A DNA stretch of 64,000 nt from a bacterium 336/3 (GTDB lineage Bacteria > Bacteroidota > Bacteroidia > Cytophagales > Thermonemataceae), in NCBI GenBank assembly GCA_001281695.1, contig LJIE01000001.1, forward strand, positions 3,557,521 through 3,621,520, given 5' to 3'. The notes under the pieces are model-generated. The model was not told where the DNA came from. It did not search any database and worked only from the letters and a program-made list of their open reading frames with translations. This document shows positions 1 to 64,000 of the stretch, in pieces; within the stretch, counting starts at the first letter, position 1; the number at the start of each line of letters is the position of its first letter. Position numbers and translations under genes: made by a program.

Positions 1-1488
1 AAGTGTTTCAAATGTAAAACCTTTTCCTTTAATGTTCCCATTCATCGAAATTTTCCCAACTGCACTTTGATTGGTTAATGCTCCTGTATTAAAATCTTGT
101 AGGGCTATTGTTCCCTGATAAGCAGGTAATTGGTTTTCTTTCTGTATCAAATAAGCATCTAAATCAGCATTGCCCAATGCTGTTTGTAGTTTGGCTTTGG
201 CTTTAAAATCTTGTGGATAGCCATCAAAACGACCCTGAATAGTTACATCTCCAAATTTCTGCACATATTCATTGATGGTAGCATCTTCAAGATACTGCTG
301 TAAATCAGGTGTATGAATAACAGAATTGGGTTCAATTTGAATGGATGCTAATACGGATTCTACATTTGGCAAACCTTCTATTCCCATATCTCCGTTGAGT
401 GATGTATGTTTGCCAAATTTCAAATTAAAGGTTGTAAAATTAAAATTATTGACTGTACCACTAAAATTTCCAGAAAGATGCCAAAAGTCATCATATTTAT
501 GAAGTGCTGGAGCAAAAAGAGCTAAGTCGTGTGTATGAATAATGGTGCTATCTAATCGGGCTTCAATTCTTACCTTTTCATTAAAATTGCCCATATCCTT
601 GATAGATTCAAAATTAAAAATTAGGCTATCTTGTAGAATAGAGTTATTAACTTCTACATACAAATTATTAAACTGAATAGAACGTTTGTTATGTAAAAAC
701 TTTGTATTGAGATTTCGTATATCAAGTCCTGATTTTTTATCAAGAGCTTGGAGATTTTCAGCTTCAAAAGAGACTGTATCAGCTACAATCAAAAGTTTTT
801 GAACGTACCCATCCATGTGCTGAAACTTAAAATGACCATAATCAAAACCATTCTTGATAGAATCTTGACGAGGGTCGTTGTAACTCAATGTGATTTCATC
901 TAAAAATATTTCATCAATCAAGAAAACGGCTGCTCTTTCTCCTTTTTTACGAGGTTTTTTTTGTTTTGGAGCCGTCAGGCTATCTATAGTGTCTATAAAT
1001 TCCTGAATATTAAGCTCTTTATTTTTAGGATTTACAATAAGATTTACTTCGCCATTGTGTAAGAAAAATTTATCTAAATAAATGTTCTTACCTTCTATTG
1101 TGCCAAACAAATCAAAATCGGTGCTAAACTCCTCCAAATCAACCATTTTGTTTCCTTGTCTGTCTATGATTTTCAAGCCTTTGAGCAAAACATCTTGATT
1201 GAGTAGATTCAAACGTAGTTTTTGAATAGTTATTTTGAATCCTGATATTTCTGTAAGGTAGTTGGATGCTTTTTTAGCAATAAAAGTTTGTACCATAGGA
1301 ACAGCCAAAAGTGCCATTACTATCGCTACAATACTCACAGGTACAATCACTAACCACTTGAAAACCCTCCATGTTATTTTTTGTATTTTTCTTAAAATAC
1401 GTTTACTTTTGGCTTTCTTTTCTTGTTCTGGTGTGAAAGTCGTCTCAGTATTTTTATCAGGTTCAATATGTTGAGTTGTAATACTCAG
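1..1488 (-). CDS. TamB/AsmA-like envelope protein, N-terminal part (runs off the window)
   Basis: This minus-strand reading frame is open from the window edge to an in-frame stop at 1507-1509. It has a charged N-terminal tail (TPEQEKKAKSKR), one membrane segment (WLVIVPVSIVAIVMALLAVP), then a long beta-rich region of short alternating strands. That is the layout of the N-terminus of TamB/AsmA-type proteins, which span the periplasm and help outer-membrane protein or lipid transport. The phrase 'ISGFKITIQKLRLNLLNQDVLLKGLKI' region after the anchor is typical of the family. Divergent from tsaD, an arrangement I recall in other Bacteroidetes. No ATG, GTG or TTG lies before the membrane segment; CTG at 1488 or ATT at 1482 are the candidate starts, so the 5' end is uncertain. 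The C-terminal DUF490 domain would lie outside the window. Confidence 0.72.
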   Translation of the reverse strand, partial: MSITTQHIEPDKNTETTFTPEQEKKAKSKRILRKIQKITWRVFKWLVIVPVSIVAIVMALLAVPMVQTFIAKKASNYLTEISGFKITIQKLRLNLLNQDVLLKGLKIIDRQGNKMVDLEEFSTDFDLFGTIEGKNIYLDKFFLHNGEVNLIVNPKNKELNIQEFIDTIDSLTAPKQKKPRKKGERAAVFLIDEIFLDEITLSYNDPRQDSIKNGFDYGHFKFQHMDGYVQKLLIVADTVSFEAENLQALDKKSGLDIRNLNTKFLHNKRSIQFNNLYVEVNNSILQDSLIFNFESIKDMGNFNEKVRIEARLDSTIIHTHDLALFAPALHKYDDFWHLSGNFSGTVNNFNFTTFNLKFGKHTSLNGDMGIEGLPNVESVLASIQIEPNSVIHTPDLQQYLEDATINEYVQKFGDVTIQGRFDGYPQDFKAKAKLQTALGNADLDAYLIQKENQLPAYQGTIALQDFNTGALTNQSAVGKISMNGNIKGKGFTFETL

Positions 1489-1529
1489 TGTACAATTTTT
1501 TAATTTTTATTTTTTACTCAAGTATTTGT

Positions 1530-2531
1530 ATGCCCACTATTTTAGCTATAGAATCTTCTTGCGATGAAACATCTGCTTCTGTGATACAAGATAGCAAAAT
1601 TCTCTCCAATATTATAGCCAACCAAAAAATTCACGAATTATATGGAGGTGTTGTACCAGAACTTGCTTCTCGTGAACACCAAAAAAATATTATACCAGTT
1701 GTTTTAAGTGCTTTAGATACTGCAAAGATACATAAAAATCAGTTAGATGCAATTGCTTTTACGAGAGGTCCAGGGCTTTTAGGAGCGTTATTGGTCGGTG
1801 TTTCTTTTGCCAAATCTATGGCTATTTCATTAAACATACCACTGATTGAGGTCAATCACATGCAAGCTCATGTACTTGCTCATTTTATAGGCGAAAACAA
1901 ACCCAAATTCCCTTTTTTATGTCTGACAGTCAGTGGCGGACATACTCAAATTGTACTTGTTAGAGACTATTTAGATATGGAAGTGATTGGACAAACGCAA
2001 GATGATGCAGTAGGTGAGGCTTTTGATAAAACAGCAAAATTACTTGGATTACCTTACCCTGGTGGACCTTTGATTGATAAATATGCTCAAGAAGGAAACC
2101 CATCAGCTTTTCCATTTCCCAAATCCGAAATGCCTGACTTAAACTTTTCGTTTAGTGGTATCAAAACTGCTATTTTATATTTTTTACAGAATAATACTCA
2201 GAAAAATCCTCAATTTATTCAAGAAAATCTCAAAGATATTTGTGCAAGTGTGCAGTATAGTTTGGTAGAAATTTTGATGCAAAAATTAAGAAAAGCCTCT
2301 AAACAAACTAACATTAAAGAAATTTCTATTGCTGGTGGCGTAGCAGCTAATTCGGGTTTGCGTAATGCTCTTCAAACAGAAGCAAAAAAATACAATTGGA
2401 ACGTATATATTCCAGATTTTCAGTATTGTACAGATAATGCAGCCATGATAGCCATGGTTGCCCACTATAAATATTTAGCTAAGGATTTTTGTGAGCAGAA
2501 TGTAGGAGCATTAGCTCGTTGGGAAATTTAA
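1530..2531 (+). CDS. tsaD: tRNA N6-adenosine threonylcarbamoyltransferase TsaD
   Basis: Catalytic subunit of the TsaBDE complex that transfers threonylcarbamoyl to A37 of ANN-decoding tRNAs. The protein (333 residues) begins MPTILAIESSCDETS, the standard family start, and carries the metal-binding HMQAH motif near residue 110, the SGGHT nucleotide motif, GEAFDKTAKLLGLPYPGG, and the late AGGVAANSGLR and DNAAMIA motifs. An upstream in-frame GTG at 1488 would add 14 hydrophobic residues not seen in the family, so the ATG at 1530 is preferred. Length is normal. Convergent to ftsA with a shared hairpin terminator between them. Confidence 0.97.
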   Translation: MPTILAIESSCDETSASVIQDSKILSNIIANQKIHELYGGVVPELASREHQKNIIPVVLSALDTAKIHKNQLDAIAFTRGPGLLGALLVGVSFAKSMAISLNIPLIEVNHMQAHVLAHFIGENKPKFPFLCLTVSGGHTQIVLVRDYLDMEVIGQTQDDAVGEAFDKTAKLLGLPYPGGPLIDKYAQEGNPSAFPFPKSEMPDLNFSFSGIKTAILYFLQNNTQKNPQFIQENLKDICASVQYSLVEILMQKLRKASKQTNIKEISIAGGVAANSGLRNALQTEAKKYNWNVYIPDFQYCTDNAAMIAMVAHYKYLAKDFCEQNVGALARWEI

Positions 2532-2569
2532 AAAAAAAGGTCTTGAACTTCAATTCAAGACCTTTTTTT
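2532..2569. terminator. Bidirectional terminator between tsaD and ftsA
   Basis: A 9-bp GC-containing stem (GGTCTTGAA 2539-2547, TTCAAGACC 2554-2562) with a 6-nt loop is flanked by an A run on the left and a T run on the right. It can therefore end transcription of both convergent genes. Confidence 0.85.
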
Positions 2570-3902
2570 AATAATCATCTTTTTCGTCTAAATCGTCTGT
2601 AAGCAACGATTTAGTTCTATCCAATATTTTGCTAAAAAATCCTCCAAAAGGATTGTCTTTTTTTTGAGATTTTGGGTTTTTAGTATCCGCTTTTATTACA
2701 TTGGTATTGGTTTGTTGAACATTATGGAATAAATCTCTGTCATCCAAAGCTCTAAATCCTGCCATTACCAAACCAATTGCTGTTGCGAAAATAGGTTGTT
2801 TTACCAATTCTACATTGTTTTTGGTCAAATATTCTGTTGGATGTCCAATTCTAACTGGTAAACCAGTATGTAATTCAAACAATTCTTTAATACCATCTAA
2901 CAATGCTCCACCTCCTGTCAATACAATTCCCTGAGAAAGAGTATTATAGAAATTAGAACGGATAATTTCTTTATGAACATCTTCTATAATTTCAGTCATA
3001 CGAGCTTCAATGATATGAGCCAAATTACGTAAAGATATTTCTTTAGAAGAACGGTTTCTAAGCCCTGGAATTGAAACTACATCTCTATCACTTGCTTGTT
3101 CTGCAATAGCTTTCCCAAAACGAACTTTTAAAAGCTCTGCTTGGTTTTCCATGAGCATACAACCATGCTTAATATCTGATGTAATAATTTGCCCACCAAA
3201 AGGTATTACGGCTGTATGTCTAATTATTCCATCGTGGAAAATAGCTACATCTGTTGTTCCTCCACCAATATCCACAAGGGCAACACCTTCTTCTCTTTCT
3301 TCACGAGTTAATACTGATAGACTGGAAGCAATTGGTTCCAATATCATTTCTTGAATTTCAAGACCAGCCTTTTTTACACAACGATTGATATTATTTAGAG
3401 CTGTGGTTTGAGCTGTAATAATATGAAAATTAGCTTCAAGCTTTACACCAGACATGCCAATGGGTTCAATAATACCTGCCTCATTATCAACAATAAAATC
3501 TTGAGGCATGACATGCAAAATTTGTGTTCCTGCTTCCGTAGGCGTTTTGTACATATCATTTACCAGTCGCATTACATCTTCTCCAGAAATTTCGTCTTCT
3601 GTGGAGTGACGTGTAATACTTCCTTTTTGTCGCATGCTTTTGATGTGCTGTCCTGCAATTCCAACATTTACAATTTTAATGTCTATGCCCGACATACGAG
3701 ATGCTTCTTTAACTGCCTGAGTAATCGCTTCTACAGTTTTATCAATATTTATGACAACACCTCGAGTTACCCCTTCAGAGATAGCTTTCCCAACACCTAA
3801 TATTTCTATACGTTCTTTATTTTGTTCATCTCTACGAGCCACCACAGCACAAATTTTGGTACTGCCAATGTCTAATCCGACTACAATTTTATCTTTCTGC
3901 AT
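2568..3902 (-). CDS. ftsA: Cell division protein FtsA
   Basis: Actin-like ATPase that tethers FtsZ to the inner membrane and recruits later divisome proteins. The start region KIVVGLDIGSTK is the phosphate-1 motif; VDIGGGTTDVA is phosphate-2, and VLTGGGALLDG the adenosine motif. The SHS2/1C domain lies between them. The C-terminus has a Lys/Asn-rich linker and ends in the amphipathic segment GGFFSKILDRTKSLL, the expected membrane-targeting helix. An alternative ATG four codons upstream (3914) would lengthen the overlap with ftsQ; either start makes ftsQ and ftsA translationally coupled. ftsZ does not follow: the gene runs straight into a terminator. Confidence 0.95.
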   Translation of the reverse strand: MQKDKIVVGLDIGSTKICAVVARRDEQNKERIEILGVGKAISEGVTRGVVINIDKTVEAITQAVKEASRMSGIDIKIVNVGIAGQHIKSMRQKGSITRHSTEDEISGEDVMRLVNDMYKTPTEAGTQILHVMPQDFIVDNEAGIIEPIGMSGVKLEANFHIITAQTTALNNINRCVKKAGLEIQEMILEPIASSLSVLTREEREEGVALVDIGGGTTDVAIFHDGIIRHTAVIPFGGQIITSDIKHGCMLMENQAELLKVRFGKAIAEQASDRDVVSIPGLRNRSSKEISLRNLAHIIEARMTEIIEDVHKEIIRSNFYNTLSQGIVLTGGGALLDGIKELFELHTGLPVRIGHPTEYLTKNNVELVKQPIFATAIGLVMAGFRALDDRDLFHNVQQTNTNVIKADTKNPKSQKKDNPFGGFFSKILDRTKSLLTDDLDEKDDY

Positions 3903-4671
3903 ATTCACAAACAATCTGTTGATGATACTTTAAGCTCACTTTTTCGTAACGATTCCACCCTTTTTTAGGTAAAATATATTTACATAAGATTTCTATTTTT
4001 TTCATTTTGACTTCCCAGTCTGCCCAATCGCCAAAGTCTATGACTGTATCTGATAACTGTAAATATACTTTGAGATTCTTTTTCTGCTTATGAATTTGGA
4101 CGATATGAGCCTTCCAAATATCAGTAGTAGCAATAAAGTTGAGCAAATCTAATAATTTTTTATCATCTTCATTATTTTTAAAGTCAAAATATACATTATC
4201 TGTACTTAAAACCAAACAATGAGGACTATATTTTTTTGAAAGAGGTATTTTTTTACCCTGAGCATCTAAGTAAAAAGAATCAGTACTACCTATAATACGA
4301 ACAACAGGTTCTACTGTTTTTACCCAAACTAAGAGTTCTCCATTGAGTTTTTTACTAATTTTACACTTTGCTACAAACGGATTTGCACGTACTCTCAGTT
4401 CTAACTGCCTTGTATTTAAAAACTTATAAGGTGTGTTCAATAAAAATTCTCTTCCATTACTATCTAATAAACTTTGAACATCCTGCTCGTCAAAAAAACG
4501 ATTTCCTTTATTGTAATCTATAATTATTTGTAGTTTTTGACAAGTCTGCCTATCATACTGACTTGCTGAAAACCCTAATATTATTATTAAAATTAACAAG
4601 GCGACAAGAAATCGAACCTCTTTACGCCATTTTATCTTCCAAAACATTTTAACCATTATTTTGCCCAGCAA
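3889..4671 (-). CDS. ftsQ: Cell division protein FtsQ/DivIB
   Basis: Bitopic inner-membrane divisome protein linking FtsA-side and septal wall synthesis. A basic N-terminus (WKIKWRKEVR) precedes one membrane helix (FLVALLILIIILGFSA), followed by a periplasmic POTRA-like region and the FtsQ beta domain, about 260 residues in all. Sequence in this family is weakly conserved, so the assignment leans on topology plus the overlap with ftsA. Two further ATGs (codons 6 and 9) could be the true start. Confidence 0.87.
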   Translation of the reverse strand: MLGKIMVKMFWKIKWRKEVRFLVALLILIIILGFSASQYDRQTCQKLQIIIDYNKGNRFFDEQDVQSLLDSNGREFLLNTPYKFLNTRQLELRVRANPFVAKCKISKKLNGELLVWVKTVEPVVRIIGSTDSFYLDAQGKKIPLSKKYSPHCLVLSTDNVYFDFKNNEDDKKLLDLLNFIATTDIWKAHIVQIHKQKKNLKVYLQLSDTVIDFGDWADWEVKMKKIEILCKYILPKKGWNRYEKVSLKYHQQIVCEYAER

Positions 4672-4725
4672 TATAGAAAAGTCTAAGGAAACTATAAAAT
4701 TTACTTTGTTTTTTTAAGTAAATTT

Positions 4726-5085
4726 TTATTCAAACTCATTACCACAATCCAAACATTTCCAAGTATTTGTTTTTTGGAGTGAAAAGATTTTTATAAGATT
4801 TTTCCAAATATTTTCCTCTATTTTAGTATCTATATTAATAGAATAACAATTTGGACAAATTTTTATGAGCTCATCTCCTAACTCTAGCAATACAATTTTA
4901 GCCTTTTCCCAATCTTTTAAGTTTATTTTTAGTTTAATTCCTCCTATAAGTGTGCTATAAGTAGAGTAAATAGATGTCATATTTTCATCAAATAGAAAAC
5001 ATAACACACCTCCACTTTCAAGTTTCGACTTATACATATATGCATCTATAGGATTATCAAATGTTTTAATGGTAAGTAATTCCAC
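4726..5085 (-). CDS. DUF2007 family protein with C-terminal zinc ribbon
   Basis: A 119-residue cytoplasmic protein. The first 70 residues (MELLTIKTFDNPIDAYMYKS onward) match the small alpha/beta DUF2007 fold, in which one polypeptide 'lookup' resembles PII-type signalling domains; the function is not established. The C-terminus has two CxxC-type pairs (CPNC and CLDC) that should form a zinc ribbon. It lies 54 bases upstream of ftsQ and 12 bases after the basic repeat gene on the same strand, suggesting co-transcription, but no link to division can be read from the sequence. Confidence 0.75.
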   Translation of the reverse strand: MELLTIKTFDNPIDAYMYKSKLESGGVLCFLFDENMTSIYSTYSTLIGGIKLKINLKDWEKAKIVLLELGDELIKICPNCYSINIDTKIEENIWKNLIKIFSLQKTNTWKCLDCGNEFE

Positions 5086-5097
5086 AAACCTTTACGA

Positions 5098-6198
5098 TTA
5101 ATCTTGTTTGGGTTCTTGTTGTATTTTATTTTTTTCTTTTTGTTTATTTTTTACAAATTTAGGACTTACTCGTGGCACTGCATTAACAGGCAACCCATTT
5201 TTCATAACAGTCCCTTGTTTTTCTGTGGGATTATAACGTGGTTTTTTTGTTTTAAATCTTTGATAACGAGGCATATTCTTCTTCCACATAAATTTACCCA
5301 CACGCAAATGTCGTACATCATAAGGTTTTTTGGTATATTTTCTGAGGCTTCGGTTAGTTAGCTTAGATTTTCTTGGATAGTATTTGATTTTTAGAGCTCC
5401 TAAAGAAGTTGCCATTCGGTGTGAACGCTTGGCTCTTATCTTTTTCCAATCTATATAAATAACACTTCCTTTATAATTCTGTTGTTTACGAGTATTATAA
5501 GCTATTATTTTTCTTCTTTTCTCTAAAAAATTATATTTGATGGTCCCTCCTGTAAATTTATCATAACCTCTTCTAAATTCATGAGGCCTGTATTTGGTTT
5601 TACTCATAAATGTTGCAAAACCAGTTTTCTTTTTATGTGGAAGAAATTTATAATTAGATACAAACTTATCATAGCCTGTTTTCTTTTTATAAGGCATATA
5701 AGCGTAACTAGATACAAATTTGTCATAGCCTCTTCTGAATTGATGAGGTTTATGTTTAGTTTGTGATAAAAATTTTGATGATCCTGTTTTTAATTTATGA
5801 GGTTTGTATTTTATTGTTGATTTGAATTCAGAAACACCTGTTTTAAACTTGTGTGGTGATATCTTGTTCTGTGATTTGAATGTAGAAACAACACCTGTTG
5901 TCTTTTCTCTTGGGTAAAATGGCTCTGAGCCTTTGAAAGTGCTTTGTCCCATCACTTTAGGTGCTTGGGTATATTTTTGTTTACCCCTAAAAAAACCAGC
6001 TGACACTGTTTTTTCATTGGTTACTTTTTCAGCCCCCTTCGACTGTGTACCTTCTACTGGTTTAGCACGTTTTTTTAAACGATACTTATTGGTAAGTACA
6101 GGCTTTTTTGTTGATTTATTATCAGTTTTTTGAGCAAAAACTTCACAACTAAAAAACCATAGTACAATAAGGACACAATATATAAATACTTTTTTCAA
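5098..6198 (-). CDS. Secreted, strongly basic 18-residue-repeat protein of unknown function
   Basis: I do not recognise a family. A signal peptide (about residues 1-23, ending EVFAQ) is followed by a Lys/Arg/Tyr/Phe-rich chain of 366 residues. Residues about 101-220 hold at least six tandem 18-residue units with the pattern TG/RG-x-x-x-F-x-S-x-x-K-x-x-P-H-x-x-K; a degenerate unit begins near residue 83. The C-terminal 140 residues are also rich in K and R but not repetitive, and the tail is KQKEKNKIQQEPKQD. There is no type IX sorting domain and no second membrane helix, so periplasmic or surface location is inferred. The high positive charge suggests binding to an anionic polymer (LPS, polysaccharide or nucleic acid). 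It follows a basic lipoprotein gene by 33 bases. Confidence 0.75.
   Translation of the reverse strand: MKKVFIYCVLIVLWFFSCEVFAQKTDNKSTKKPVLTNKYRLKKRAKPVEGTQSKGAEKVTNEKTVSAGFFRGKQKYTQAPKVMGQSTFKGSEPFYPREKTTGVVSTFKSQNKISPHKFKTGVSEFKSTIKYKPHKLKTGSSKFLSQTKHKPHQFRRGYDKFVSSYAYMPYKKKTGYDKFVSNYKFLPHKKKTGFATFMSKTKYRPHEFRRGYDKFTGGTIKYNFLEKRRKIIAYNTRKQQNYKGSVIYIDWKKIRAKRSHRMATSLGALKIKYYPRKSKLTNRSLRKYTKKPYDVRHLRVGKFMWKKNMPRYQRFKTKKPRYNPTEKQGTVMKNGLPVNAVPRVSPKFVKNKQKEKNKIQQEPKQD
5539..5952 (-). repeat. Tandem 54-bp coding repeats (18-residue protein repeats)
   Basis: Six clear and one degenerate copies of an 18-codon unit lie inside the basic secreted protein. They are recognisable by TGYDKF/RGYDKF starts and PHKKK/PHEFR ends. 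The nucleotide copies have diverged more than the residues, which points to selection on the protein. Confidence 0.8.
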
Positions 6199-6231
6199 GA
6201 TATCAAATGAATTATTTTGTATAGTTAGATT

Positions 6232-6603
6232 TTATAAAGAATCCGTAGGTGTTACATTTTCTTCTTTCTCTGATTCTTCTACTTTTTTCTTTTTCTGTCT
6301 TTTAGCTTTCTTAGAGTTTTTTACATCTGGGAATATTTCATTATCCTTGATATATTTTTTTTCTTTTCGAATTAATTTACTTTTCTCTTCACGTGAGGTA
6401 TAACGAACTTTTTTAACTTTACCCACTTTTTTTATCAAACCAGTCTTTTTATTTCTTTGTACGATAATATAGTTTGTAGGTTCATAATTATCATCAGGAA
6501 TTCCCAATGCTCCTACTTCTTGATAAGCTGGACAACGTGAACGTTTGTTACAATCAGTAAATAAAAACAAAGAGAAGAGAGCTATACAAATAATATATTT
6601 CAT
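6232..6603 (-). CDS. Small basic lipoprotein, unknown function
   Basis: A 123-residue protein with a signal peptide ending in a cysteine at about residue 19 (LFLFTDC), consistent with a lipoprotein although the Asp before the Cys is unusual. The mature part has one further Cys, the segment VGALGIPDDNYEP, then a lysine-rich, mostly charged C-terminus (KKAKRQKKKK followed by an acidic EESEKEE stretch). No known domain recognised. It is the first gene of the run that leads into ftsQA, with a good -7 promoter box upstream at 6658-6665. Confidence 0.7.
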   Translation of the reverse strand: MKYIICIALFSLFLFTDCNKRSRCPAYQEVGALGIPDDNYEPTNYIIVQRNKKTGLIKKVGKVKKVRYTSREEKSKLIRKEKKYIKDNEIFPDVKNSKKAKRQKKKKVEESEKEENVTPTDSL

Positions 6604-6657
6604 AGATTAAGCAAATAAACGACCCACAACATCCATATTATAAAGGCAAAGTTTTCC

Positions 6658-6691
6658 CAAATATACAAATACACAAGAAACCTTTTGCAAA
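6658..6691 (-). promoter_or_regulatory. Putative Bacteroidetes-type promoter for the lipoprotein-ftsQA run
   Basis: On the minus strand TTTG (6688-6691) and a perfect TATATTTG -7 box (6658-6665) are separated by 22 bases, slightly longer than the usual 19-21. Confidence 0.5.
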
Positions 6692-6724
6692 TATTGTACG
6701 TTTTTTATTTTATTTAAAAGCAAA

Positions 6725-6756
6725 TTTGACTCTAAAATAAAAAAAAGCTAAACTTG
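6725..6756 (+). promoter_or_regulatory. Putative promoter of the double-parvulin gene
   Basis: TTTG at 6725-6728 and TAAACTTG at 6749-6756 with a 20-base spacer match the Bacteroidetes pattern with one mismatch; the start codon is 32 bases downstream. Confidence 0.6.
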
Positions 6757-6787
6757 CACCTAAATTTCATCAAAACAGAAAGATACA

Positions 6788-9115
6788 ATGAAAAAATTGT
6801 TGCCTTTAACATTATTACTTTCCGTCATAGCTTGTAAAACTACTCAAAAGACTGCTCAAAAAAATACTTCTAAAGAACCCATCTTGATGTATATAGGTAA
6901 TACTCCTGTTACGGTAGCAGAGTTTAAATATGTTTATGAAAAAAATAATACAAATAAAGATAGTTTATACAAAGAGCCTTCAATAAAAGAATATTTAGAT
7001 TTATATACCAAATTTAAACTGAAAGTCATTGATGCTCAAAAAATAGGTATTGATACTACAAGAGAATTCCAGACAGAGTATTATGGCTATGAAAGTCAAC
7101 TTGCCCGCCCTTATTTACTTTCTAAAGATGCCAACGACCAACTTGTAAAAGAAACTTATAACAGATTGCAAGAAGAAGTAAATGCTGGGCATATTCTTAT
7201 CAAAGTAGGATTGGAAGCTGAACCAACTGATACCCTAAACGCATATAATAGAATTAAGGATATTAGAGAAAAAGCCCTCAAAAATGAAGATTTTAAGGCG
7301 TTGGCTCGCCAATACTCCGAAGACCCTTCAGCAAGTTCTAACGATGGCAATTTAGGTTTTTTCACTGCTTTACAGATGGTTTATCCTTTTGAAACTGCAG
7401 CTTTTAAAACTACTAAAGGACAAATTTCAGATATCATACGTACTGAATTTGGTTATCATATTATCAAAGTGTATGATAAAAGACAAAGCAGTGGTAAAGT
7501 AACAACTGCACATATCATGCTTAGAGCCTTGAAAGGCATTTCATCACAAGATTCTATTGCTTTAAGAAAAAGAATCTATGAAATTTATGACAAAGCTAAA
7601 AAGGGTGAAGATTGGAATACTCTTGTAAGACAATTTTCTGAAGATGCCAATAGCAAAAATAGTGGTGGACAACTAAGAGAGTTTGGTGTAGGTGATTTGA
7701 TTCCAGAATTTGAAAATGCTTCGTTTGCTCTTAAAAATGAAGGAGATATAGCCGAACCTGTACTTACTCCTTATGGCTGGCATGTGATTAAACTGATTTC
7801 AAGAAGAAAAAGAGAAACTTTTGAAGAAGCCGAAGCAAGCATCAGAAATAGAGTACAACGCGATTCACGTTCTGAAGTAGGAAAAAATGCTTCACTCATC
7901 AGACTTCGTAAAGAAAATAATCTAAAAATCAACCAGAAAGTATTTGAAAAAGCTATCAAAACTGTTGATAGCAATTTGGTAAAAGGTCAGTGGGATTATG
8001 CTTCTAATAATAAATTCTTAAAAGAAACTATTGCATCTTTTGAGAATAAAACAATCAATAAAAAACAAAATATTACAGTCAATGATTTCTTTTTCTATAT
8101 GAAAAGAAGACAACAAGTAAGAACTGACCTTAAAACACCACAACATTATGCTCGTTTGATGTGGCAACGTTTTATTGATGATGAAACTGTAAATTTTGAA
8201 AAAAGTATTTTACCTGAAAAATATATTGATTATAAAATGCTTACTCAAGAATACAGAGAAGGCATGATGCTTTTTGCTATGATGAATGAAAAAGTATGGG
8301 GCAAGGCTCTAAAAGACACCACTGGGGCAAAACAATTTCATCAAAATAATAAAGAAAAGTATAAGTGGGGAGAAAGAGCATTTGCTACTATTTTTGACGC
8401 TGCTAATGAATCTGTTTTGAAAGAAGTAGAAGAAAGATTGACAGAAAGACCTCCTTATTTACTTAAAAACTACATCAAAGACCCTATTTTGAAATATACC
8501 AAAGACCAATTACGTATCGATGATAAATATCTGAATGGTTTGGTTCAAATTGCTTCAGAGTTGAATAACGATCCTTCATTATTACTTGAAATTTCTGGAC
8601 ACATGGATAAAGCTGAACGTCCCAAAACACTTTCTGCTGATAGAACCAAATTGGTATTTGATTATTTGTTCAATAAAAATATCAATCCCAATCAAGCTAT
8701 TCGTAAAGATTTTGGTAGTTCATTACCTGGTACTAAAAAAGATAATAAACCTAACAACAGAGTAGAATTACAAATGTTTACTTACTCTTTGAAAGGTATT
8801 GAAAAACAAATCAATACAACAAATCCTTTGAATTTAAAAGTTACAGAACTTAGACCTTATGAAAAAGGTAATAACGGATTGCCTACTGGTATAGAGTGGA
8901 AAGAAGGTAAACATAAAGTAGCTCAAAATGGTCGTTTACAAATGGTTCAGATAAATAGCATTGAATCTCCTCGTACAAAAACATTTGACGAAGCCAAAGG
9001 GCAAGTTATTTCTGATTATCAAGTATTTTTAGAAAGCGAATGGATAGAAAATCTAAAAAAACAATACAGTGTAAAAATTGAAGAAAAAGAGCTTCAAAAA
9101 TTGATTAAAAAATAA
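6788..9115 (+). CDS. Peptidylprolyl isomerase lipoprotein with two parvulin domains
   Basis: SurA/PpiD-like envelope chaperone, expected to help fold exported or outer-membrane proteins. The N-terminus (LLLSVIACKTTQ) is a lipoprotein signal with Cys near residue 16. Two PPIC-type rotamase domains follow: the first from about residue 132 (AGHILIK ... GYHIIKVYD), the second from about 238 (TTAHIML ... GWHVIKLIS). Both keep the paired His, the FSEDPSA/FSEDANS and GGxLxxF/GNLGFF elements. The remaining 400 residues are alpha-helical and unassigned; part (LLLEISGHMDKAERPKTLSA) looks like a degenerate OmpA-type stretch. Length (775) is long for SurA but usual for Bacteroidetes proteins of this type. 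Monocistronic or leading rfbC. Confidence 0.9.
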   Translation: MKKLLPLTLLLSVIACKTTQKTAQKNTSKEPILMYIGNTPVTVAEFKYVYEKNNTNKDSLYKEPSIKEYLDLYTKFKLKVIDAQKIGIDTTREFQTEYYGYESQLARPYLLSKDANDQLVKETYNRLQEEVNAGHILIKVGLEAEPTDTLNAYNRIKDIREKALKNEDFKALARQYSEDPSASSNDGNLGFFTALQMVYPFETAAFKTTKGQISDIIRTEFGYHIIKVYDKRQSSGKVTTAHIMLRALKGISSQDSIALRKRIYEIYDKAKKGEDWNTLVRQFSEDANSKNSGGQLREFGVGDLIPEFENASFALKNEGDIAEPVLTPYGWHVIKLISRRKRETFEEAEASIRNRVQRDSRSEVGKNASLIRLRKENNLKINQKVFEKAIKTVDSNLVKGQWDYASNNKFLKETIASFENKTINKKQNITVNDFFFYMKRRQQVRTDLKTPQHYARLMWQRFIDDETVNFEKSILPEKYIDYKMLTQEYREGMMLFAMMNEKVWGKALKDTTGAKQFHQNNKEKYKWGERAFATIFDAANESVLKEVEERLTERPPYLLKNYIKDPILKYTKDQLRIDDKYLNGLVQIASELNNDPSLLLEISGHMDKAERPKTLSADRTKLVFDYLFNKNINPNQAIRKDFGSSLPGTKKDNKPNNRVELQMFTYSLKGIEKQINTTNPLNLKVTELRPYEKGNNGLPTGIEWKEGKHKVAQNGRLQMVQINSIESPRTKTFDEAKGQVISDYQVFLESEWIENLKKQYSVKIEEKELQKLIKK

Positions 9116-9160
9116 TTTTGTACATTCTTCGATTAAAAATCATTTAACATTTTATTTACT

Positions 9161-9709
9161 ATGCCGTTTCTCCAAACCGAAATAGAAGGATTATTGGTAT
9201 TTGAACCACGCTTATTTGAAGATGAGCGTGGTTATTTTTATGAAAGTTTTAATCAACAAGAATTTCATAAAGCTACTGGTATTAATTTACCTTTTGTACA
9301 AGATAACCACTCTTTTTCTAAATATGGTGTACTCAGAGGTTTGCATTTTCAAAAACCACCTCATGATCAAGCCAAACTCATCAAAGTAGTAAAAGGCGAA
9401 ATTTATGATGTGGCCGTAGATATTCGTAAAAGCTCTCCCACTTTTGGAAAATGGTTAGGTTTTCATTTGTCAGCAGACAATAAGAAACAATTATATCTAC
9501 CAAAAGGATTTGCTCATGGATTTGTAGTATTGAGTGAAGTAGCTGAGGTTCTTTATAAATGTGATAATTTTTATTCTCCACAATTTGAAGGAGGTATTAT
9601 TTATAATGATACACAACTCAATATAGATTGGTTGGTATCAGAAAATAAACTCATTGTATCTGATAAAGATTTAAAACTGAAAAGTCTAAAAGAGATAACC
9701 TTTGAATAA
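9161..9709 (+). CDS. rfbC: dTDP-4-dehydrorhamnose 3,5-epimerase
   Basis: Converts dTDP-4-keto-6-deoxyglucose to dTDP-4-keto-rhamnose for surface polysaccharide. The 182-residue cupin shows the family blocks FEPRLFEDERGYFYESFN, QDNHSFSKYGVLRGLHFQ with the catalytic His, VYDVAVDIRKSSPTFGKW-like core, and the LYLPKGFAHGF segment; the catalytic Tyr is likely in YKCDNFYSP. The other dTDP-rhamnose genes (rfbA, B, D) are not in the window. 45 bases after the parvulin gene. Confidence 0.95.
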   Translation: MPFLQTEIEGLLVFEPRLFEDERGYFYESFNQQEFHKATGINLPFVQDNHSFSKYGVLRGLHFQKPPHDQAKLIKVVKGEIYDVAVDIRKSSPTFGKWLGFHLSADNKKQLYLPKGFAHGFVVLSEVAEVLYKCDNFYSPQFEGGIIYNDTQLNIDWLVSENKLIVSDKDLKLKSLKEITFE

Positions 9710-9729
9710 AAATATTTCTTGATAGGATT

Positions 9730-9759
9730 TTTGGTTTCAATTTTATTCCATTAAATTTG
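9730..9759 (+). promoter_or_regulatory. Putative atpD promoter
   Basis: TTTG (9730-9733) and a perfect TAAATTTG -7 box (9752-9759), spacer 18 bases. It lies just after rfbC and 40 bases before the atpD start, consistent with independent atpDC transcription. Confidence 0.65.
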
Positions 9760-9796
9760 CACGCTAAATAAGTACTGGTTTTTAAACTTTTTATAA

Positions 9797-11311
<1,515 letters not shown>

Positions 11312-11319
11312 TGATTATA

Positions 11320-11352
11320 CTTAGCAGGAATAAAACCTGCTAAGTTTCTTTT
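11320..11352 (+). terminator. Hairpin between atpD and atpC
   Basis: A 9-bp perfect stem (CTTAGCAGG 11320-11328, CCTGCTAAG 11336-11344) is followed by TTTCTTTT. It resembles a weak intrinsic terminator or an mRNA stabiliser setting the atpD:atpC ratio. Confidence 0.6.
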
Positions 11353-11375
11353 AAGACCTTTATCCAAAAGACAAT

Positions 11376-11624
11376 ATGTTTTTAGAAATTATCACCCCTG
11401 ATAAGCAAATTTTTTCTGGCGAAGTAGTTTCTGCTACACTCCCAGGTAAAAAAGGCTCATTCCAAATCTTAAATAATCACGCTGCGGTTATTTCTACATT
11501 GGATGCAGGCACACTCAAATACAAAGCAAATAATAAAGAAGAGGTTAGCCTCGAAATTTTGGGTGGTGTTGCAGAAGTTTTAAATAATAACATTCAAGTG
11601 TTGATTGAAGGTATAAAAAAATAA
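11376..11624 (+). CDS. atpC: ATP synthase F1 subunit epsilon (short form)
   Basis: Rotor-stalk subunit. The 82 residues cover just the N-terminal beta-sandwich domain (FLEIITPDKQIFSGEVVSAT, LPGKKGSFQILNNHAAVIS). The two-helix C-terminal domain that inhibits ATP hydrolysis in E. coli (about 139 residues) is absent. Short epsilon subunits of this size are usual in Bacteroidetes, so this is not a truncation. 64 bases after atpD. Confidence 0.95.
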   Translation: MFLEIITPDKQIFSGEVVSATLPGKKGSFQILNNHAAVISTLDAGTLKYKANNKEEVSLEILGGVAEVLNNNIQVLIEGIKK

Positions 11625-11647
11625 GCCTCAAAACACTAAACAGATAT

Positions 11648-11681
11648 AAAAAAGGTAGAAATTTACATTTCTGCCTTTTTT
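11648..11681 (+). terminator. Intrinsic terminator after atpC
   Basis: Stem GGTAGAAAT (11654-11662) with ATTTCTGCC (11667-11675), one G-T pair, loop of 4, flanked by A6 and T6. Ends the atpDC transcript. Confidence 0.85.
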
Positions 11682-11709
11682 GTTTTTAAGATAAATCCTC
11701 TTTATTTTT

Positions 11710-12060
11710 ATGAAATTCATTTTTGCCAAAGTAAATAGATATAAAATACCTCCTTTTGTTATTTTATTGGTTGTGGGGCTTACCAGTATTGGTGCTGATT
11801 TGAATGTACTTCCTTTTATGTTGATTATAGCATTTATTGAAATTCTTATTTATTTATTCTTTGTCTCAACAATTGGTTGGCTCATCAAAAATGATTTACA
11901 AGCAATCTCTTTGAACTTAAGTTTTGTATTTTTAGGTATAGGAAGCCTTGAGAAAATTATGCACTGGCCTGGTGCTGATTTACATTTAATTTTAGGTAAA
12001 GTATTATTAATAGCCTGTTTAATCATAGGTTGTATTATCATATTCTCAAAAAAAATTTAG
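11710..12060 (+). CDS. Small GldL-like membrane protein, unknown function
   Basis: 116 residues with about four membrane helices (13-27, 33-56, 66-85, 92-113). Between helices 3 and 4 it has KIMHWPGADLHLILG, the 'MHWPGA' motif I know from GldL, the type IX secretion motor subunit, and from a group of small Bacteroidetes membrane proteins. It lacks the long cytoplasmic tail of true GldL, and no gldK/M/N are nearby, so it should not be called GldL. Its stop codon lies within a hairpin. A second relative is at 28598. Confidence 0.65.
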   Translation: MKFIFAKVNRYKIPPFVILLVVGLTSIGADLNVLPFMLIIAFIEILIYLFFVSTIGWLIKNDLQAISLNLSFVFLGIGSLEKIMHWPGADLHLILGKVLLIACLIIGCIIIFSKKI

Positions 12061-12089
12061 AAAATTAAAGTCTGTTTTAATTTTCTAAA
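12056..12089 (+). terminator. AT-only hairpin overlapping the stop codon
   Basis: A perfect 14-bp stem (12056-12069 with 12076-12089) containing just two G-C pairs, with the TAG stop of the membrane protein inside the left arm. A weak terminator or 3'-end processing hairpin; the T-rich stretch after it is interrupted. Confidence 0.5.
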
Positions 12090-12132
12090 AATCTTGTTTT
12101 TTTACTACATTTAGGCAAATTATTGCATTCTG

Positions 12133-14526
12133 ATGCTTCGTTTGCTTGCTATATTATTATTGTTGTTTTCATATTTTAAAAGCTCTGCTCAAAGTAATTT
12201 GAACACTCTGCTTCAAAAATCTATGAATACACGTAAGGATAGTAATTTTGTGAAATTGTATATAGATATCGCAAAAGAGTATGAAGAGGCTTCAAAATTA
12301 GATTCAGCTATTTTTTATTGCCAAAAAAGTGTTGATTTAGCACGAAAAATAAACTTCCAAAAAGGCGAAGCTCAAGCTCTAAGTTATTTGGGTGAATACC
12401 AAGAAAACAAAGGCTTTCAACTAGATGCTATTAAATACTACAATGCAGCCTACACAATTTATACTCAATTAAAAAATAATGCAAGAGCAGCTACTATGCT
12501 TAATTATATAGGTATTGTTTACGATTCCTTAGGTGAGTTTGATAAAGCATTAAAATACTTATTTCAATCTGCTCAAATTAAAGAAGACATTCATAATTTA
12601 TCAGGGCTTGCAGATGTTTATAATGATATTGGGATTGTATACGAACAAATGAAAGAGTATACTAGAGCATTGGAGTATTATTCAAAATCTCTTAAAATTT
12701 CAGAACAACAAAATTTATCTGCAAAAAAAATATCTAATTTATACAATAATATTGGCGTTGTTTATTATGACCAAAATGAGTTTGATAAAGCTTTAGAGAA
12801 TTTTAACAAATCCTTAGAAATCAGAAAGTCTATTAAAAGCCCTAAAATTGAAAGTAATTACTACAATATTGCTAATATTTATTTTCATAAAAAAGATTTT
12901 ACAAAAGCCTTAGAGTTATATTTAAAAGCTTTTTCATTAGTTTCTGAACAAGAATCGCCTCAAAAAGTTTCTAATTATAATATTACCATTGGACAAACCT
13001 ATTTGTATTTACAGAAGTACGATTCCGCAGCTAAATATATACAAACAGGTTATAATATATCTAAAAAGTATAATTATAAATATGCTGAGTTATATGCTTA
13101 TTTCATACAAGGAAAATTAGATTCTGTACAAAACAATTATCAAAAAGCTTTTGAAACTCAAAAGAAGTATATCATACTTAAAGATTCTTTACTCAATTCA
13201 GAAAGAGTTGCCCAAGTTGCCAAATACCAAACAGTTTATGAAACTGAAAGAAAAAATGCTGAAAATGAAATCTTAAAAAAAGATAAAGAAAAGGAGTATG
13301 TTGAAAACAACTTACTCCGTGAAATGCAAAGGGCTCAAACAGCCGAAAATGAAGTTTTAAGAAAAGAACGTGAAAAAGAAGATATACAAGCCCAATTTCA
13401 AGAAAAAGAAAATTTATTTTTAAGACAAGCACAAAGGCTTAGAGAACTTGAAAACAAGAATTTAAAACGTGAAAAAGAAGATTTAGAAGTTAAAAAAATG
13501 ATTTCTGATGGTGAAAAAGACAAGCAAATTAAACTTCAGTTTTGGGCAATATTTTTTTCATCCATTGTTATTGTTCTTATTTTAGGCTTATTGCTTGCTT
13601 TGTATCATTCTAGTATCAAAAAAAATGTTGCTTACAAGCTTCTCAAAGATAGTACAAATGAGATTCAACACAAAAATGAGGAGATTTCTTCCCAATCAGA
13701 AATTTTAAAACTATACAACGAGCAAATCAAACAACAAAACAAAGAACTTGTCAATGCATATTCCAAAATGACAGATAGCATTATATATGCTGAACGTCTA
13801 CAATATGCTGTTGTAGGAAACGAGCAAGATTTAAAAATACTTTATCCTGAATCTTTTGTATTATATATGCCTAAAGATATTGTTTCAGGAGATTTTCTTT
13901 GGACTACCCAAATAGAGCAACTCAAGATTACTGTTGTTGCTGATTGTACGGGGCATGGTGTACCTGGCTCACTGATGACTTTTTTAGCCATTTCTGCTTT
14001 AAATGAGATTATTTACACCAAACATATCACAACTCCTAAAGAAATTTTAGAAGAACTTGACAAAAAAATCATAGAATTTTTAAGTAAACATTCAGAAAAA
14101 TTGCAAAAATCTGATGGTATGGATGCTGTGGTAATCTGTATGGATGAGTCTAATAAAATGTTATATTATTCAGGGGCTAAAAATCCTTTATATAGAATCC
14201 GAAATGGGGAATTGAGTGTTTTTAGTGGAAGTATGTTTTCTTTAGGTTTTAATATTTTTGAAGAAGGAAAAGTATTTACAAATCAAGCTATACAACTGGA
14301 AAAAGGTGACATGTTTTATGCTTTTTCAGATGGTTATCAAGACCAATTTGGTGGTGATGGAGAAAAACCAAAGAAGTTTTTAAGTAAAAAGCTTAAAGAG
14401 TTATTAATAGAAATTTCAACCCTTCCTCCACAAGAGCAAAAAAGCATCTTGATACAAAAACTAAAAAAATGGAAGGGTTTATATCCTCAAACAGATGATA
14501 TTATTATGGTTGGTTTGCAAGTTTAG
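12133..14526 (+). CDS. TPR sensor with SpoIIE/PP2C-type phosphatase domain
   Basis: A signalling protein of 797 residues. Order: signal peptide (1-19); about eight TPR units (30-350, for example FDKALENFNKSLEIRKS); a long coiled coil rich in K/E (370-465); one membrane helix (468-493, FWAIFFSSIVIVLILGLLLAL); a second coiled coil (500-545); and a SpoIIE phosphatase domain (553-797) with PKDIVSGDFLW, VADCTGHGVPGSLM (near 602) and SDGYQDQFGG (near 732) metal-binding motifs. The TPR part should be periplasmic and the phosphatase cytoplasmic. SpoIIE domains remove phosphate from STAS-domain proteins; such proteins occur at 33.4 kb, but no operon link exists. The stop codon overlaps the convergent gene by 4 bases. 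Confidence 0.9.
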   Translation: MLRLLAILLLLFSYFKSSAQSNLNTLLQKSMNTRKDSNFVKLYIDIAKEYEEASKLDSAIFYCQKSVDLARKINFQKGEAQALSYLGEYQENKGFQLDAIKYYNAAYTIYTQLKNNARAATMLNYIGIVYDSLGEFDKALKYLFQSAQIKEDIHNLSGLADVYNDIGIVYEQMKEYTRALEYYSKSLKISEQQNLSAKKISNLYNNIGVVYYDQNEFDKALENFNKSLEIRKSIKSPKIESNYYNIANIYFHKKDFTKALELYLKAFSLVSEQESPQKVSNYNITIGQTYLYLQKYDSAAKYIQTGYNISKKYNYKYAELYAYFIQGKLDSVQNNYQKAFETQKKYIILKDSLLNSERVAQVAKYQTVYETERKNAENEILKKDKEKEYVENNLLREMQRAQTAENEVLRKEREKEDIQAQFQEKENLFLRQAQRLRELENKNLKREKEDLEVKKMISDGEKDKQIKLQFWAIFFSSIVIVLILGLLLALYHSSIKKNVAYKLLKDSTNEIQHKNEEISSQSEILKLYNEQIKQQNKELVNAYSKMTDSIIYAERLQYAVVGNEQDLKILYPESFVLYMPKDIVSGDFLWTTQIEQLKITVVADCTGHGVPGSLMTFLAISALNEIIYTKHITTPKEILEELDKKIIEFLSKHSEKLQKSDGMDAVVICMDESNKMLYYSGAKNPLYRIRNGELSVFSGSMFSLGFNIFEEGKVFTNQAIQLEKGDMFYAFSDGYQDQFGGDGEKPKKFLSKKLKELLIEISTLPPQEQKSILIQKLKKWKGLYPQTDDIIMVGLQV

Positions 14527-15950
14527 AAAGCTTTTAAAGCTATCAGTTGCTTTTTAGAATACGTTCCTTGTGCATTAAGCTGATAAGAACGTTTATAACA
14601 GCCAATAGCAGCTTGTATATTTTTCATACGTAAATATGCATCTCCCAAAATATTATGAGCTATATCATTATTAGGATGTTCTATCACATTAATTTTTGCA
14701 ATATTTAGAGCTTCTTGAAACCTACCCAAATTAATAAGTCTTTGAGTCACTTGCGATAGTAAATTCTGATTTACCTTATATTTATGCTTAATTTTGTAAT
14801 AATTGTAGCTTTCTAACAAAGACATTACCCCTCCTTGAGAAAAACGTTGGTATAGAATATTTACAGGATCATCATAATTTTGGACATTGAGAACTTGAAA
14901 AAATGGATGTTTTCCTCCTCCTATGCACATTTCTATCAGATTATATGCCATATTCAGTCCATTGGCACTATTGGTAAATAGTACCAATCCTGATTTTTCT
15001 TCAGGTATACCAATCATATAAGCTTTGGTTGTACCCAAATCGCCCCAATGCCAAAAAGCTTGTCCCAAATTAGTTTCATAAAGCCCCATTCCTAGTCCCC
15101 AAGTCATGGAAGCTAAAAAATTTGTTTTGGCTTTACTTTGAACTGTCCACATTTGTTCAAATGATTCTTTTTTTAAACCTTTTTTACTTAAAAGAGCCTC
15201 CATAAATTTCCCATAATCTTCTCCATTGGTAATGAGGCTATAAGAAGCCATAGGCTTAAAGGTTTTTCGAGTAAAAAATACCGCTTGCCCAGCACTTCCA
15301 TGAGAGTCGGAAGTTCTGTCTTTGAAACGTTCTTCTGTCCAAACATAGCTGCTATTAGCCATTCCCAAAGGCTCAAAAAGATATTCTTTGGCAAGAGCTT
15401 CTAAATCTTTTTTAGTAAGATGTTCTACTACAAATTGCAAATAAGATATTCCCTCTCCAGAGTAATGCATATCTGTTGCAGGGTCAAAATTGATAGAAAG
15501 ATAGCCATATCGCCCATTGGGTAAACCTGACGAATGACTCAAACACATTCTTGCTGTAATCTTATAAAAACGATTATCTTGTATCTTATGAAATAAGAAG
15601 AGTTTTTCTATGGAATCTTTGGAAACGTATTCTGTAAGAGGTTTGTCTAAATCTAATATTCCCTGTTCCACAAGTTTCATACAAATATAGCCAAACATGG
15701 GTTTGCTTAGAGATGCTGCTTCAAAGACAGTATTAGGTGTTATTCTTTTTTGAGTAGCTTTGTTGGCTACTCCAAAGCCCCTAAACCATACTAATTTTCC
15801 TTTTTTTATAATACCAATAGATACACCAGGAACACCAGCACTATCCATCATTTCAGGAATACGCTTTTTTAAAAAATTAGTATCTAAATCTTTAGCAGAT
15901 AAATAATTGATAGAAATAGCAATCCACAAAAAAATATATTTTATTTTCAT
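14523..15950 (-). CDS. Serine hydrolase (beta-lactamase class C-like) with TPR tail
   Basis: Exported penicillin-binding/esterase-fold hydrolase. A signal peptide (MKIKYIFLWIAISINYLSA) leads into the class C domain with the SxxK nucleophile motif SLSK in EAASLSKPMFG, a SHSSGLPNG segment, and a late HWGDLGTT motif in the place of the KTG box. The last 90 residues form two TPR-like units (GRFQEALNIAKINVIEHP, NIQAAIGCYKRSYQLN). The start at 15950 is chosen because the upstream extension (to 15989) lacks signal-peptide character. Substrate not predictable: peptidase, esterase or cell-wall enzyme are all possible. Confidence 0.87.
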   Translation of the reverse strand: MKIKYIFLWIAISINYLSAKDLDTNFLKKRIPEMMDSAGVPGVSIGIIKKGKLVWFRGFGVANKATQKRITPNTVFEAASLSKPMFGYICMKLVEQGILDLDKPLTEYVSKDSIEKLFLFHKIQDNRFYKITARMCLSHSSGLPNGRYGYLSINFDPATDMHYSGEGISYLQFVVEHLTKKDLEALAKEYLFEPLGMANSSYVWTEERFKDRTSDSHGSAGQAVFFTRKTFKPMASYSLITNGEDYGKFMEALLSKKGLKKESFEQMWTVQSKAKTNFLASMTWGLGMGLYETNLGQAFWHWGDLGTTKAYMIGIPEEKSGLVLFTNSANGLNMAYNLIEMCIGGGKHPFFQVLNVQNYDDPVNILYQRFSQGGVMSLLESYNYYKIKHKYKVNQNLLSQVTQRLINLGRFQEALNIAKINVIEHPNNDIAHNILGDAYLRMKNIQAAIGCYKRSYQLNAQGTYSKKQLIALKAF

Positions 15951-16024
15951 AGTTAAACAAACACATGGTTTCCTAAACAAATAAAACAAAAAAATATGGA
16001 TTATTGAAGGATATTCTTCTAAAA

Positions 16025-16062
16025 AAACAATGCTCTGAAAATTAGTTTTCAGAGCATTGTTT
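16025..16062 (-). terminator. Terminator after the DUF2147 gene
   Basis: A perfect 17-bp stem (16025-16041 with 16046-16062), loop TTAG. Minus-strand reading ends in a T run (complement of 16021-16027), so it serves the DUF2147 gene. Confidence 0.8.
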
Positions 16063-16082
16063 ACTTTAAGCTAAATATTATA

Positions 16083-16544
16083 TTAACCTTTTTTTACTTG
16101 TCTTGTCCACTTATCTGTACGACCAATATTTACAACAGGAATAGAACCTCTCACATTCAAAGTGTTATTGTCTTTCAATTCCATAGAACTGTTATAAGTA
16201 TTTCCATTTTTAGGGTCGTAGATTGTACCACCTTCCCATTTTTTGTTTCCTTTGTATTCAAAGCCTACTAAGTTTACCAAACCATAAACTTTTTGACTTC
16301 TTTTGCTAGCATCAGGATTTTTTGTATCTAATTTGTCTGCACCTGTATCAGGGTTTTTAGGCTCTTTAAGCCATACTATACGACCATTATATTTACCCGA
16401 AGCAGTTTTGTAGATTTGGATACGTGCTGTTCCTTCTCCATTCATCCAAATACCCAAAACTTTATCAGCATCAGCATCTTGAGCAAAAAGATTTACGCTA
16501 ACAAATAAGCATAGTAGTGTAAATAGAATATTTACTTTTTTCAT
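16083..16544 (-). CDS. DUF2147 secreted protein
   Basis: 153 residues with a signal peptide ending NLFAQ. The mature part has the DUF2147 pattern: VLGIWMNGEGTARIQIYK, YNGRIVWLKEP, KKWEGGTIYDPKNGNTYN and LNVRGSIPVV-GRTDKWTR at the end. This family adopts a small lipocalin-like beta barrel; its role in the periplasm is unknown. It has its own terminator and stands alone. Confidence 0.9.
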   Translation of the reverse strand: MKKVNILFTLLCLFVSVNLFAQDADADKVLGIWMNGEGTARIQIYKTASGKYNGRIVWLKEPKNPDTGADKLDTKNPDASKRSQKVYGLVNLVGFEYKGNKKWEGGTIYDPKNGNTYNSSMELKDNNTLNVRGSIPVVNIGRTDKWTRQVKKG

Positions 16545-16652
16545 GATAATTATTATTTTAAAGTTAAACTTTTTTGTGTAAACAAAACGAATACCATTTT
16601 GTCGAAATAAGCAATTTTTTTTCTTTGTAAAAAATTTTTTTTCTTTTTTTAT

Positions 16653-18845
16653 TTAGTTGGCAACTTCTGAGAGGAATTTAATACGTATCAATCTAATTTC
16701 TTCCTCTGTAAAATCGTCTTCTACAAGCTCCTGCAAGGCTACTTGTAGATTATCTGTTTCACTATTCATAAAATAATCATATAAATCCTCTTGTCTTTCT
16801 CTTTCCATTACCTGATTGATGTAATAATCAAGATTAAGTTTTGTACCAGAATAACAAATATGCTCAATTTCATCCATTAATTCATCGAAATTCAAATCTT
16901 TTGCTTCTGCTATTTCTTCTAAATCTACTTTTCTATCAATTTGTTGTATGATAAAAATTTTCACTTTTGATTTATTAACAGCCGATTTAATTACTACATC
17001 AGAAGCTGTTTCTATCTCATTTTCTTCTACATATTTTACAATAGCATCTAAGAAAGGCTTACCAAATTTTTGAACTTTCCCCATTCCTACACCATTTACT
17101 TGAGCAAGTTCTTCTTTGGTAGTGGGATAAGTGGTTGCCATCTCTTCAATGGATGGATCTTGGAAAATCACATATGGAGGTAGATTTTTCTCCTTGGCGA
17201 TGCGTTTACGCAGATTTTTAAGTAAATCAAACAGCACTTCATCATAGGCTTTGCCTGATGCTTGAGGTGTGTTATCTTGTTCTTCTTCAGCTTCTTCAGA
17301 TTCAGCAGAAAAATCAAAATCTTTGGTAAGTGTAATGCTATGTGAGCTTTTCAAAAACTTCTCCCCTTTCTCTGTAATTTTTAATACTCCATAGTTTTCA
17401 ATATCCTTTTCTAAGAAGTCAAAAATCAAGATATGTCTAATAAGAGAAAGCCAATCCGTTTCAGGAAAATCTACACCTTTACCATAGACTTCTAATTTAT
17501 CATGTCCATAACTTTTTACATATTCGTTAGGCACTCCCATCAGTACATCTGTAATATGTTTCGCCCCAAAACGTTGGTCAGTCAGTTTAGCTGCTTTCAA
17601 AACTAAAAGAACTTGATCTTCACCTTCATATTTTTTATGATGATGGTTACAATTATCACACTGTCCACAATTATGAGCCTTATATTCTTCGCCAAAATAA
17701 TGTAACAACTGCTTTACTCTACATACTGAACACTCTGCATATTCTGTAATTTCTTGGAGCAGATGTTTTGCATTATCTCGTTCTGTTACACTTTTGTCTT
17801 TGTTGAATTTCTCTAATTTATAAATATCTTCTCTATCATAAAGCATCAAGCAATGTCCTTCCAAACCGTCTCTACCTGCTCTGCCTGTTTCCTGATAATA
17901 GCCTTCTAAAGATTTAGGAGCATCATAATGAATAACAAAACGAACATCTGGTTTATCAATACCCATTCCAAAAGCAATAGTAGCTACAATCACGTCTGCA
18001 TCTTCATTGAGAAAGGCATCTTGGTTTCTCATACGTATATCAGAGTCTAAGCCAGCATGATATGGCAATGCTTTGATATCGTTTACGCTTAAAAGTTCTG
18101 CTATTTCTTCTACTGTTTTTCTACTTAAACAATATATGATACCTGATTGCCCTTTACGTTGCTTAATAAACTTAATTAGCTGCTTTTTAGGGTCTTTCTT
18201 AGGTTTTACTTCATAGAAAAGATTGGAACGATGAAAAGAAGAAGCAAATACATTCGCATCTTCCATTTGCAAGTTTTTCTGAACATCTTGCTGAACTTTT
18301 GGAGTAGCCGTTGCAGTAAGTGCTATGATGGGCAATTTTCCTAAGCTATCTACAATCCCTCTGATTTTACGATATTCTGGCCTAAAATCATGTCCCCATT
18401 CAGAAATGCAATGAGCTTCATCAATGGCTACAAATGAAATATTTGCTTTTTTTAGAAACTCTAAATTATCCTCTTTTGTGAGAGATTCTGGAGCAACATA
18501 AAGCATTCTTACTTTTCCATTCAGAACATCTTTCTTTACTCTTGTCATTTCAGATTTACTGAGTGTAGAGTTTAGAAAGCGGGCGTCTATACCAAAAGCA
18601 ACCAATTGATCGGTTTGGTTTTTCATGAGAGCTATCAATGGCGATATAATAATCGCTGACCCTTCCATGAGTACGGCAGGTAACTGATAGCAAAGAGATT
18701 TTCCTGCACCTGTAGGCATAATCACGAATGTATGATTTCCCGCCAATAAGTTTTTTATAATCTCCTCTTGGTTCCCTCTGAACTGGTTGTGTCCAAATAC
18801 TTCTTTTAATTTCTCTTTTAAATTAAATTCCTGTGCTTTTTGCAT
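16653..18845 (-). CDS. recQ: ATP-dependent DNA helicase RecQ
   Basis: 3'-5' helicase of recombination and replication-fork repair. 730 residues: helicase domain with PTGAGKSLCYQLPA (Walker A), IDEAHCISEWGHDFRPEY (DEAH plus the aromatic-rich loop) and QETGRAGRDG (motif VI); RecQ zinc-binding domain with the cysteines of CSVCRVKQLLHYFGE and CGQCDNC; winged helix; and HRDC domain (about 535-610, LPPYVIFQDPSIEEMA). The 120-residue acidic C-terminal tail beyond the HRDC domain is common in Bacteroidetes RecQ. Single gene. Confidence 0.97.
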   Translation of the reverse strand: MQKAQEFNLKEKLKEVFGHNQFRGNQEEIIKNLLAGNHTFVIMPTGAGKSLCYQLPAVLMEGSAIIISPLIALMKNQTDQLVAFGIDARFLNSTLSKSEMTRVKKDVLNGKVRMLYVAPESLTKEDNLEFLKKANISFVAIDEAHCISEWGHDFRPEYRKIRGIVDSLGKLPIIALTATATPKVQQDVQKNLQMEDANVFASSFHRSNLFYEVKPKKDPKKQLIKFIKQRKGQSGIIYCLSRKTVEEIAELLSVNDIKALPYHAGLDSDIRMRNQDAFLNEDADVIVATIAFGMGIDKPDVRFVIHYDAPKSLEGYYQETGRAGRDGLEGHCLMLYDREDIYKLEKFNKDKSVTERDNAKHLLQEITEYAECSVCRVKQLLHYFGEEYKAHNCGQCDNCNHHHKKYEGEDQVLLVLKAAKLTDQRFGAKHITDVLMGVPNEYVKSYGHDKLEVYGKGVDFPETDWLSLIRHILIFDFLEKDIENYGVLKITEKGEKFLKSSHSITLTKDFDFSAESEEAEEEQDNTPQASGKAYDEVLFDLLKNLRKRIAKEKNLPPYVIFQDPSIEEMATTYPTTKEELAQVNGVGMGKVQKFGKPFLDAIVKYVEENEIETASDVVIKSAVNKSKVKIFIIQQIDRKVDLEEIAEAKDLNFDELMDEIEHICYSGTKLNLDYYINQVMERERQEDLYDYFMNSETDNLQVALQELVEDDFTEEEIRLIRIKFLSEVAN

Positions 18846-19128
18846 TGTTTTTAATAATTTGAATGCTTCACCTCTTGAAGATATAAGATAAATATACTGA
18901 AAAAATTAGAATATTCTCCAAAGATTTTTCAGGAAAAATTTTATCTATTTTATATTCCAACTGATACGCAATTTTTTTTGCTATTATTGCATTATTATAT
19001 CAAATTTGAGTTTTTCTTTTTTGGGGTAGCGAAAATATAAATTTATTTTTATTTTGACGCTTTCTAGTAAGAAAAATCTTATTTTTACTTTAATTTTTTA
19101 AACCTTTTATAGTTTTATTCACTGAAAA
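18846..19128. other. Divergent intergenic region recQ / mannose-1-phosphate guanylyltransferase
   Basis: The longest gene-free gap, 283 bases and very AT-rich. It must hold both divergent promoters. On the recQ side a TTTG with a TATATTTA box, spacer 22, can be seen; on the other side no convincing -33/-7 pair. No ORF, RNA gene or strong hairpin recognised. Confidence 0.5.
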
Positions 19129-20235
19129 ATGGCTTTAGAACATAATTATGTAGTCATTATGGCTGGGGGTATTGGAACAAGATTTTGGCCCTTTAGTCGT
19201 AATAACAACCCCAAACAATTTCATGACATCTTGGGCACAGGCAAAAGCCTTTTACAACAAACTATTACTCGTTTTGATGATATTTGCCCATTAGAGAACA
19301 TTTTTATTGTTGGTAGCCAAGAGCATGAAAATCTTTTGACAGAACAATTACCTAATTTCAATGAAAATCAATTTATTTTAGAACCTGCCAGGCGTAATAC
19401 AGCCCCTTGTATTGCTTATGCTGCTTATAAAATTTTTGCTAAAGATCCCAAAGCTAATTTAGTAATTGCTCCAGCCGACCACCTTATTCTAAACGAAAAA
19501 GAGTTTAAAAAAATTATTTTAAAAGCTTTAAAAGAAACTGCTAAGAAAGATATTCTAGTTACTTTAGGTATCAAACCCAATAGACCTGATACAGGATATG
19601 GATATATTCAATTTTCTGATGAGAAACATAGTCTTTGGTCTAAAATTTTAGGATCATCCACCTCACTCAAAAAAGTAAAACTTTTTGCTGAAAAACCCAC
19701 TTTAGAACTTGCTATTGAGTTTTTAAGAAGCGGTGATTTTCTTTGGAACTCTGGTATTTTTATTTGGAACGCTAAAACTATCATTTCAGAATTTGAAAAT
19801 CAGCTTCCTGATATTGCAGAGGCTTTCCATGAAGTTCAACCACATTTTTTTACTGAACAAGAAGAAACAGCCATCAAAAAAGCTTATTCACAATGCCGTT
19901 CTATTTCCATAGATTTCGGTATTATGGAAAAAGCAGAAAATGTTTTTGTTATCCCATCCGATTTTGGCTGGTCTGATTTAGGTACTTGGAAATCGTTGTA
20001 CGAACTGAGTCAGAAGGATGAAGCTGGAAATGTCATTCAAGGCAATGTAGTTGCTTATGAAACAAATAATTGCATTATTAGAACACCTGAAAATCGTTTG
20101 GTTGTATTGCAAGGTTTAGACAATTATATTGTAGCAGAGCATGATAACGTTCTCATGATTTGTCCAAAAGATGAAGAGCAACGTGTAAAGGAATTTGTTG
20201 CTCTTGCTGAGAAAAAAGGAAAAGAATTTATCTAA
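19129..20235 (+). CDS. manC: Mannose-1-phosphate guanylyltransferase
   Basis: Makes GDP-mannose from mannose-1-phosphate and GTP for polysaccharide or glycoprotein synthesis. 368 residues with the nucleotidyltransferase signature VIMAGGIGTRFWPFSRNNNPKQF, the ILEPARRNTAPCIAYAA block, the VIAPADHLI loop, and FAEKPTLELA with IDFGIMEKAENVFVIPSDFGWSDLGTW near the sugar site. It has just the transferase domain; the C-terminal phosphomannose isomerase cupin of bifunctional ManC is missing, as usual in Bacteroidetes. Stop codon overlaps the next start (TAATG). Confidence 0.94.
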   Translation: MALEHNYVVIMAGGIGTRFWPFSRNNNPKQFHDILGTGKSLLQQTITRFDDICPLENIFIVGSQEHENLLTEQLPNFNENQFILEPARRNTAPCIAYAAYKIFAKDPKANLVIAPADHLILNEKEFKKIILKALKETAKKDILVTLGIKPNRPDTGYGYIQFSDEKHSLWSKILGSSTSLKKVKLFAEKPTLELAIEFLRSGDFLWNSGIFIWNAKTIISEFENQLPDIAEAFHEVQPHFFTEQEETAIKKAYSQCRSISIDFGIMEKAENVFVIPSDFGWSDLGTWKSLYELSQKDEAGNVIQGNVVAYETNNCIIRTPENRLVVLQGLDNYIVAEHDNVLMICPKDEEQRVKEFVALAEKKGKEFI

Positions 20236-21020
20236 TGAAAGTAGCATTTGTTGGAGCAGGAAATGTAGCTTGGCATTTGGCTCAAGCTTTTGAGAATGCT
20301 CATGTTTCTGTAACAGAGATATATAGTAGAAATATTTCTCATGCTGAAGCTCTTTGCAAAAAGCTATCAGGTGCTGTTGTAAAAACAGATTATAATTTTT
20401 CTGATAGCAAGGCTGATATTCTTGTTTTAGCTGTTAGTGATGATGCTCTACCTCATATCTCTTCTCAAATCCATATTCCTGAAAATACAATCGTAGCTCA
20501 TACTTCTGGAAGTATTTCAATGGAAATTTTTGAAAATACTTTTAAGAATCATGGAGTATTTTATCCATTACAAACATTTTCTAAAGAAAAAGCCTTAGAT
20601 ATTACTAAGGTCCCCTTTTGTATAGAAGGAAAGAATGAATTTGTAACAAACACATTAAAAACATTAGCCTCTTCCATCGGTCACTCTGTTTATGAAGTCA
20701 ATTCCGAACAACGGAAAACTTTACATGTAGGAGCTGTTTTTGCATGTAATTTTGTAAATCATTTGCTCGCTATTTCTAAAGATATTCTAACAAATAAATC
20801 CTTAGATTTCAATATCTTAAAACCTCTTATCAAAGAAACGATTGAAAAAGCATTGGCTACTGAACACCCCAAAGATGTACAAACAGGTCCTGCTATCCGA
20901 AAAGATTTAAAAACCATTGAAAAACATCTGAATTATTTAGACGATGATTCTAAAAAACAGAGCATTTATCAGTTGCTTACAGAAAGTATTATGAATTTTT
21001 ATGTAGATAAATTAGGATAA
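20235..21020 (+). CDS. Rossmann-fold DUF2520 dehydrogenase-like protein
   Basis: 261 residues. N-terminal NAD(P)-binding fold (KVAFVGAGNVAWHLAQAF) resembling F420/NADP oxidoreductases and ProC, and a helical C-terminal DUF2520 domain (about 125-255, with FYPLQTFSK and the HVGAVFACNFVNHL helix). The natural substrate is unknown; relatives have been proposed as ketopantoate- or pyrroline-carboxylate-reductase-like. One-base overlap with the guanylyltransferase implies translational coupling. The 3' end overlaps the convergent symporter gene by 32 bases. Confidence 0.88.
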   Translation: MKVAFVGAGNVAWHLAQAFENAHVSVTEIYSRNISHAEALCKKLSGAVVKTDYNFSDSKADILVLAVSDDALPHISSQIHIPENTIVAHTSGSISMEIFENTFKNHGVFYPLQTFSKEKALDITKVPFCIEGKNEFVTNTLKTLASSIGHSVYEVNSEQRKTLHVGAVFACNFVNHLLAISKDILTNKSLDFNILKPLIKETIEKALATEHPKDVQTGPAIRKDLKTIEKHLNYLDDDSKKQSIYQLLTESIMNFYVDKLG

Positions 21021-22122
21021 AAGGTATCAAGAAAAAGACTATCAGAATATAAATAAAACCAGCAAGGCGATATTGCATGGTTAGCCTTCCTAAACGTCTA
21101 CATAATAACACTATTTGCCTTTGTACCCAAGGAAATGGTAATATCAACAAAACAGAAATAACATTGAATAAAAAATGAGCAAAAGCAATGCTGATAGTCG
21201 CTTCATTTTTACCCAAAGAAGCTGTAAGAGCAGTCACAGTTGTTCCTAAATTAGCTCCCATAATTATTGGGAAAGCTTGACGAAGTGAAAGTTTATTAGA
21301 ACCAATGAGAGTTACCAAAAAACTTGTTACAATTGTACTTGAGTGTACTAGTGCTGTTATAAGTGTTCCCCAAATAAATCCTTTCCATTTAGTTGCCCAA
21401 AAAACATTTCTTACTCTTGTGATAAAATCATTTACAATAGCCTTTTTAAACATCCAAATAAATAGTCTAATACATACAAATGTAAGAACAACAGCAATTA
21501 TCAGAAATGTAATAGGGTACGAATTAATTTGAAAAATTGCCAACAAAGGTTTATTGACATATTCATTGAGAAATGCTATTTTGAAAGGTATAATTGCACT
21601 TTCACCAGATACCAAGGAGGCTAATTTTTGAGATAGATTTGATAAGATTTGCCAGTAATATTCTAAAGGAAAGATGATAATAATAGGTATTAAATTGAAC
21701 ATCACATGCAACATACTTCCGGCAAGAGCTTTTCTAAACTCTTTTTTACGCATCACATGCCCAAAGGAGACCAACATACAAGTAATTGTTGTTCCTAAAT
21801 TAGCTCCTATTACAATTGCTACTGCATTTTGAATACTCAAAGTATTTGATGCCACTAAAGCTATTATCAATGAAGTGATAAGGGTACTACTTTGTACGAG
21901 TGCTGTTGCTAATAATCCAACAAATAAGCCAATAAAAGGATTATAAATTTGCAAAAAGCTATTACGAATATAGCTTTCGCCTATCAATACTTTGAGGCTT
22001 TCTATAACAATGTCTAGAGCAAGTAAAAAAATAAATGTTAGTAATACTAAACTACCAATTTTAATTGTAATGTCAACAATTCTACTCTTGTTGTTATTGA
22101 GAGTAGACTCTAATTTTTCCAT
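20989..22122 (-). CDS. Na/Pi cotransporter family protein
   Basis: Inner-membrane transporter of the SLC34/NptA type, expected to import phosphate with sodium. Two inverted repeats each carry a QSS-type motif and a GANLGTT loop: TALVQSSTLITSLI with GANLGTTITCML, and TALVHSSTIVTSFL with GANLGTTVTALT. About eight to nine membrane helices in 377 residues. It lacks the C-terminal PhoU-like domain found in many bacterial members. In the second repeat the Gln of QSS is His (HSS). Confidence 0.9.
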   Translation of the reverse strand: MEKLESTLNNNKSRIVDITIKIGSLVLLTFIFLLALDIVIESLKVLIGESYIRNSFLQIYNPFIGLFVGLLATALVQSSTLITSLIIALVASNTLSIQNAVAIVIGANLGTTITCMLVSFGHVMRKKEFRKALAGSMLHVMFNLIPIIIIFPLEYYWQILSNLSQKLASLVSGESAIIPFKIAFLNEYVNKPLLAIFQINSYPITFLIIAVVLTFVCIRLFIWMFKKAIVNDFITRVRNVFWATKWKGFIWGTLITALVHSSTIVTSFLVTLIGSNKLSLRQAFPIIMGANLGTTVTALTASLGKNEATISIAFAHFLFNVISVLLILPFPWVQRQIVLLCRRLGRLTMQYRLAGFIYILIVFFLIPFILIYLHKNS

Positions 22123-22242
22123 TTAAGATTAAAAAAACTGTCTATTTTAGAATGAAATGCAATATTACAACTATTCCACCTTTTTTCTTAATTGGAAACG
22201 TGTAAGTAATAAAAAATTAATATTATTAACTTTTACATAATA

Positions 22243-23961
22243 TTACACATAACCCAACCAGCTTACTAAATTTTCTTTCTTAGAGTTTTCCGAATTTTGT
22301 TGAATTTGAAGAGTATATTCTTTGAGATAACTTTCTTTATTGACTGTAAGCACTATATGATACAGCATTCTTTGTCTAAAAATCGTCAAAATAACTGTTT
22401 GTTTATCTGCAATAAGCACATTCAAGTTATTTTCAACTTTTCTGTCATTGACTGCAATAATTTCGTCCTGAAGACTTAAGACTTTAGCAGCATTGGAGTT
22501 GGGTTCTATCAAACTAACAATTGTAACTCCATCTTTTTGAACTGTCTGAAAGCCAAATATTTCTGAACCTGTATTATAATGATTTATAATAAGTCTTAAA
22601 GCAAAGTTTTCTACCAGAGGTTCTAAAACTTGTTCCAAAGGTCTTTTTCCAAAAATACAATCATCAAAATATTGTTTTAAAGAACCTCCTGCTACTTGTT
22701 CGCAAACATTGATATAATCTTGAAGAGTATACCCTTTTTGTTTTTTGCCATATTCTTGCCATAATAATCTTAAAACATCATCCAAAGAACGTTGATTTTG
22801 GGTTCTCACACGAATCTCCAAATCCAATATCATAGAAACGATTGAACCCTTTTGGTAAATAGATACTTTTCTGTTGGGAGCAGTATTCATACTAGTATAT
22901 CCATCTACCCACAAATCCATAGAAGACTCTATTAAAGAGCTATTAAATCTACCAAAATTTTCAAAATGTTTTTTAAATACTTTATTCATTTCAGCAACAA
23001 ATTGCTGCGATTTCCAAACACCCGAACGAGCCAAAGCCAATTCACCATAATAAGTTGTGATTCCCTCCACTACAAAACCTGTCTCAAAATATATTTCTTT
23101 AGAATAATCATAAGGCATCATTTCAGCAGGGCGTATTTTACAAATATTCCAAGCATGGAAAAGTTCATGTGAACAAATACTGAGAAACTCTTGATAATTA
23201 TTTTCTTCATTCATGGTTTCAGCAGATCCAAAACAAATAACTGTTGAGTTTTGATGCTCTACACCATGATATGCTTTATAGGGCAAAATTTGACATAAAA
23301 AATGATATTCTTTTTCAGGAAATTCACCCATTACTCCTATCTGGAATCGTGTAAATCTCTCAAAATCAATAAGTAAAACTTCCCAATCAGGCAACCAATC
23401 TCCTTTTATCCAAATATGAAATGGAACTCCATTTACATCGTATGTTCTGTATTTTAGGTTGGCAGAAGCGATTAACGGACTATCTACTAAACGATGATAA
23501 TTTTCTGCCTTGAGTGTATGTTTTTGTATTTTAGGTAATCCACAAGCTATTTCATAATTACTTGGGAGTTGCAAACGCACCTCACAAGGTATATCCATCT
23601 GATTATCAACATAAATCAGGCAATTAACAAAATTCAAGTATAACTGATTGTCATCTACATAAGCTCCCCCAGCATCCATTTGGAAAGCATAATAATTGTA
23701 GCGTACTACAATTTCAGTAATATTTTTGGTTGATACCTCCCAGCAGTTTTTGTTGATTTTCTTAAAAGGTATGGGATTATTCGTATTATCGAAAATAGCA
23801 AATTGTTGAATATTTTTGGCATAATTTTGAAGTTCATATCTTCCTGGTCGCCAAGCAGGTAACTTCAAATATGTTTTTTCTTCTGCAATTTGACTAATTC
23901 TACACTCAATGTCCAAAAAATGTTCGTGTGGGCTCTGATAAGATATTTGATAAATAAGCAT
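22243..23961 (-). CDS. M61 family metallopeptidase (glycyl aminopeptidase-like) with PDZ domain
   Basis: Zinc aminopeptidase of 572 residues. The N-terminal beta domain (YQISYQSPHEHFLDIE) is followed by the gluzincin motif HELFHAWN (near residue 264) and the downstream glutamate in EGITTYYGEL, then a helical domain and a C-terminal PDZ-like domain (about 465-560, GFQTVQKDGVTIVSLIEPNSNAAKVL). There is no signal peptide, so cytoplasmic location is indicated, unlike many periplasmic homologues. Nine bases after the DUF6913 gene; co-transcription likely. Confidence 0.92.
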   Translation of the reverse strand: MLIYQISYQSPHEHFLDIECRISQIAEEKTYLKLPAWRPGRYELQNYAKNIQQFAIFDNTNNPIPFKKINKNCWEVSTKNITEIVVRYNYYAFQMDAGGAYVDDNQLYLNFVNCLIYVDNQMDIPCEVRLQLPSNYEIACGLPKIQKHTLKAENYHRLVDSPLIASANLKYRTYDVNGVPFHIWIKGDWLPDWEVLLIDFERFTRFQIGVMGEFPEKEYHFLCQILPYKAYHGVEHQNSTVICFGSAETMNEENNYQEFLSICSHELFHAWNICKIRPAEMMPYDYSKEIYFETGFVVEGITTYYGELALARSGVWKSQQFVAEMNKVFKKHFENFGRFNSSLIESSMDLWVDGYTSMNTAPNRKVSIYQKGSIVSMILDLEIRVRTQNQRSLDDVLRLLWQEYGKKQKGYTLQDYINVCEQVAGGSLKQYFDDCIFGKRPLEQVLEPLVENFALRLIINHYNTGSEIFGFQTVQKDGVTIVSLIEPNSNAAKVLSLQDEIIAVNDRKVENNLNVLIADKQTVILTIFRQRMLYHIVLTVNKESYLKEYTLQIQQNSENSKKENLVSWLGYV

Positions 23962-23970
23962 TGATAGATG

Positions 23971-24507
23971 TTAATTTTGTATGATTAATGTTTTAGTGTA
24001 ATGAAGCATTTGAAGAATTAAATCTACGGCATTGGTATTATCACCAATATTTACTGTAAGTTCAAAACTTTTAAAACTATGAGGATAATACTTTCCTATT
24101 CTGAATTTAGCATGACTTCGTTGCATGATATAATCAAAAGCTGCAAAATCGGTAGTGTTAACACAATAAAGGTAATCAAACTCTCTCTTAATAAAATCTT
24201 CTACTTGTAAAGACTGTATTTTACCTTTACTATCTATTTCTTTAGCTGTAAAAAAATCAAACCTGAAGTCATAAGGATTACTATGTTTTTCTTCAAAATA
24301 GGCTAAAGCTCTTACTTGCTTATGGTCTTTTTGAAGCAGTTTCACAAAATAATTGACGGCTTTGGGGTTGTCATCATTTGAATGGCTAAATAGCACTCCT
24401 ATTTCTTTGGCTTCTTCATAGTTAAGAGTTGTTCTTACAATCGGAACACTTGAAATCTCCAATTTGGGCTTAGAAAAAACAGAAATAAAATCTTTAATCA
24501 ACGTCAT
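23971..24507 (-). CDS. DUF6913 family protein
   Basis: 178 residues, no signal peptide or membrane segment. Pattern RTTLNYEEAKEIGVLFSHSN, then alternating strands and helices with FVKLLQKDHKQVRALAYFE and a final AVDLILQMLHYTK helix. I recognise it as a conserved Bacteroidetes protein of unknown function (DUF6913). It sits between cytochrome/SCO genes and the M61 peptidase. Confidence 0.7.
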   Translation of the reverse strand: MTLIKDFISVFSKPKLEISSVPIVRTTLNYEEAKEIGVLFSHSNDDNPKAVNYFVKLLQKDHKQVRALAYFEEKHSNPYDFRFDFFTAKEIDSKGKIQSLQVEDFIKREFDYLYCVNTTDFAAFDYIMQRSHAKFRIGKYYPHSFKSFELTVNIGDNTNAVDLILQMLHYTKTLIIQN

Positions 24508-24562
24508 AATTCAAGCAACTGAGTATTATTCTGTGAATAATAAATATTTTTTATTAATAATC

Positions 24563-24973
24563 CTAATGGCAAGTATTCAAATCTTCTCTTATTTTATCTA
24601 AACTACGCTTTTGAATCTGATTTTCAAAATTATTGAAAATATAATTTATCAGATTATGAATTTCTATTTCTGTTAAACGAGAATTAGCAGGCATAGGTTG
24701 ATTATATTTTACACCATTGACAACAACTTCTCCTTTTTGTCCATAACGAATCAGACAAGCCAATTTTGATGGATTTTGAGTAAGCCAATCCGATTTGGTA
24801 ATAGGAGGTATAAGTTGTGCAAGTCCCTCACCTTTTTCCATGTGACAACTAGCACAATGTTGTTCATACAGTATTTGTCCTTGTTCTTTGGTTTTAAAAA
24901 CAAAAATATTTCCTATCAATAAACCTGCAAAAAAAATGATAGGCAAAGCTCCCCACAAAAGTTTATTTTTCAT
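24563..24973 (-). CDS. Membrane-anchored class I cytochrome c
   Basis: 136 residues. One N-terminal membrane helix (LWGALPIIFFAGLLIGNIFVF) acts as anchor; the heme-binding CASCH motif lies near residue 40 (LYEQHCASCHMEKGEG) and the axial Met is probably in NQPMPANSRLT. Mono-heme electron carrier on the periplasmic side. The start overlaps the SCO gene's stop by 11 bases, so the two form a translationally coupled pair serving respiratory copper/heme oxidases. Confidence 0.93.
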   Translation of the reverse strand: MKNKLLWGALPIIFFAGLLIGNIFVFKTKEQGQILYEQHCASCHMEKGEGLAQLIPPITKSDWLTQNPSKLACLIRYGQKGEVVVNGVKYNQPMPANSRLTEIEIHNLINYIFNNFENQIQKRSLDKIREDLNTCH

Positions 24974-25583
24974 TGAGTAAAATATCCATATCTAATAAAA
25001 ATCTTTCTACATCTTTTGGGTCAGTACCATCACATGTAGCTCTTACTTTTTTTTGTTTATCTACAAGTACAAAATTCCCATTGTGTAAATAGCCCCCTGG
25101 TTCGTCTGCATCTTCTTGAACACCTATAAAATATTGTTTTGCCATGGTTTCAATATCACTCCATTTTCCTGTTACCAAATGCCATTTTTTTGATTCTATT
25201 TTAATTTTTTTTGCGTACTCTTTAAGTACTGGTACGCTATCTTCACGAGAGATGGAATGAGAAAGTATTAGCACTCTATCATCATTTTTATATTTTTCAT
25301 ACACTCGTAGCATTTGTTGTTTCATTTTTGGGCAAATGCTGGGGCAAGTAGTGAAAAAGAAATCTGTTACATAAATTTTTCCTTCAAAAGTTTTGTCTGT
25401 AACAATCTGTCCATCTTGGTTTACAAACGAAAAGGCTGGAATACTATGATACAATGTATCTGTTACGATTTTTCCATTGACCTCTTTATCAATGGCTTGA
25501 CGTTCACCAAGTATAGGAAGTTTTTTTTCTTCTTGCTTACAAGCAAAGAATAGAAAAGAAAAGAAAAATAATAAGTATTTCAT
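24963..25583 (-). CDS. SCO1/SenC family copper chaperone lipoprotein
   Basis: Thioredoxin-fold protein that supplies copper or reductant to the CuA site of cytochrome c oxidase. Lipoprotein signal (FLFFACKQEEKK, Cys near residue 15). The copper-binding CPSICP motif is in FFFTTCPSICPKMKQQ and the third ligand, His, in GYLHNGNFVLVD. 206 residues, normal. First gene of the SCO-cytochrome c pair and preceded by a perfect Bacteroidetes promoter. Confidence 0.93.
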   Translation of the reverse strand: MKYLLFFFSFLFFACKQEEKKLPILGERQAIDKEVNGKIVTDTLYHSIPAFSFVNQDGQIVTDKTFEGKIYVTDFFFTTCPSICPKMKQQMLRVYEKYKNDDRVLILSHSISREDSVPVLKEYAKKIKIESKKWHLVTGKWSDIETMAKQYFIGVQEDADEPGGYLHNGNFVLVDKQKKVRATCDGTDPKDVERFLLDMDILLNEK

Positions 25584-25592
25584 GGCTGTTTT

Positions 25593-25625
25593 TTTGTCAA
25601 AAGTAGGGAAAATTGGCTAATTTTA
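25593..25625 (+). promoter_or_regulatory. Putative purH promoter
   Basis: TTTG (25593-25596), 21-base spacer, TAATTTTA (25618-25625; one mismatch to TAnnTTTG). Interlocks with the SCO promoter on the other strand. Confidence 0.5.
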
Positions 25626-25630
25626 CCAAA
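25598..25630 (-). promoter_or_regulatory. Putative SCO-cytochrome c promoter
   Basis: On the minus strand TTTG (25627-25630), 21-base spacer, perfect TACTTTTG (25598-25605); the ATG follows 15 bases after the -7 box. Confidence 0.7.
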
Positions 25631-25700
25631 AAAATAGAAAGTCTAAGCAAAATGTTTAGACAAGTTCTTTCTGTTCTCAACAATTAAACATTCTTTTACA

Positions 25701-27224
25701 ATGTCCATTCAGTCTGCTCTGATTTCAGTTTTCTACAAAGATGGTTTAGAACCTATTGTTCAAGCTCTCCACAAACAAGGTGTTAAAATTTACTCCACAG
25801 GAGGTACACAAACTTTTATTGAAGGTTTAGGTGTTCCTGTTATTGCCGTAGAAGATCTTACAGGTTACCCTTCTATTTTGGGTGGTAGAGTAAAAACACT
25901 TCATCCAAAAGTTTTTGGTGGTATTTTATCTCGTAGAGGCTTGGATTCTGATTTACAAGAAACCCAAACTTACCAAATTCCTGCCATAGACCTTGTGATT
26001 GTAGATTTATATCCTTTCGAAGAAACTTTAGCCAAAGGTGGTAGAGAAGATGAAATTATTGAAAAAATTGATATTGGGGGTATTTCCTTAATTAGAGCTG
26101 CTGCAAAAAACTTCCAAGATGTAACTATTATTGCTTCTAAAAATCAGTATCCTTATTTATTGGATATTTTAGAAAACCAAAGCGGCAATATTACTTTAGA
26201 GCATCGCAAATATTTGGCTACCAAAGCATTTGAAGTAAGTTCTCATTATGATACAGCTATTTTTAAATATTTTAATGGACAAACCAATGCTTCTGTAAGT
26301 TTCAAAGAAAGTATTTTAGAAGGTAGAACACTTCGTTATGGAGAAAATCCTCATCAAAAAGGTTTTTTCTTTGGTAATTTAGAAGAAATGTTTGAACAAT
26401 TGAATGGAAAAGAATTAAGTTATAACAATTTAGTAGATATAGATGGAGCTGTTGGATTGGTAGCTGAGTTTGACTCAGAGCAACCCGTTTGTGCCATTAT
26501 CAAACATACCAATGCATGTGGTTGTGCTATTGGAAACAGTGTACAAGATGCTTATTTGAAAGCGTTGTCTTCTGACCCTGTTTCTGCTTTTGGAGGTATT
26601 ATTGCCTTTAATCAGAAAATAGATGTAGCTGCTGCTGAGGAATTAGATAAATTATTTTTTGAAGTCCTCATTGCTCCAAGTTATGATGCAGATGCTTTAG
26701 AAATTCTGAAAAAGAAGAAAAACAGAATTATTTTACTTCAAAAACCCGTTCAAACTTCTGATTGGCAGTTTAGAACACTTTTGAATGGCGTTGTCATGCA
26801 GGAAAAAGACCTCAAAACTGAAACTGTAGAAGATTTGAAAGTGGTAACCCAAAAAGTTCCTACTTCTCAAGAACAAAAGGCTCTTATTTTTGCTGCTATT
26901 CTATCCAAACACACCAAATCAAATACCATTGTACTTGCCAACGAAACACAACTGCTTGCCAGTGGAACAGGGCAAACTTCTCGTGTAGATGCTTTAAAAC
27001 AAGCCATTCATAAAGCCAATTCCTTTGGATTTAATCTAAAAGGTGCTGTGATGGCTTCAGATGCTTTTTTCCCTTTCCCAGATTGTGTAGAAATTGCTCA
27101 TAAAGAAGGTATTACGGCTGTTGTACAACCAGGTGGCTCTATCAAAGACCAAGATAGTATTGACTATTGTAACCAAAACGATGTGGCTATGGTCTTTACA
27201 GGAATTAGACATTTTAAACATTAA
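25701..27224 (+). CDS. purH: Bifunctional AICAR formyltransferase / IMP cyclohydrolase
   Basis: Last two steps of purine synthesis. 507 residues. The N-terminal MGS-like cyclohydrolase domain has YSTGGTQTFIEGLGVPV and GGRVKTLHPKVFGGIL; the transformylase domain has LRYGENPHQKGFFF, the catalytic KHTNACGCAIG, SDPVSAFGGIIAFN and the C-terminal SDAFFPFPDCVE and VVQPGGSIKD. Complete and in one frame. Confidence 0.98.
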   Translation: MSIQSALISVFYKDGLEPIVQALHKQGVKIYSTGGTQTFIEGLGVPVIAVEDLTGYPSILGGRVKTLHPKVFGGILSRRGLDSDLQETQTYQIPAIDLVIVDLYPFEETLAKGGREDEIIEKIDIGGISLIRAAAKNFQDVTIIASKNQYPYLLDILENQSGNITLEHRKYLATKAFEVSSHYDTAIFKYFNGQTNASVSFKESILEGRTLRYGENPHQKGFFFGNLEEMFEQLNGKELSYNNLVDIDGAVGLVAEFDSEQPVCAIIKHTNACGCAIGNSVQDAYLKALSSDPVSAFGGIIAFNQKIDVAAAEELDKLFFEVLIAPSYDADALEILKKKKNRIILLQKPVQTSDWQFRTLLNGVVMQEKDLKTETVEDLKVVTQKVPTSQEQKALIFAAILSKHTKSNTIVLANETQLLASGTGQTSRVDALKQAIHKANSFGFNLKGAVMASDAFFPFPDCVEIAHKEGITAVVQPGGSIKDQDSIDYCNQNDVAMVFTGIRHFKH

Positions 27225-27230
27225 TTATGT

Positions 27231-27255
27231 ATAAGCCCTCTCAGGAGGGCTTTAT
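27231..27255. terminator. Hairpin between purH and a convergent parvulin gene
   Basis: Stem AAGCCCTC (27233-27240) with GAGGGCTT (27245-27252), loop of 4. The flanking T runs are short, so strength is moderate; the right arm contains the end of the convergent gene. Confidence 0.6.
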
Positions 27256-27846
27256 AGTTTTCAAATAAGTTTTAATTTCTATTTTTTGGTCTTCAAATGT
27301 TTTTAAAACTACATAATACCATTTTTGTTGAGGGATATTAACTATGAATATATCACCTTTTTTGTACTTTTTAATGGTTTCAGCAAAGCCTTTTACCATC
27401 CACTCACCTAAAAACCATCCTAAATCTCCATTTTTATTTCCATCCATATTATACTCTTTTACCAAATTTGTAAAATTTGTTCCTTGCTTATATTTTTGAA
27501 TAATTTGAGTCCGTAAAGAGTCTATTGTTTGCTTTTTTAGTTTCACACCACTTAAATAAATATAACTTACTCTATGTTTTATTTTTGGTTGGACTTCAAC
27601 AAGTTTATAATAATTATTTTCTATCAAAAAAATTGAGTCAGTTTGGATAGAAAAAAGCTTTTTTGCTATTTCTGAGCTATCTTTTATAGGATTTATTTCT
27701 ATTATTTCTGATTGAATATCAGGATTTTTTTTCATAAAATCTTTTGCTTGTTGCACTGATTTTATTTTTTTGAGGCTTATTGTTACATCTTGAGCCATTA
27801 ATGGTATAGCAAAGAGCATGCAATATAAAAATACTATTTTTTTCAT
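27241..27846 (-). CDS. Parvulin-like peptidylprolyl isomerase, secreted
   Basis: 201 residues with a signal peptide ending PLMAQ. After a 90-residue N-terminal part, the C-terminal half matches a parvulin domain: VSYIYLSGVKLKKQTIDSL, FTNLVKEYNMDGNKNGDLGWF, FAETIKKYKKGDIFIV and WYYVVLKTF at the end. The leading His of the active site (usually AxHIL) is replaced by Tyr in YIYLSG, so activity may be lost or changed. Likely periplasmic chaperone. Stands near an SMI1 gene on the same strand (52 bases apart). Confidence 0.8.
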   Translation of the reverse strand: MKKIVFLYCMLFAIPLMAQDVTISLKKIKSVQQAKDFMKKNPDIQSEIIEINPIKDSSEIAKKLFSIQTDSIFLIENNYYKLVEVQPKIKHRVSYIYLSGVKLKKQTIDSLRTQIIQKYKQGTNFTNLVKEYNMDGNKNGDLGWFLGEWMVKGFAETIKKYKKGDIFIVNIPQQKWYYVVLKTFEDQKIEIKTYLKTIKPS

Positions 27847-27898
27847 AATTAACTTAAAGTTATATTCTATTTTTAGACTATTTAATATTTTTTTAATA

Positions 27899-28531
27899 CT
27901 ACCAATCTATAAACTTGATTGCATCTTTATTCAACTCTTTCACCAAATTATTTATTTTATCTCTCGTTTCTCCATACGAGAAATCATCCACGCCTTCATC
28001 ATCTGCATAACTGGGAGGAAAATAAATACCCTGCTTCAGACGTTCCAAGATAGTTTTTAAGTACATTTCAAAATTTTCATGGATTACTGCATATCCTCCA
28101 CCACCTTTAAAATCCCAATACAAGATACTACCACTATTGGCTACTTCACCCAATGTATCAATCACTTTTACATAACAAGAATCCCAAGAAGCTATCTCTA
28201 CAAAGCCATTTTTCCATTCTCTTTGTGGCTGTTTTTTCTGAATATCTTGCCAGTCTTCTATTCTATCCAATAATTCGCTAAGTGATGAAATATATTCTTC
28301 ATCAAAGTTTGATAAGCCAACTAAATTCGATACATCTTCTTTTGGAAATTCTACAGATTGTAACCATTGATAATATTCACAAAATAAATCTGGTAAAGGC
28401 AAACCTAACTTATCTTTAAATTCTTCTAAGGAGACAGTTTTTTCAAAACCTTCACATACAAAAGCATTTGCATAACCATTTGGATAATTATTTCTCAATA
28501 TATTTTCGATTTCTTGAATAATTGTGTTCAT
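27899..28531 (-). CDS. SMI1/KNR4 (SUKH) family protein
   Basis: 210 residues, cytoplasmic. The SUKH pattern is clear: LPLPDLFCEYYQWLQS, NLVGLSNFDEEY, WDSCYVKVIDTLGEV, ILYWDFKGGGGYAVIHENFEMYLKTILE. In bacteria these often are immunity proteins of polymorphic toxins or contact-dependent systems, but many are stand-alone. No toxin, VgrG, Rhs or PAAR gene is nearby, so the role here is open. Confidence 0.85.
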   Translation of the reverse strand: MNTIIQEIENILRNNYPNGYANAFVCEGFEKTVSLEEFKDKLGLPLPDLFCEYYQWLQSVEFPKEDVSNLVGLSNFDEEYISSLSELLDRIEDWQDIQKKQPQREWKNGFVEIASWDSCYVKVIDTLGEVANSGSILYWDFKGGGGYAVIHENFEMYLKTILERLKQGIYFPPSYADDEGVDDFSYGETRDKINNLVKELNKDAIKFIDW

Positions 28532-28597
28532 AAATTACGTTTTGATTATTGAATGATAATTTATACTTTTAGCAAGTAAAAACCCAAATTTCTACTT

Positions 28598-29005
28598 ATG
28601 AACAAGCTTAAAAATGCTCTTGTAACTATCTCAAATATATCATTTTTATTAATTTTTGTAGCTTTTTTTGCAGGAAAATATGGTTTCCAGCAAGCCCGAA
28701 CGCTTCAAATCGTAGCTTGGACTACATTTGCTTTTGTTGCTGTATTAGAAGGCTTTACGGCATCAGGCAAGGCAAAAGTTTTTTATTTAATTATGATGTT
28801 GGGGGTTGCTGTTGCTTCTTTGGGTATTTTATTTAAGTCTATGGCTTGGGAAAATTATACTCAAATGCTTTTGATTGGTGGTATTACAAGTGTTGTTGGT
28901 TCTATTATTATATTTGTTGTAAATAAAAAAGCTGATTCATTGATGTTTAAAGCTTTGCTTATTGGAGTTATTTGCTTCCTTTTGCATCAAGGGACGTTTT
29001 TATAA
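28598..29005 (+). CDS. Small four-helix membrane protein, unknown function
   Basis: 135 residues, about four membrane helices. The third loop, ILFKSMAWENYTQMLLIGG, resembles the FKIMHWPGA-mLiiG pattern seen in the 11710 protein and in GldL-type membrane proteins, so both may belong to one broad family. No charged catalytic residues stand out. Divergent from the SMI1 gene and convergent with the MarR-like gene, overlapping its end by 6 bases. Confidence 0.65.
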   Translation: MNKLKNALVTISNISFLLIFVAFFAGKYGFQQARTLQIVAWTTFAFVAVLEGFTASGKAKVFYLIMMLGVAVASLGILFKSMAWENYTQMLLIGGITSVVGSIIIFVVNKKADSLMFKALLIGVICFLLHQGTFL

Positions 29006-29638
29006 TTTATCTTTCACAATTTCTTCTACACTCAAATTTTTAAAATTTTTCTGATGATAAATATCTTTATGGAAATCATCAAGATATTTAAGTGTATTGA
29101 GGAGTTTTATCTTTTCAGTGTTTTCTAAATTAGCGGAAGCCAAAGATGCTACTTTCCCTATTTCGGGCATTAAACTATCTAACAGAAACTCTCCTTTTTC
29201 TGTAAGCTTTAAGCCTTTTTTACGTTTGTCTTCTTTATTTTCAACCTCTTCTATTAAGTTCTCTTTCTGTAAACGCTTTAATATCTCCATTCCAGAAGAA
29301 ATTTCAAGTAAGTGTTGTTGTATGAGTTCCGATTTACTGATATTTGTTTGATACCGAATGGTCATCAAGAATACAAAATCATCAATACCTGTAATAGATG
29401 TGTTTTCAAATATTTTCTTTGCATAATGTTTTACATATTTATACAAATTACTGATGTAAGCCATCAATAATCCATCTAATGGAATACCTGTTTGTTCCAT
29501 TTGTTTAGATTCTGTAGTATCTAATTTCTTATTTAACCATAATACAAAGTCCGCCAAATCAGCTGTTCTGTATTTTTTTTCTTCCTTTTCGTACAGTTCC
29601 AACTGCTCTACCAATATTTTTAATAAGCTATAATTCAT
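29000..29638 (-). CDS. MarR-like winged-helix transcriptional regulator
   Basis: 212 residues from MNYSLLK. Central winged helix: DDFVFLMTIRYQTNISKSELIQ, then ISSGMEILKRLQKENLIEEVENKEDKRKKGLKL as recognition helix and wing, then a long dimerisation helix region. The 38-residue upstream extension in the same frame (to 29752) is not family-like and is rejected. Members respond to small ligands or oxidants and often regulate an adjacent divergent gene; here that is the TonB receptor at 29840, about 200 bases away. Confidence 0.82.
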   Translation of the reverse strand: MNYSLLKILVEQLELYEKEEKKYRTADLADFVLWLNKKLDTTESKQMEQTGIPLDGLLMAYISNLYKYVKHYAKKIFENTSITGIDDFVFLMTIRYQTNISKSELIQQHLLEISSGMEILKRLQKENLIEEVENKEDKRKKGLKLTEKGEFLLDSLMPEIGKVASLASANLENTEKIKLLNTLKYLDDFHKDIYHQKNFKNLSVEEIVKDKL

Positions 29639-29775
29639 GGTCGTTTTGTTATTTTCATTTATTACGTAAAAATAATAAAAAAAAATATTTTTACTTTTTT
29701 GTAACAATTTAAAACCTATTTTGTTTAATCTACAAACTCTCTCAGGTAACATTTTGTTATTTTTTGCCTGAAAAA

Positions 29776-29808
29776 AAAACTATGAGAGCTTTAAACTCTC
29801 ATAGTTTT
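29776..29808. promoter_or_regulatory. 13-bp inverted repeat in the MarR / TonB-receptor intergenic region
   Basis: A perfect stem AAAACTATGAGAG (29776-29788) with CTCTCATAGTTTT (29796-29808), loop CTTTAAA. It lies 31 bases before the receptor ATG and 137 bases before the regulator ATG. Could be an intrinsic terminator/attenuator (T4 plus AAAAAA follows) or a dyad operator. Confidence 0.55.
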
Positions 29809-29839
29809 AAAAAATCTTTAACCAGCTAAATTTTATATC

Positions 29840-32272
29840 ATGAAAAAAGTGTATTCTTCTATTATTCTTTTTTTTGTTTTCTTTACTACTTATGCTCAAC
29901 GCCAAGGTATTATTTTAGGAACTATCAAAGACAAAAACACCCAAGAACTCATTATTGGGGCTACTATCAAAGTAGAAAACTCAGCAGTAGGTGCAGTATC
30001 TGATGACGAAGGAAAATTTAGAATTGAAATTCCCACAGGGAGTTATAATGTAATAGTTTCTTTTGCAGGCTACAAGACCCTTACCAAATACAATTTGGTA
30101 GTTACTTCTGGCAATGCTCAAATTATTAACTTTGAGTTAGAAAATGAAGATAATATCGAAACTGTAGAGGTAACAGATAAAACCTCTAAATCTGCTTCTG
30201 CTGCTACACTCGAAACACCTCTTTCTATTCAACGCCTTACAACTGAAGAAATTAAAAGCAATCCAGGTGGAAATTTTGATATTTCTCGTGTGATTCAAGC
30301 CCTTCCAGGTGTAGGAGGAACAGCAGGCTCTGTGGGTGGTTTTAGAAACGATATTATCATCAGAGGTGGAGCTCCCAACGAAAATGTTTATTATTTGGAT
30401 GGAATCGAAGTTCCTGTTATCAACCATTTTGCTACACAGGGTGCTGCTGGTGGTCCAACAGGTATTTTAAATGTTTCTTTTATAGAAGATGTAACACTTA
30501 GTAGTTCAGCTTTTCATTCAAGATTTGATAATGCTCTTTCATCTGTTTTGGAGTTTAAACAACGAGAAGGCAATCGTGAACGTTTTTCAGGAAATGCTCG
30601 CCTTTCAGGAACTGAACTTGCAACAACCTTTGAAGGTCCTATCTCCAAGAAAACCACATTTTTAGCCTCTGCAAGACGTTCCTACTTACAATTTTTATTT
30701 AAAGCTCTCGATTTACCCATTCGTCCAAATTATTGGGACTTTCAGTACAAAATTAGTAGCAAACTCAATGAAAAAACAACCCTTACAGCCATTGGAATCG
30801 GAGCAATTGACGAATTCACTTTTGGTGTTCCCAGAGAATCTGACGCTAATAAAGAATATATTCTTCGTTCTAATCCCAGTATCAATCAGTGGAATTATAC
30901 AGTGGGTTTTAGCTTAAAAAGATTAATTGATAATGGTTTTCTCAACATTGCTTTGAGCAGAAATATGTTTGATAATCGTTTGGATAGATTTGAAGATGCT
31001 CAATTTGGTGATGAATCTCGTAGAACACTCAGAGTTCGTTCACAAGAGATTGAAAATAAATTACGTATAGATGTTAATAAAAAAATGGGTGATTGGAAAT
31101 GGAGTTATGGAGGTGTTGCCCAATATGTTAAATACAACACTAACTTTTTCAATCGTTTTAGAAAAGAAATTCGAGATGAAAACAATAATATTGTTCAACC
31201 ACAAATAGATATTCGTGCCAATTCAGCTATTGATTTTGCTCGTTTTGGCTTCTTTGGGCAAGCCACTCGTAGCATCGGCAAATGGGGACTTTCAGGTGGT
31301 ATCCGTTCAGATATGAATAGCTTTACTGATACAGGTCTCCAGTTTTATAGAACATTATCCCCAAGAATTTCAGCATCTTATCAAATAAATGATAAATGGT
31401 TTGCATCAGGTTCTGTAGGAAGATATTTCAAAATGCCTATTTATACAGTTTTAGGTTTTAGAGATGAAAACAATAATTTGGTAAACCGAAATATGCCTTA
31501 TGTTGCTAACAATCATTATACAGCAGGTATTGAATTTTTACCAAAATCAAGTTTACGTTTTACTTTAGAAGGCTTTTACAAAACTTACGAAAATTATCCT
31601 GTTTCTCTTAGAGAAGGGGTTTCTTTAGCAAATCAGGGTGGTAATTTTAGTGCAATTGGCAATGAGCCTGTAAGCCCCACAGGTAAGGGCAGAACTTATG
31701 GAATGGAGTTTTTAGCTCAACAAAAACTTGTAAAGAACCTGTTTTTCACAGCTTCTTACACCCTCTTTTGGTCTGAATTTACAGATTTGAACAATAACTA
31801 CATTGTATCAGCTTGGGACACAAGACATTTGTTTTCAGCTATTTTGGGCAAAAAATTCAAAAAAGGTTGGGAAATAGGTTTAAAATATCGCTTTCAAGGT
31901 GGAGCTCCATTTACTCCTTTTGATTTGGAAGCATCTCAAAGAAATTATTTGAGTATAGGGGAAGGTCTTTTGGATTTGAATAGATACAATACTCAACGTT
32001 TAGGAGCATTTCAGTCATTTGATTTCCGCTTAGATAAAAAAATAAATTTCAATAAATGGACTCTTGACTTATATTTAGATGTTGTCAATGCATTTTTACT
32101 TCCAAGTCCAGCATTTCCACAATATACTTTTGAGAGAACTCTTGATAATACAGGTTTCGCAACTACTGATGGGCAACCTATTCGTTCAGATGGTAGCAAT
32201 GCCAAACCTCTTATTCTTGATAACAATGATCCTAGTGTACTACCTACCATAGGCTTTATTATTGAATTTTAA
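29840..32272 (+). CDS. TonB-dependent outer-membrane receptor
   Basis: 810 residues. Signal peptide (ending TTYAQ), an N-terminal carboxypeptidase-regulatory-like Ig domain (about 22-105, ILGTIKDKNTQELIIGATIKV), a plug domain (about 120-235, with IIIRGGAPNENVYYLDGIEVP) and a 22-strand barrel ending in aromatic residue F (TIGFIIEF). Length and single-gene setting fit a siderophore, cobalamin or peptide receptor more than SusC. Ligand cannot be read from the sequence. Followed by a strong terminator. Confidence 0.93.
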   Translation: MKKVYSSIILFFVFFTTYAQRQGIILGTIKDKNTQELIIGATIKVENSAVGAVSDDEGKFRIEIPTGSYNVIVSFAGYKTLTKYNLVVTSGNAQIINFELENEDNIETVEVTDKTSKSASAATLETPLSIQRLTTEEIKSNPGGNFDISRVIQALPGVGGTAGSVGGFRNDIIIRGGAPNENVYYLDGIEVPVINHFATQGAAGGPTGILNVSFIEDVTLSSSAFHSRFDNALSSVLEFKQREGNRERFSGNARLSGTELATTFEGPISKKTTFLASARRSYLQFLFKALDLPIRPNYWDFQYKISSKLNEKTTLTAIGIGAIDEFTFGVPRESDANKEYILRSNPSINQWNYTVGFSLKRLIDNGFLNIALSRNMFDNRLDRFEDAQFGDESRRTLRVRSQEIENKLRIDVNKKMGDWKWSYGGVAQYVKYNTNFFNRFRKEIRDENNNIVQPQIDIRANSAIDFARFGFFGQATRSIGKWGLSGGIRSDMNSFTDTGLQFYRTLSPRISASYQINDKWFASGSVGRYFKMPIYTVLGFRDENNNLVNRNMPYVANNHYTAGIEFLPKSSLRFTLEGFYKTYENYPVSLREGVSLANQGGNFSAIGNEPVSPTGKGRTYGMEFLAQQKLVKNLFFTASYTLFWSEFTDLNNNYIVSAWDTRHLFSAILGKKFKKGWEIGLKYRFQGGAPFTPFDLEASQRNYLSIGEGLLDLNRYNTQRLGAFQSFDFRLDKKINFNKWTLDLYLDVVNAFLLPSPAFPQYTFERTLDNTGFATTDGQPIRSDGSNAKPLILDNNDPSVLPTIGFIIEF

Positions 32273-32326
32273 TAATAAACTATTCGTATTCCATAACTTT
32301 TTTAAAAACATCGTGTTTAGTTTTAC

Positions 32327-32353
32327 AAAAGGCTTGATTAATCAAGCCTTTTT
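32327..32353 (+). terminator. Terminator after the TonB receptor
   Basis: A 26-bp perfect palindrome: AAAAGGCTTGATT (32327-32339) with its complement (32340-32352), ending in a T run. It also contains the -33 element of the downstream promoter. Confidence 0.8.
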
Positions 32354-32364
32354 CTATAACTTTG
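32333..32364 (+). promoter_or_regulatory. Putative heme O synthase promoter overlapping the terminator
   Basis: CTTG (32333-32336), 20-base spacer, perfect TAACTTTG -7 box (32357-32364); ATG at 32391 follows 26 bases later. Confidence 0.5.
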
Positions 32365-32390
32365 TGCCACTGATTCTTTTACCTAAGACC

Positions 32391-33278
32391 ATGCTCACTA
32401 TCTCTTCCGAAGAAATACGACTCAGTACAAAATTAAAAGCATATTGGGCTTTTCTAAAGCCCCGATTGTCATTTTTAGTCGCTTTTTCAGCATCTTTTGG
32501 ATATATTTTTGGAAAAACTGGTTATTTTGACTGGATTGGCTTTATAGCCTTGAGTTTAGGAGGCTTTTTAGTTTCTGGGGCATCCGTTGGTATCAATCAA
32601 ATCTTAGAAAAAGATTTGGATAAACTGATGAAACGAACCCAAATGCGTCCTCTACCTTTGGGCATTTTGAGTGTCCAAGAAGCTATTATCTATACAATTG
32701 CTGTTAGTATTGCAGGTATTGCTTTACTTGCCATGTTTACCAATACACTTACAGTTGTTCTTTCTATTATTTCCATGTTTTTGTATGGGTTTGTTTATAC
32801 CCCTCTCAAAAGAGTTGGAGCAATAGCTGTTTTTGTAGGAGCTATTCCAGGGGCTTTACCCCCACTATTGGGTTGGACAGCCGCCACAGGAAGCATTACA
32901 TTTGAAGCTCTCATTATTTTTGCTGTACAATTTATTTGGCAATTCCCTCATTTTTGGGCAATTGCATGGGTCTTAGATGAAGATTACCAGAAAGCAGGTT
33001 TTAGATTACTTCCTTCCAAACAAGGTAGAAGTCTTAATTCGGCAATCCAGATTATGGTTTATACATTATTTTTAATCCCTATTAGCTTACTACCTGCTCT
33101 TTTCAATCTAACAGGTATTATATCAGCAGTTGTTGTAACTTTTGCAGGTTGTATGTTTGCTGCCCAAAGCTTTAGCCTAATGAAAGATGATACTCCTAAA
33201 GCTGCTTTACGTATTATGTTTGGTTCTTTCTTATATCTGCCTATTGTTCAAATAGCCTATATTTTAGATAAAATTTAA
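32391..33278 (+). CDS. ctaB: Protoheme IX farnesyltransferase (heme O synthase)
   Basis: UbiA-family membrane prenyltransferase that makes heme O for the terminal oxidase. 295 residues, about eight to nine helices. Motifs: KPRLSFLVAFSASFGYI, NQILEKDLDKLMKRTQMRPLPLG (first Asp-rich motif, NxxxDxxxD), YTPLKRVGAIAVFVGAIPGALPPLLGW, and FPHFWAIAWVLDEDYQKAGFRLLP (second Asp motif). The start at 32391 fits the promoter and the family length; the longer frame to 32262 would run back across the terminator into the receptor. Confidence 0.95.
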   Translation: MLTISSEEIRLSTKLKAYWAFLKPRLSFLVAFSASFGYIFGKTGYFDWIGFIALSLGGFLVSGASVGINQILEKDLDKLMKRTQMRPLPLGILSVQEAIIYTIAVSIAGIALLAMFTNTLTVVLSIISMFLYGFVYTPLKRVGAIAVFVGAIPGALPPLLGWTAATGSITFEALIIFAVQFIWQFPHFWAIAWVLDEDYQKAGFRLLPSKQGRSLNSAIQIMVYTLFLIPISLLPALFNLTGIISAVVVTFAGCMFAAQSFSLMKDDTPKAALRIMFGSFLYLPIVQIAYILDKI

Positions 33279-33301
33279 TATTTTCAATATATTTGGAAAT
33301 C

Positions 33302-33336
33302 AATAAAGAGAGGTGCTTTCAGCACCTCTCTTTATT
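33302..33336 (+). terminator. Terminator after ctaB
   Basis: A strong 16-bp stem (33302-33317 with 33321-33336) with a GC-rich AGAGAGGTGCT core, loop TTC, followed by T-rich sequence. Confidence 0.9.
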
Positions 33337-33409
33337 TTTATGAAACTTTATTAGGATTTTCATAAGTTATTCTATAAATTTTTGTAGAATTTTAACATCT
33401 TGATTTATT

Positions 33410-33829
33410 ATGAACTCTGAGAATTTATATTCTAATAATTCGGCTAATATTTCATATCTCCCTGAAATCAGTACGATTTACTTGGAGTTTATTGGCAAAA
33501 TAGAAAATGATGATTATAAAGCATCTTATAACAAACTTCTAGAATTTATTTTAGCAAAAGATGCTTCTGCTATTATCACAGACCAAACCAAAAGTAAAGG
33601 TGGTAGTATGGAAGCAAGAGCTTGGCTTGTTGTAAATTGGCTACCAGAAGTAAAGAAAGAACTTGGTGATAAAAAAATATTAGTAGCAGGTATCTCTGAA
33701 GCCAAATTTGGCTTTAAAAAGTTTATCAGTCAATATATAGAACAAACTGTAAAAAAAATGACCCCATTTCCTATTGAAGTGTTTGAGAATTTGCAAGATG
33801 CTATTAATTGGATTCAAAAAAATTCATAA
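33410..33829 (+). CDS. STAS/SpoIIAA-like protein, paralogue 1
   Basis: 139 residues. Predicted order: strand (TIYLEFIGKI), helix (YKASYNKLLEFILAK), strand (SAIITDQTKSKG), helix (ARAWLVVNWLPEVKKEL), strand (KKILVAGIS), helix, and a last strand-helix (FPIEVFENLQDAINWIQ). That order fits the SpoIIAA/STAS-like fold with its typical 'eeAlaWl' end. The DQTKS segment falls where STAS proteins carry their phosphorylated Ser/Thr; this is inference. No signal peptide. First of three tandem copies. Confidence 0.7.
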   Translation: MNSENLYSNNSANISYLPEISTIYLEFIGKIENDDYKASYNKLLEFILAKDASAIITDQTKSKGGSMEARAWLVVNWLPEVKKELGDKKILVAGISEAKFGFKKFISQYIEQTVKKMTPFPIEVFENLQDAINWIQKNS

Positions 33830-33842
33830 ATAATTAGTAAAC

Positions 33843-34262
33843 ATGATTTCTGAGAATATTTACAACAATGCTTCCTCTAATATCTCTTATTTAACAGATA
33901 TAGAAACTATCTATTTAGAATTTATTGGAAAAATAGATAATACAGATTTCAAAGATTCATATAATGTATTGATGGGATTTATCTTATCAAAAGATGCGAA
34001 AGCCATCATTATAGACCAAACCAAAAGTAAAGGAGGTAGTATGGAATCCAGAGCTTGGCTTATTGTCAATTGGCTACCAGAGCTAAAGAAAAGTTTAGGA
34101 GAAAAGAAAATTCTGGTAGCAGGTGTATCAGAAGCTAAATTTGGTTTTAAAAAATTTATCACCCAATATTTAGAACAAACTATAAAAAAGCTTACACCTT
34201 TTCCTATAGAAGTTTTTGAAAACTTACAAGATGCTGTCAATTGGATTAAAAAGAATTCATAA
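33843..34262 (+). CDS. STAS/SpoIIAA-like protein, paralogue 2
   Basis: 139 residues, clearly a tandem duplicate of the preceding gene (13 bases away): the DQTKSKGGSME, AWL-VNWLPE, KFGFKKFI-QY-EQT-KK and FPIEVFENLQDA-NWI-KNS blocks are the same. Differences are scattered, mainly in the N-terminal 50 residues, so the copies are not recent. Function unknown; could form homo- or heteromers with its neighbours. Confidence 0.7.
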   Translation: MISENIYNNASSNISYLTDIETIYLEFIGKIDNTDFKDSYNVLMGFILSKDAKAIIIDQTKSKGGSMESRAWLIVNWLPELKKSLGEKKILVAGVSEAKFGFKKFITQYLEQTIKKLTPFPIEVFENLQDAVNWIKKNS

Positions 34263-34307
34263 ACATTTTTTATGGTATAATGTTCTTTAAAGAAAATCAG
34301 TAAAATT

Positions 34308-34738
34308 ATGCCTTCTGAAAACATTTATTCGAATGATTGTTCTAATATTTATTATATTCCAGATATTCATACTCTACATTTAGAGTTTGTTGGAAAAATA
34401 GATAGTGATGAGTATAAAAATGCTTTTAATAAGCTTTTAGAGCTCATCATCAGTAAGAATGCTGATGCCATTATTGCCGACCAAACCAAGAGTCAAGGCA
34501 GTGCCATGGATTCAAGGGCATGGCTTGTTGTAAAATGGCTTCCAGAATTAAGAAAAGAACTTGGAGATAGAAAAATTCTTCTTGCAGGTATTTCAGAAAC
34601 CAAATTTGGTTTTAAGAAAGTGATTAGTCAGTATATAGAACAACTTTCAAAAAAATGACTGCTCTGCCAGTAGAAAGTTTTAGTAAGATAGATGATGCTA
34701 TCCAATGGATTAAAAGTAACAGACAAAATCAAGATTAG
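34308..34738 (+). pseudogene. STAS/SpoIIAA-like protein, paralogue 3, frameshifted at an A7 tract
   Basis: The frame matches the other copies up to residue 116 (QYIEQLSKK), then meets TGA at 34656-34658. The missing end, MTALPVESF followed by DDAIQWIKS, continues in the +2 frame to a TAG at 34736-34738. The break is in a run of seven A (34649-34655); eight would restore one frame of about 143 residues aligned end to end with the paralogues. Either a pseudogene, a homopolymer sequencing error, or a slippage-controlled gene. Here the substitution DQTKSQGSAMDS replaces DQTKSKGGSMEA. Confidence 0.75.
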
Positions 34739-34743
34739 CAAAG

Positions 34744-34777
34744 AATAAAAAAGCCCTTTTACAAGGGCTTTTTTATT
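34744..34777. terminator. Bidirectional terminator between the STAS cluster and tuf
   Basis: A perfect 15-bp stem AATAAAAAAGCCCTT (34744-34758) with its complement (34763-34777), loop TTAC, T-rich in both directions. Confidence 0.9.
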
Positions 34778-34797
34778 CTAAGTATATGAATAGAGTA

Positions 34798-35985
34798 TTA
34801 GTCTAAGATTTCTGTAATCTGACCAGCACCTACTGTTCTACCACCTTCACGGATAGCGAAACGTAAACCTTTCTCCATAGCCACTTTGTTGATAAGTGTT
34901 ACTTCGATAGTGATGTTATCACCAGGCATAACCATTTCTACACCTTCAGGAAGCATAATCTCTCCTGTTACGTCAGTAGTTCTTAAATAGAACTGAGGAC
35001 GGTATTTGTTGAAGAATGGAGTATGACGACCACCTTCTTCTTTGCTCAATACGTAAATCTCAGCTTTAAATTTAGCGTGAGGAGTTACTGAACCTGGCTT
35101 ACAGATAACCATACCACGACGGATTTGAGTTTTCTCAACACCACGTAATAACAAACCTACGTTATCACCAGCTTCACCTCTATCCAAAATCTTACGGAAC
35201 ATTTCAACACCTGTAACTACAGACTTCAAACCTTCAGCACCCATACCTAAGATTTCTACAGGATCACCAGAGTTGATAACACCTCTCTCAATACGACCAG
35301 TAGCAACAGTACCACGACCAGTAATAGAGAATACGTCTTCAACAGGCATCAAGAAATCTTTATCAACCAAACGAGGAGGAATAGGAATCCAGTTATCAAC
35401 AGCTTCCATTAATTTATCGATAGTTTCAACCCACTTAGGCTCGCCATTCAATCCACCAAGAGCAGAACCACGAACGACAGGGATGTTATCACCATCAAAT
35501 TGATAGAAAGAAAGCAATTCACGTACTTCCATTTCTACTAAGTCTAATAATTCAGGGTCATCTACCATGTCCACTTTGTTCATGAACACAACTAATTGAG
35601 GTACACCTACCTGACGAGCAAGAAGGATGTGCTCACGAGTTTGAGGCATAGGACCATCTGTAGAAGCAACTACAAGGATAGCACCATCCATCTGAGCAGC
35701 ACCTGTAACCATGTTCTTAACGTAGTCAGCGTGACCTGGACAGTCAACGTGAGCATAGTGACGGTTAGCTGTTTGGTATTCTACGTGAGACGTATTGATT
35801 GTGATACCTCTTTCTTTTTCTTCAGGAGCGTTATCAATAGATGAGAAATCTCTTTTCTCAGCAAGACCCTTGTTTGCAAGTACCATTGTGATAGCTGCTG
35901 TAAGGGTGGTCTTTCCGTGGTCAACGTGACCGATAGTACCAATGTTTACGTGGGGTTTGGAACGGTCAAAACTTTCTTTTGCCAT
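34798..35985 (-). CDS. tuf: Elongation factor Tu
   Basis: GTPase that delivers aminoacyl-tRNA to the ribosome. 395 residues, complete: GHVDHGKTT (G1), [12 protein letters not shown] (G2), [15 protein letters not shown]-type G3, [12 protein letters not shown] (G4), GSALGGLNG (G5), then domains II and III ending [12 protein letters not shown]. The usual 'rpsG-fusA-tuf' context is absent; instead three tRNA genes lie upstream on the same strand, the tufB-type arrangement. Confidence 0.99.
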
Positions 35986-36060
35986 GCTTGAAAAATCCTC
36001 AGTTTAAGGGTTTAAAAATTTGAACGAAACTAAATAAAAAAATAGCTCGGTTTTGATTAG

Positions 36061-36132
36061 AGCCAACGATGGGAATTGAACCCACGACCCCTTCCTTACC
36101 AAGGAAGTACTCTACCCCTGAGCTACGTCGGC
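36061..36132 (-). tRNA. tRNA-Thr (GGT)
   Basis: Cloverleaf in 72 bases: acceptor GCCGACG/CGTTGGC, anticodon stem CTTCC/GGAAG with loop TTGGTAA (anticodon GGT), T loop TTCAATT. CCA is not encoded. 75 bases upstream of tuf. Confidence 0.95.
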
Positions 36133-36171
36133 TTGTAAAAATTAATTTACAAAACCTTACTAAATTTTTCG

Positions 36172-36244
36172 AGCGGGAGACGAGGCTCGAACCCGCGACC
36201 TATAGCTTGGAAGGCTATCGCTCTACCAACTGAGCTACTCCCGC
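36172..36244 (-). tRNA. tRNA-Gly (TCC)
   Basis: 73 bases: acceptor GCGGGAG/CTCCCGC, anticodon stem ATAGC/GCTAT with loop CTTCCAA (anticodon TCC), T loop TTCGAGC. CCA is not encoded. Lies 39 bases upstream of tRNA-Thr on the minus strand. Confidence 0.95.
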
Positions 36245-36293
36245 TTGTATCTATAATTTTCATTATAGATTTTCTCTTTGCAGAAAAGAGAAG

Positions 36294-36376
36294 TGGGGTA
36301 AGATGGATTCGAACCACCGAAGACGTACGTCAGCAGATTTACAGTCTGCCCCATTTGGCCACTCTGGTATTACCCC
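36294..36376 (-). tRNA. tRNA-Tyr (GTA)
   Basis: 83 bases with the long class II variable arm; acceptor GGGGTAA/TTACCCC, anticodon loop TGTAAAT between CAGAC and a CTG-containing arm (anticodon GTA), T loop TTCGAAT. First gene of the Tyr-Gly-Thr-tuf transcript. Confidence 0.95.
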
Positions 36377-36392
36377 GTTTGTATTTGGTCTG

Positions 36393-36423
36393 CAAAGGTA
36401 ACTCTAATTTTGAAACTGTCAAA
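36393..36423 (-). promoter_or_regulatory. Promoter of the tRNA-Tyr-Gly-Thr-tuf operon
   Basis: TTTG (36420-36423, in the context TTTGACA), exactly 19 bases, then perfect TACCTTTG (36393-36400). It is the best match to the Bacteroidetes sigma-A consensus in the window, fitting a highly expressed operon. Confidence 0.8.
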
Positions 36424-36479
36424 AAAAACACTAAAAATATTTTTAAAATATTTTTACATGTAACATAAAAGTCTCATTT

Positions 36480-37811
36480 TTAAGTATTTTCAAATACTGG
36501 TTTTGTTAAAAATTCTGGTTTTGTAGTTTTTATATGAGCTTTTAATTGATTAAGTATGGAATATAATCCAAAGTAAGTTCGATTGATATACAAACCGTGT
36601 CTTGAGCCTCTTGCTTGATTTGTTTTGCGAAGTTCCTCCATACGAGCAAGTTTTTCTGCATACTGATAAATTTCCTGAAAATAATCATCATTACCAAAAT
36701 CAAAACTATCTGTATGAAAAGGTTTACCCAAAAGCCTAATCATTTCTTTAAAAATATTCATAAAGAAAGCTTGTTGCTCAATAGTGTCTTGTTCTAAAAT
36801 AAAATCAAGTTGTTTGAAGCGTTCCAAGAGTGTTGCATCATCTGTAAGCAAATGAGGATTAATGATGATAAAATAATTATCATAGTAATCATTAGGTATT
36901 TCTTTGATACAACCAAAATCAATCACACCTATTTTACCTTCTTGTGTAAGCAAAAAGTTGCCTGGATGAGGGTCAGCATGAACAGCTTTTAGTGTATGTA
37001 CCTGATAATCATAAAAATCCCAAAGAGCCTGCCCTATTTTATTACGTATTTCTTGGCTGGGATTAGTTTGCAGAAACTCAGTAAGATGTTGTCCATCAAG
37101 CCAATCCATTGTCAAAATACGTTTACACGAATATTCTGGATAATACTCTGCAAAAAATAAATCAGGAAAATGAGCACAAGCTTTTGAAATTTCTACTGAA
37201 CGTTTCAACTCTAAGTCATAATCAGCCTCTTCTAACAACTTACCTTCTACTTCCCCCATGTACATTTCTAGGTCTTTTTCATTCATGTTGAGTAAGCGAA
37301 CAGCAAAAGGTTTCACCATTTTCAAATCTGACTTAATACTATCTGCTACACCTGGGTATTGTATTTTTACAGCTAATTTTTTTGTTCCTAATTTAGCCTG
37401 ATGTACCTGCCCAATAGATGCTGCATTGATAGCTTCTTTACTAAATGTGTCAAATATTTCAGTAGGAACTTTTCCTAAATTCTGTTTAAAGGTTTTCACT
37501 ACCAAAGGATAAGAAAGTGGCGGAGCAGAATATTGAGCCATTGTAAAACGGTCTGTATAAGCCTTGGGCAATACATTTTTATCCATACTCATCATTTGAG
37601 CTACTTTTAAGGCACTTCCTTTCAATTGACTCAAAGTATCATAAATATCTTTTGCATTGTCTTCATGTAATTCTTCTTTGGTAAGTTCAGGATTCACCAT
37701 TTTTTTTGCATAGTGCTTTACATAATTCCCTCCTAATTTTACACCCGTCTGTATAAACTTTGTAGCTCTTGCAATTTTAGAAGTAGGGATACTCTTTTGA
37801 TCTTTTTTCAT
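36480..37811 (-). CDS. AarF/UbiB (ABC1) family protein kinase-like
   Basis: 443 residues of the atypical-kinase family linked to quinone/isoprenoid metabolism. Visible: the KxGQ-like segment LKGSALKVAQMMS, AINAASIGQVHQAKLGTKKLAVKIQYPG (A-rich loop and Lys), LLEEADYDLELKRS, HADPHPGNFLLTQEGKIGVIDFG (catalytic and DFG region). No clear C-terminal membrane helices, unlike UbiB. Partner of the TetR-like gene 23 bases upstream. Confidence 0.92.
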   Translation of the reverse strand: MKKDQKSIPTSKIARATKFIQTGVKLGGNYVKHYAKKMVNPELTKEELHEDNAKDIYDTLSQLKGSALKVAQMMSMDKNVLPKAYTDRFTMAQYSAPPLSYPLVVKTFKQNLGKVPTEIFDTFSKEAINAASIGQVHQAKLGTKKLAVKIQYPGVADSIKSDLKMVKPFAVRLLNMNEKDLEMYMGEVEGKLLEEADYDLELKRSVEISKACAHFPDLFFAEYYPEYSCKRILTMDWLDGQHLTEFLQTNPSQEIRNKIGQALWDFYDYQVHTLKAVHADPHPGNFLLTQEGKIGVIDFGCIKEIPNDYYDNYFIIINPHLLTDDATLLERFKQLDFILEQDTIEQQAFFMNIFKEMIRLLGKPFHTDSFDFGNDDYFQEIYQYAEKLARMEELRKTNQARGSRHGLYINRTYFGLYSILNQLKAHIKTTKPEFLTKPVFENT

Positions 37812-37834
37812 AGTTTTCGTGAATCTATCACGTT

Positions 37835-38500
37835 TTAGAATTTAAGGTTTTGAAAAGAAAATTTAGTAAAATCAATAAAACTATCTATAAAACTATGTCC
37901 AGTCAAGTCAAAAAACAAATTTACAGATTTTTCTACAGCTGCATCTGTTTGTTCAAAATTACTACTGGCATCTTTTATCCAAAAATTAAGTAAATACATG
38001 GTTTGCCCCCATAGAATTTTTGGATAAGCATTGTTGATAATATTCCTATTTTTGACTTCTTCTGTTTCTTGAGCTTCAGAAAGTAATTCTTGAGCATAAG
38101 CCATAAACTCCTCCTTAAATTTTGTAAAAGCAGCCTTTTTCTGCCACATGGGTGAACTTTGTGAAGATAATACTAATGTAATAAAACTTCTATGTGAACG
38201 TAGGTTTTCAAGCCAAGTATAATCAAAAGCTAATAGTTTTTCTCTTACTGAATATGCTTGATATTGTTCATCTGCCAATATCTGATTTTTAGTTTCTACA
38301 AAGAAATAAAGCCATATATTACTTTCAAGAGCATCTATTGTCCCATAAGTTTCATAAAAAGTATTTTCATCTACTGATGCAAATTTACAAAATTCGTAAG
38401 CACTTTGTGGACGTTTATTATGTTCTAAAACAAACTGAATGTATAACTCTTGCCAGTTGGGTGTGCTTTCATTTGTCTTATTTTTATTTTGCTTTGCCAT
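37835..38500 (-). CDS. TetR-like protein, partner of the AarF gene
   Basis: 221 residues, all helical. The N-terminal helix-turn-helix (NKRPQSAYEFCKFASVDENTFYETYGTIDALES) resembles TetR but is weakly conserved; the rest is a TetR C-terminal-like ligand/dimer domain (LLAFDYTWLENLRSHRSFI). The pair TetR-like plus AarF is common in Bacteroidetes. It may regulate the operon or act as a partner protein rather than a DNA binder. Confidence 0.75.
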   Translation of the reverse strand: MAKQNKNKTNESTPNWQELYIQFVLEHNKRPQSAYEFCKFASVDENTFYETYGTIDALESNIWLYFFVETKNQILADEQYQAYSVREKLLAFDYTWLENLRSHRSFITLVLSSQSSPMWQKKAAFTKFKEEFMAYAQELLSEAQETEEVKNRNIINNAYPKILWGQTMYLLNFWIKDASSNFEQTDAAVEKSVNLFFDLTGHSFIDSFIDFTKFSFQNLKF

Positions 38501-38660
38501 ATTTTTTTTAGTGTTTTTATAAAATTTTAACTAAGTTTAAGCCAAGAAAGTTTTGCAATGTAAATAAGTTTTACTTTTTTTGTTGAGTTTTTTGAATTCG
38601 TTTTGTATTAAAACCGATTTGGCACTATTTGTGTGTTTTTTTTGTATTGCCAAGCTTAAA

Positions 38661-38668
38661 TAAATTTG
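38661..38668 (+). promoter_or_regulatory. Putative -7 element for the OmpA-family gene
   Basis: Perfect TAAATTTG 18 bases before the start codon. A TTTG lies 16 bases upstream (too close), so the -33 element is unclear. Confidence 0.4.
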
Positions 38669-38685
38669 TAAAATAAAAAAGTGTT

Positions 38686-39735
38686 ATGAAAGCAGCCAAA
38701 ATGTTTATGCTCGCCCTTATTGCTCTATGTTGCATGATGGGTGAATCTTATGCTCAGAAAGAAAAAAAGCCAAAGAAAGGTGTTACTCCTCGTAAAGTAA
38801 CTGTACCTATCGTCTATAAAGTAGATACAGATAATGATGGTGTACCTGATGTAAGAGATCAATGCCCTAATACTCCAAAATCTCAGAAAGTGAACGATTA
38901 TGGTTGTCCTACTGATACAGATAATGATGGTGTATATGATTTTGAAGATAAATGCCCTGGCACACCTGGTGATGGTGAAGCTAATCTCCAATCAATGGGT
39001 TCTAAAGAAAATGGAGGCTGTCCTTGGGGAGATAAAGATGGTGATGGTTTCTTAGATAACGCTGACAAATGTCCTGAAATAGCTGGTGTTGCTCGTTTCT
39101 TTGGTTGTCCAGCCCCTGACTTTGATGGTGATGGTGTACCAGATGATGAAGATGATTGTAAAGATAAAAAAGGACCAAGACACAATAGAGGCTGTCCAGA
39201 AAATAAAGACTCTGATGGTGATGGTTTGTTAGATCAAGATGATGCTTGTCCAGAAAAACCAGGTCCAAAAGATATGAAAGGTTGCCCGAAAGTAACTTCA
39301 GATACAGAAGAAGCTCTTTTACGCCAAGCTAGTAAAGTTCAGTTCGAATCAGGTAAAGCAAGTATTGCTGCTGCAAATCAGAAAAAATGGTATCCTATTT
39401 TGGATAAAGTAGCTGATTTGATGAAAAACAAACCAGAAACGTTCATGTTGATTGAAGGACATACAGATAACGTAAAGCCGAAAGTATCTCCTTTTGCTGA
39501 TAACAAAGCACTTTCTGAAGCAAGAGCTAAATTTGTAATGGATTATTTAGTCAATAAAGGTGTAAATGCCAATCGTTTGAAAGCAGTAGGATATGGAGAT
39601 TTGAAACCTTTTGGAGAGGAAGAAGCTAATTACAAACCTGGTGATCAAGGTATTGTAGAAGCTAATAAATCAGCAGCTCAGAAAGAGCAAAACCGTCGTG
39701 TGAAAATGACCATTGCTGGTACAAAACTTTGGTAA
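38686..39735 (+). CDS. OmpA family protein with thrombospondin type-3 calcium repeats
   Basis: 349 residues. Signal peptide (ending GESYAQ), then five TSP3-type repeats with D-x-D-x-D-G motifs and paired Cys (DTDNDGVPDVRDQCP, DTDNDGVYDFEDKCP, DKDGDGFLDNADKCP, DFDGDGVPDDEDDC, DSDGDGLLDQDDACP), then an OmpA-C peptidoglycan-binding domain from about 220 (VQFESGKASI, IEGHTDN, LSEARAKFVMDYLVNKG, QNRRVKM). There is no beta barrel, so it is likely periplasmic or held to the outer membrane by partners. Calcium binding is expected from the motif. Confidence 0.93.
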   Translation: MKAAKMFMLALIALCCMMGESYAQKEKKPKKGVTPRKVTVPIVYKVDTDNDGVPDVRDQCPNTPKSQKVNDYGCPTDTDNDGVYDFEDKCPGTPGDGEANLQSMGSKENGGCPWGDKDGDGFLDNADKCPEIAGVARFFGCPAPDFDGDGVPDDEDDCKDKKGPRHNRGCPENKDSDGDGLLDQDDACPEKPGPKDMKGCPKVTSDTEEALLRQASKVQFESGKASIAAANQKKWYPILDKVADLMKNKPETFMLIEGHTDNVKPKVSPFADNKALSEARAKFVMDYLVNKGVNANRLKAVGYGDLKPFGEEEANYKPGDQGIVEANKSAAQKEQNRRVKMTIAGTKLW

Positions 39736-39750
39736 TTTTCAAATATTTTA

Positions 39751-39789
39751 AATAAAAAAGCCTGTAAATAATTTACAGGCTTTTTTATT
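39751..39789. terminator. Bidirectional terminator after the OmpA-family gene
   Basis: An 18-bp stem (39751-39768 with 39772-39789) containing GCCTGTAAA, A run left and T run right; it ends both the OmpA gene and the convergent DUF423 gene. Confidence 0.9.
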
Positions 39790-40165
39790 TCTTAATAACA
39801 CTTACAGCTATTAATATCCAACCCACAATAAAAAAAACTCCACCAATTGGTGTCACAACCCCTAAAGCTTTCATAGATGTGATAGAAAGCACATATAACG
39901 ATCCCGAAAAGAGCAAAATTCCTATCAAAAAACTATAACCAGCCCAAGTAAGCCATTTTGTATTGTATTTTTCTTGGCTTTGTAAAATTCCTACCAAAGC
40001 TATTGCAAAAACATGGTAAAAATGATATTCATTGGCTGTTTTAAAAACCTCTGTATAACCATTTTCTTGTAAGATATTTTTGAGAGCATGAGCTCCGAAA
40101 GCTCCAATACTTACAGCCAAAGCCCCTAAAATTGCTGAAACAGATATTGTATATTTATATTGCAT
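39785..40165 (-). CDS. DUF423 family inner-membrane protein
   Basis: 126 residues with four membrane helices (about 7-27, 50-66, 76-95, 102-124). The DUF423 pattern is clear: ILGALAVSIGAFGAHALK, FKTANEYHFYHVFAIALVG, WAGYSFLIGILLFSGSLYVLSIT, LGVVTPIGGVFFIVGWILIA. Related to E. coli YgdD. Function unknown. Divergent from mgtE. Confidence 0.92.
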   Translation of the reverse strand: MQYKYTISVSAILGALAVSIGAFGAHALKNILQENGYTEVFKTANEYHFYHVFAIALVGILQSQEKYNTKWLTWAGYSFLIGILLFSGSLYVLSITSMKALGVVTPIGGVFFIVGWILIAVSVIKK

Positions 40166-40177
40166 ATTTTATGTTTT

Positions 40178-40212
40178 TTTGAAAGCAAATTTAGAAAAAA
40201 GCCTTAAATTTG
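40178..40212 (+). promoter_or_regulatory. Possible mgtE promoter
   Basis: TTTG (40178-40181) and perfect TAAATTTG (40205-40212), spacer 23, longer than usual. Confidence 0.4.
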
Positions 40213-40218
40213 AACAAG
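40186..40218 (-). promoter_or_regulatory. Possible DUF423 promoter
   Basis: Minus strand: CTTG (40215-40218), 21-base spacer, perfect TAAATTTG (40186-40193). Interlocks with the mgtE promoter. Confidence 0.5.
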
Positions 40219-40254
40219 TAACCAAGCTAAATACTTGTCGCCTTTTATCTTGTC

Positions 40255-41613
40255 ATGTCCGAAATCCTTAGCAAAGAGTACCTACAATTAGTTCAAGAAG
40301 CTTTTGAACACAATAATACTGCTATTATCCAAGAACAAGTGCAAGAGTTGCACTATGCAGATATTGCTGCCTTGGTATACGAATTGGAAGATGATCAAGC
40401 TGATTTCTTATTAAGAAATTTAGAAACAGAAATTGCTTCAGAGGTAATCAGTGAATTGGCTGAAGAAGTAAGAAATAATTTTTTCAAAAATCTTCCTTAT
40501 CAAAAATTAGCTGAATATATAGATTTGATGGACTCAGATGATGCTGTAGATATTTTAAAAGAGCAGCCCATACAAATACGAGAACAAGTCATTGCTACCC
40601 TGAAAGATAGAGAGAAGGCAAAAGATATTATTTATCTATTGCCTTATGACGAAGATACAGCAGGCGGACTCATGGCAAAAGAAATTATCAAAGCCAATAT
40701 CAATTGGAATGTCAAACAATGTATTGAAGAAATACGCAGACAAGCAGAAAAAGTAGAAAAGATATATTCTATTTATGTAGTGGATAATAGTGGCGTTTTG
40801 AAAGGTAGAGTATCCTTGAAAAAAATCATTTTGAGTGCTGATGATACCCTTATTGCAGATATTTATGAAGATGAAGAACTTATTTTTGTAGAAACTTACA
40901 AAGACCAAGAAGAAGTAGTGAGTTTGATGCGAAAGTATGATTTAGAAAGCATCCCTGTTGTAAATGTACAAGGAAAACTCCTTGGAAGAATCACGATTGA
41001 TGATGTGGTAGATGTAATGCAAGAACAAGCTGAAGCTGAAAGGCAAGCTATGTCAGGGCTTTCAGGAGATGTAGAAGAAGATGATACCATTTGGACATCT
41101 GTAAAAGCTCGCTTACCTTGGCTTGTAGTAGGTATGATTGGTGGAATGCTTGCAGCATCTGTAACTAATATGCTTGGGCAGCCTGTTATTCTACTGGTTT
41201 CTGTTTTAGCAAATTTTACAACACTTATTGCAGGTACAGGTGGTAATGTAGGTGTACAATCTTCTTCTATTATTTTACAAAGTTTGGCAAATAAATCTGT
41301 TTTTGAGCTGGGAACTTTTGAAAGACTTTTCAAAGTTTTAATTATTGCCATTTTTAATGGTTTGATTTTGAGTTTGTTTGTCTTAGGAGTTTGTTTGCTT
41401 TTTGGTTATGATAGCAAAGTCGCAATTGTGGTTGCGATTGCCTTATTTTCTGTAATACTATTGGCTTCACTAATGGGGACAATTACACCTTTGGTTTTAG
41501 ATAGATTTGGCATCAACCCAGCTTTGGCAGCAGGTCCTTTTATCACAACAGCAAACGATTTGATTGGACTAACTGTATATTTCTTAATTGCTAGACTTAT
41601 ATATCAAATCTAA
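40255..41613 (+). CDS. mgtE: Magnesium transporter MgtE
   Basis: Mg2+ channel with cytosolic Mg-sensing. 452 residues: N domain of helical repeats (LVYELEDDQADFLLRNL, LIDLMDSDDAVDIL), two CBS domains (YSIYVVDNSGVLKGRVSLKKII and DLESIPVVNVQGKLLGRITIDDVVDVMQEQ), then five membrane helices beginning RLPWLVVGMIGGMLAAS, with the pore segment AGTGGNVGVQSSSIILQSLA and PFITTANDLIGLTVYF. Complete. Confidence 0.96.
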   Translation: MSEILSKEYLQLVQEAFEHNNTAIIQEQVQELHYADIAALVYELEDDQADFLLRNLETEIASEVISELAEEVRNNFFKNLPYQKLAEYIDLMDSDDAVDILKEQPIQIREQVIATLKDREKAKDIIYLLPYDEDTAGGLMAKEIIKANINWNVKQCIEEIRRQAEKVEKIYSIYVVDNSGVLKGRVSLKKIILSADDTLIADIYEDEELIFVETYKDQEEVVSLMRKYDLESIPVVNVQGKLLGRITIDDVVDVMQEQAEAERQAMSGLSGDVEEDDTIWTSVKARLPWLVVGMIGGMLAASVTNMLGQPVILLVSVLANFTTLIAGTGGNVGVQSSSIILQSLANKSVFELGTFERLFKVLIIAIFNGLILSLFVLGVCLLFGYDSKVAIVVAIALFSVILLASLMGTITPLVLDRFGINPALAAGPFITTANDLIGLTVYFLIARLIYQI

Positions 41614-41649
41614 TTTTTATTCAATTAAACAACTTGATTTACCAAAATT

Positions 41650-43773
41650 ATGAAGAAAAAAAGCTTATCAAAATTACTATTAATGCCCTTTTTCGTTGGG
41701 GGCGTTGTTTTCAATTCATTTGCACAAAGTACAAAGCCTATGAACAATCCTCTATTAGAAAACTGGAATACTCCTTTTCAAACTGTTCCTTTCGATAAAA
41801 TTAAAAATGAACATTTTGTTCCAGCTTTACAATACGCTATTCAAGAAGGAAAAAAAGAAATTGAAAATATAGCCAATAGCTCTGAAACACCTACGTTTGA
41901 GAATACTATTGTAGCCTTAGATAATAGTGCTATGCTTGTAGGTAGAGTGGCTGTTATTATGTCAAATCTAAATTCAGCAGAAACTAATCCCGAACTACAA
42001 AAAATAACAAAGGAGACATCTCCTATGCTTTCAGAGTTTGAGAATGATGTAATTCTCAATGAAAAGCTCTTTAAGCGAATTAAGCAAGTTTATGACAACA
42101 AAGCGAATTTAAAATTGGATAATGAAAGTTCAATGTTGCTTGAAAAAACTTATAAAAGATTTGCAAGAAATGGAGCTAATCTCAATAATACACAAAAAGA
42201 ATTACTTAGAAGCATTGATAAGAACTTATCCGCTTTATTTTTACAGTATGGTGAGAATGTACTCAACGATACCAATGAATTTTTGATGGAACTCTCCACT
42301 GAACAAGAATTGGCTGGTTTACCTGATTTTGTAAAAGAAGCTGCCAAACAAACAGCCAAAAAGAAGAATAAAACAGGTTATGTTTTTACTTTACAGGCAC
42401 CCAGCTATTTAGCATTTATGACTTACTCTACCAACAGAGATTTGCGTCAAAAAATGTTTTTAGCTTATTCTTCAAGAGCTTTTAAGAATAACAAAAACAA
42501 CAATACTTCTACAATGACAGATATTGTAAAGTTACGTCATCAAAGAGCAAGGCTTTTAGGATATAACAATCATGCTTATTTTGTATTAGAGGAAAGAATG
42601 GCTGGAACACCAGAGACTGTCAATAAATTTTTGGACGAATTATATGGTTATGCAAAACCTGTAGCTGAAAAACAAATTCAAGAATTACTGACATATGCTA
42701 AAAAGCAAGGCTTTACAGATGATAAATTACAACGTTGGGATTACTCTTTTTATTCAGAAAAATTAAAAAAGGAAAAGTTCTCTATTGATAATGAAACCTT
42801 AAAACCTTATTTCAAATTAGAAAATGTAATTGCAGGGGCTTTTGATGTGGCCAATAAATTATTTGGTCTTACCTTCAAGGAAAATAAATCTATTCCTATT
42901 TTTCATTCGGAAGTGAAAGCTTATGAAGTATATGATGAAAAAGGGAGTTTTATAGCTATTTTATACACAGATTTCTTCCCAAGAGAAGGCAAACGTAGTG
43001 GAGCTTGGATGACAAGTTATAGAGAGCAGAAGAAAATGAATGAGCAAGATGTTCGTCCTCATGTATCACTTACTTGTAATTTTACTCGTCCTACAGATAC
43101 CAAACCCTCTTTGCTTACTTTTGATGAAGTAACAACTCTATTTCATGAATTTGGACACTGCTTACATGGAATTTTAGCCAATACGACTTATCAAAGCCTT
43201 TCAGGAACAAATGTAGCTTGGGATTTTGTAGAAATGCCTTCACAAGTATTTGAAAATTGGTGTTACGAGCCTGAAGTATTGGCTTCATTTGCAAAGCATT
43301 ATCAAACAGGTGAAGTGATTCCACAAACTTTGGTACAAAAAATAAAAGATGCTTCTAATTTCATGGAAGGTTATGCAACCATACGTCAATTAAGCCTTGG
43401 TTTGTTGGACATGGCTTGGCATGGTCAGTTTTTAGATAAAGTTGAAAGCATTACTGAATTTGAGAAAAAAGCTATTAGTAAAACAGATTTATTCCCTGCT
43501 GTAGAAAACATCTCGATTAGTACATCATTTAGTCATATTTTTTCCGGTGGATATTCATCAGGTTATTATAGTTATAAATGGGCAGAGGTATTGGATGCAG
43601 ATGCCTATGATTTATTTAAAGAAAAAGGTATTTTTAATAAAGAAGCTGCCAATCGCTTCAAGGAAATGCTTTCTAAAGGTGGTAGTGAACATCCTATGGT
43701 GTTGTATAAACGTTTTAGAGGTCAAGACCCTAGCCCAAAAGCTCTTTTGAAGCGTAGTGGATTATCTCAATAA
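41650..43773 (+). CDS. M3 family metallopeptidase (oligopeptidase/Dcp-like), exported
   Basis: Zinc oligopeptidase that breaks peptides into di- and tripeptides. 707 residues. A signal peptide (LLLMPFFVGGVVFNSFAQ) indicates periplasmic location. The zinc site HEFGHCLHG is near residue 499, with the downstream Glu in VEMPSQVFENW; other family blocks are TYSTNRDLRQKMFLAYSSRA, DFFPREGKRSGAWM and the GGYSSGYYSYKWAEVLDADAY end. 36 bases after mgtE, so possibly co-transcribed. Confidence 0.96.
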   Translation: MKKKSLSKLLLMPFFVGGVVFNSFAQSTKPMNNPLLENWNTPFQTVPFDKIKNEHFVPALQYAIQEGKKEIENIANSSETPTFENTIVALDNSAMLVGRVAVIMSNLNSAETNPELQKITKETSPMLSEFENDVILNEKLFKRIKQVYDNKANLKLDNESSMLLEKTYKRFARNGANLNNTQKELLRSIDKNLSALFLQYGENVLNDTNEFLMELSTEQELAGLPDFVKEAAKQTAKKKNKTGYVFTLQAPSYLAFMTYSTNRDLRQKMFLAYSSRAFKNNKNNNTSTMTDIVKLRHQRARLLGYNNHAYFVLEERMAGTPETVNKFLDELYGYAKPVAEKQIQELLTYAKKQGFTDDKLQRWDYSFYSEKLKKEKFSIDNETLKPYFKLENVIAGAFDVANKLFGLTFKENKSIPIFHSEVKAYEVYDEKGSFIAILYTDFFPREGKRSGAWMTSYREQKKMNEQDVRPHVSLTCNFTRPTDTKPSLLTFDEVTTLFHEFGHCLHGILANTTYQSLSGTNVAWDFVEMPSQVFENWCYEPEVLASFAKHYQTGEVIPQTLVQKIKDASNFMEGYATIRQLSLGLLDMAWHGQFLDKVESITEFEKKAISKTDLFPAVENISISTSFSHIFSGGYSSGYYSYKWAEVLDADAYDLFKEKGIFNKEAANRFKEMLSKGGSEHPMVLYKRFRGQDPSPKALLKRSGLSQ

Positions 43774-43780
43774 GTTTGAT

Positions 43781-43818
43781 AAGATAAAAGGTTGAAGTAA
43801 ATTTCAACCTTTTATCTT
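43781..43818 (+). terminator. Terminator after the M3 peptidase gene
   Basis: A 16-bp perfect stem (43781-43796 with 43803-43818), loop of 6; the T-rich context follows. Confidence 0.8.
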
Positions 43819-43855
43819 TGGAATGGTTTTTGGGTGATTTCTTAAAAAACTGTTT

Positions 43856-44428
43856 ATGAAACATCTATTTATTATTCTCTTTTATTTTTGTGGCTTACAG
43901 ATGTTTGCACAAAATTATCAGCCTTATGGTGAATCTTTAAAATATCAGCCTTATGATATAGAAAAGGAGTATCAAATAAAAAATAACTCCTATGCTAAGG
44001 ATATGATTTATGAATTTAGGCAAAAATATTACCCTTCACAAGATTGGAAATGGATGAAAGGGGATGCTTTCAGGTATAAAGCAACTAATGACAATAAAGA
44101 AGTTTTTGTAGGTTGGGTTTCTTGGGCTGATGGTATTCAGTGGCATTTTTTTATTACAGAAACAGAAAAATGTTCATCCAAGAGTATGCTTTGCTTCATC
44201 GAAAATGACAAAGTTAAGAAACGTATTTTTGAGTTTGTAAGTAAAAAGAGAGTTCTCGTCATAGATGCTTTCAAACAAACTTCCTATACTTTTGAAACAG
44301 ACCAAAAAACAAAAAATATTCTATTTCCTGAAATCTCAGAGTTTAAAGAAAAGCAAGTTTGTTATGGGGTTTATACCAGTAAGACTCTCTATCTATTTGA
44401 TGAAAGTGGTAATTATATACCTAAGTAA
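43856..44428 (+). CDS. Secreted protein of unknown function
   Basis: 190 residues; signal peptide (LFYFCGLQMFAQ). The mature protein is Tyr/Lys-rich with YGESLKYQPYDIEKEY, DWKWMKGDAFRYKA and a later pair of cysteines (CSSKSMLC). Mostly predicted beta strands. I recognise no family. It stands alone between two terminators. Confidence 0.65.
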   Translation: MKHLFIILFYFCGLQMFAQNYQPYGESLKYQPYDIEKEYQIKNNSYAKDMIYEFRQKYYPSQDWKWMKGDAFRYKATNDNKEVFVGWVSWADGIQWHFFITETEKCSSKSMLCFIENDKVKKRIFEFVSKKRVLVIDAFKQTSYTFETDQKTKNILFPEISEFKEKQVCYGVYTSKTLYLFDESGNYIPK

Positions 44429-44466
44429 AACTAAAAAGCTCCAAAATTTTGGAGCTTTTTAGTTTT
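44427..44466. terminator. Bidirectional terminator, 40-bp perfect palindrome
   Basis: AAAACTAAAAAGCTCCAAAA (44427-44446) is followed directly by its exact complement (44447-44466). T runs point in both directions, so it can end both the secreted-protein gene and the convergent acyl-CoA dehydrogenase. Confidence 0.9.
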
Positions 44467-45699
44467 TTATTTGAATGCAGGAATACCTGTAATTTCGTGA
44501 CCTAAAATGAGCAAGTGAATATCGTGTGTACCTTCATAAGTAACCACACTTTCAAGGTTCATCATGTGTCGCATAATAGGATACTCGTTTGTAATACCCA
44601 TACCACCATGTATCTGGCGAGCTTCACGAGCTGTATTCAAAGCAATTTCAATACTATTACGTTTTGCAAGTGAAATTTGAGATGAAGTAGCTTTTCCCTC
44701 ATTCATCAAAGAACCCAAACGCCAACAAACCAGCTGAGCTTTGGTGATTTCTGTAAGCATTTCTGCTAATTTTTTCTGTATCAATTGGAATGCTCCAATC
44801 GGCTTACCAAACTGAATACGCTCTGCTGCATATTTACGAGCAGACTCATAACAATCCATGGCTACACCCAAAGCTCCCCAAGAAATTCCATAACGAGCTG
44901 AGTCTAAGCATTTCATAGGAGCGTTCAGCCCATCAGCCAATGGTAATAAATTTTCTTTAGGAACTTTTACATTATCAAATACCAATTCGCCTGTAATGCT
45001 TGCTCTCAAAGACCATTTTCCATGTATTTCAGGAGCAGAAAAGCCTTCCATTCCTTTTTCTACAATTAAACCTTTGATTCTACCATCTTCATTTTTAGCC
45101 CAAACCACAGCCACATCAGCATAAGGTGAATTTGAAATCCACATTTTAGCACCATTGAGCAAATAATGGTCTCCCATGTCTTTGAAATTGGTGACCATTC
45201 CACTTGGATTTGAGCCAAAGTCTGGTTCAGTTAATCCGAAACACCCCAAAAACTCACCACTCGCCAATTTTGGTAAAAACTTCTTTTTCTGCTCTTCAGA
45301 ACCAAATTTATAAATAGGATACATCACAAGAGAGCCTTGTACCGAAGCCGTAGAACGCATACCAGAATCACCTCTTTCCACTTCTTGCATCATCAGACCA
45401 TACGAGATATAGTCTAATCCACCACAACCATATTCTTGAGGTAAAGTAGGACCAAAAACACCCAAATCACCAAATTTTTTCACAATCTCATAAGGAAAGT
45501 GATTATTTTCATACCATTGTTCGATATAAGGAGAAATTTCTTTTTTTACAAAATCTCTAACAGCTTGACGAATCATTTTTTGTTCTTCATTGAACAAGTC
45601 ATCCAACTGATAGAAATCTGGATGTTCAAAAGTATCTTGTTTCAATCTTTTTTCAAATACTTTCGTTTTTGCGTTGTTTTGTCCTTCTTGGGTAAGCAT
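44467..45699 (-). CDS. gcdH: Acyl-CoA dehydrogenase, glutaryl-CoA dehydrogenase type
   Basis: FAD enzyme that oxidises and decarboxylates glutaryl-CoA to crotonyl-CoA in lysine and tryptophan breakdown. 410 residues. It carries the GCDH-type blocks SGMRSTASVQGSLVMYPI, GCFGLTEPDFGSNPSGM, MWISNSPYADVAVVWAK, KWSLRASITGEL, SARYGISWGALGVAMDCYESA and the catalytic base in SVVTYEGTHDIHLLILG. Substrate choice is inferred from these blocks, so related acyl-CoA substrates remain possible. Confidence 0.88.
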   Translation of the reverse strand: MLTQEGQNNAKTKVFEKRLKQDTFEHPDFYQLDDLFNEEQKMIRQAVRDFVKKEISPYIEQWYENNHFPYEIVKKFGDLGVFGPTLPQEYGCGGLDYISYGLMMQEVERGDSGMRSTASVQGSLVMYPIYKFGSEEQKKKFLPKLASGEFLGCFGLTEPDFGSNPSGMVTNFKDMGDHYLLNGAKMWISNSPYADVAVVWAKNEDGRIKGLIVEKGMEGFSAPEIHGKWSLRASITGELVFDNVKVPKENLLPLADGLNAPMKCLDSARYGISWGALGVAMDCYESARKYAAERIQFGKPIGAFQLIQKKLAEMLTEITKAQLVCWRLGSLMNEGKATSSQISLAKRNSIEIALNTAREARQIHGGMGITNEYPIMRHMMNLESVVTYEGTHDIHLLILGHEITGIPAFK

Positions 45700-45958
45700 A
45701 ATTTATTGTTTTTTAAAGGTTTTATAGACTGCCTTTACATGAAGCAATTACAATTTGTTTACTTTCAGTGTTTTGCAAAAATAGTTTTTTTTAATCAGAT
45801 TACAAAGAAAAGCCTTTATTTTGAAGTAAAGATGAAGATCACCCCTGTTTCCCAATGAAAAAATATTTTGTTTTTTAGAAAAATTCCAAATAAAAAATCG
45901 CATATTTACATTCATTTTTTATATTTATTCTACTGAAACAACAAGACACAAAATCATC
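45700..45958. other. Divergent intergenic region, 259 bases
   Basis: Very AT-rich gap between the acyl-CoA dehydrogenase and M36 protease starts. I see no ORF, RNA gene or strong hairpin, and no clear -33/-7 pair on either strand. Confidence 0.4.
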
Positions 45959-48900
45959 ATGAAGAAACTCTTTACGAGTCTATTATGTACGCTATTAGTT
46001 ATGCAAGGGATTGCACAAAATAGCCTAGAAAAAGTAGTAACCTACTTGAAAAATCAAAAAGGCATCATAACCAAGTCAGAAGACTGGAAAGTAACTGATG
46101 AAATTTCTTATCCTGAAACTGGTATTACTTATGTTTATTTACGTCAAGTACATCAAGGAATAGAAATTTACAATTCTTCAATAAGTATCATGATAAAAAA
46201 TGGTGAAGTAAAAAGCTTTGCGGGGAATATTTATCAAAATTATAAAGTTGCTTCTTCTCGTTTTGGGTTACAAGCACCTGATGCTATCAGAAAAGCTGTA
46301 CAAGAGCTTTCACCTAAAAATGCTCTCCTTCAAGTTCGATTACTTCCACAAGCAGGGCAAAATAAATCAGGATTTGAAGTTTATGATAAAGGCTCTTTTT
46401 CTTATGAAAATGTGCCTATCAAAAAAGTTTATTTCTTAGATGAAGAAAACAAGTTACAAACAGCTTGGAATTTATCTTTCGCTCCTATAGGTACATCTGA
46501 CTGGTGGGATGTAGTAGTAGATGCTAACAATGGCAAAACGATTCATAAGGCTAATTGGACAACCAAATGTAACTTTGACCATTCTTCAACAAGAATTCCT
46601 TCAAAACACAATCATTCTCAAGCATGTACAAATGCTTCTATTAATAATAAACGTTCAGATGGTGCATCTTACAGAGTTTTTGATTTACCAGTAGAAAGTC
46701 CTATTCATGGAGGTAGAACATTGGTAACTAACCCTGCTGATGCATTAGCTTCTCCTTTTGGCTGGCATGATACCAATGGGGCAGTCGGAGCAGACTTCAC
46801 AACTACCCAAGGAAATAACGTACATGCCTATGAAGACCGAGCTAACACTAATTCACCTGGTTTTAGCCCTGATGGTGGAGTTTCTTTAGTTTTTGATTTT
46901 CCTTACACAACCACCACTCTACCAGCAGACTATCTAAATTTTGCTATTACCAATACATTTTTCATGAGCAATATGATTCATGATATATTCTATCATTTAG
47001 GTTTTGATGAGCCTTCAGGCAATTTCCAAACCAACAATTATGGTAGAGGTGGTGCTGGAAATGATGCCGTTCGTGCAGAAGCTCAAGATGGTAGTGGAAG
47101 AAATAATGCTAATTTTGGTACACCTCCTGATGGCTCTAACCCTCGTATGCAGATGTTTATCTGGGATGCTCGTACAACCAATAAGTTTTTGACTATCGAT
47201 TCTCCAAGTGGTATTGCTGGAGAATATGTTACAGGAACAGCACAATTTGGTGCTACTATCACAAGTACGCCTGTAACAGGCAATTTGGTTCTTGTAAATG
47301 ATGGTTCTGCAACTCCGACACTTGGTTGCTCTGCAAGTCCTGCTGGTTCGCTTACAGGTAAAATTGCTGTAGTAGATAGAGGTGATTGTGCCTTTACTAT
47401 CAAAGTAAAAAATGCTCAAACAGCAGGTGCAATTGGTGTTATTATTGTAAATAATGTATCCGGTAGTGTTGGTAATATGTCTGGAACAGATGCTACCATT
47501 ACCATTCCATCTGTGATGATTAGTTTAGAAGATGGTGCAAACATCAAGACTACCTTGCAGACACAAACAGTTTCAGGTTCTTTGGTTACCACACCCAGCC
47601 CAACAGTAGTAGATACAGATAGTGATTTAGATAATGGTATCATCATCCATGAATATGGACATGGTATTTCAACACGTCTCACAGGTGGTCCTGCAAATTC
47701 AAGTTGTTTGAACAATGTTGAACAAATGGGTGAAGGCTGGAGTGATTATTTTGGTATTGTATTAACGATGAAATCTACAGATACTCCTACACAACTAAGA
47801 GGTGTTGGAACGTATGTAATGGGACAAGCTACAAATGGAGGAGGTATTAGACCCGCTCCTTATACTACAAACAGAAGTGTAAATAATTTTACTTATTCAG
47901 ATTTACCTAATACATCTATTTCTCAACCACATGGAATTGGCTTTTTGTGGTGTACAATGCTTTGGGATATGACATGGAAATTTGTAGATAGATATGGTTT
48001 TGATGCAAATTTAAAAACAGGTAATGGTGGAAATAGAAGAGCCTTAAAATTGGTAGTAGAAGGTTTAAAACTACAACCTTGTAGTCCTGGTTTTGTAGAT
48101 GGTAGAGATGCTATCTTAAAGGCAAACAAAGAACTTAATGGTGGAGCAGATTTGGACATTATTTGGGAGGCTTTTGCTGATAGAGGTTTAGGTTATTATG
48201 CCAGTCAAGGTAGTTCAAATAATAGAAACGATGGTGTAGCTGATTTTACTCGTCCTCCACTTTGCCCTGCTGATGCAGGTAGTTTAACACGCCCAAGTAA
48301 TACAGGTAATGGTGTTATCAAAATAGAAAAAGGTAAAGATATTGGTGCTTTTAGAAGAATTTACAATAATACAGATCAAAGAGATCCTGCTGATCCTAAT
48401 AATACTTATACATTTGGGGAAAATTATACCTATACATTTTTACTTACAAGAAATGATACAATTATTGTAAGTAATCTTACAGGTGATTTTGATTATAGTA
48501 CTTTGCCAGTAGGAATATACACTTTATGGGGAATGTCTTTTAAAACTCTTCCTACAAGCCTTAATACATATTTAACTGGAAAAGTAAAAATTAATACTAT
48601 TCAAGCTGATATTACAGCTGGTTCTGTTTGTGCAGAATTAACAAAAAGTTATTCCTCAGGTAGTGAAGCTTCTATTGAGATTATTAGTACTAATAATGGG
48701 ACAACTGATCCTTTAAGTATATCAGAACCTTTGAGTGCTAAAACACAAATTTACCCTAATCCTGCTTCTAGTGAATTTAACTTAAATATTACTGGAGAGG
48801 CTGGTAAACTATTTAATCTTACTATTTACAATGCACAAGGTAAATTGTTAGAAAAACATACTATCAACACCAATTCTGTTAATTTCACAAAGAAATTTAA

Positions 48901-48985
48901 CCTTAGCAAATGGTCAAGAGGTGTTTATTTAATAAAATTAGAAAATGAAGGAAGAATTTTCACTGATAAACTCGTTATTGAATAA
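45959..48985 (+). CDS. M36 fungalysin-like metalloprotease with PA domain and type IX sorting domain
   Basis: 1008 residues. Signal peptide (ending GIAQ), FTP propeptide (about 30-190, including VYLRQVHQGIEIYNSSISIMIK), catalytic M36 domain with HEYGHGIS near residue 564 and EGWSDYFG about 30 residues later, and a PA domain inserted between (about 430-540, GKIAVVDRGDCAFTIKVKNAQTAGA). The last 75 residues (IYPNPASSEFNL to FTDKLVIE) are a type A CTD for type IX export and surface attachment. Broad-specificity extracellular protease expected. Confidence 0.95.
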   Translation: MKKLFTSLLCTLLVMQGIAQNSLEKVVTYLKNQKGIITKSEDWKVTDEISYPETGITYVYLRQVHQGIEIYNSSISIMIKNGEVKSFAGNIYQNYKVASSRFGLQAPDAIRKAVQELSPKNALLQVRLLPQAGQNKSGFEVYDKGSFSYENVPIKKVYFLDEENKLQTAWNLSFAPIGTSDWWDVVVDANNGKTIHKANWTTKCNFDHSSTRIPSKHNHSQACTNASINNKRSDGASYRVFDLPVESPIHGGRTLVTNPADALASPFGWHDTNGAVGADFTTTQGNNVHAYEDRANTNSPGFSPDGGVSLVFDFPYTTTTLPADYLNFAITNTFFMSNMIHDIFYHLGFDEPSGNFQTNNYGRGGAGNDAVRAEAQDGSGRNNANFGTPPDGSNPRMQMFIWDARTTNKFLTIDSPSGIAGEYVTGTAQFGATITSTPVTGNLVLVNDGSATPTLGCSASPAGSLTGKIAVVDRGDCAFTIKVKNAQTAGAIGVIIVNNVSGSVGNMSGTDATITIPSVMISLEDGANIKTTLQTQTVSGSLVTTPSPTVVDTDSDLDNGIIIHEYGHGISTRLTGGPANSSCLNNVEQMGEGWSDYFGIVLTMKSTDTPTQLRGVGTYVMGQATNGGGIRPAPYTTNRSVNNFTYSDLPNTSISQPHGIGFLWCTMLWDMTWKFVDRYGFDANLKTGNGGNRRALKLVVEGLKLQPCSPGFVDGRDAILKANKELNGGADLDIIWEAFADRGLGYYASQGSSNNRNDGVADFTRPPLCPADAGSLTRPSNTGNGVIKIEKGKDIGAFRRIYNNTDQRDPADPNNTYTFGENYTYTFLLTRNDTIIVSNLTGDFDYSTLPVGIYTLWGMSFKTLPTSLNTYLTGKVKINTIQADITAGSVCAELTKSYSSGSEASIEIISTNNGTTDPLSISEPLSAKTQIYPNPASSEFNLNITGEAGKLFNLTIYNAQGKLLEKHTINTNSVNFTKKFNLSKWSRGVYLIKLENEGRIFTDKLVIE

Positions 48986-49003
48986 AAAATATAAGTCTAT
49001 TGT

Positions 49004-49039
49004 AAATAAAGGCTCGCTAAAAATAGCGAGCCTTTATTT
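49004..49039. terminator. Bidirectional terminator after the M36 protease gene
   Basis: A 16-bp stem with GGCTCGCTA (49011-49019) and TAGCGAGCC (49024-49032), loop AAAA, AT-rich arms both sides; shared with the convergent FAD oxidoreductase. Confidence 0.9.
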
Positions 49040-49041
49040 AT

Positions 49042-50166
49042 TTATTCTATCATTAATTGAGCCGTTTGAGCTCCAATATTAGTACCAATAGCTACTCCCA
49101 TTCCATTGAGTGCCACCCCCAACGCTATATTAGAGGAACAAAGTTCCACAACAGGCTTTCTGTTAGGTGTATAAGCCATAATACCAGCCCAAGTTTGTTC
49201 TATTTCAAAGTTTTGATTGGGTAAGATAAGCGTAGAAAGTTTAAGCTTGAGATTATCTATAATTTTTTCAGTAGTTATCATCTCTGTTGTGGTTTCGCCT
49301 TCAAAATCAATATTGCGACCACCTCCGAATAAGATTTGTTCTTTTCCCACATTTCTAAAGTAATAAAAGCCCTCATCAAAATGAAAATTACCTTTAATTT
49401 TGAGATTTTTAATAGGCTTTGTTACCAATACTTGCCCACGCCCTGGTTTTATAGATAAATGTGAAAAAAATTGGTTGATGAATGCATTCGTACAAATAGC
49501 TACCTTTTTAGCTTTAAAGTTGATATGATTATTCACTAAAATTTCTACTCCAGACTTAAAATCCTTAAACTGATTCACTGTGCAACCATTAAGAATTTTC
49601 ACACCCTTTTTCTGAAGATAATTAAGTAAACTTGTGATAAGTTTTCCTGTATGCAATTGTCCTTCAAAGGCATTGTTTACCAGTATTTTAGCAAGGCTAT
49701 TATTCAAGCCAAAATCTTTTATCTTATTTGGATGAGTTATTGAAAATACATCTTTATCAAATATTTTCTTGAGTAGTTTATTAAGTTTTTTTATTTTATC
49801 CTCGAAATTTTCAGGTACATCTAAAATAATCTCATGGCTCCCTGTTTGTTCGAATCCAGTCTTATTATCTAATAACCGTTTTCTTAAAGCATTTAAGCCT
49901 TGCCATCTTTTATCAACAAGTTCTAACATAGCTTCTTCACCTACATGGTCAATATCCCATAATAATTCCGTTGGATTCCCAAAACATGCAAAACCTGCAT
50001 TTTTTGTACTCGCTCCCAATGGAAATACACCTCTTTCTAAAATCAATATTTTTTTGCGAGGAAATTTTTCTATAAGAGTAGCAGCCGTAGATAACCCTAC
50101 TATCCCACTCCCCACTATAATATAATCATAGTTTACAAATGACTCTTTTTCCCAAAAGCTCAACAT
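49042..50166 (-). CDS. FAD-dependent oxidoreductase (DAO family)
   Basis: 374 residues. Rossmann FAD motif YDYIIVGSGIVGLSTAATLIEKFP, ERGVFPLGASTKNAGFACFG, GQLHTGKLITSLLNYLQKKGV, the IKPGRGQVLVTKPI block and a final GVALNGMGVAIGTNIGAQTA. This is the D-amino-acid oxidase/glycine-oxidase-like fold, substrate unknown. No signal peptide (soluble, cytoplasmic). The amino-acid-rich context makes an amine or amino acid likely, but that is inference. Confidence 0.88.
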   Translation of the reverse strand: MLSFWEKESFVNYDYIIVGSGIVGLSTAATLIEKFPRKKILILERGVFPLGASTKNAGFACFGNPTELLWDIDHVGEEAMLELVDKRWQGLNALRKRLLDNKTGFEQTGSHEIILDVPENFEDKIKKLNKLLKKIFDKDVFSITHPNKIKDFGLNNSLAKILVNNAFEGQLHTGKLITSLLNYLQKKGVKILNGCTVNQFKDFKSGVEILVNNHINFKAKKVAICTNAFINQFFSHLSIKPGRGQVLVTKPIKNLKIKGNFHFDEGFYYFRNVGKEQILFGGGRNIDFEGETTTEMITTEKIIDNLKLKLSTLILPNQNFEIEQTWAGIMAYTPNRKPVVELCSSNIALGVALNGMGVAIGTNIGAQTAQLMIE

Positions 50167-50234
50167 AAAAGTTTAATCTATTTTAAATCGTATCATTATG
50201 ATAAAGATAGTGTTTTTGTAGTATTTTAAATAAA

Positions 50235-50267
50235 AAAGCCTACAAAAAGTAATATTTTGTAGGCTTT
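50235..50267 (-). terminator. Terminator after the S8 protease gene
   Basis: A 13-bp stem (50235-50247 with 50255-50267) followed, on the minus strand, by a T-rich run. Confidence 0.8.
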
Positions 50268-50287
50268 CAGCTTGTTTATAAAATTTT

Positions 50288-52771
50288 CTATTCTATTACT
50301 AATTTCCTTCTTACAAGTCCTTTATCTGTCTGAATAAGAACCCAATACAAACCTTTTGATACTTGGGGTAAATTTATTTGCTCTTGGTCATCAATTTTGG
50401 TTTCATAGACAATTTGTCCTAATTGATTCAGTATTTTAAATGATGCATTCTGAATATTGAGGCTACTACTCTTTATACTTATCTTAGTATTAGCAGGATT
50501 AGGATAAATAGAAAGTTCATTATCTATTTCTTTTTCTAAGGCAGTCGTAAAGCTGATACCTTGTAGTGCTATATTCTGTGATAATGCAGGCGTTATATTT
50601 GTTTTGGTTGCCATTACCCTATACACATAATTTTTAGCATATTCTATGGTGTTGTCAGAATAAGTCGTTTGGTTTGCAGATACCGTTTTAATGGTTGTAA
50701 ATACACTTGTTGGAGCATTTTCTCTTCTTTGAATTTCAAAAACTGTTTCATCCGAATTGTCTTGCCAAGCCAAATCTACCTGCCCTATACAATACTTTTC
50801 TCCCAACTCGTTGGTTTGTAAGTTTGTAACAGAAAGTACAGGTTTACCCATATCTACTGTAATATCAGAACTAAAGGAATCTGTTGTTGTACCATTAGAT
50901 ACAGTCAAGGTAACTTTATATACTCCCGATTTTGCAAAAGTAACAGCAGGAGGTGTTTTTCCTGAAAATGTACTTGGAGAAGCACCACCTAAACCATTTA
51001 CATCAAAATTCCAGTTCCAATTAGTAATATTGGGTGTAGAATGCGTAAAACGAGATGATTCATCTGTAAAATTTACTACTAAACCATTCACACCTGTTTC
51101 TTTATCTTTGGCATATTTAGCGAATAATTTATTGAGTGTAGTAACTGTTGCTGAAGGATTTAGAGATGCTCCACTAATTATGAGAGAATAATCTTGCGAA
51201 GCTGTAAGCGTCCCCTTATGATATATTTCTATACTATAAACTTGACCAATTACTGGGCTTTCTATGATAATTTTTTCAACATTATCCCTCACATTATCAC
51301 CTTTGGTTGCAGGTGATGATGGATTTGCAGGGTCTAAAATCCAAGGCATATAAAAGTTTGTTCCTTGCCAAGCTCTTATATCAAGGTCGTGTACAAGCAT
51401 TTTATTTGCAGGATTTACCACACCACCTTGGGCAGGTGTGCCTTTAGGGTCTGTCCAAGCAATTGTAATTTCAATTGGATCAGTGCTTAATGCAGTTACA
51501 TTTAAAGTGTGAGATGTTCCATTTGTTAAAGTTCTTTCTTGAATAAGAGCTGATGTACCATTATTGGTGATCATTTCAGCTGCTTTTTTTACATTCACCA
51601 ATCCCCAACCAAACGCATAATCTGGTCCGGGAGCTATACCTGCTTCATCTGCTGTATGAATAGTAAGAGCTTTTAAAGTTGCAGCTTTCATAAAATTACC
51701 ACTATTTATATTTTTATAGTGTTGTTGAAGCAAAATAAGAGAACCTGCCACATTAGGTGTAGCCATAGATGTACCATTCATAGACCCGTAGGCATTATCA
51801 CTTCCTGATACAGAAGAAAAAATTCCTACACCAGCTCCTACTACATCTGGTTTGATGCGACCATCATCAGTAGGTCCCCAACAGCTAAAAGTAGACATTA
51901 CAACAGAAGTCGCATCTACATAATTGGTTTGGATATTTACTGCTCCAACAGTTAGTACATTTTTTGAAAGTCCTCTACCTGTAATTAAATCATAACCACC
52001 ACTACCAGTATTTGCACTTGTATTTCTATCATTACCAGCAGCAAAACAAGGTAAGTAATAAGGGGCATTATAAACTAAATTATCCCAATTGGCAGCATTG
52101 GTATCGTAGTATCCAAATTGCCAATTTTGTAAGCTGGAAGCCAAATAACCATAGGAGTGATTTGAAACTAACAATCCTTCTGCTGCTTGGGCTGTTGCCT
52201 CACTCAAATCAGAATTCCAGTCATTTGCCCAGAGAGTTCCTTGATGAGCCATTCCTTTTGCTGAACCGTTTACTCCTGTAGCAATGAGTGTTCCTGCCAC
52301 ATGAGTAGAATGGTCATTAAAAGTAGAAGCACCATCTTTTTGAAGTACACGTGATGTGGCAAACTCTTGGTGAGAACCTCGAACAGCTCCACCATCCCAT
52401 TCACCTATAATCATCCCTTGTCCGTTTAGGTTTAGTCCTAAACTTCCACCATTCCATAAAGCATTTGCTCTTGTAGTAGTAGCAGCATTCAAATTACTGA
52501 ATGAAACATTGTATATAGGCACTCCATATTCAAAGTATTGTAAATCAGCAATTCTACCATCTTCTAATTTTTTGAATATAGGAATATTTTTTTGTTGAGC
52601 TATTTGATAAGCTACTTCTTTTTTCTTCAGATAATCTAATCGAAAAGATTCCTCTAATTTTTTGAGTTCCTTTAGATTAGTTTTGCTTTGTATCACTTTC
52701 CTCTCAACAATATTTTGAGCTGAAACAGAAGAAATTCCCAACGTTAATAAGCAACAAACATATTTTAACAT
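50288..52771 (-). CDS. S8 subtilisin-like serine protease with PKD, FN3-like and type IX sorting domains
   Basis: 827 residues from MLKYVCC. Signal peptide ending SVSAQ; the catalytic triad is Asp about 126 (IGEWDGGAVR), His about 157 (NDHSTHVAGT) and Ser about 335 (NGTSMATPNVAG); oxyanion Asn in AAGNDRNT. After the protease: a jelly-roll P-like domain (about 400-520, ITIAWTDPKGTPAQ), a PKD-like domain (about 570-660), an FN3-like region (VDLAWQDNSDETVFEIQRRE), and a type A CTD (YPNPANTKISI to VRRKLVIE) for type IX export. Upstream in-frame ATGs (52777, 52798) are possible starts. Pairs with the unknown gene 41 bases upstream. Confidence 0.94.
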   Translation of the reverse strand: MLKYVCCLLTLGISSVSAQNIVERKVIQSKTNLKELKKLEESFRLDYLKKKEVAYQIAQQKNIPIFKKLEDGRIADLQYFEYGVPIYNVSFSNLNAATTTRANALWNGGSLGLNLNGQGMIIGEWDGGAVRGSHQEFATSRVLQKDGASTFNDHSTHVAGTLIATGVNGSAKGMAHQGTLWANDWNSDLSEATAQAAEGLLVSNHSYGYLASSLQNWQFGYYDTNAANWDNLVYNAPYYLPCFAAGNDRNTSANTGSGGYDLITGRGLSKNVLTVGAVNIQTNYVDATSVVMSTFSCWGPTDDGRIKPDVVGAGVGIFSSVSGSDNAYGSMNGTSMATPNVAGSLILLQQHYKNINSGNFMKAATLKALTIHTADEAGIAPGPDYAFGWGLVNVKKAAEMITNNGTSALIQERTLTNGTSHTLNVTALSTDPIEITIAWTDPKGTPAQGGVVNPANKMLVHDLDIRAWQGTNFYMPWILDPANPSSPATKGDNVRDNVEKIIIESPVIGQVYSIEIYHKGTLTASQDYSLIISGASLNPSATVTTLNKLFAKYAKDKETGVNGLVVNFTDESSRFTHSTPNITNWNWNFDVNGLGGASPSTFSGKTPPAVTFAKSGVYKVTLTVSNGTTTDSFSSDITVDMGKPVLSVTNLQTNELGEKYCIGQVDLAWQDNSDETVFEIQRRENAPTSVFTTIKTVSANQTTYSDNTIEYAKNYVYRVMATKTNITPALSQNIALQGISFTTALEKEIDNELSIYPNPANTKISIKSSSLNIQNASFKILNQLGQIVYETKIDDQEQINLPQVSKGLYWVLIQTDKGLVRRKLVIE

Positions 52772-52812
52772 AATCATTGAATTAAATAATGAACACAAAA
52801 CTAATTATATAT

Positions 52813-53502
52813 TTAAGGATTTTTACTATCATAAAATTGTATTAATCGAGCAATATCCTCTTCTTTTTTCATATCCAGTTTATTATTTTTAATATATTCC
52901 TCCCATATTTTTTTATCCCCTCCTAATACTTCTAAAATTGATTTTTTATTTCTTTTTACTAATATTCCTTTCGAATCTTTATAAATATACAAATCTTTTT
53001 CTTTTGAATAGGTATATTCTTGTGTAGTAGAACCATAATTGTTACTACCTAAATTTTGAAGCACTGAAAAGTGTTTCGTGATTAATTTTATTTTCTTTGA
53101 TTGATAATGTACCAAAAAGAAATTGGTAGCATCGTATTTTTCTATCCCTTCTAAACCACTCAAAAATGTATATTCTCTACCATTCAACTTTAAGGTAAAA
53201 CTTAGAATGCTACCTTTAGGAAACTCGAATACCCCTTGTTCATTCTGCATGATGATTTTATCTTCTACTATGTTATACTTTAACTTAGGAACAGATAATC
53301 CTTTGGTATCTATATTGATAGATAAGCTTCCTTCACACCAACTTTCTGTAAAAAACATATTGGATTCATCCAAACTCTTGCCTGTTGTGGTTAGAGGAGC
53401 AAGTGTAATTCCTCCAAAACTGGGAGTTAAATTTAAGTTTTGAGCATTAGCCCAACCGCTTATCATGATGAAAAATGCAAGTAATACATATTTTAGTTTC
53501 AT
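52813..53502 (-). CDS. Secreted protein of unknown function upstream of the S8 protease
   Basis: 229 residues; signal peptide (ISGWANAQ). The mature part is mostly beta (KLKYNIVEDKIIMQNEQGVFEFPKGSILSF, FTLKLNGREYTFLSGLEG) followed by a helical end with KKSILEVLGGDKKIWEEYIKNN. I recognise no family, but the C-terminal part could recruit a partner. Same strand and close to the protease, so co-expression is likely; a role in its maturation is inference. Confidence 0.7.
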   Translation of the reverse strand: MKLKYVLLAFFIMISGWANAQNLNLTPSFGGITLAPLTTTGKSLDESNMFFTESWCEGSLSINIDTKGLSVPKLKYNIVEDKIIMQNEQGVFEFPKGSILSFTLKLNGREYTFLSGLEGIEKYDATNFFLVHYQSKKIKLITKHFSVLQNLGSNNYGSTTQEYTYSKEKDLYIYKDSKGILVKRNKKSILEVLGGDKKIWEEYIKNNKLDMKKEEDIARLIQFYDSKNP

Positions 53503-53544
53503 AATCTTTCTATTTTATAATGAATACAGCTACAGCTATAAAGC

Positions 53545-53578
53545 AAATAGAGTGGATATGATTATATCCACTCTATTT
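53545..53578 (-). terminator. Terminator after the SusCD operon
   Basis: A perfect 15-bp stem (53545-53559 with 53564-53578), loop GATT, lying just past the last gene of the operon. Confidence 0.8.
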
Positions 53579-53593
53579 ACTCATACTAACTCA

Positions 53594-54433
53594 TTATTGT
53601 TTTGTATAAGTGTGTGTATTATTTTCAACTACCGCTCCTGTAGCAGTAGTAGTGATACGATAAGGTACAACCATGTTACCATTACACAAGTTACAAGTTG
53701 GGGTACCAGTGCTTACAACAGTCAATGTTCCTGAAGTTTGAGAAGGAATAGCAACTGCTCCTGTAGCTTTGGTAATTACATAATTGATAGTTCTACTATC
53801 ATCCCAAAAATTATTCATCTGAATAGTTAGAGTTGTAGCTGTTTCTGATACTTCAGTAGAAGTATTAGCATATGTACCATAACCAGGCTCAAGAGTGCTA
53901 TATGCTCCTATAAATTTACTTTTGATAAAAGGGCATCTTCCTCTGATAACAACTCTGTGAGTCTTATAATTTTCACTCAATCTACCTTTAGTAGTGCTTG
54001 TCAAGTTAAATCTTACAGCTACTGGTAATGCAGGGTCAACGTTATCATCAAAAACTCTAAATCTCAAGAATCCAAAACTCTGACCTGCAGGAATTACTAC
54101 AGTGGGAGTTAGTAACTGATAATGAACACCTGCTACAGCAGTTGTTCCACTTACATCAGCTCCAGCACCTACTTCAACAGCAATTGTGATGTCCTCTTTT
54201 TGTTGAGGTCCTACCAAGTTTATTTTCAAAGAATCTGTTAAAAATAAACCATCACTAATAACAGAATACTCACGAGTATCTTTAGTGTTTGCATCACCTT
54301 GTTGGGTAGCTTTCTCAATTTCTATGAGTATATCCGTGAATTTTATCTCTGTACCTGGCTCTTTGAAAAAACAAGCGTTCAAAGAAAATATTGCCGTAAG
54401 TACAAAAAGTGATTTTATAATATATCTTTTCAT
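53594..54433 (-). CDS. Surface lipoprotein with Calx-beta-like domain, third gene of the SusCD operon
   Basis: 279 residues. Lipoprotein signal (AIFSLNACFFKEPG, Cys about residue 21). The first 160 residues resemble a beta-sandwich of the Calx-beta type (VAGVHYQLLTPTVVIPAGQSFGFLRFRVFDDNVDPALPVAVRFNL); a C-terminal beta domain has paired Cys (CNLCNG). Position matches a SusE/F-like ligand-binding lipoprotein, though I see no clear carbohydrate module. 25 bases after susD. Confidence 0.75.
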   Translation of the reverse strand: MKRYIIKSLFVLTAIFSLNACFFKEPGTEIKFTDILIEIEKATQQGDANTKDTREYSVISDGLFLTDSLKINLVGPQQKEDITIAVEVGAGADVSGTTAVAGVHYQLLTPTVVIPAGQSFGFLRFRVFDDNVDPALPVAVRFNLTSTTKGRLSENYKTHRVVIRGRCPFIKSKFIGAYSTLEPGYGTYANTSTEVSETATTLTIQMNNFWDDSRTINYVITKATGAVAIPSQTSGTLTVVSTGTPTCNLCNGNMVVPYRITTTATGAVVENNTHTYTKQ

Positions 54434-54458
54434 AAGATCATCTAATTTTAAAATTTGA

Positions 54459-55895
54459 TTAATAACCAGGATTCTGTACTAATTTAGGATTGATACCAAT
54501 TTCTGATACAGGTAGCGGAGCAAGTAAACGAGGGTCACTTGCAGATAAAGCTGCTCCTTGTGCAGGGTCTTTAGCAATAGCCAAGCCTAAACGTTTCAAA
54601 TCAAACCATCTGTGTCCTTCAAAAGCGAATTCAATTCTTCTTTGTAAAAGAATTTCATCCGTAAGGGCTGTTCCTGTTGGTGTTACAGCCGTCAAACCTC
54701 TGTTAGTTCTTAGTCTGTTTAAGGCAGTTTGAGCAGCAGCATCATTTCCACTTCTTGCTCTACCTTCAGCTTGTATCAATACTAATTCAGCATATCTGAT
54801 AACAGGTACGTTTTCTAAGAATGCACCTTTTTCACCACGCCATTTATAACATTCTACGCCTGGTAAAGCACTCCATAGGCCTCTTCTTGCATCAGCAGCT
54901 ACAATAACTGCATTCAATGTATTAGAACCAGCTATTGCATTTACGGGACCTGGACCAGGTAAAGGTAAAGCTGAAGTAGGAGATCTGCTCCAAGAAGATA
55001 ATGAGTTATTTACACCATCTACTGTTGACCAGTCACCAGCATTGATATCTATTTCAAATAATGATTCAGGATGAATAGTTGTGTTGAAAGAACCAACATG
55101 AGCACCACTATTTGTAAGAACAGCTCTTGGAGTAGCTTGGTTATCAACTGTATTCAATGCTAAATCAGCCATATCTGCAGCTTCTGCAAAACGACCAGCA
55201 TATAAATAAACTCTTGCTAATAAAGCTTGAGCAGATGCTAAGTTTGCTTTGTTAGGAAAACCTACATTAGGGATAGTTTCAAATGCGGCTATCGCTTGTT
55301 GTAAATCCTTGATAACAAATTCATAACTATCTGCAACAGAAGCACGAACAGCACCATCGGCATCACTTGCACCTCTTGTAGGTTTGCTTCTAAGAACAAC
55401 TCCAGAATTGAAACCAGAAGCATTAGCAGGCTCATAAGAATATGCTCTTAGTAAATCGTGATGGCAAAGAGCTCTTAAGAAGAGAGCTTCTGCTTTTACT
55501 CTTTTTCTTAAACCATCAGACATTCTAATTTGAGCATCATCAGTAGCCTCAATTACATAATTAACATCATTAATCGCTGCATAAGGGCCACCAGTCCAAA
55601 AACCATAATGAGAAAATACTTGGTTATTGATTTGTGTTGTGTAACGACCAGTATTGGTTGCTATTTTTGCATTATCAGCCAATACATCACCTAACAACAT
55701 AAAATCTCTTCCATAATATTCAAACTGATGGAGTCTTCTATATGCAGAAGCAAGAGTACCTTGTACACCCACTGAGTCAGAAAGTGCAATACTAGCATTT
55801 AATTGAGCTCTTGGTGTTTTTTCAAGGTAACGGTTACAACTTGTCCCTAAAAATAGAGCAGAAGCAACATATAATATATTTTTAATTTTTTTCAT
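54459..55895 (-). CDS. SusD/RagB family nutrient-binding lipoprotein
   Basis: Outer-membrane lipoprotein (ALFLGTSCNRYLEKTP) that forms the lid of the SusC channel. 478 residues of TPR-like helices with the SusD family phrases ALCHHDLLRAYSYEPANA, ASAQALLARVYLYAGRFAEAA, RYAELVLIQAEGRAR, ALNRLRTNRGL, RRIEFAFEGHRWFDLKRLG, and the final LLAPLPVSEIGINPKLVQNPGY. 22 bases after susC. Confidence 0.95.
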   Translation of the reverse strand: MKKIKNILYVASALFLGTSCNRYLEKTPRAQLNASIALSDSVGVQGTLASAYRRLHQFEYYGRDFMLLGDVLADNAKIATNTGRYTTQINNQVFSHYGFWTGGPYAAINDVNYVIEATDDAQIRMSDGLRKRVKAEALFLRALCHHDLLRAYSYEPANASGFNSGVVLRSKPTRGASDADGAVRASVADSYEFVIKDLQQAIAAFETIPNVGFPNKANLASAQALLARVYLYAGRFAEAADMADLALNTVDNQATPRAVLTNSGAHVGSFNTTIHPESLFEIDINAGDWSTVDGVNNSLSSWSRSPTSALPLPGPGPVNAIAGSNTLNAVIVAADARRGLWSALPGVECYKWRGEKGAFLENVPVIRYAELVLIQAEGRARSGNDAAAQTALNRLRTNRGLTAVTPTGTALTDEILLQRRIEFAFEGHRWFDLKRLGLAIAKDPAQGAALSASDPRLLAPLPVSEIGINPKLVQNPGY

Positions 55896-55917
55896 ATCTT
55901 TTATGCTATTTTAAAGA

Positions 55918-58900
55918 TTAAAATCCTAAGCTTGCACCAATAGAGAACTGTCTTCCTTGAGGGAATTGGTTGATACCATTCAATAAAGAGGTAACGTTAC
56001 CAGTTGTACCTACAACTTCAGGGTCAATAATATTAGACTTTGTGAATGTTAGTAAGTTTACTGATTGAACAAATACTCTTGCAGACTTGAATCCTTTCAA
56101 TCTTTCTGCAGGAATAGTATAACCCAATGTTACAGTTTTAAGACGTAAATAAGATGCATCTTCAAGATAACGTGTTGAAGCTACACTTGTACTTACACCA
56201 TTATAAGTTCCAGCAAGACTTGCTCTTGGTACATTGGTGATATCACCAGGTTTAGTCCATCTATCCAAAGCTTTTGTAACGTTATTATCACCACCTTCCA
56301 TACTATTGTGTAAGTTAGCCCAATAATCACTGTTATAAGCTACGTTTCCATACTGATATTGCCATAAGAAATCAAGAGTAATTCCTTTGTAGCTCAAGGA
56401 GTTATTCCAACCACCAAAAATTCTAGGAAGAGAAGAACCTTGTATTTTAGAATCTCTAAAGTTGATAGCATTTGTGTTAGCATCCACTACATAACCAAGT
56501 GGTTGATAAATGATGTTATTGTTAGCATCATAGTACATACCTTGTCCTGTAGCAGGGTTTACACCAGCATAAGTAGGTAAAGCATAGCTATTTACAGAGT
56601 AATTTTTGAAAACCTCTACACCACCCACTAATAATAGATTTCTGCCTTCAGGTAATTCTAATACCTTATTTTCTTGGTAAGTAATATTGAATGAACTTGT
56701 CCACTGTAATTTTTCAGGGTTGTTGAAAAGAACAGCTCCTACTTCAAAGTCAATACCTTGGTTTCTAATTTTACCAACGTTTCTGATAACATTAGAAGGT
56801 CTTACTCCCGCATCACCAGCAAGCGTTACACTAAATAAAGCATCTTCAGTATCTCTTCTCCAGAAATCTAATGAACCAAAGATTCTATTACCTCTTAAAA
56901 AGCCATAGTCTACAGCTACGTTAGTTTGTCTTGAACCTTCCCAAGTAATCAAGTCATTACCCAAAGTATTAGGACGAATTGCGTTTGTACCTGCATATAC
57001 ACCAGCACCAGCAAAAGTAGTAACGTTACGGTAATCATCAATTTCAGAGTTACCTACATAACCATAACTTGCTCTAAGTTTCAATTCGCTTACTTGGTCT
57101 TTGATATCTTGCATGAAAGCTTCTTCACTGATTCTCCATCCTACTGATGTAGCATAGAAATTACCATATCGAGAGTTTGCACCAAATTTAGAAGAACCAT
57201 CTCTACGGAATGTACCATCAATGAAATATTTTTCTTTGAAGTTATATTTTGCTTGTCCAAAGAAACCAGCTCTATCACTTTCAAATACGTTACCACCTAC
57301 AGTAGATACTGTAGTAGAAGTTGTTCCATTCGCAACACCACCTGTAAGTACAGAGATACCTGGGTTCACAGCTCTACCTAGAGCAGATGTAAACATAGCT
57401 TGTCTGAAACGATACTCATAACCAGCTAAAGCAGTAATGTTATGGTTTTGTCCAATTGTTTTATTGAAATTAACAGTATGACTGGTGTTCATGCTCAAAT
57501 CTCTATCATATCTATTTGTCATGTTACCAGGAGCAAATGCTGCAATTGAAGCAGGTCTGATGTTTTCATCTCTGTTGTTCAACCAATCAACACCCACAAA
57601 AGATGTAACTGAGAAACCACCACCAATAGTATATGTACCTCTTAAGCTGTTTACAAATTGTACACCAGAACCTCTACGAACTTCTTGGTTTACACCTTGA
57701 AGAATGTTGTAGTTAAAAGATAATACACCATCCGTATATTGAGCAAAAGAACCATCAGGGTTGTATCCATTTTTAGTAGGAGCACTCAAGAAAGCACCAA
57801 AGAAAGGAGAGTTTAAGAAGTTACCTTCACCACCAGCAATTGAACCAAAGATACCTTGTACAGAAACACTGTTGTTAGATTGTAATGCAAATCTCTTAGA
57901 AGATTTTACATCAATGTTTGCTCTCAAAGTTAATCTTTCCCATTGATTCTTAATAATTTGTCCTTCTTGTCTCTGATAAGCAGCACTTACATAGAATCTC
58001 GATTTATCACCACCACCAGAATAAGTAAGGTCGTAAGTACGTAAACGTGCTGTTCTGAACATGTTTTTCTTCCAATCGAAGTTTGTTAAATTAGGGTCAT
58101 CAGGATTACCATACAAAGTATTGGTATTTGCAATAGCTGCATCAATCTGAGCTTGAGTAGGAGCGGCAATTTGAGGTTGGAATAAGTCATTTACAGCACC
58201 TTCTCTTTTTAAAGTAGCATATTGTCTGCCATTTAACATCTCATGTAATCTGATAGGTTGTACAAAACCTTCTTGCATCGTGAAAGAGAAGTTGTCTGTA
58301 TTTTTCTTACCTTTTTTAGTTGTAATAATTACAACACCATTTGCAGACTGAGCACCATAAATTGCACCAGAAGCAGCATCTTTCAATACTTCAATAGATT
58401 CAATATCATTAGGATTGATTGAACCTAAAGTATTTGTAGAACCTTGTCCAGATGTAGCACCAGGAGTTACTTGTACACCATCTATAATGTATAAAGGAGC
58501 ATTACTTGCAAGTACAGATCCTGTTCCTCTAATTCTTACAGTAAGACCACCACCTGGAGCACCACTTGCAGCATTTACTGCTACTCCAGACATACGTCCT
58601 TGCATTGCTCTATCAAAACTTTGCATAGGTAAGTTTTCGAAATCTTTACCAGATACACTTGTAAGAGCTCCAGTTCTTGTGGTCTTATCAATTACCTGAC
58701 CATAAGCATTTACAACAATACCAGTGATTTCTTCATCACTTTCCATTGTAGCATTTACACTTGTTTGGTCTCCCACCACAACTGCTTTATTTTTGTAGCC
58801 AACACCACTGAATATCAATGTTGAGCCTTTTGGTACAGCGATAGTATAATTACCATCAGCATCTGTAACTGTACCTAATTTTGTTCCCTTTACGGCAACA

Positions 58901-59028
58901 CTAACCCCAGGGATACCAAGACCTTCTTTGTCGGTAAGTTTCCCGGAGATAGTTACGTCTGTTTGCCCCAATGCCTGAAATACAATCAGCAACATCAAAG
59001 CAAAACCCAGAAGTAGATTCTTTCTCAT
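55918..59028 (-). CDS. SusC/RagA family TonB-linked outer-membrane transporter
   Basis: 1036 residues. Signal peptide, CarboxypepD_reg-like domain (ISGKLTDKEGLGIPGVSVAVKGTKLGTVTDADGNY), plug (about 110-235, with GRMSGVAVNAASGAPGGGLTVRIRGTGSV and PLYIIDGVQV), the SusC-type segment SIEVLKDAASGAIYGAQSANGVVIITTKKGK, and a 22-strand barrel ending FSIGASLGF. With its SusD partner it imports large ligands (glycans or, in RagAB-like pairs, oligopeptides). No glycoside hydrolase is nearby, and proteases are, so peptide uptake is plausible. Confidence 0.96.
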   Translation of the reverse strand: MRKNLLLGFALMLLIVFQALGQTDVTISGKLTDKEGLGIPGVSVAVKGTKLGTVTDADGNYTIAVPKGSTLIFSGVGYKNKAVVVGDQTSVNATMESDEEITGIVVNAYGQVIDKTTRTGALTSVSGKDFENLPMQSFDRAMQGRMSGVAVNAASGAPGGGLTVRIRGTGSVLASNAPLYIIDGVQVTPGATSGQGSTNTLGSINPNDIESIEVLKDAASGAIYGAQSANGVVIITTKKGKKNTDNFSFTMQEGFVQPIRLHEMLNGRQYATLKREGAVNDLFQPQIAAPTQAQIDAAIANTNTLYGNPDDPNLTNFDWKKNMFRTARLRTYDLTYSGGGDKSRFYVSAAYQRQEGQIIKNQWERLTLRANIDVKSSKRFALQSNNSVSVQGIFGSIAGGEGNFLNSPFFGAFLSAPTKNGYNPDGSFAQYTDGVLSFNYNILQGVNQEVRRGSGVQFVNSLRGTYTIGGGFSVTSFVGVDWLNNRDENIRPASIAAFAPGNMTNRYDRDLSMNTSHTVNFNKTIGQNHNITALAGYEYRFRQAMFTSALGRAVNPGISVLTGGVANGTTSTTVSTVGGNVFESDRAGFFGQAKYNFKEKYFIDGTFRRDGSSKFGANSRYGNFYATSVGWRISEEAFMQDIKDQVSELKLRASYGYVGNSEIDDYRNVTTFAGAGVYAGTNAIRPNTLGNDLITWEGSRQTNVAVDYGFLRGNRIFGSLDFWRRDTEDALFSVTLAGDAGVRPSNVIRNVGKIRNQGIDFEVGAVLFNNPEKLQWTSSFNITYQENKVLELPEGRNLLLVGGVEVFKNYSVNSYALPTYAGVNPATGQGMYYDANNNIIYQPLGYVVDANTNAINFRDSKIQGSSLPRIFGGWNNSLSYKGITLDFLWQYQYGNVAYNSDYWANLHNSMEGGDNNVTKALDRWTKPGDITNVPRASLAGTYNGVSTSVASTRYLEDASYLRLKTVTLGYTIPAERLKGFKSARVFVQSVNLLTFTKSNIIDPEVVGTTGNVTSLLNGINQFPQGRQFSIGASLGF

Positions 59029-59117
59029 AAGTTAATTGGGTTTTGAGTTTAACATTTAATTAAAATTGAAATACTTTTTTTGAGAACGCCAAAAAAAGAC
59101 AATAGTTTGAATAATTG

Positions 59118-59125
59118 CAAATTTA
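59118..59125 (-). promoter_or_regulatory. Putative -7 element of the susCD operon
   Basis: Perfect TAAATTTG on the minus strand about 90 bases before the susC start; the -33 match is weak (TTAG). Confidence 0.4.
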
Positions 59126-59240
59126 TCAGCATTTTTTTTGCTAATATCATAGTGAGCAATACAACATTTGGCAAAAAGTTATTGAGACTTAACCAAATAA
59201 GAGTTTAATCATGTTAATGCAATTTTAACAAATTTCTTTC

Positions 59241-59266
59241 AATTTTCAAAGAAGGCTTTGAAAATA
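59241..59266 (-). terminator. Possible terminator after the E1 gene
   Basis: Stem ATTTTCAAAG (59242-59251) with CTTTGAAAAT (59256-59265), loop AAGG; no strong T run, so weak evidence. Confidence 0.4.
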
Positions 59267-59289
59267 ATTGTTAGCTTCTATACAATATT

Positions 59290-61296
59290 TTAGAACTCTT
59301 GAAGTTTAATTATTTTATTTCTAATTCTTTGGAAAGGTAAAAATTGTTGTTCCAAAGTACGAGTAAAAGGAACGGGTGTATCCAAACTACCTTCACGCAT
59401 TACTGGTGCATCTAAGTATTTAAATAAATTTTCGTTTATCCATGCTGCTATTTCAGCTCCAATTCCTCCAGTAAGTGTATCTTCATGGATTACGAGTACT
59501 TTACCTGTTTTTTTAACAGATTCAGCTACTGTTTCTGTATCCCAAGGCAATAGTGTTCTTAAATCTATCAAATCAGCTGAGATATTGAGTTCCTCTAAAA
59601 TCTGTTTTGCCCAATGTACACACAAACCATAGGTTACAATAGTCATTTCATTGCCTTCTGTAACTAATGATGCTTTGCCAATAGGGCAAGTATAATAATC
59701 ATCAGGAATTTCATCAGAAATAGATCTATATAAATACTTATGCTCAAAATACATTACAGGGTTAGGGTCTTCAATGGCTGCATTGATAAGCCCTTTGGCA
59801 TCGTAAGGATTTGAGGGATAGACTATTTTAAGTCCTGGTGTATGAAAAAACCAAGCTTCATTGGATTGTGAATGGAAAGGTCCTGCTGTGGTATTAGCTC
59901 CTGTTGGCATACGTATAACCACATCAGCATTTGCTCCCCAGCGATAATGAACTTTAGCCAAATAGTTGATAATCTGATTAAAACCACAGGTTGCAAAATC
60001 TGCAAATTGCATTTCCATCATGGCTTTATAGCCTTTTAGGGAAAGTCCCATAGCTGCACCTACAATTGCCGATTCGCACAGAGGAGTATTTCGTACCCTT
60101 TGTTTACCAAAATCTTTGACAAAACCTTCAGTAATTTTAAAAGCTCCTCCATATTCAGCAATATCTTGCCCCATCAATATTAACTGAGGATAACGTTCCA
60201 TAGACTGACGTAAACCATCAGAGATAGCATCTATAAAACGTTTTTGAGAAATCCCCGCTTGTTTAGGTTCAATAACTTCTTGCTTATGAGGAAAATAAAC
60301 ATCTGCTAATTCGGTCTCAAGATTAGCTATAGGCGATTCTTTGGAGAAACCTATTTCTAATTCTCTTTCCATTTCTTGTTTGTATTCAACTCTTATATCT
60401 TGAATACTCTCTTCTGTAAGAACTCCTTGTTGTAACAAAAATTTCTCAAAATTCATAACAGGGTCTTTTTTTGCCCACATATCCATGAGTTCTTGAGGAA
60501 CATACTTTGTTCCAGAAGCTTCTTCATGTCCACGCATACGGAATGTCATGGCTTCAATGAGTACAGGGCGAGGGTTTTCACGCATTTCTTTAGCCAATCG
60601 GCTTATAAGCTCATATACGGCAATGATATTGTTACCATCCACTTGATAGCCTTCTATTCCATAACCAATGGCTTTATCCACAATTGCTTCACAACGATAT
60701 TGTTCTGTATTTGGGGTAGATAAACCATATCCATTATTTTCAATCATGAATATAACTGGTAAATCCCATACAGCTGCAACATTGATAGCTTCATGAAATT
60801 CGCCTTCACTGGTTGCACCATCACCACAATATGCTAAACTTACTTTTTTCTCACCTGAAAGCTTGTGAGCCAATGCAACTCCATCAGCTACAGACATTTG
60901 AGGGCCTAAATGGGAAATCATTCCTACAATATGATGTTCTAAGGTTCCAAAATGAAAAGAACGGTCTCTACCTTTAGTATAACCATCTTCTTTACCTTGC
61001 CATTGAGCAAAAAGACGAGAAAGAGGCATATTACGGCTTGTAAAAACACCTAAATTTCTATGAAGTGGAAATACAAACTCATCATTTTCCAAAGCTAAGG
61101 TTGAACCTACAGCGATTGCTTCTTGTCCAATTCCTGAGAACCATTTACTAATTTTTCCTTGTCTAAGCAGAATCAGCATTTTTTCCTCAATCATACGAGG
61201 CTTCAGTAATGCTTTATAAAAATCGAGGAGTTGAGAATTGGTATAATGAAGCCTATTAAATTGGATAGTAATATCCATAAGAGGGGTAGAGTCCAT
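59290..61296 (-). CDS. 2-oxoacid dehydrogenase E1, fused alpha and beta subunits
   Basis: Thiamin-diphosphate enzyme that decarboxylates a 2-oxo acid and passes the acyl group to lipoyl E2. 668 residues. Alpha half (about 1-330) has KPRMIEEKMLILLRQGKISKWFSGIGQEA and the ThDP motif GDGATSEGEFHEAINVAAVWDLPVIFMIENNG; beta half (about 345-668) has GQDIAEYGGAFKITEGF, RVRNTPLCESAIVGAAMGLSLKG, MPTGANTTAGPFHSQSNEAWFFHTPG. Fusion is typical of Bacteroidetes E1 of pyruvate or branched-chain type; the substrate cannot be settled. No E2/E3 gene adjoins. Start at 61296 chosen from the near -7 box; 61278 is also possible. Confidence 0.92.
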   Translation of the reverse strand: MDSTPLMDITIQFNRLHYTNSQLLDFYKALLKPRMIEEKMLILLRQGKISKWFSGIGQEAIAVGSTLALENDEFVFPLHRNLGVFTSRNMPLSRLFAQWQGKEDGYTKGRDRSFHFGTLEHHIVGMISHLGPQMSVADGVALAHKLSGEKKVSLAYCGDGATSEGEFHEAINVAAVWDLPVIFMIENNGYGLSTPNTEQYRCEAIVDKAIGYGIEGYQVDGNNIIAVYELISRLAKEMRENPRPVLIEAMTFRMRGHEEASGTKYVPQELMDMWAKKDPVMNFEKFLLQQGVLTEESIQDIRVEYKQEMERELEIGFSKESPIANLETELADVYFPHKQEVIEPKQAGISQKRFIDAISDGLRQSMERYPQLILMGQDIAEYGGAFKITEGFVKDFGKQRVRNTPLCESAIVGAAMGLSLKGYKAMMEMQFADFATCGFNQIINYLAKVHYRWGANADVVIRMPTGANTTAGPFHSQSNEAWFFHTPGLKIVYPSNPYDAKGLINAAIEDPNPVMYFEHKYLYRSISDEIPDDYYTCPIGKASLVTEGNEMTIVTYGLCVHWAKQILEELNISADLIDLRTLLPWDTETVAESVKKTGKVLVIHEDTLTGGIGAEIAAWINENLFKYLDAPVMREGSLDTPVPFTRTLEQQFLPFQRIRNKIIKLQEF

Positions 61297-61321
61297 AAAA
61301 TTGCGTGTTTTTTGGGTTGGG

Positions 61322-61329
61322 CAAAAGTA
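61322..61329 (-). promoter_or_regulatory. Putative -7 element of the E1 gene
   Basis: Perfect TACTTTTG, minus strand, 25 bases before the ATG at 61296; the -33 region is AT-rich without a clear TTTG. Confidence 0.45.
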
Positions 61330-61437
61330 TAAAAAAATTAAGAAAAAATTGAATTTATGAAATTTTCTTTCCAAAAATTCGGTTTTTCACACTTTTTTAA
61401 GAAATTTGAGCCTTTTAAAATTTAACCTTTAACTATT

Positions 61438-62643
61438 ATGCCGGGAACAGAATTATTTGGAGCTGAAGAACGCAAAGAAATCAATGATGTATTGGATAGT
61501 GGTATTCTTTTTCGTTATAACCACGATAATCTCCGCAATGGACATTGGAAAGCCAGAGAATTTGAGGCTGAATTAGCCAAATTTAATAAAGTAGGTTATG
61601 CTCATGCTGTTTCGAGTGGTTCTACTGCTGTAGCTACAGCAATGGCTGCTTGTGGTATTGGAGCAGGTGATGAGGTGATTGTTCCTCCTTTTACTTATAT
61701 AGCTACTGTAGAAGGTGCTTTGTTGGGTGGAGCTATTCCAGTATTTGCAGAAATAGATGAAACGCTTTGTTTATCGCCTGAAGGCATTAAAAAAGCTATT
61801 ACCCCAAAAACAAAAGCAGTTATACTTGTACATATGTGTGGAAGTATGGCTAAAATAGAAGAAATTGTTCAGATTTGTAAAGAACACAATCTTTTATTGA
61901 TTGAAGATACTGCTCAAGCTCTTGGAGCAAGTTATAAAGGAAAAGCTGCTGGTACATTTGGACAAATGGGTTGTTTTTCCTTCGATTTCTTTAAAATTAT
62001 CACTTGTGGCGAAGGTGGAGCTATTATTACCAATGATAAAAATTTATATCATTTAGCTGAACAGTTTTCTGATCACGGACATGACCATATTGGCGATAAC
62101 AGAGGTATGGAACAACACCCTATCATTGGCTTCAATTATAGAATTGGTGAAATTAATGCTGCTATTGGACTTGCTCAGATTCGTAAAATAGATCAAATCC
62201 TTGAACACCAACGCAAAAATAAGAAAGCCATGCATGACACATTGGCTAAGTTTTCGCAAGTGAGTTTCAGACATATTCCTGATGCTCAAGGCGATGCAGC
62301 TACTTTTATGGATTTCTTCTTACCTGATGAAGCTACTGCAAGAGCAGTTGTACAAGCTCTTAAAAATGAAGGTGTTGGAGAGTTTACAGGTATTCAGTAT
62401 TGGTGGGATAACCAGTATCATTATATCAGAAATTGGGAGCATATTCGTTCTCTCAAAACACCTATGAAATTGGTAGCTCATTTGCTTGGAACACCACAAG
62501 ATTACGAAAATCTTGAAATTCCTAAATCTAATGATTTAATCAGTCGTTTGATTTCTTTGGTTGTGAAAATCAATTGGAACGATGAGCAATTGGCAACCCT
62601 TACAGGTCGTATTGAAAAAGCCCTTAAAAGCGTTTTAGGATAG
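61438..62643 (+). CDS. DegT/DnrJ/EryC1/StrS family PLP aminotransferase
   Basis: 401 residues. PLP fold with AHAVSSGSTAVATAMAACGIGAGDEVIVPPFTY, the cofactor Asp region LLIEDTAQALGASYKGKAAGTFG, and the Schiff-base Lys in SFDFFKIITCGEGGA (about residue 186). Such enzymes transaminate sugar nucleotides in surface-glycan synthesis; the 'KIITCGEGG' block resembles KdnA (8-amino-8-deoxy-Kdo forming), but other sugars are possible. Divergent from the E1 gene, with no sugar-biosynthesis neighbours. Confidence 0.88.
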   Translation: MPGTELFGAEERKEINDVLDSGILFRYNHDNLRNGHWKAREFEAELAKFNKVGYAHAVSSGSTAVATAMAACGIGAGDEVIVPPFTYIATVEGALLGGAIPVFAEIDETLCLSPEGIKKAITPKTKAVILVHMCGSMAKIEEIVQICKEHNLLLIEDTAQALGASYKGKAAGTFGQMGCFSFDFFKIITCGEGGAIITNDKNLYHLAEQFSDHGHDHIGDNRGMEQHPIIGFNYRIGEINAAIGLAQIRKIDQILEHQRKNKKAMHDTLAKFSQVSFRHIPDAQGDAATFMDFFLPDEATARAVVQALKNEGVGEFTGIQYWWDNQYHYIRNWEHIRSLKTPMKLVAHLLGTPQDYENLEIPKSNDLISRLISLVVKINWNDEQLATLTGRIEKALKSVLG

Positions 62644-62671
62644 TTATTTTGAAGAAACAAGATTTATAAAT

Positions 62672-62703
62672 AAACCTATAAGGTTTTAAAACCTTATAGG
62701 TTT
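62672..62703 (+). terminator. Terminator after the DegT gene
   Basis: A 32-bp perfect palindrome (AAACCTATAAGGTTTT 62672-62687 and its complement 62688-62703). Confidence 0.75.
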
Positions 62704-62728
62704 TGATTAATTTATTTCCATTAAAATC

Positions 62729-63229
62729 ATGCCTACACTAATACTTTCTCAGACTCAGACACACCAAAAAATACGCCGATTAGCTTATCAGGTGTACGAG
62801 CATCATTTTGAAGAAACAGAATTATATTTGGTTGGTGTAGAAAGTATGGGCTTACACTTAGCTCGTTTATTACAAAAATATTTGCAAGAGATTTCTCCTC
62901 TGAAAGTATATTTAGAAAGTGTAAAAATAGATAAAGTAAATCCCTTGGAAGCTCCTATCATACTTTCTAAACCCATTGAAATATTTAAAAATCAGAATAT
63001 TATTTTAATTGATGATGTTTTGAATAGTGGTAAAACTATGTTTTACGCTTTGAAGCCATTTTTTGAAATTCCTATTAAAAAACTTCAAACATTGGTGCTT
63101 GTAAACAGAAATTATAAAAATTTCCCTATCAATCCTGATTATATTGGTTATTCGCTTGCGACTACACTCCAGAGCCATGTTTCTGTGGTATTAGATAGTG
63201 AAGCAGAACTTGGCGTGTATTTGAGCTAA
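62729..63229 (+). CDS. Phosphoribosyltransferase (PyrR-like)
   Basis: 166 residues, type I PRT fold. The PRPP-binding motif IILIDDVLNSGKTM and the flexible hood region are clear; overall the size and order are like PyrR. Could be a uracil-type salvage enzyme or a pyrimidine regulator; no pyr operon is adjacent. The C-terminus has GYSLATTLQSHVSVVLD, family-like. Confidence 0.85.
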   Translation: MPTLILSQTQTHQKIRRLAYQVYEHHFEETELYLVGVESMGLHLARLLQKYLQEISPLKVYLESVKIDKVNPLEAPIILSKPIEIFKNQNIILIDDVLNSGKTMFYALKPFFEIPIKKLQTLVLVNRNYKNFPINPDYIGYSLATTLQSHVSVVLDSEAELGVYLS

Positions 63230-63231
63230 AT

Positions 63232-63744
63232 TTATGATTCAGTATTTTCTTCTTCAATTACTCCTAAATTGATAACTACTGAACTTGCTATTAAATCGTG
63301 GATGGAACGTCTTTTCTCATTAAAAAACATAGTTATCAGTTCTAAAATCAGCCATATATAAATAAAATATGAGCTGATATACCAAATAATAGTATTATCA
63401 TTCCATTCAAAAATAATTGCTATAATATCAAAAACTACAAATCCAACTCCTATCATATCTCTTATTACAGCCTCTTTAAGATTAAGAAGCCTATTTTCGT
63501 CTTTACATGACACCACTTTAATATTAGCATAGGCTTTTCCAATAGTCTGTCCATACTTTGTATGGGCATAAATGAAATATCCATAATAAAAAGCTTGTAG
63601 CATCACTATTATTACAATAAACAGCTGGATATCAATAAAGTTATTCTTAAAAACTAAAAAGTACAAAATTGCTTGAATCAAGAGAAATATGATGAAATCT
63701 ACAATAGTAGCTATCAAGCGAGGCAAGAAAGTATTGTATTTCAT
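63232..63744 (-). CDS. RDD family membrane protein
   Basis: 170 residues from MKYNTFL. RDD domain: FLPRLIATIVDFIIFLL (Arg, Asp), TKYGQTIGKAYANIKVV, AVIRDMIGVGFVVFDIIAIIF and RRSIHDLIASSVVI at the end. About four membrane helices. Function unknown; some RDD proteins act in Na+/H+ or cargo transport. The longer frame to 63789 overlaps the M16 gene and is rejected. Two bases after the convergent PRT gene's stop. Confidence 0.88.
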   Translation of the reverse strand: MKYNTFLPRLIATIVDFIIFLLIQAILYFLVFKNNFIDIQLFIVIIVMLQAFYYGYFIYAHTKYGQTIGKAYANIKVVSCKDENRLLNLKEAVIRDMIGVGFVVFDIIAIIFEWNDNTIIWYISSYFIYIWLILELITMFFNEKRRSIHDLIASSVVINLGVIEEENTES

Positions 63745-63748
63745 AGTT

Positions 63749-64000
63749 TTATTCAGGCAAATAAGTAAGTGTTGAGAATTGAGATTCATCTAACATTTCA
63801 TTGGCTACTTCCAAAATAGCTTCTGATGTAACTGTTTCTACCTGAGCAAAAACTTCTTTCAGAGATTCTATTTTTCCCATATCCAAAAGACTTTTTCCCA
63901 TCATGAGCATAAAACTCATGTTATTTTCCTCAGCCATAGCCATTTGACCTAAAACTTGCTGTTTGGTATTGTAGAGTTGTGTACTGCTCAGTTTTTGGTT
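63749..64000 (-). CDS. M16 family metallopeptidase, C-terminal fragment (cut by window edge)
   Basis: The frame stays open to the window edge. Visible residues run from NQKLSSTQLYNTKQQVLGQ through AEENNMSFMLMMGKSLL and TSEAILEVANEMLDESQFSTLTYLPE, the typical last helix-strand of an M16 (insulinase/pitrilysin/MPP-like) C-terminal domain. The zinc site (HxxEH) would lie outside the window. Confidence 0.8.
   Translation of the reverse strand, partial: NQKLSSTQLYNTKQQVLGQMAMAEENNMSFMLMMGKSLLDMGKIESLKEVFAQVETVTSEAILEVANEMLDESQFSTLTYLPE

Follow-up and report, generated by a model that had tools for sequence, protein, structure and literature searches.

The locus comprises three consecutive open reading frames on the forward strand of the window (the whole 64-kb stretch of DNA that was analysed), bounded by two strong hairpins (Table 1). 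The frames, numbered copies 1 to 3 along the strand, are separated by 13 bp (copy 1 to copy 2) and 45 bp (copy 2 to copy 3). When copy 1 was used to search its own genome, copies 2 and 3 were retrieved at levels far above chance (E = 4.4e-72 and 7.1e-51, respectively), and the preliminary description of three adjacent paralogues in tandem thus holds. It was also correct in assigning to all of them a common DQTKS segment near residue 58, which we located at residues 58–62 in 3/3 copies. At residue 66, the alignment has Ser in copies 1 and 2, and Ala in copy 3. Pairwise dN/dS values were 0.10 (copy 1 versus 2), 0.14 (copy 1 versus 3, up to the stop codon of copy 3) and 0.19 (copy 2 versus 3), with dS among the three copies of 1.42–1.49, indicating that the copies are fairly old and under purifying selection. 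Copies 1 and 2, having both been retained for long, are probably both functional. For the sub-functionalisation that the preliminary description read into the moderate divergence of the copies, this selection is the one relevant result.

Table 1 Features of the three-gene unit and its flanks, in window coordinates
Feature	Coordinates	Strand	Basis
Probable terminator upstream of the unit: 16-bp hairpin, then U-rich sequence	33302..33336	+	Folding
Copy 1, 139-aa SpoIIAA-like (PF11964) protein	33410..33829	+	ORF; PF11964 31.5 bits; AlphaFold STAS-type fold
Copy 2, 139-aa paralogue	33843..34262	+	ORF; 78% identity to copy 1; PF11964 21.6 bits
Copy 3, 116-aa paralogue cut off early by TGA	34308..34658	+	ORF; 67% identity to copy 1
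Copy 3 remainder in a different frame, with the C-terminal strand and helix of the family	34655..34738	+	Translation MTALPVESFSKIDDAIQWIKSNRQNQD
Probable bidirectional terminator: 17-bp hairpin in the gap between copy 3 and the convergent, presumably tuf-like gene	34742..34779	.	Folding

The upstream hairpin has a folding energy of −23.5 kcal/mol (z = −7.08) and the downstream hairpin one of −22.6 kcal/mol (z = −7.06); in both cases, 0 of 200 shuffled sequences folded equally well. Since strong hairpins bound the unit on both sides, the trio is probably transcribed separately from the gene upstream of copy 1, which we take from the look of its sequence to be cyoE-like, and from the convergent gene beyond copy 3, which by the same token is presumably tuf-like. 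A scan for promoter- and terminator-like patterns returned 10 and 2 instances, respectively, versus 14.1 and 1.8 expected, and flagged neither of the flanking hairpins.

The unit had been described as ending at 34738 with a shared 'eeAlaWl'-type ending. This position is not the in-frame end of copy 3, in which a TGA (34656–34658) directly follows a run of seven A residues; copy 1 has a run of eight at the same place. Copies 1 and 2 encode this ending in frame; in copy 3, the conserved stretch MTALPVES...DAIQWIK is encoded in a different frame, up to the stop at 34738, and residues 131 and 134 (A131 and W134) are missing from the in-frame product. Identity to copy 1 was 11/23 in the copy 3 tail versus 78/116 before the stop, a difference that is not significant (p = 0.097), and pN between the two copies was 0.35 in the tail versus 0.18 before the stop. 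Copy 3 may be decaying, specialised or mis-assembled at the A7 run, and slippage is a further candidate. The 101-nt stretch of copy 3 that begins at the A run folded less stably than most shuffled sequences (z = +1.55; 188 of 200 were at least as stable), and no stimulatory structure for frameshifting was therefore seen. A specialised set, in which copies 1 and 2 would be switchable at Ser66 and copy 3, locked by its Ala66, would be made in short and long forms through −1 slippage on A_AAA_AAA before the TGA, is in our estimation a very long shot. Elsewhere in the genome, a SpoIIE gene (L103, C1:131000-135500), whose N-terminal part we take by its look to be TPR-like and coiled-coil-like, is also frame-broken, at a point between about 133513 and 133553; isolated breaks thus do occur in this assembly.

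Copy 1 matched the Pfam family PF11964 ("SpoIIAA-like", once DUF3478) with 31.5 bits, above the gathering cut-off of 25. Copy 2 scored 21.6 bits, under this cut-off, and the Pfam search with copy 3 gave no match; both were placed in PF11964 through their identity with copy 1 (78% and 67%, respectively). Among 16 aligned family members, 11 matched PF11964 at E ≤ 0.01, and the STAS and SiaC models were listed for none of them at this threshold. No PF01740 (STAS) match was listed for copies 1–3 at E ≤ 10, in a search whose HMMER filters drop most weak matches, and neither the PF01740 matches obtained in the own genome at E ≤ 1 nor its seven matches to PF09345 (SiaC) include the trio. The NCBIfam search returned no match for any of the three copies, and the PDB, searched by sequence, yielded weak, chance-like matches only.

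To describe conservation, we used 33 family rows, which were not thinned for relatedness. These consisted of the 30 family matches having loci, two further own-genome members (L004, and L006 with E = 0.0047) and copy 3; matches without a locus, L005 (the copy 3 tail), L007 (a weak match inside an 817-aa frame) and L036–L038 were excluded. The best-conserved positions were W72 (33/33), A131 (30/33), and W77, P79 and W134 (29/33 each). DQTKS is therefore not the best-conserved stretch of the family, as these Trp, Pro and Ala positions rank above it.

The AlphaFold model of copy 1, obtained with 8 sequences (pLDDT 84.1, pTM 0.79), contains strands at residues 4–8, 12–17, 22–29, 54–62, 91–95 and 122–125, and helices at 33–49, 67–85, 102–117 and 128–138, with residues 99–103 being unreliable. 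The best Foldseek matches were 8ih8 (a UsfX-RsfB entry), 2q3l, SiaC (6k4f, 7e6g), SpoIIAA (1h4z, 1thn) and 2ook. The match to 2q3l (E = 1.3e-5, 21% identity) superposed poorly (TM 0.54, rmsd 6.5), and RsbS superposed better (TM 0.61); 6k4f and 2ook had E values of 3.2e-4 and 9.7e-4, respectively. In VIA, RsbS (Z = 11.7), the SpoIIAA chain of 1thn (Z = 11.4) and 2q3l (Z = 11.4) were tied, and 2ook and SiaC reached Z = 9.3 and 9.1; the VIA list also contains CtpB proteases (Z = 9.9). The STAS/SpoIIAA-like fold proposed in the preliminary description is thus supported for copy 1 by the PF11964 assignment, the predicted model, and the Foldseek and VIA matches. In terms of the model, the fold alone cannot separate the SpoIIAA-like family from phospho-STAS proteins, since RsbS and SpoIIAA score as high as 2q3l and the structure is not family-specific.

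The place of SiaC among the top structural matches raises the question of whether the trio could act in the manner of SiaC, regulating a diguanylate cyclase or some comparable target, with SpoIIE-type phosphatases of the SiaA kind acting on them. SiaC is frequent in this order, and the genome combines 7 SiaC with 23 SpoIIE matches. The likeness stays at the level of the fold, however: the trio has no SiaC family match, nor has any of the 16 aligned members at E ≤ 0.01; a profile comparison with SiaC gave less than 1% probability; and the Thr that is invariant in SiaC (15/15) has no invariant counterpart in the trio's family. We consider this reading highly improbable.

We then turn to the phosphorylation site. 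The trio had been proposed to act as partners of a SpoIIE phosphatase, that is, as STAS antagonists with a phosphorylation site in DQTKS from which the SpoIIE sensor encoded at 12133 would remove the phosphate. Such a role would fit the STAS-like fold, the position of the SpoIIE gene 19 kb from the trio, and the retention of the segment as DQTKS in all three copies and as DQTQS in the nearest relative (L008). According to the available text of Kumar et al. (PMC2954212), the phospho-Ser of SpoIIAA sits at the start of helix 2, and the canonical Ser switch is likewise described in the available part of a review of STAS-only proteins (PMC8256260). In the model, by contrast, DQTKS lies inside strand 54–62, before helix 2 (67–85). 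Residue 60 (the Thr of DQTKS) is Ser/Thr in 14/33 family rows and residue 62 (the Ser) in 8/33, which argues against phosphorylation in this segment. Absence of a Thr or Ser in DQTKS that is conserved among homologues had been named beforehand as what would refute the proposal, and this is what was observed, with neither site being Ser/Thr in 15/33 rows. Within residues 60–69, the best Ser/Thr position is residue 66 (19/33 rows), and no invariant Ser/Thr acceptor was found around the start of helix 2 among the 33 rows. Aligned control families keep their acceptors: the invariant Ser is retained in 16/16 canonical STAS proteins from the own genome and relatives (L039, L040 and 14 of the 20 loci L057–L076), and Thr64 is likewise unchanged in 15/15 SiaC proteins sampled from the order, which represent 15 of the 20 loci L077–L096.

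Ser66 deserves separate consideration as the site of a non-canonical partner switch, in which copies 1 and 2 would be phosphorylatable and copy 3, with Ala66, would not. This residue is present in 17/19 members of the closer, 'RAW'-type subfamily (the exceptions being Ala in copy 3 and Asn in one other) and directly precedes helix 67–85 in the model. Two profile alignments to canonical STAS, with probabilities of 8.5% and 12.4% and a register that is not firm, agree in placing S66, M67 and E68 opposite the S, S and A of the SSAG motif, so that Ser66 falls next to the second Ser, the one that is invariant in canonical STAS. A Ser (Ser66) is also found there in the SpoIIAA-like protein of S. loihica, as far as the available text of PMC2954212 describes it. 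The same alignments, however, put Met67 on the invariant Ser, a position that is Ser/Thr in 3/33 rows, and Glu68, which is never Ser/Thr (0/33), next to it. Moreover, residue 66 is Ser/Thr in just 19/33 rows of the wider set, and the window contains no kinase gene matching PF13581. A helix-cap role would account for the conservation of Ser66. Ser66 may therefore cap helix 2 or, less likely, serve as an acceptor; its location next to helix 2 keeps a non-canonical switch a slight possibility, which on balance we regard as unlikely.

The SpoIIE domain attributed to the gene at 12133 is real, with a PF07228 match at C1:3571450-3572043 (window 13930–14523) inside ORF 12133–14526. To place its distance from the trio in context, we counted the PF07228 matches of the genome, of which there are 23, two of them being pieces of one broken gene. 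Using 21 C1 match starts, after removal of one split-gene piece and of a match located on C2, we determined that a random C1 position has a SpoIIE match start at most 19 kb away in 18.7% of cases; one such neighbour is thus a 19% event, and the distance between the trio and the SpoIIE gene tells little. None of the 24 own-genome PF13581 matches falls within the 64-kb window, in line with the earlier statement that no anti-sigma kinase is adjacent. A genome search for an HATPase_c partner, as had been suggested, did find a canonical STAS-HATPase pair, in which a STAS gene (YISSAGLG, 60 bits) overlaps a 143-aa HATPase gene by 4 bases (C1:3365500-3366230), but this pair lies about 225 kb before the trio. 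With proximity expected by chance at this rate, an acceptor in DQTKS that is not conserved and the canonical pair located elsewhere, the role of the trio as SpoIIE-phosphatase partners is not supported, and we judge it most unlikely. Canonical STAS and SiaC proteins, rather than the trio, would be the expected substrates of the SpoIIE phosphatases. A STAS fold together with a nearby SpoIIE gene is not enough to define a partner-switching module, least of all where the genome counts 23 SpoIIE matches.

One relative has a tandem set of four SpoIIAA-like copies (L050:8161-10139), including a nearly identical pair, and, at a distance of about 3 kb, a SpoIIE-type gene whose product is 31% identical to the SpoIIE protein of the window. 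This arrangement speaks mildly for a SpoIIE link in that relative.

The SpoIIAA-like family is widespread in Cytophagales. Besides the own genome, 25/58 genomes have a family match at E ≤ 0.001, with up to 11 per genome, and tandem sets of 2–4 occur in at least five of these 25 (pairs in G006, G007, G010 and G030; four copies in G008). In the tree, the trio forms one clade (support 0.973), whose sister is L008, the only close copy in G004 (51% identity to copy 1), suggesting that the duplications happened after the split from that relative. The three same-genus genomes (G001–G003) each contain a single match, which is of the L004 type, and no near relative of the trio was found in them; the trio may have been lost in these genomes or gained here. 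In the same three genomes (L097, L098 and L099), the L004-type gene and a SiaC gene are about 1.4 kb apart, separated by peroxiredoxin-like and dehydrogenase-like genes. The own-genome L004 stretch (19 kb) has no SiaC match, and this proximity was set aside as a functional link.

Comparison of the window proteins with the loci of 10 relatives revealed no conserved direct neighbour of the trio. The nearest relative, L008, adjoins in L043 a translation-GTPase gene, lepA-like by its look, whose product is 26% identical to the tuf-like protein of the window; at this identity it is a different gene and was rejected as a conserved neighbour. An all-against-all comparison of 14 loci and 21 kb of the window gave as the widest neighbour clusters one present in 6 loci and one in 5 loci, presumably glycosyltransferase-like and dehydrogenase-like, respectively, from the look of the sequences. 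Both come from large families and are absent from the window, and both were discarded as context for the trio. Searches of genome contigs confirmed 0/60 stretches with copy 1 alone and 4/33 with alignment A2, and the viral-contig search confirmed 0/6.

We next compared the family with the crystallographically characterised SpoIIAA-like proteins of Shewanella (2ook, 2q3l). The available text of Kumar et al. (PMC2954212) gives Gly27, Tyr34, Trp71 (in helix 2), Ala88, Phe114, Ala120 and Trp123 as conserved in SpoIIAA-like proteins. Their counterparts, assigned by eye, are G29, Y36, W72, A93, F125, A131 and W134, kept in 25, 25, 33, 26, 23, 30 and 29 of the 33 rows, respectively. The trio thus resembles PF11964/DUF3478 of Shewanella in the family model (for copy 1), the predicted fold, the helix-2 Trp (33/33), the landmark Gly, Tyr, Ala, Phe and Trp residues, and the lack of a conserved phospho-Ser. 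It differs in its identity of about 20%, the conserved W77-x-P79 and the presence of three tandem copies. By eye, moreover, Thr30, His31, Asp72, Asp73 and Gly77 of the Shewanella proteins are not kept in the trio, and Asp73, which forms a cavity pair with Tyr34, is replaced by Val at residue 74. With the canonical STAS anti-anti-sigma factors (SpoIIAA, RsbV; PF01740), the trio shares the fold (VIA Z of 10–11.7 to SpoIIAA and RsbS), but it lacks a PF01740 match, an invariant acceptor near the start of helix 2 and an adjacent HATPase_c (PF13581) kinase gene.

We favour, with somewhat better than even confidence, the reading that the three-gene unit is a lineage-specific tandem expansion of a SpoIIAA-like gene, without the STAS phosphoswitch and working like the Shewanella proteins. 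It builds on the established three copies, their family, predicted fold and purifying selection, and on the finding that no Ser/Thr position near the start of helix 2 is invariant. One SpoIIAA-like gene would have been duplicated in tandem after the split from the nearest sampled relative, giving rise to proteins with a predicted STAS/CRAL-TRIO-type fold and without the conserved STAS phospho-acceptor. From crystals of the Shewanella SpoIIAA-like proteins, an open/closed switch, a nonpolar cavity and membrane association have been proposed, according to the available text of PMC2954212. By analogy, helix 2 with its conserved Trp may act as a hinge or membrane-facing element next to a nonpolar pocket, and could alternate between a closed state and an open one that exposes the cavity and may associate with the membrane. 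The trio would then be small proteins binding either a nonpolar ligand or another protein as partner, rather than phospho-switched antagonists, with the ligand, the membrane step and the function all inferred from the Shewanella pair. Counted against this preferred reading are the preference of Foldseek for RsbS over 2q3l, the tied VIA scores, the Shewanella residues missing from the trio (Asp73 of the cavity pair among them), the failure of copies 2 and 3 to reach the PF11964 cut-off, the Ser kept in S. loihica, the conservation of Ser66 in the closer subfamily, and the lack of a neighbour that ties the trio to a pathway.

The publications found on SpoIIAA-like/PF11964/DUF3478 proteins were structural papers only, which in their available text assign no function to the family. 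Similarly, the available text of those found on PF11964, on SiaC/SpoIIE partner switching and on STAS in Bacteroidetes contained no treatment of tandem PF11964 sets. The trio looks like an ordinary tandem expansion within an already known, poorly understood family, and such tandem sets are reasonable material for probing the proposed ligand or membrane switch. Apart from the trio, the genome holds a large phosphatase/SiaC signalling set, comprising the 23 SpoIIE and 7 SiaC matches, as well as a second STAS protein, which carries YIDSSGL.
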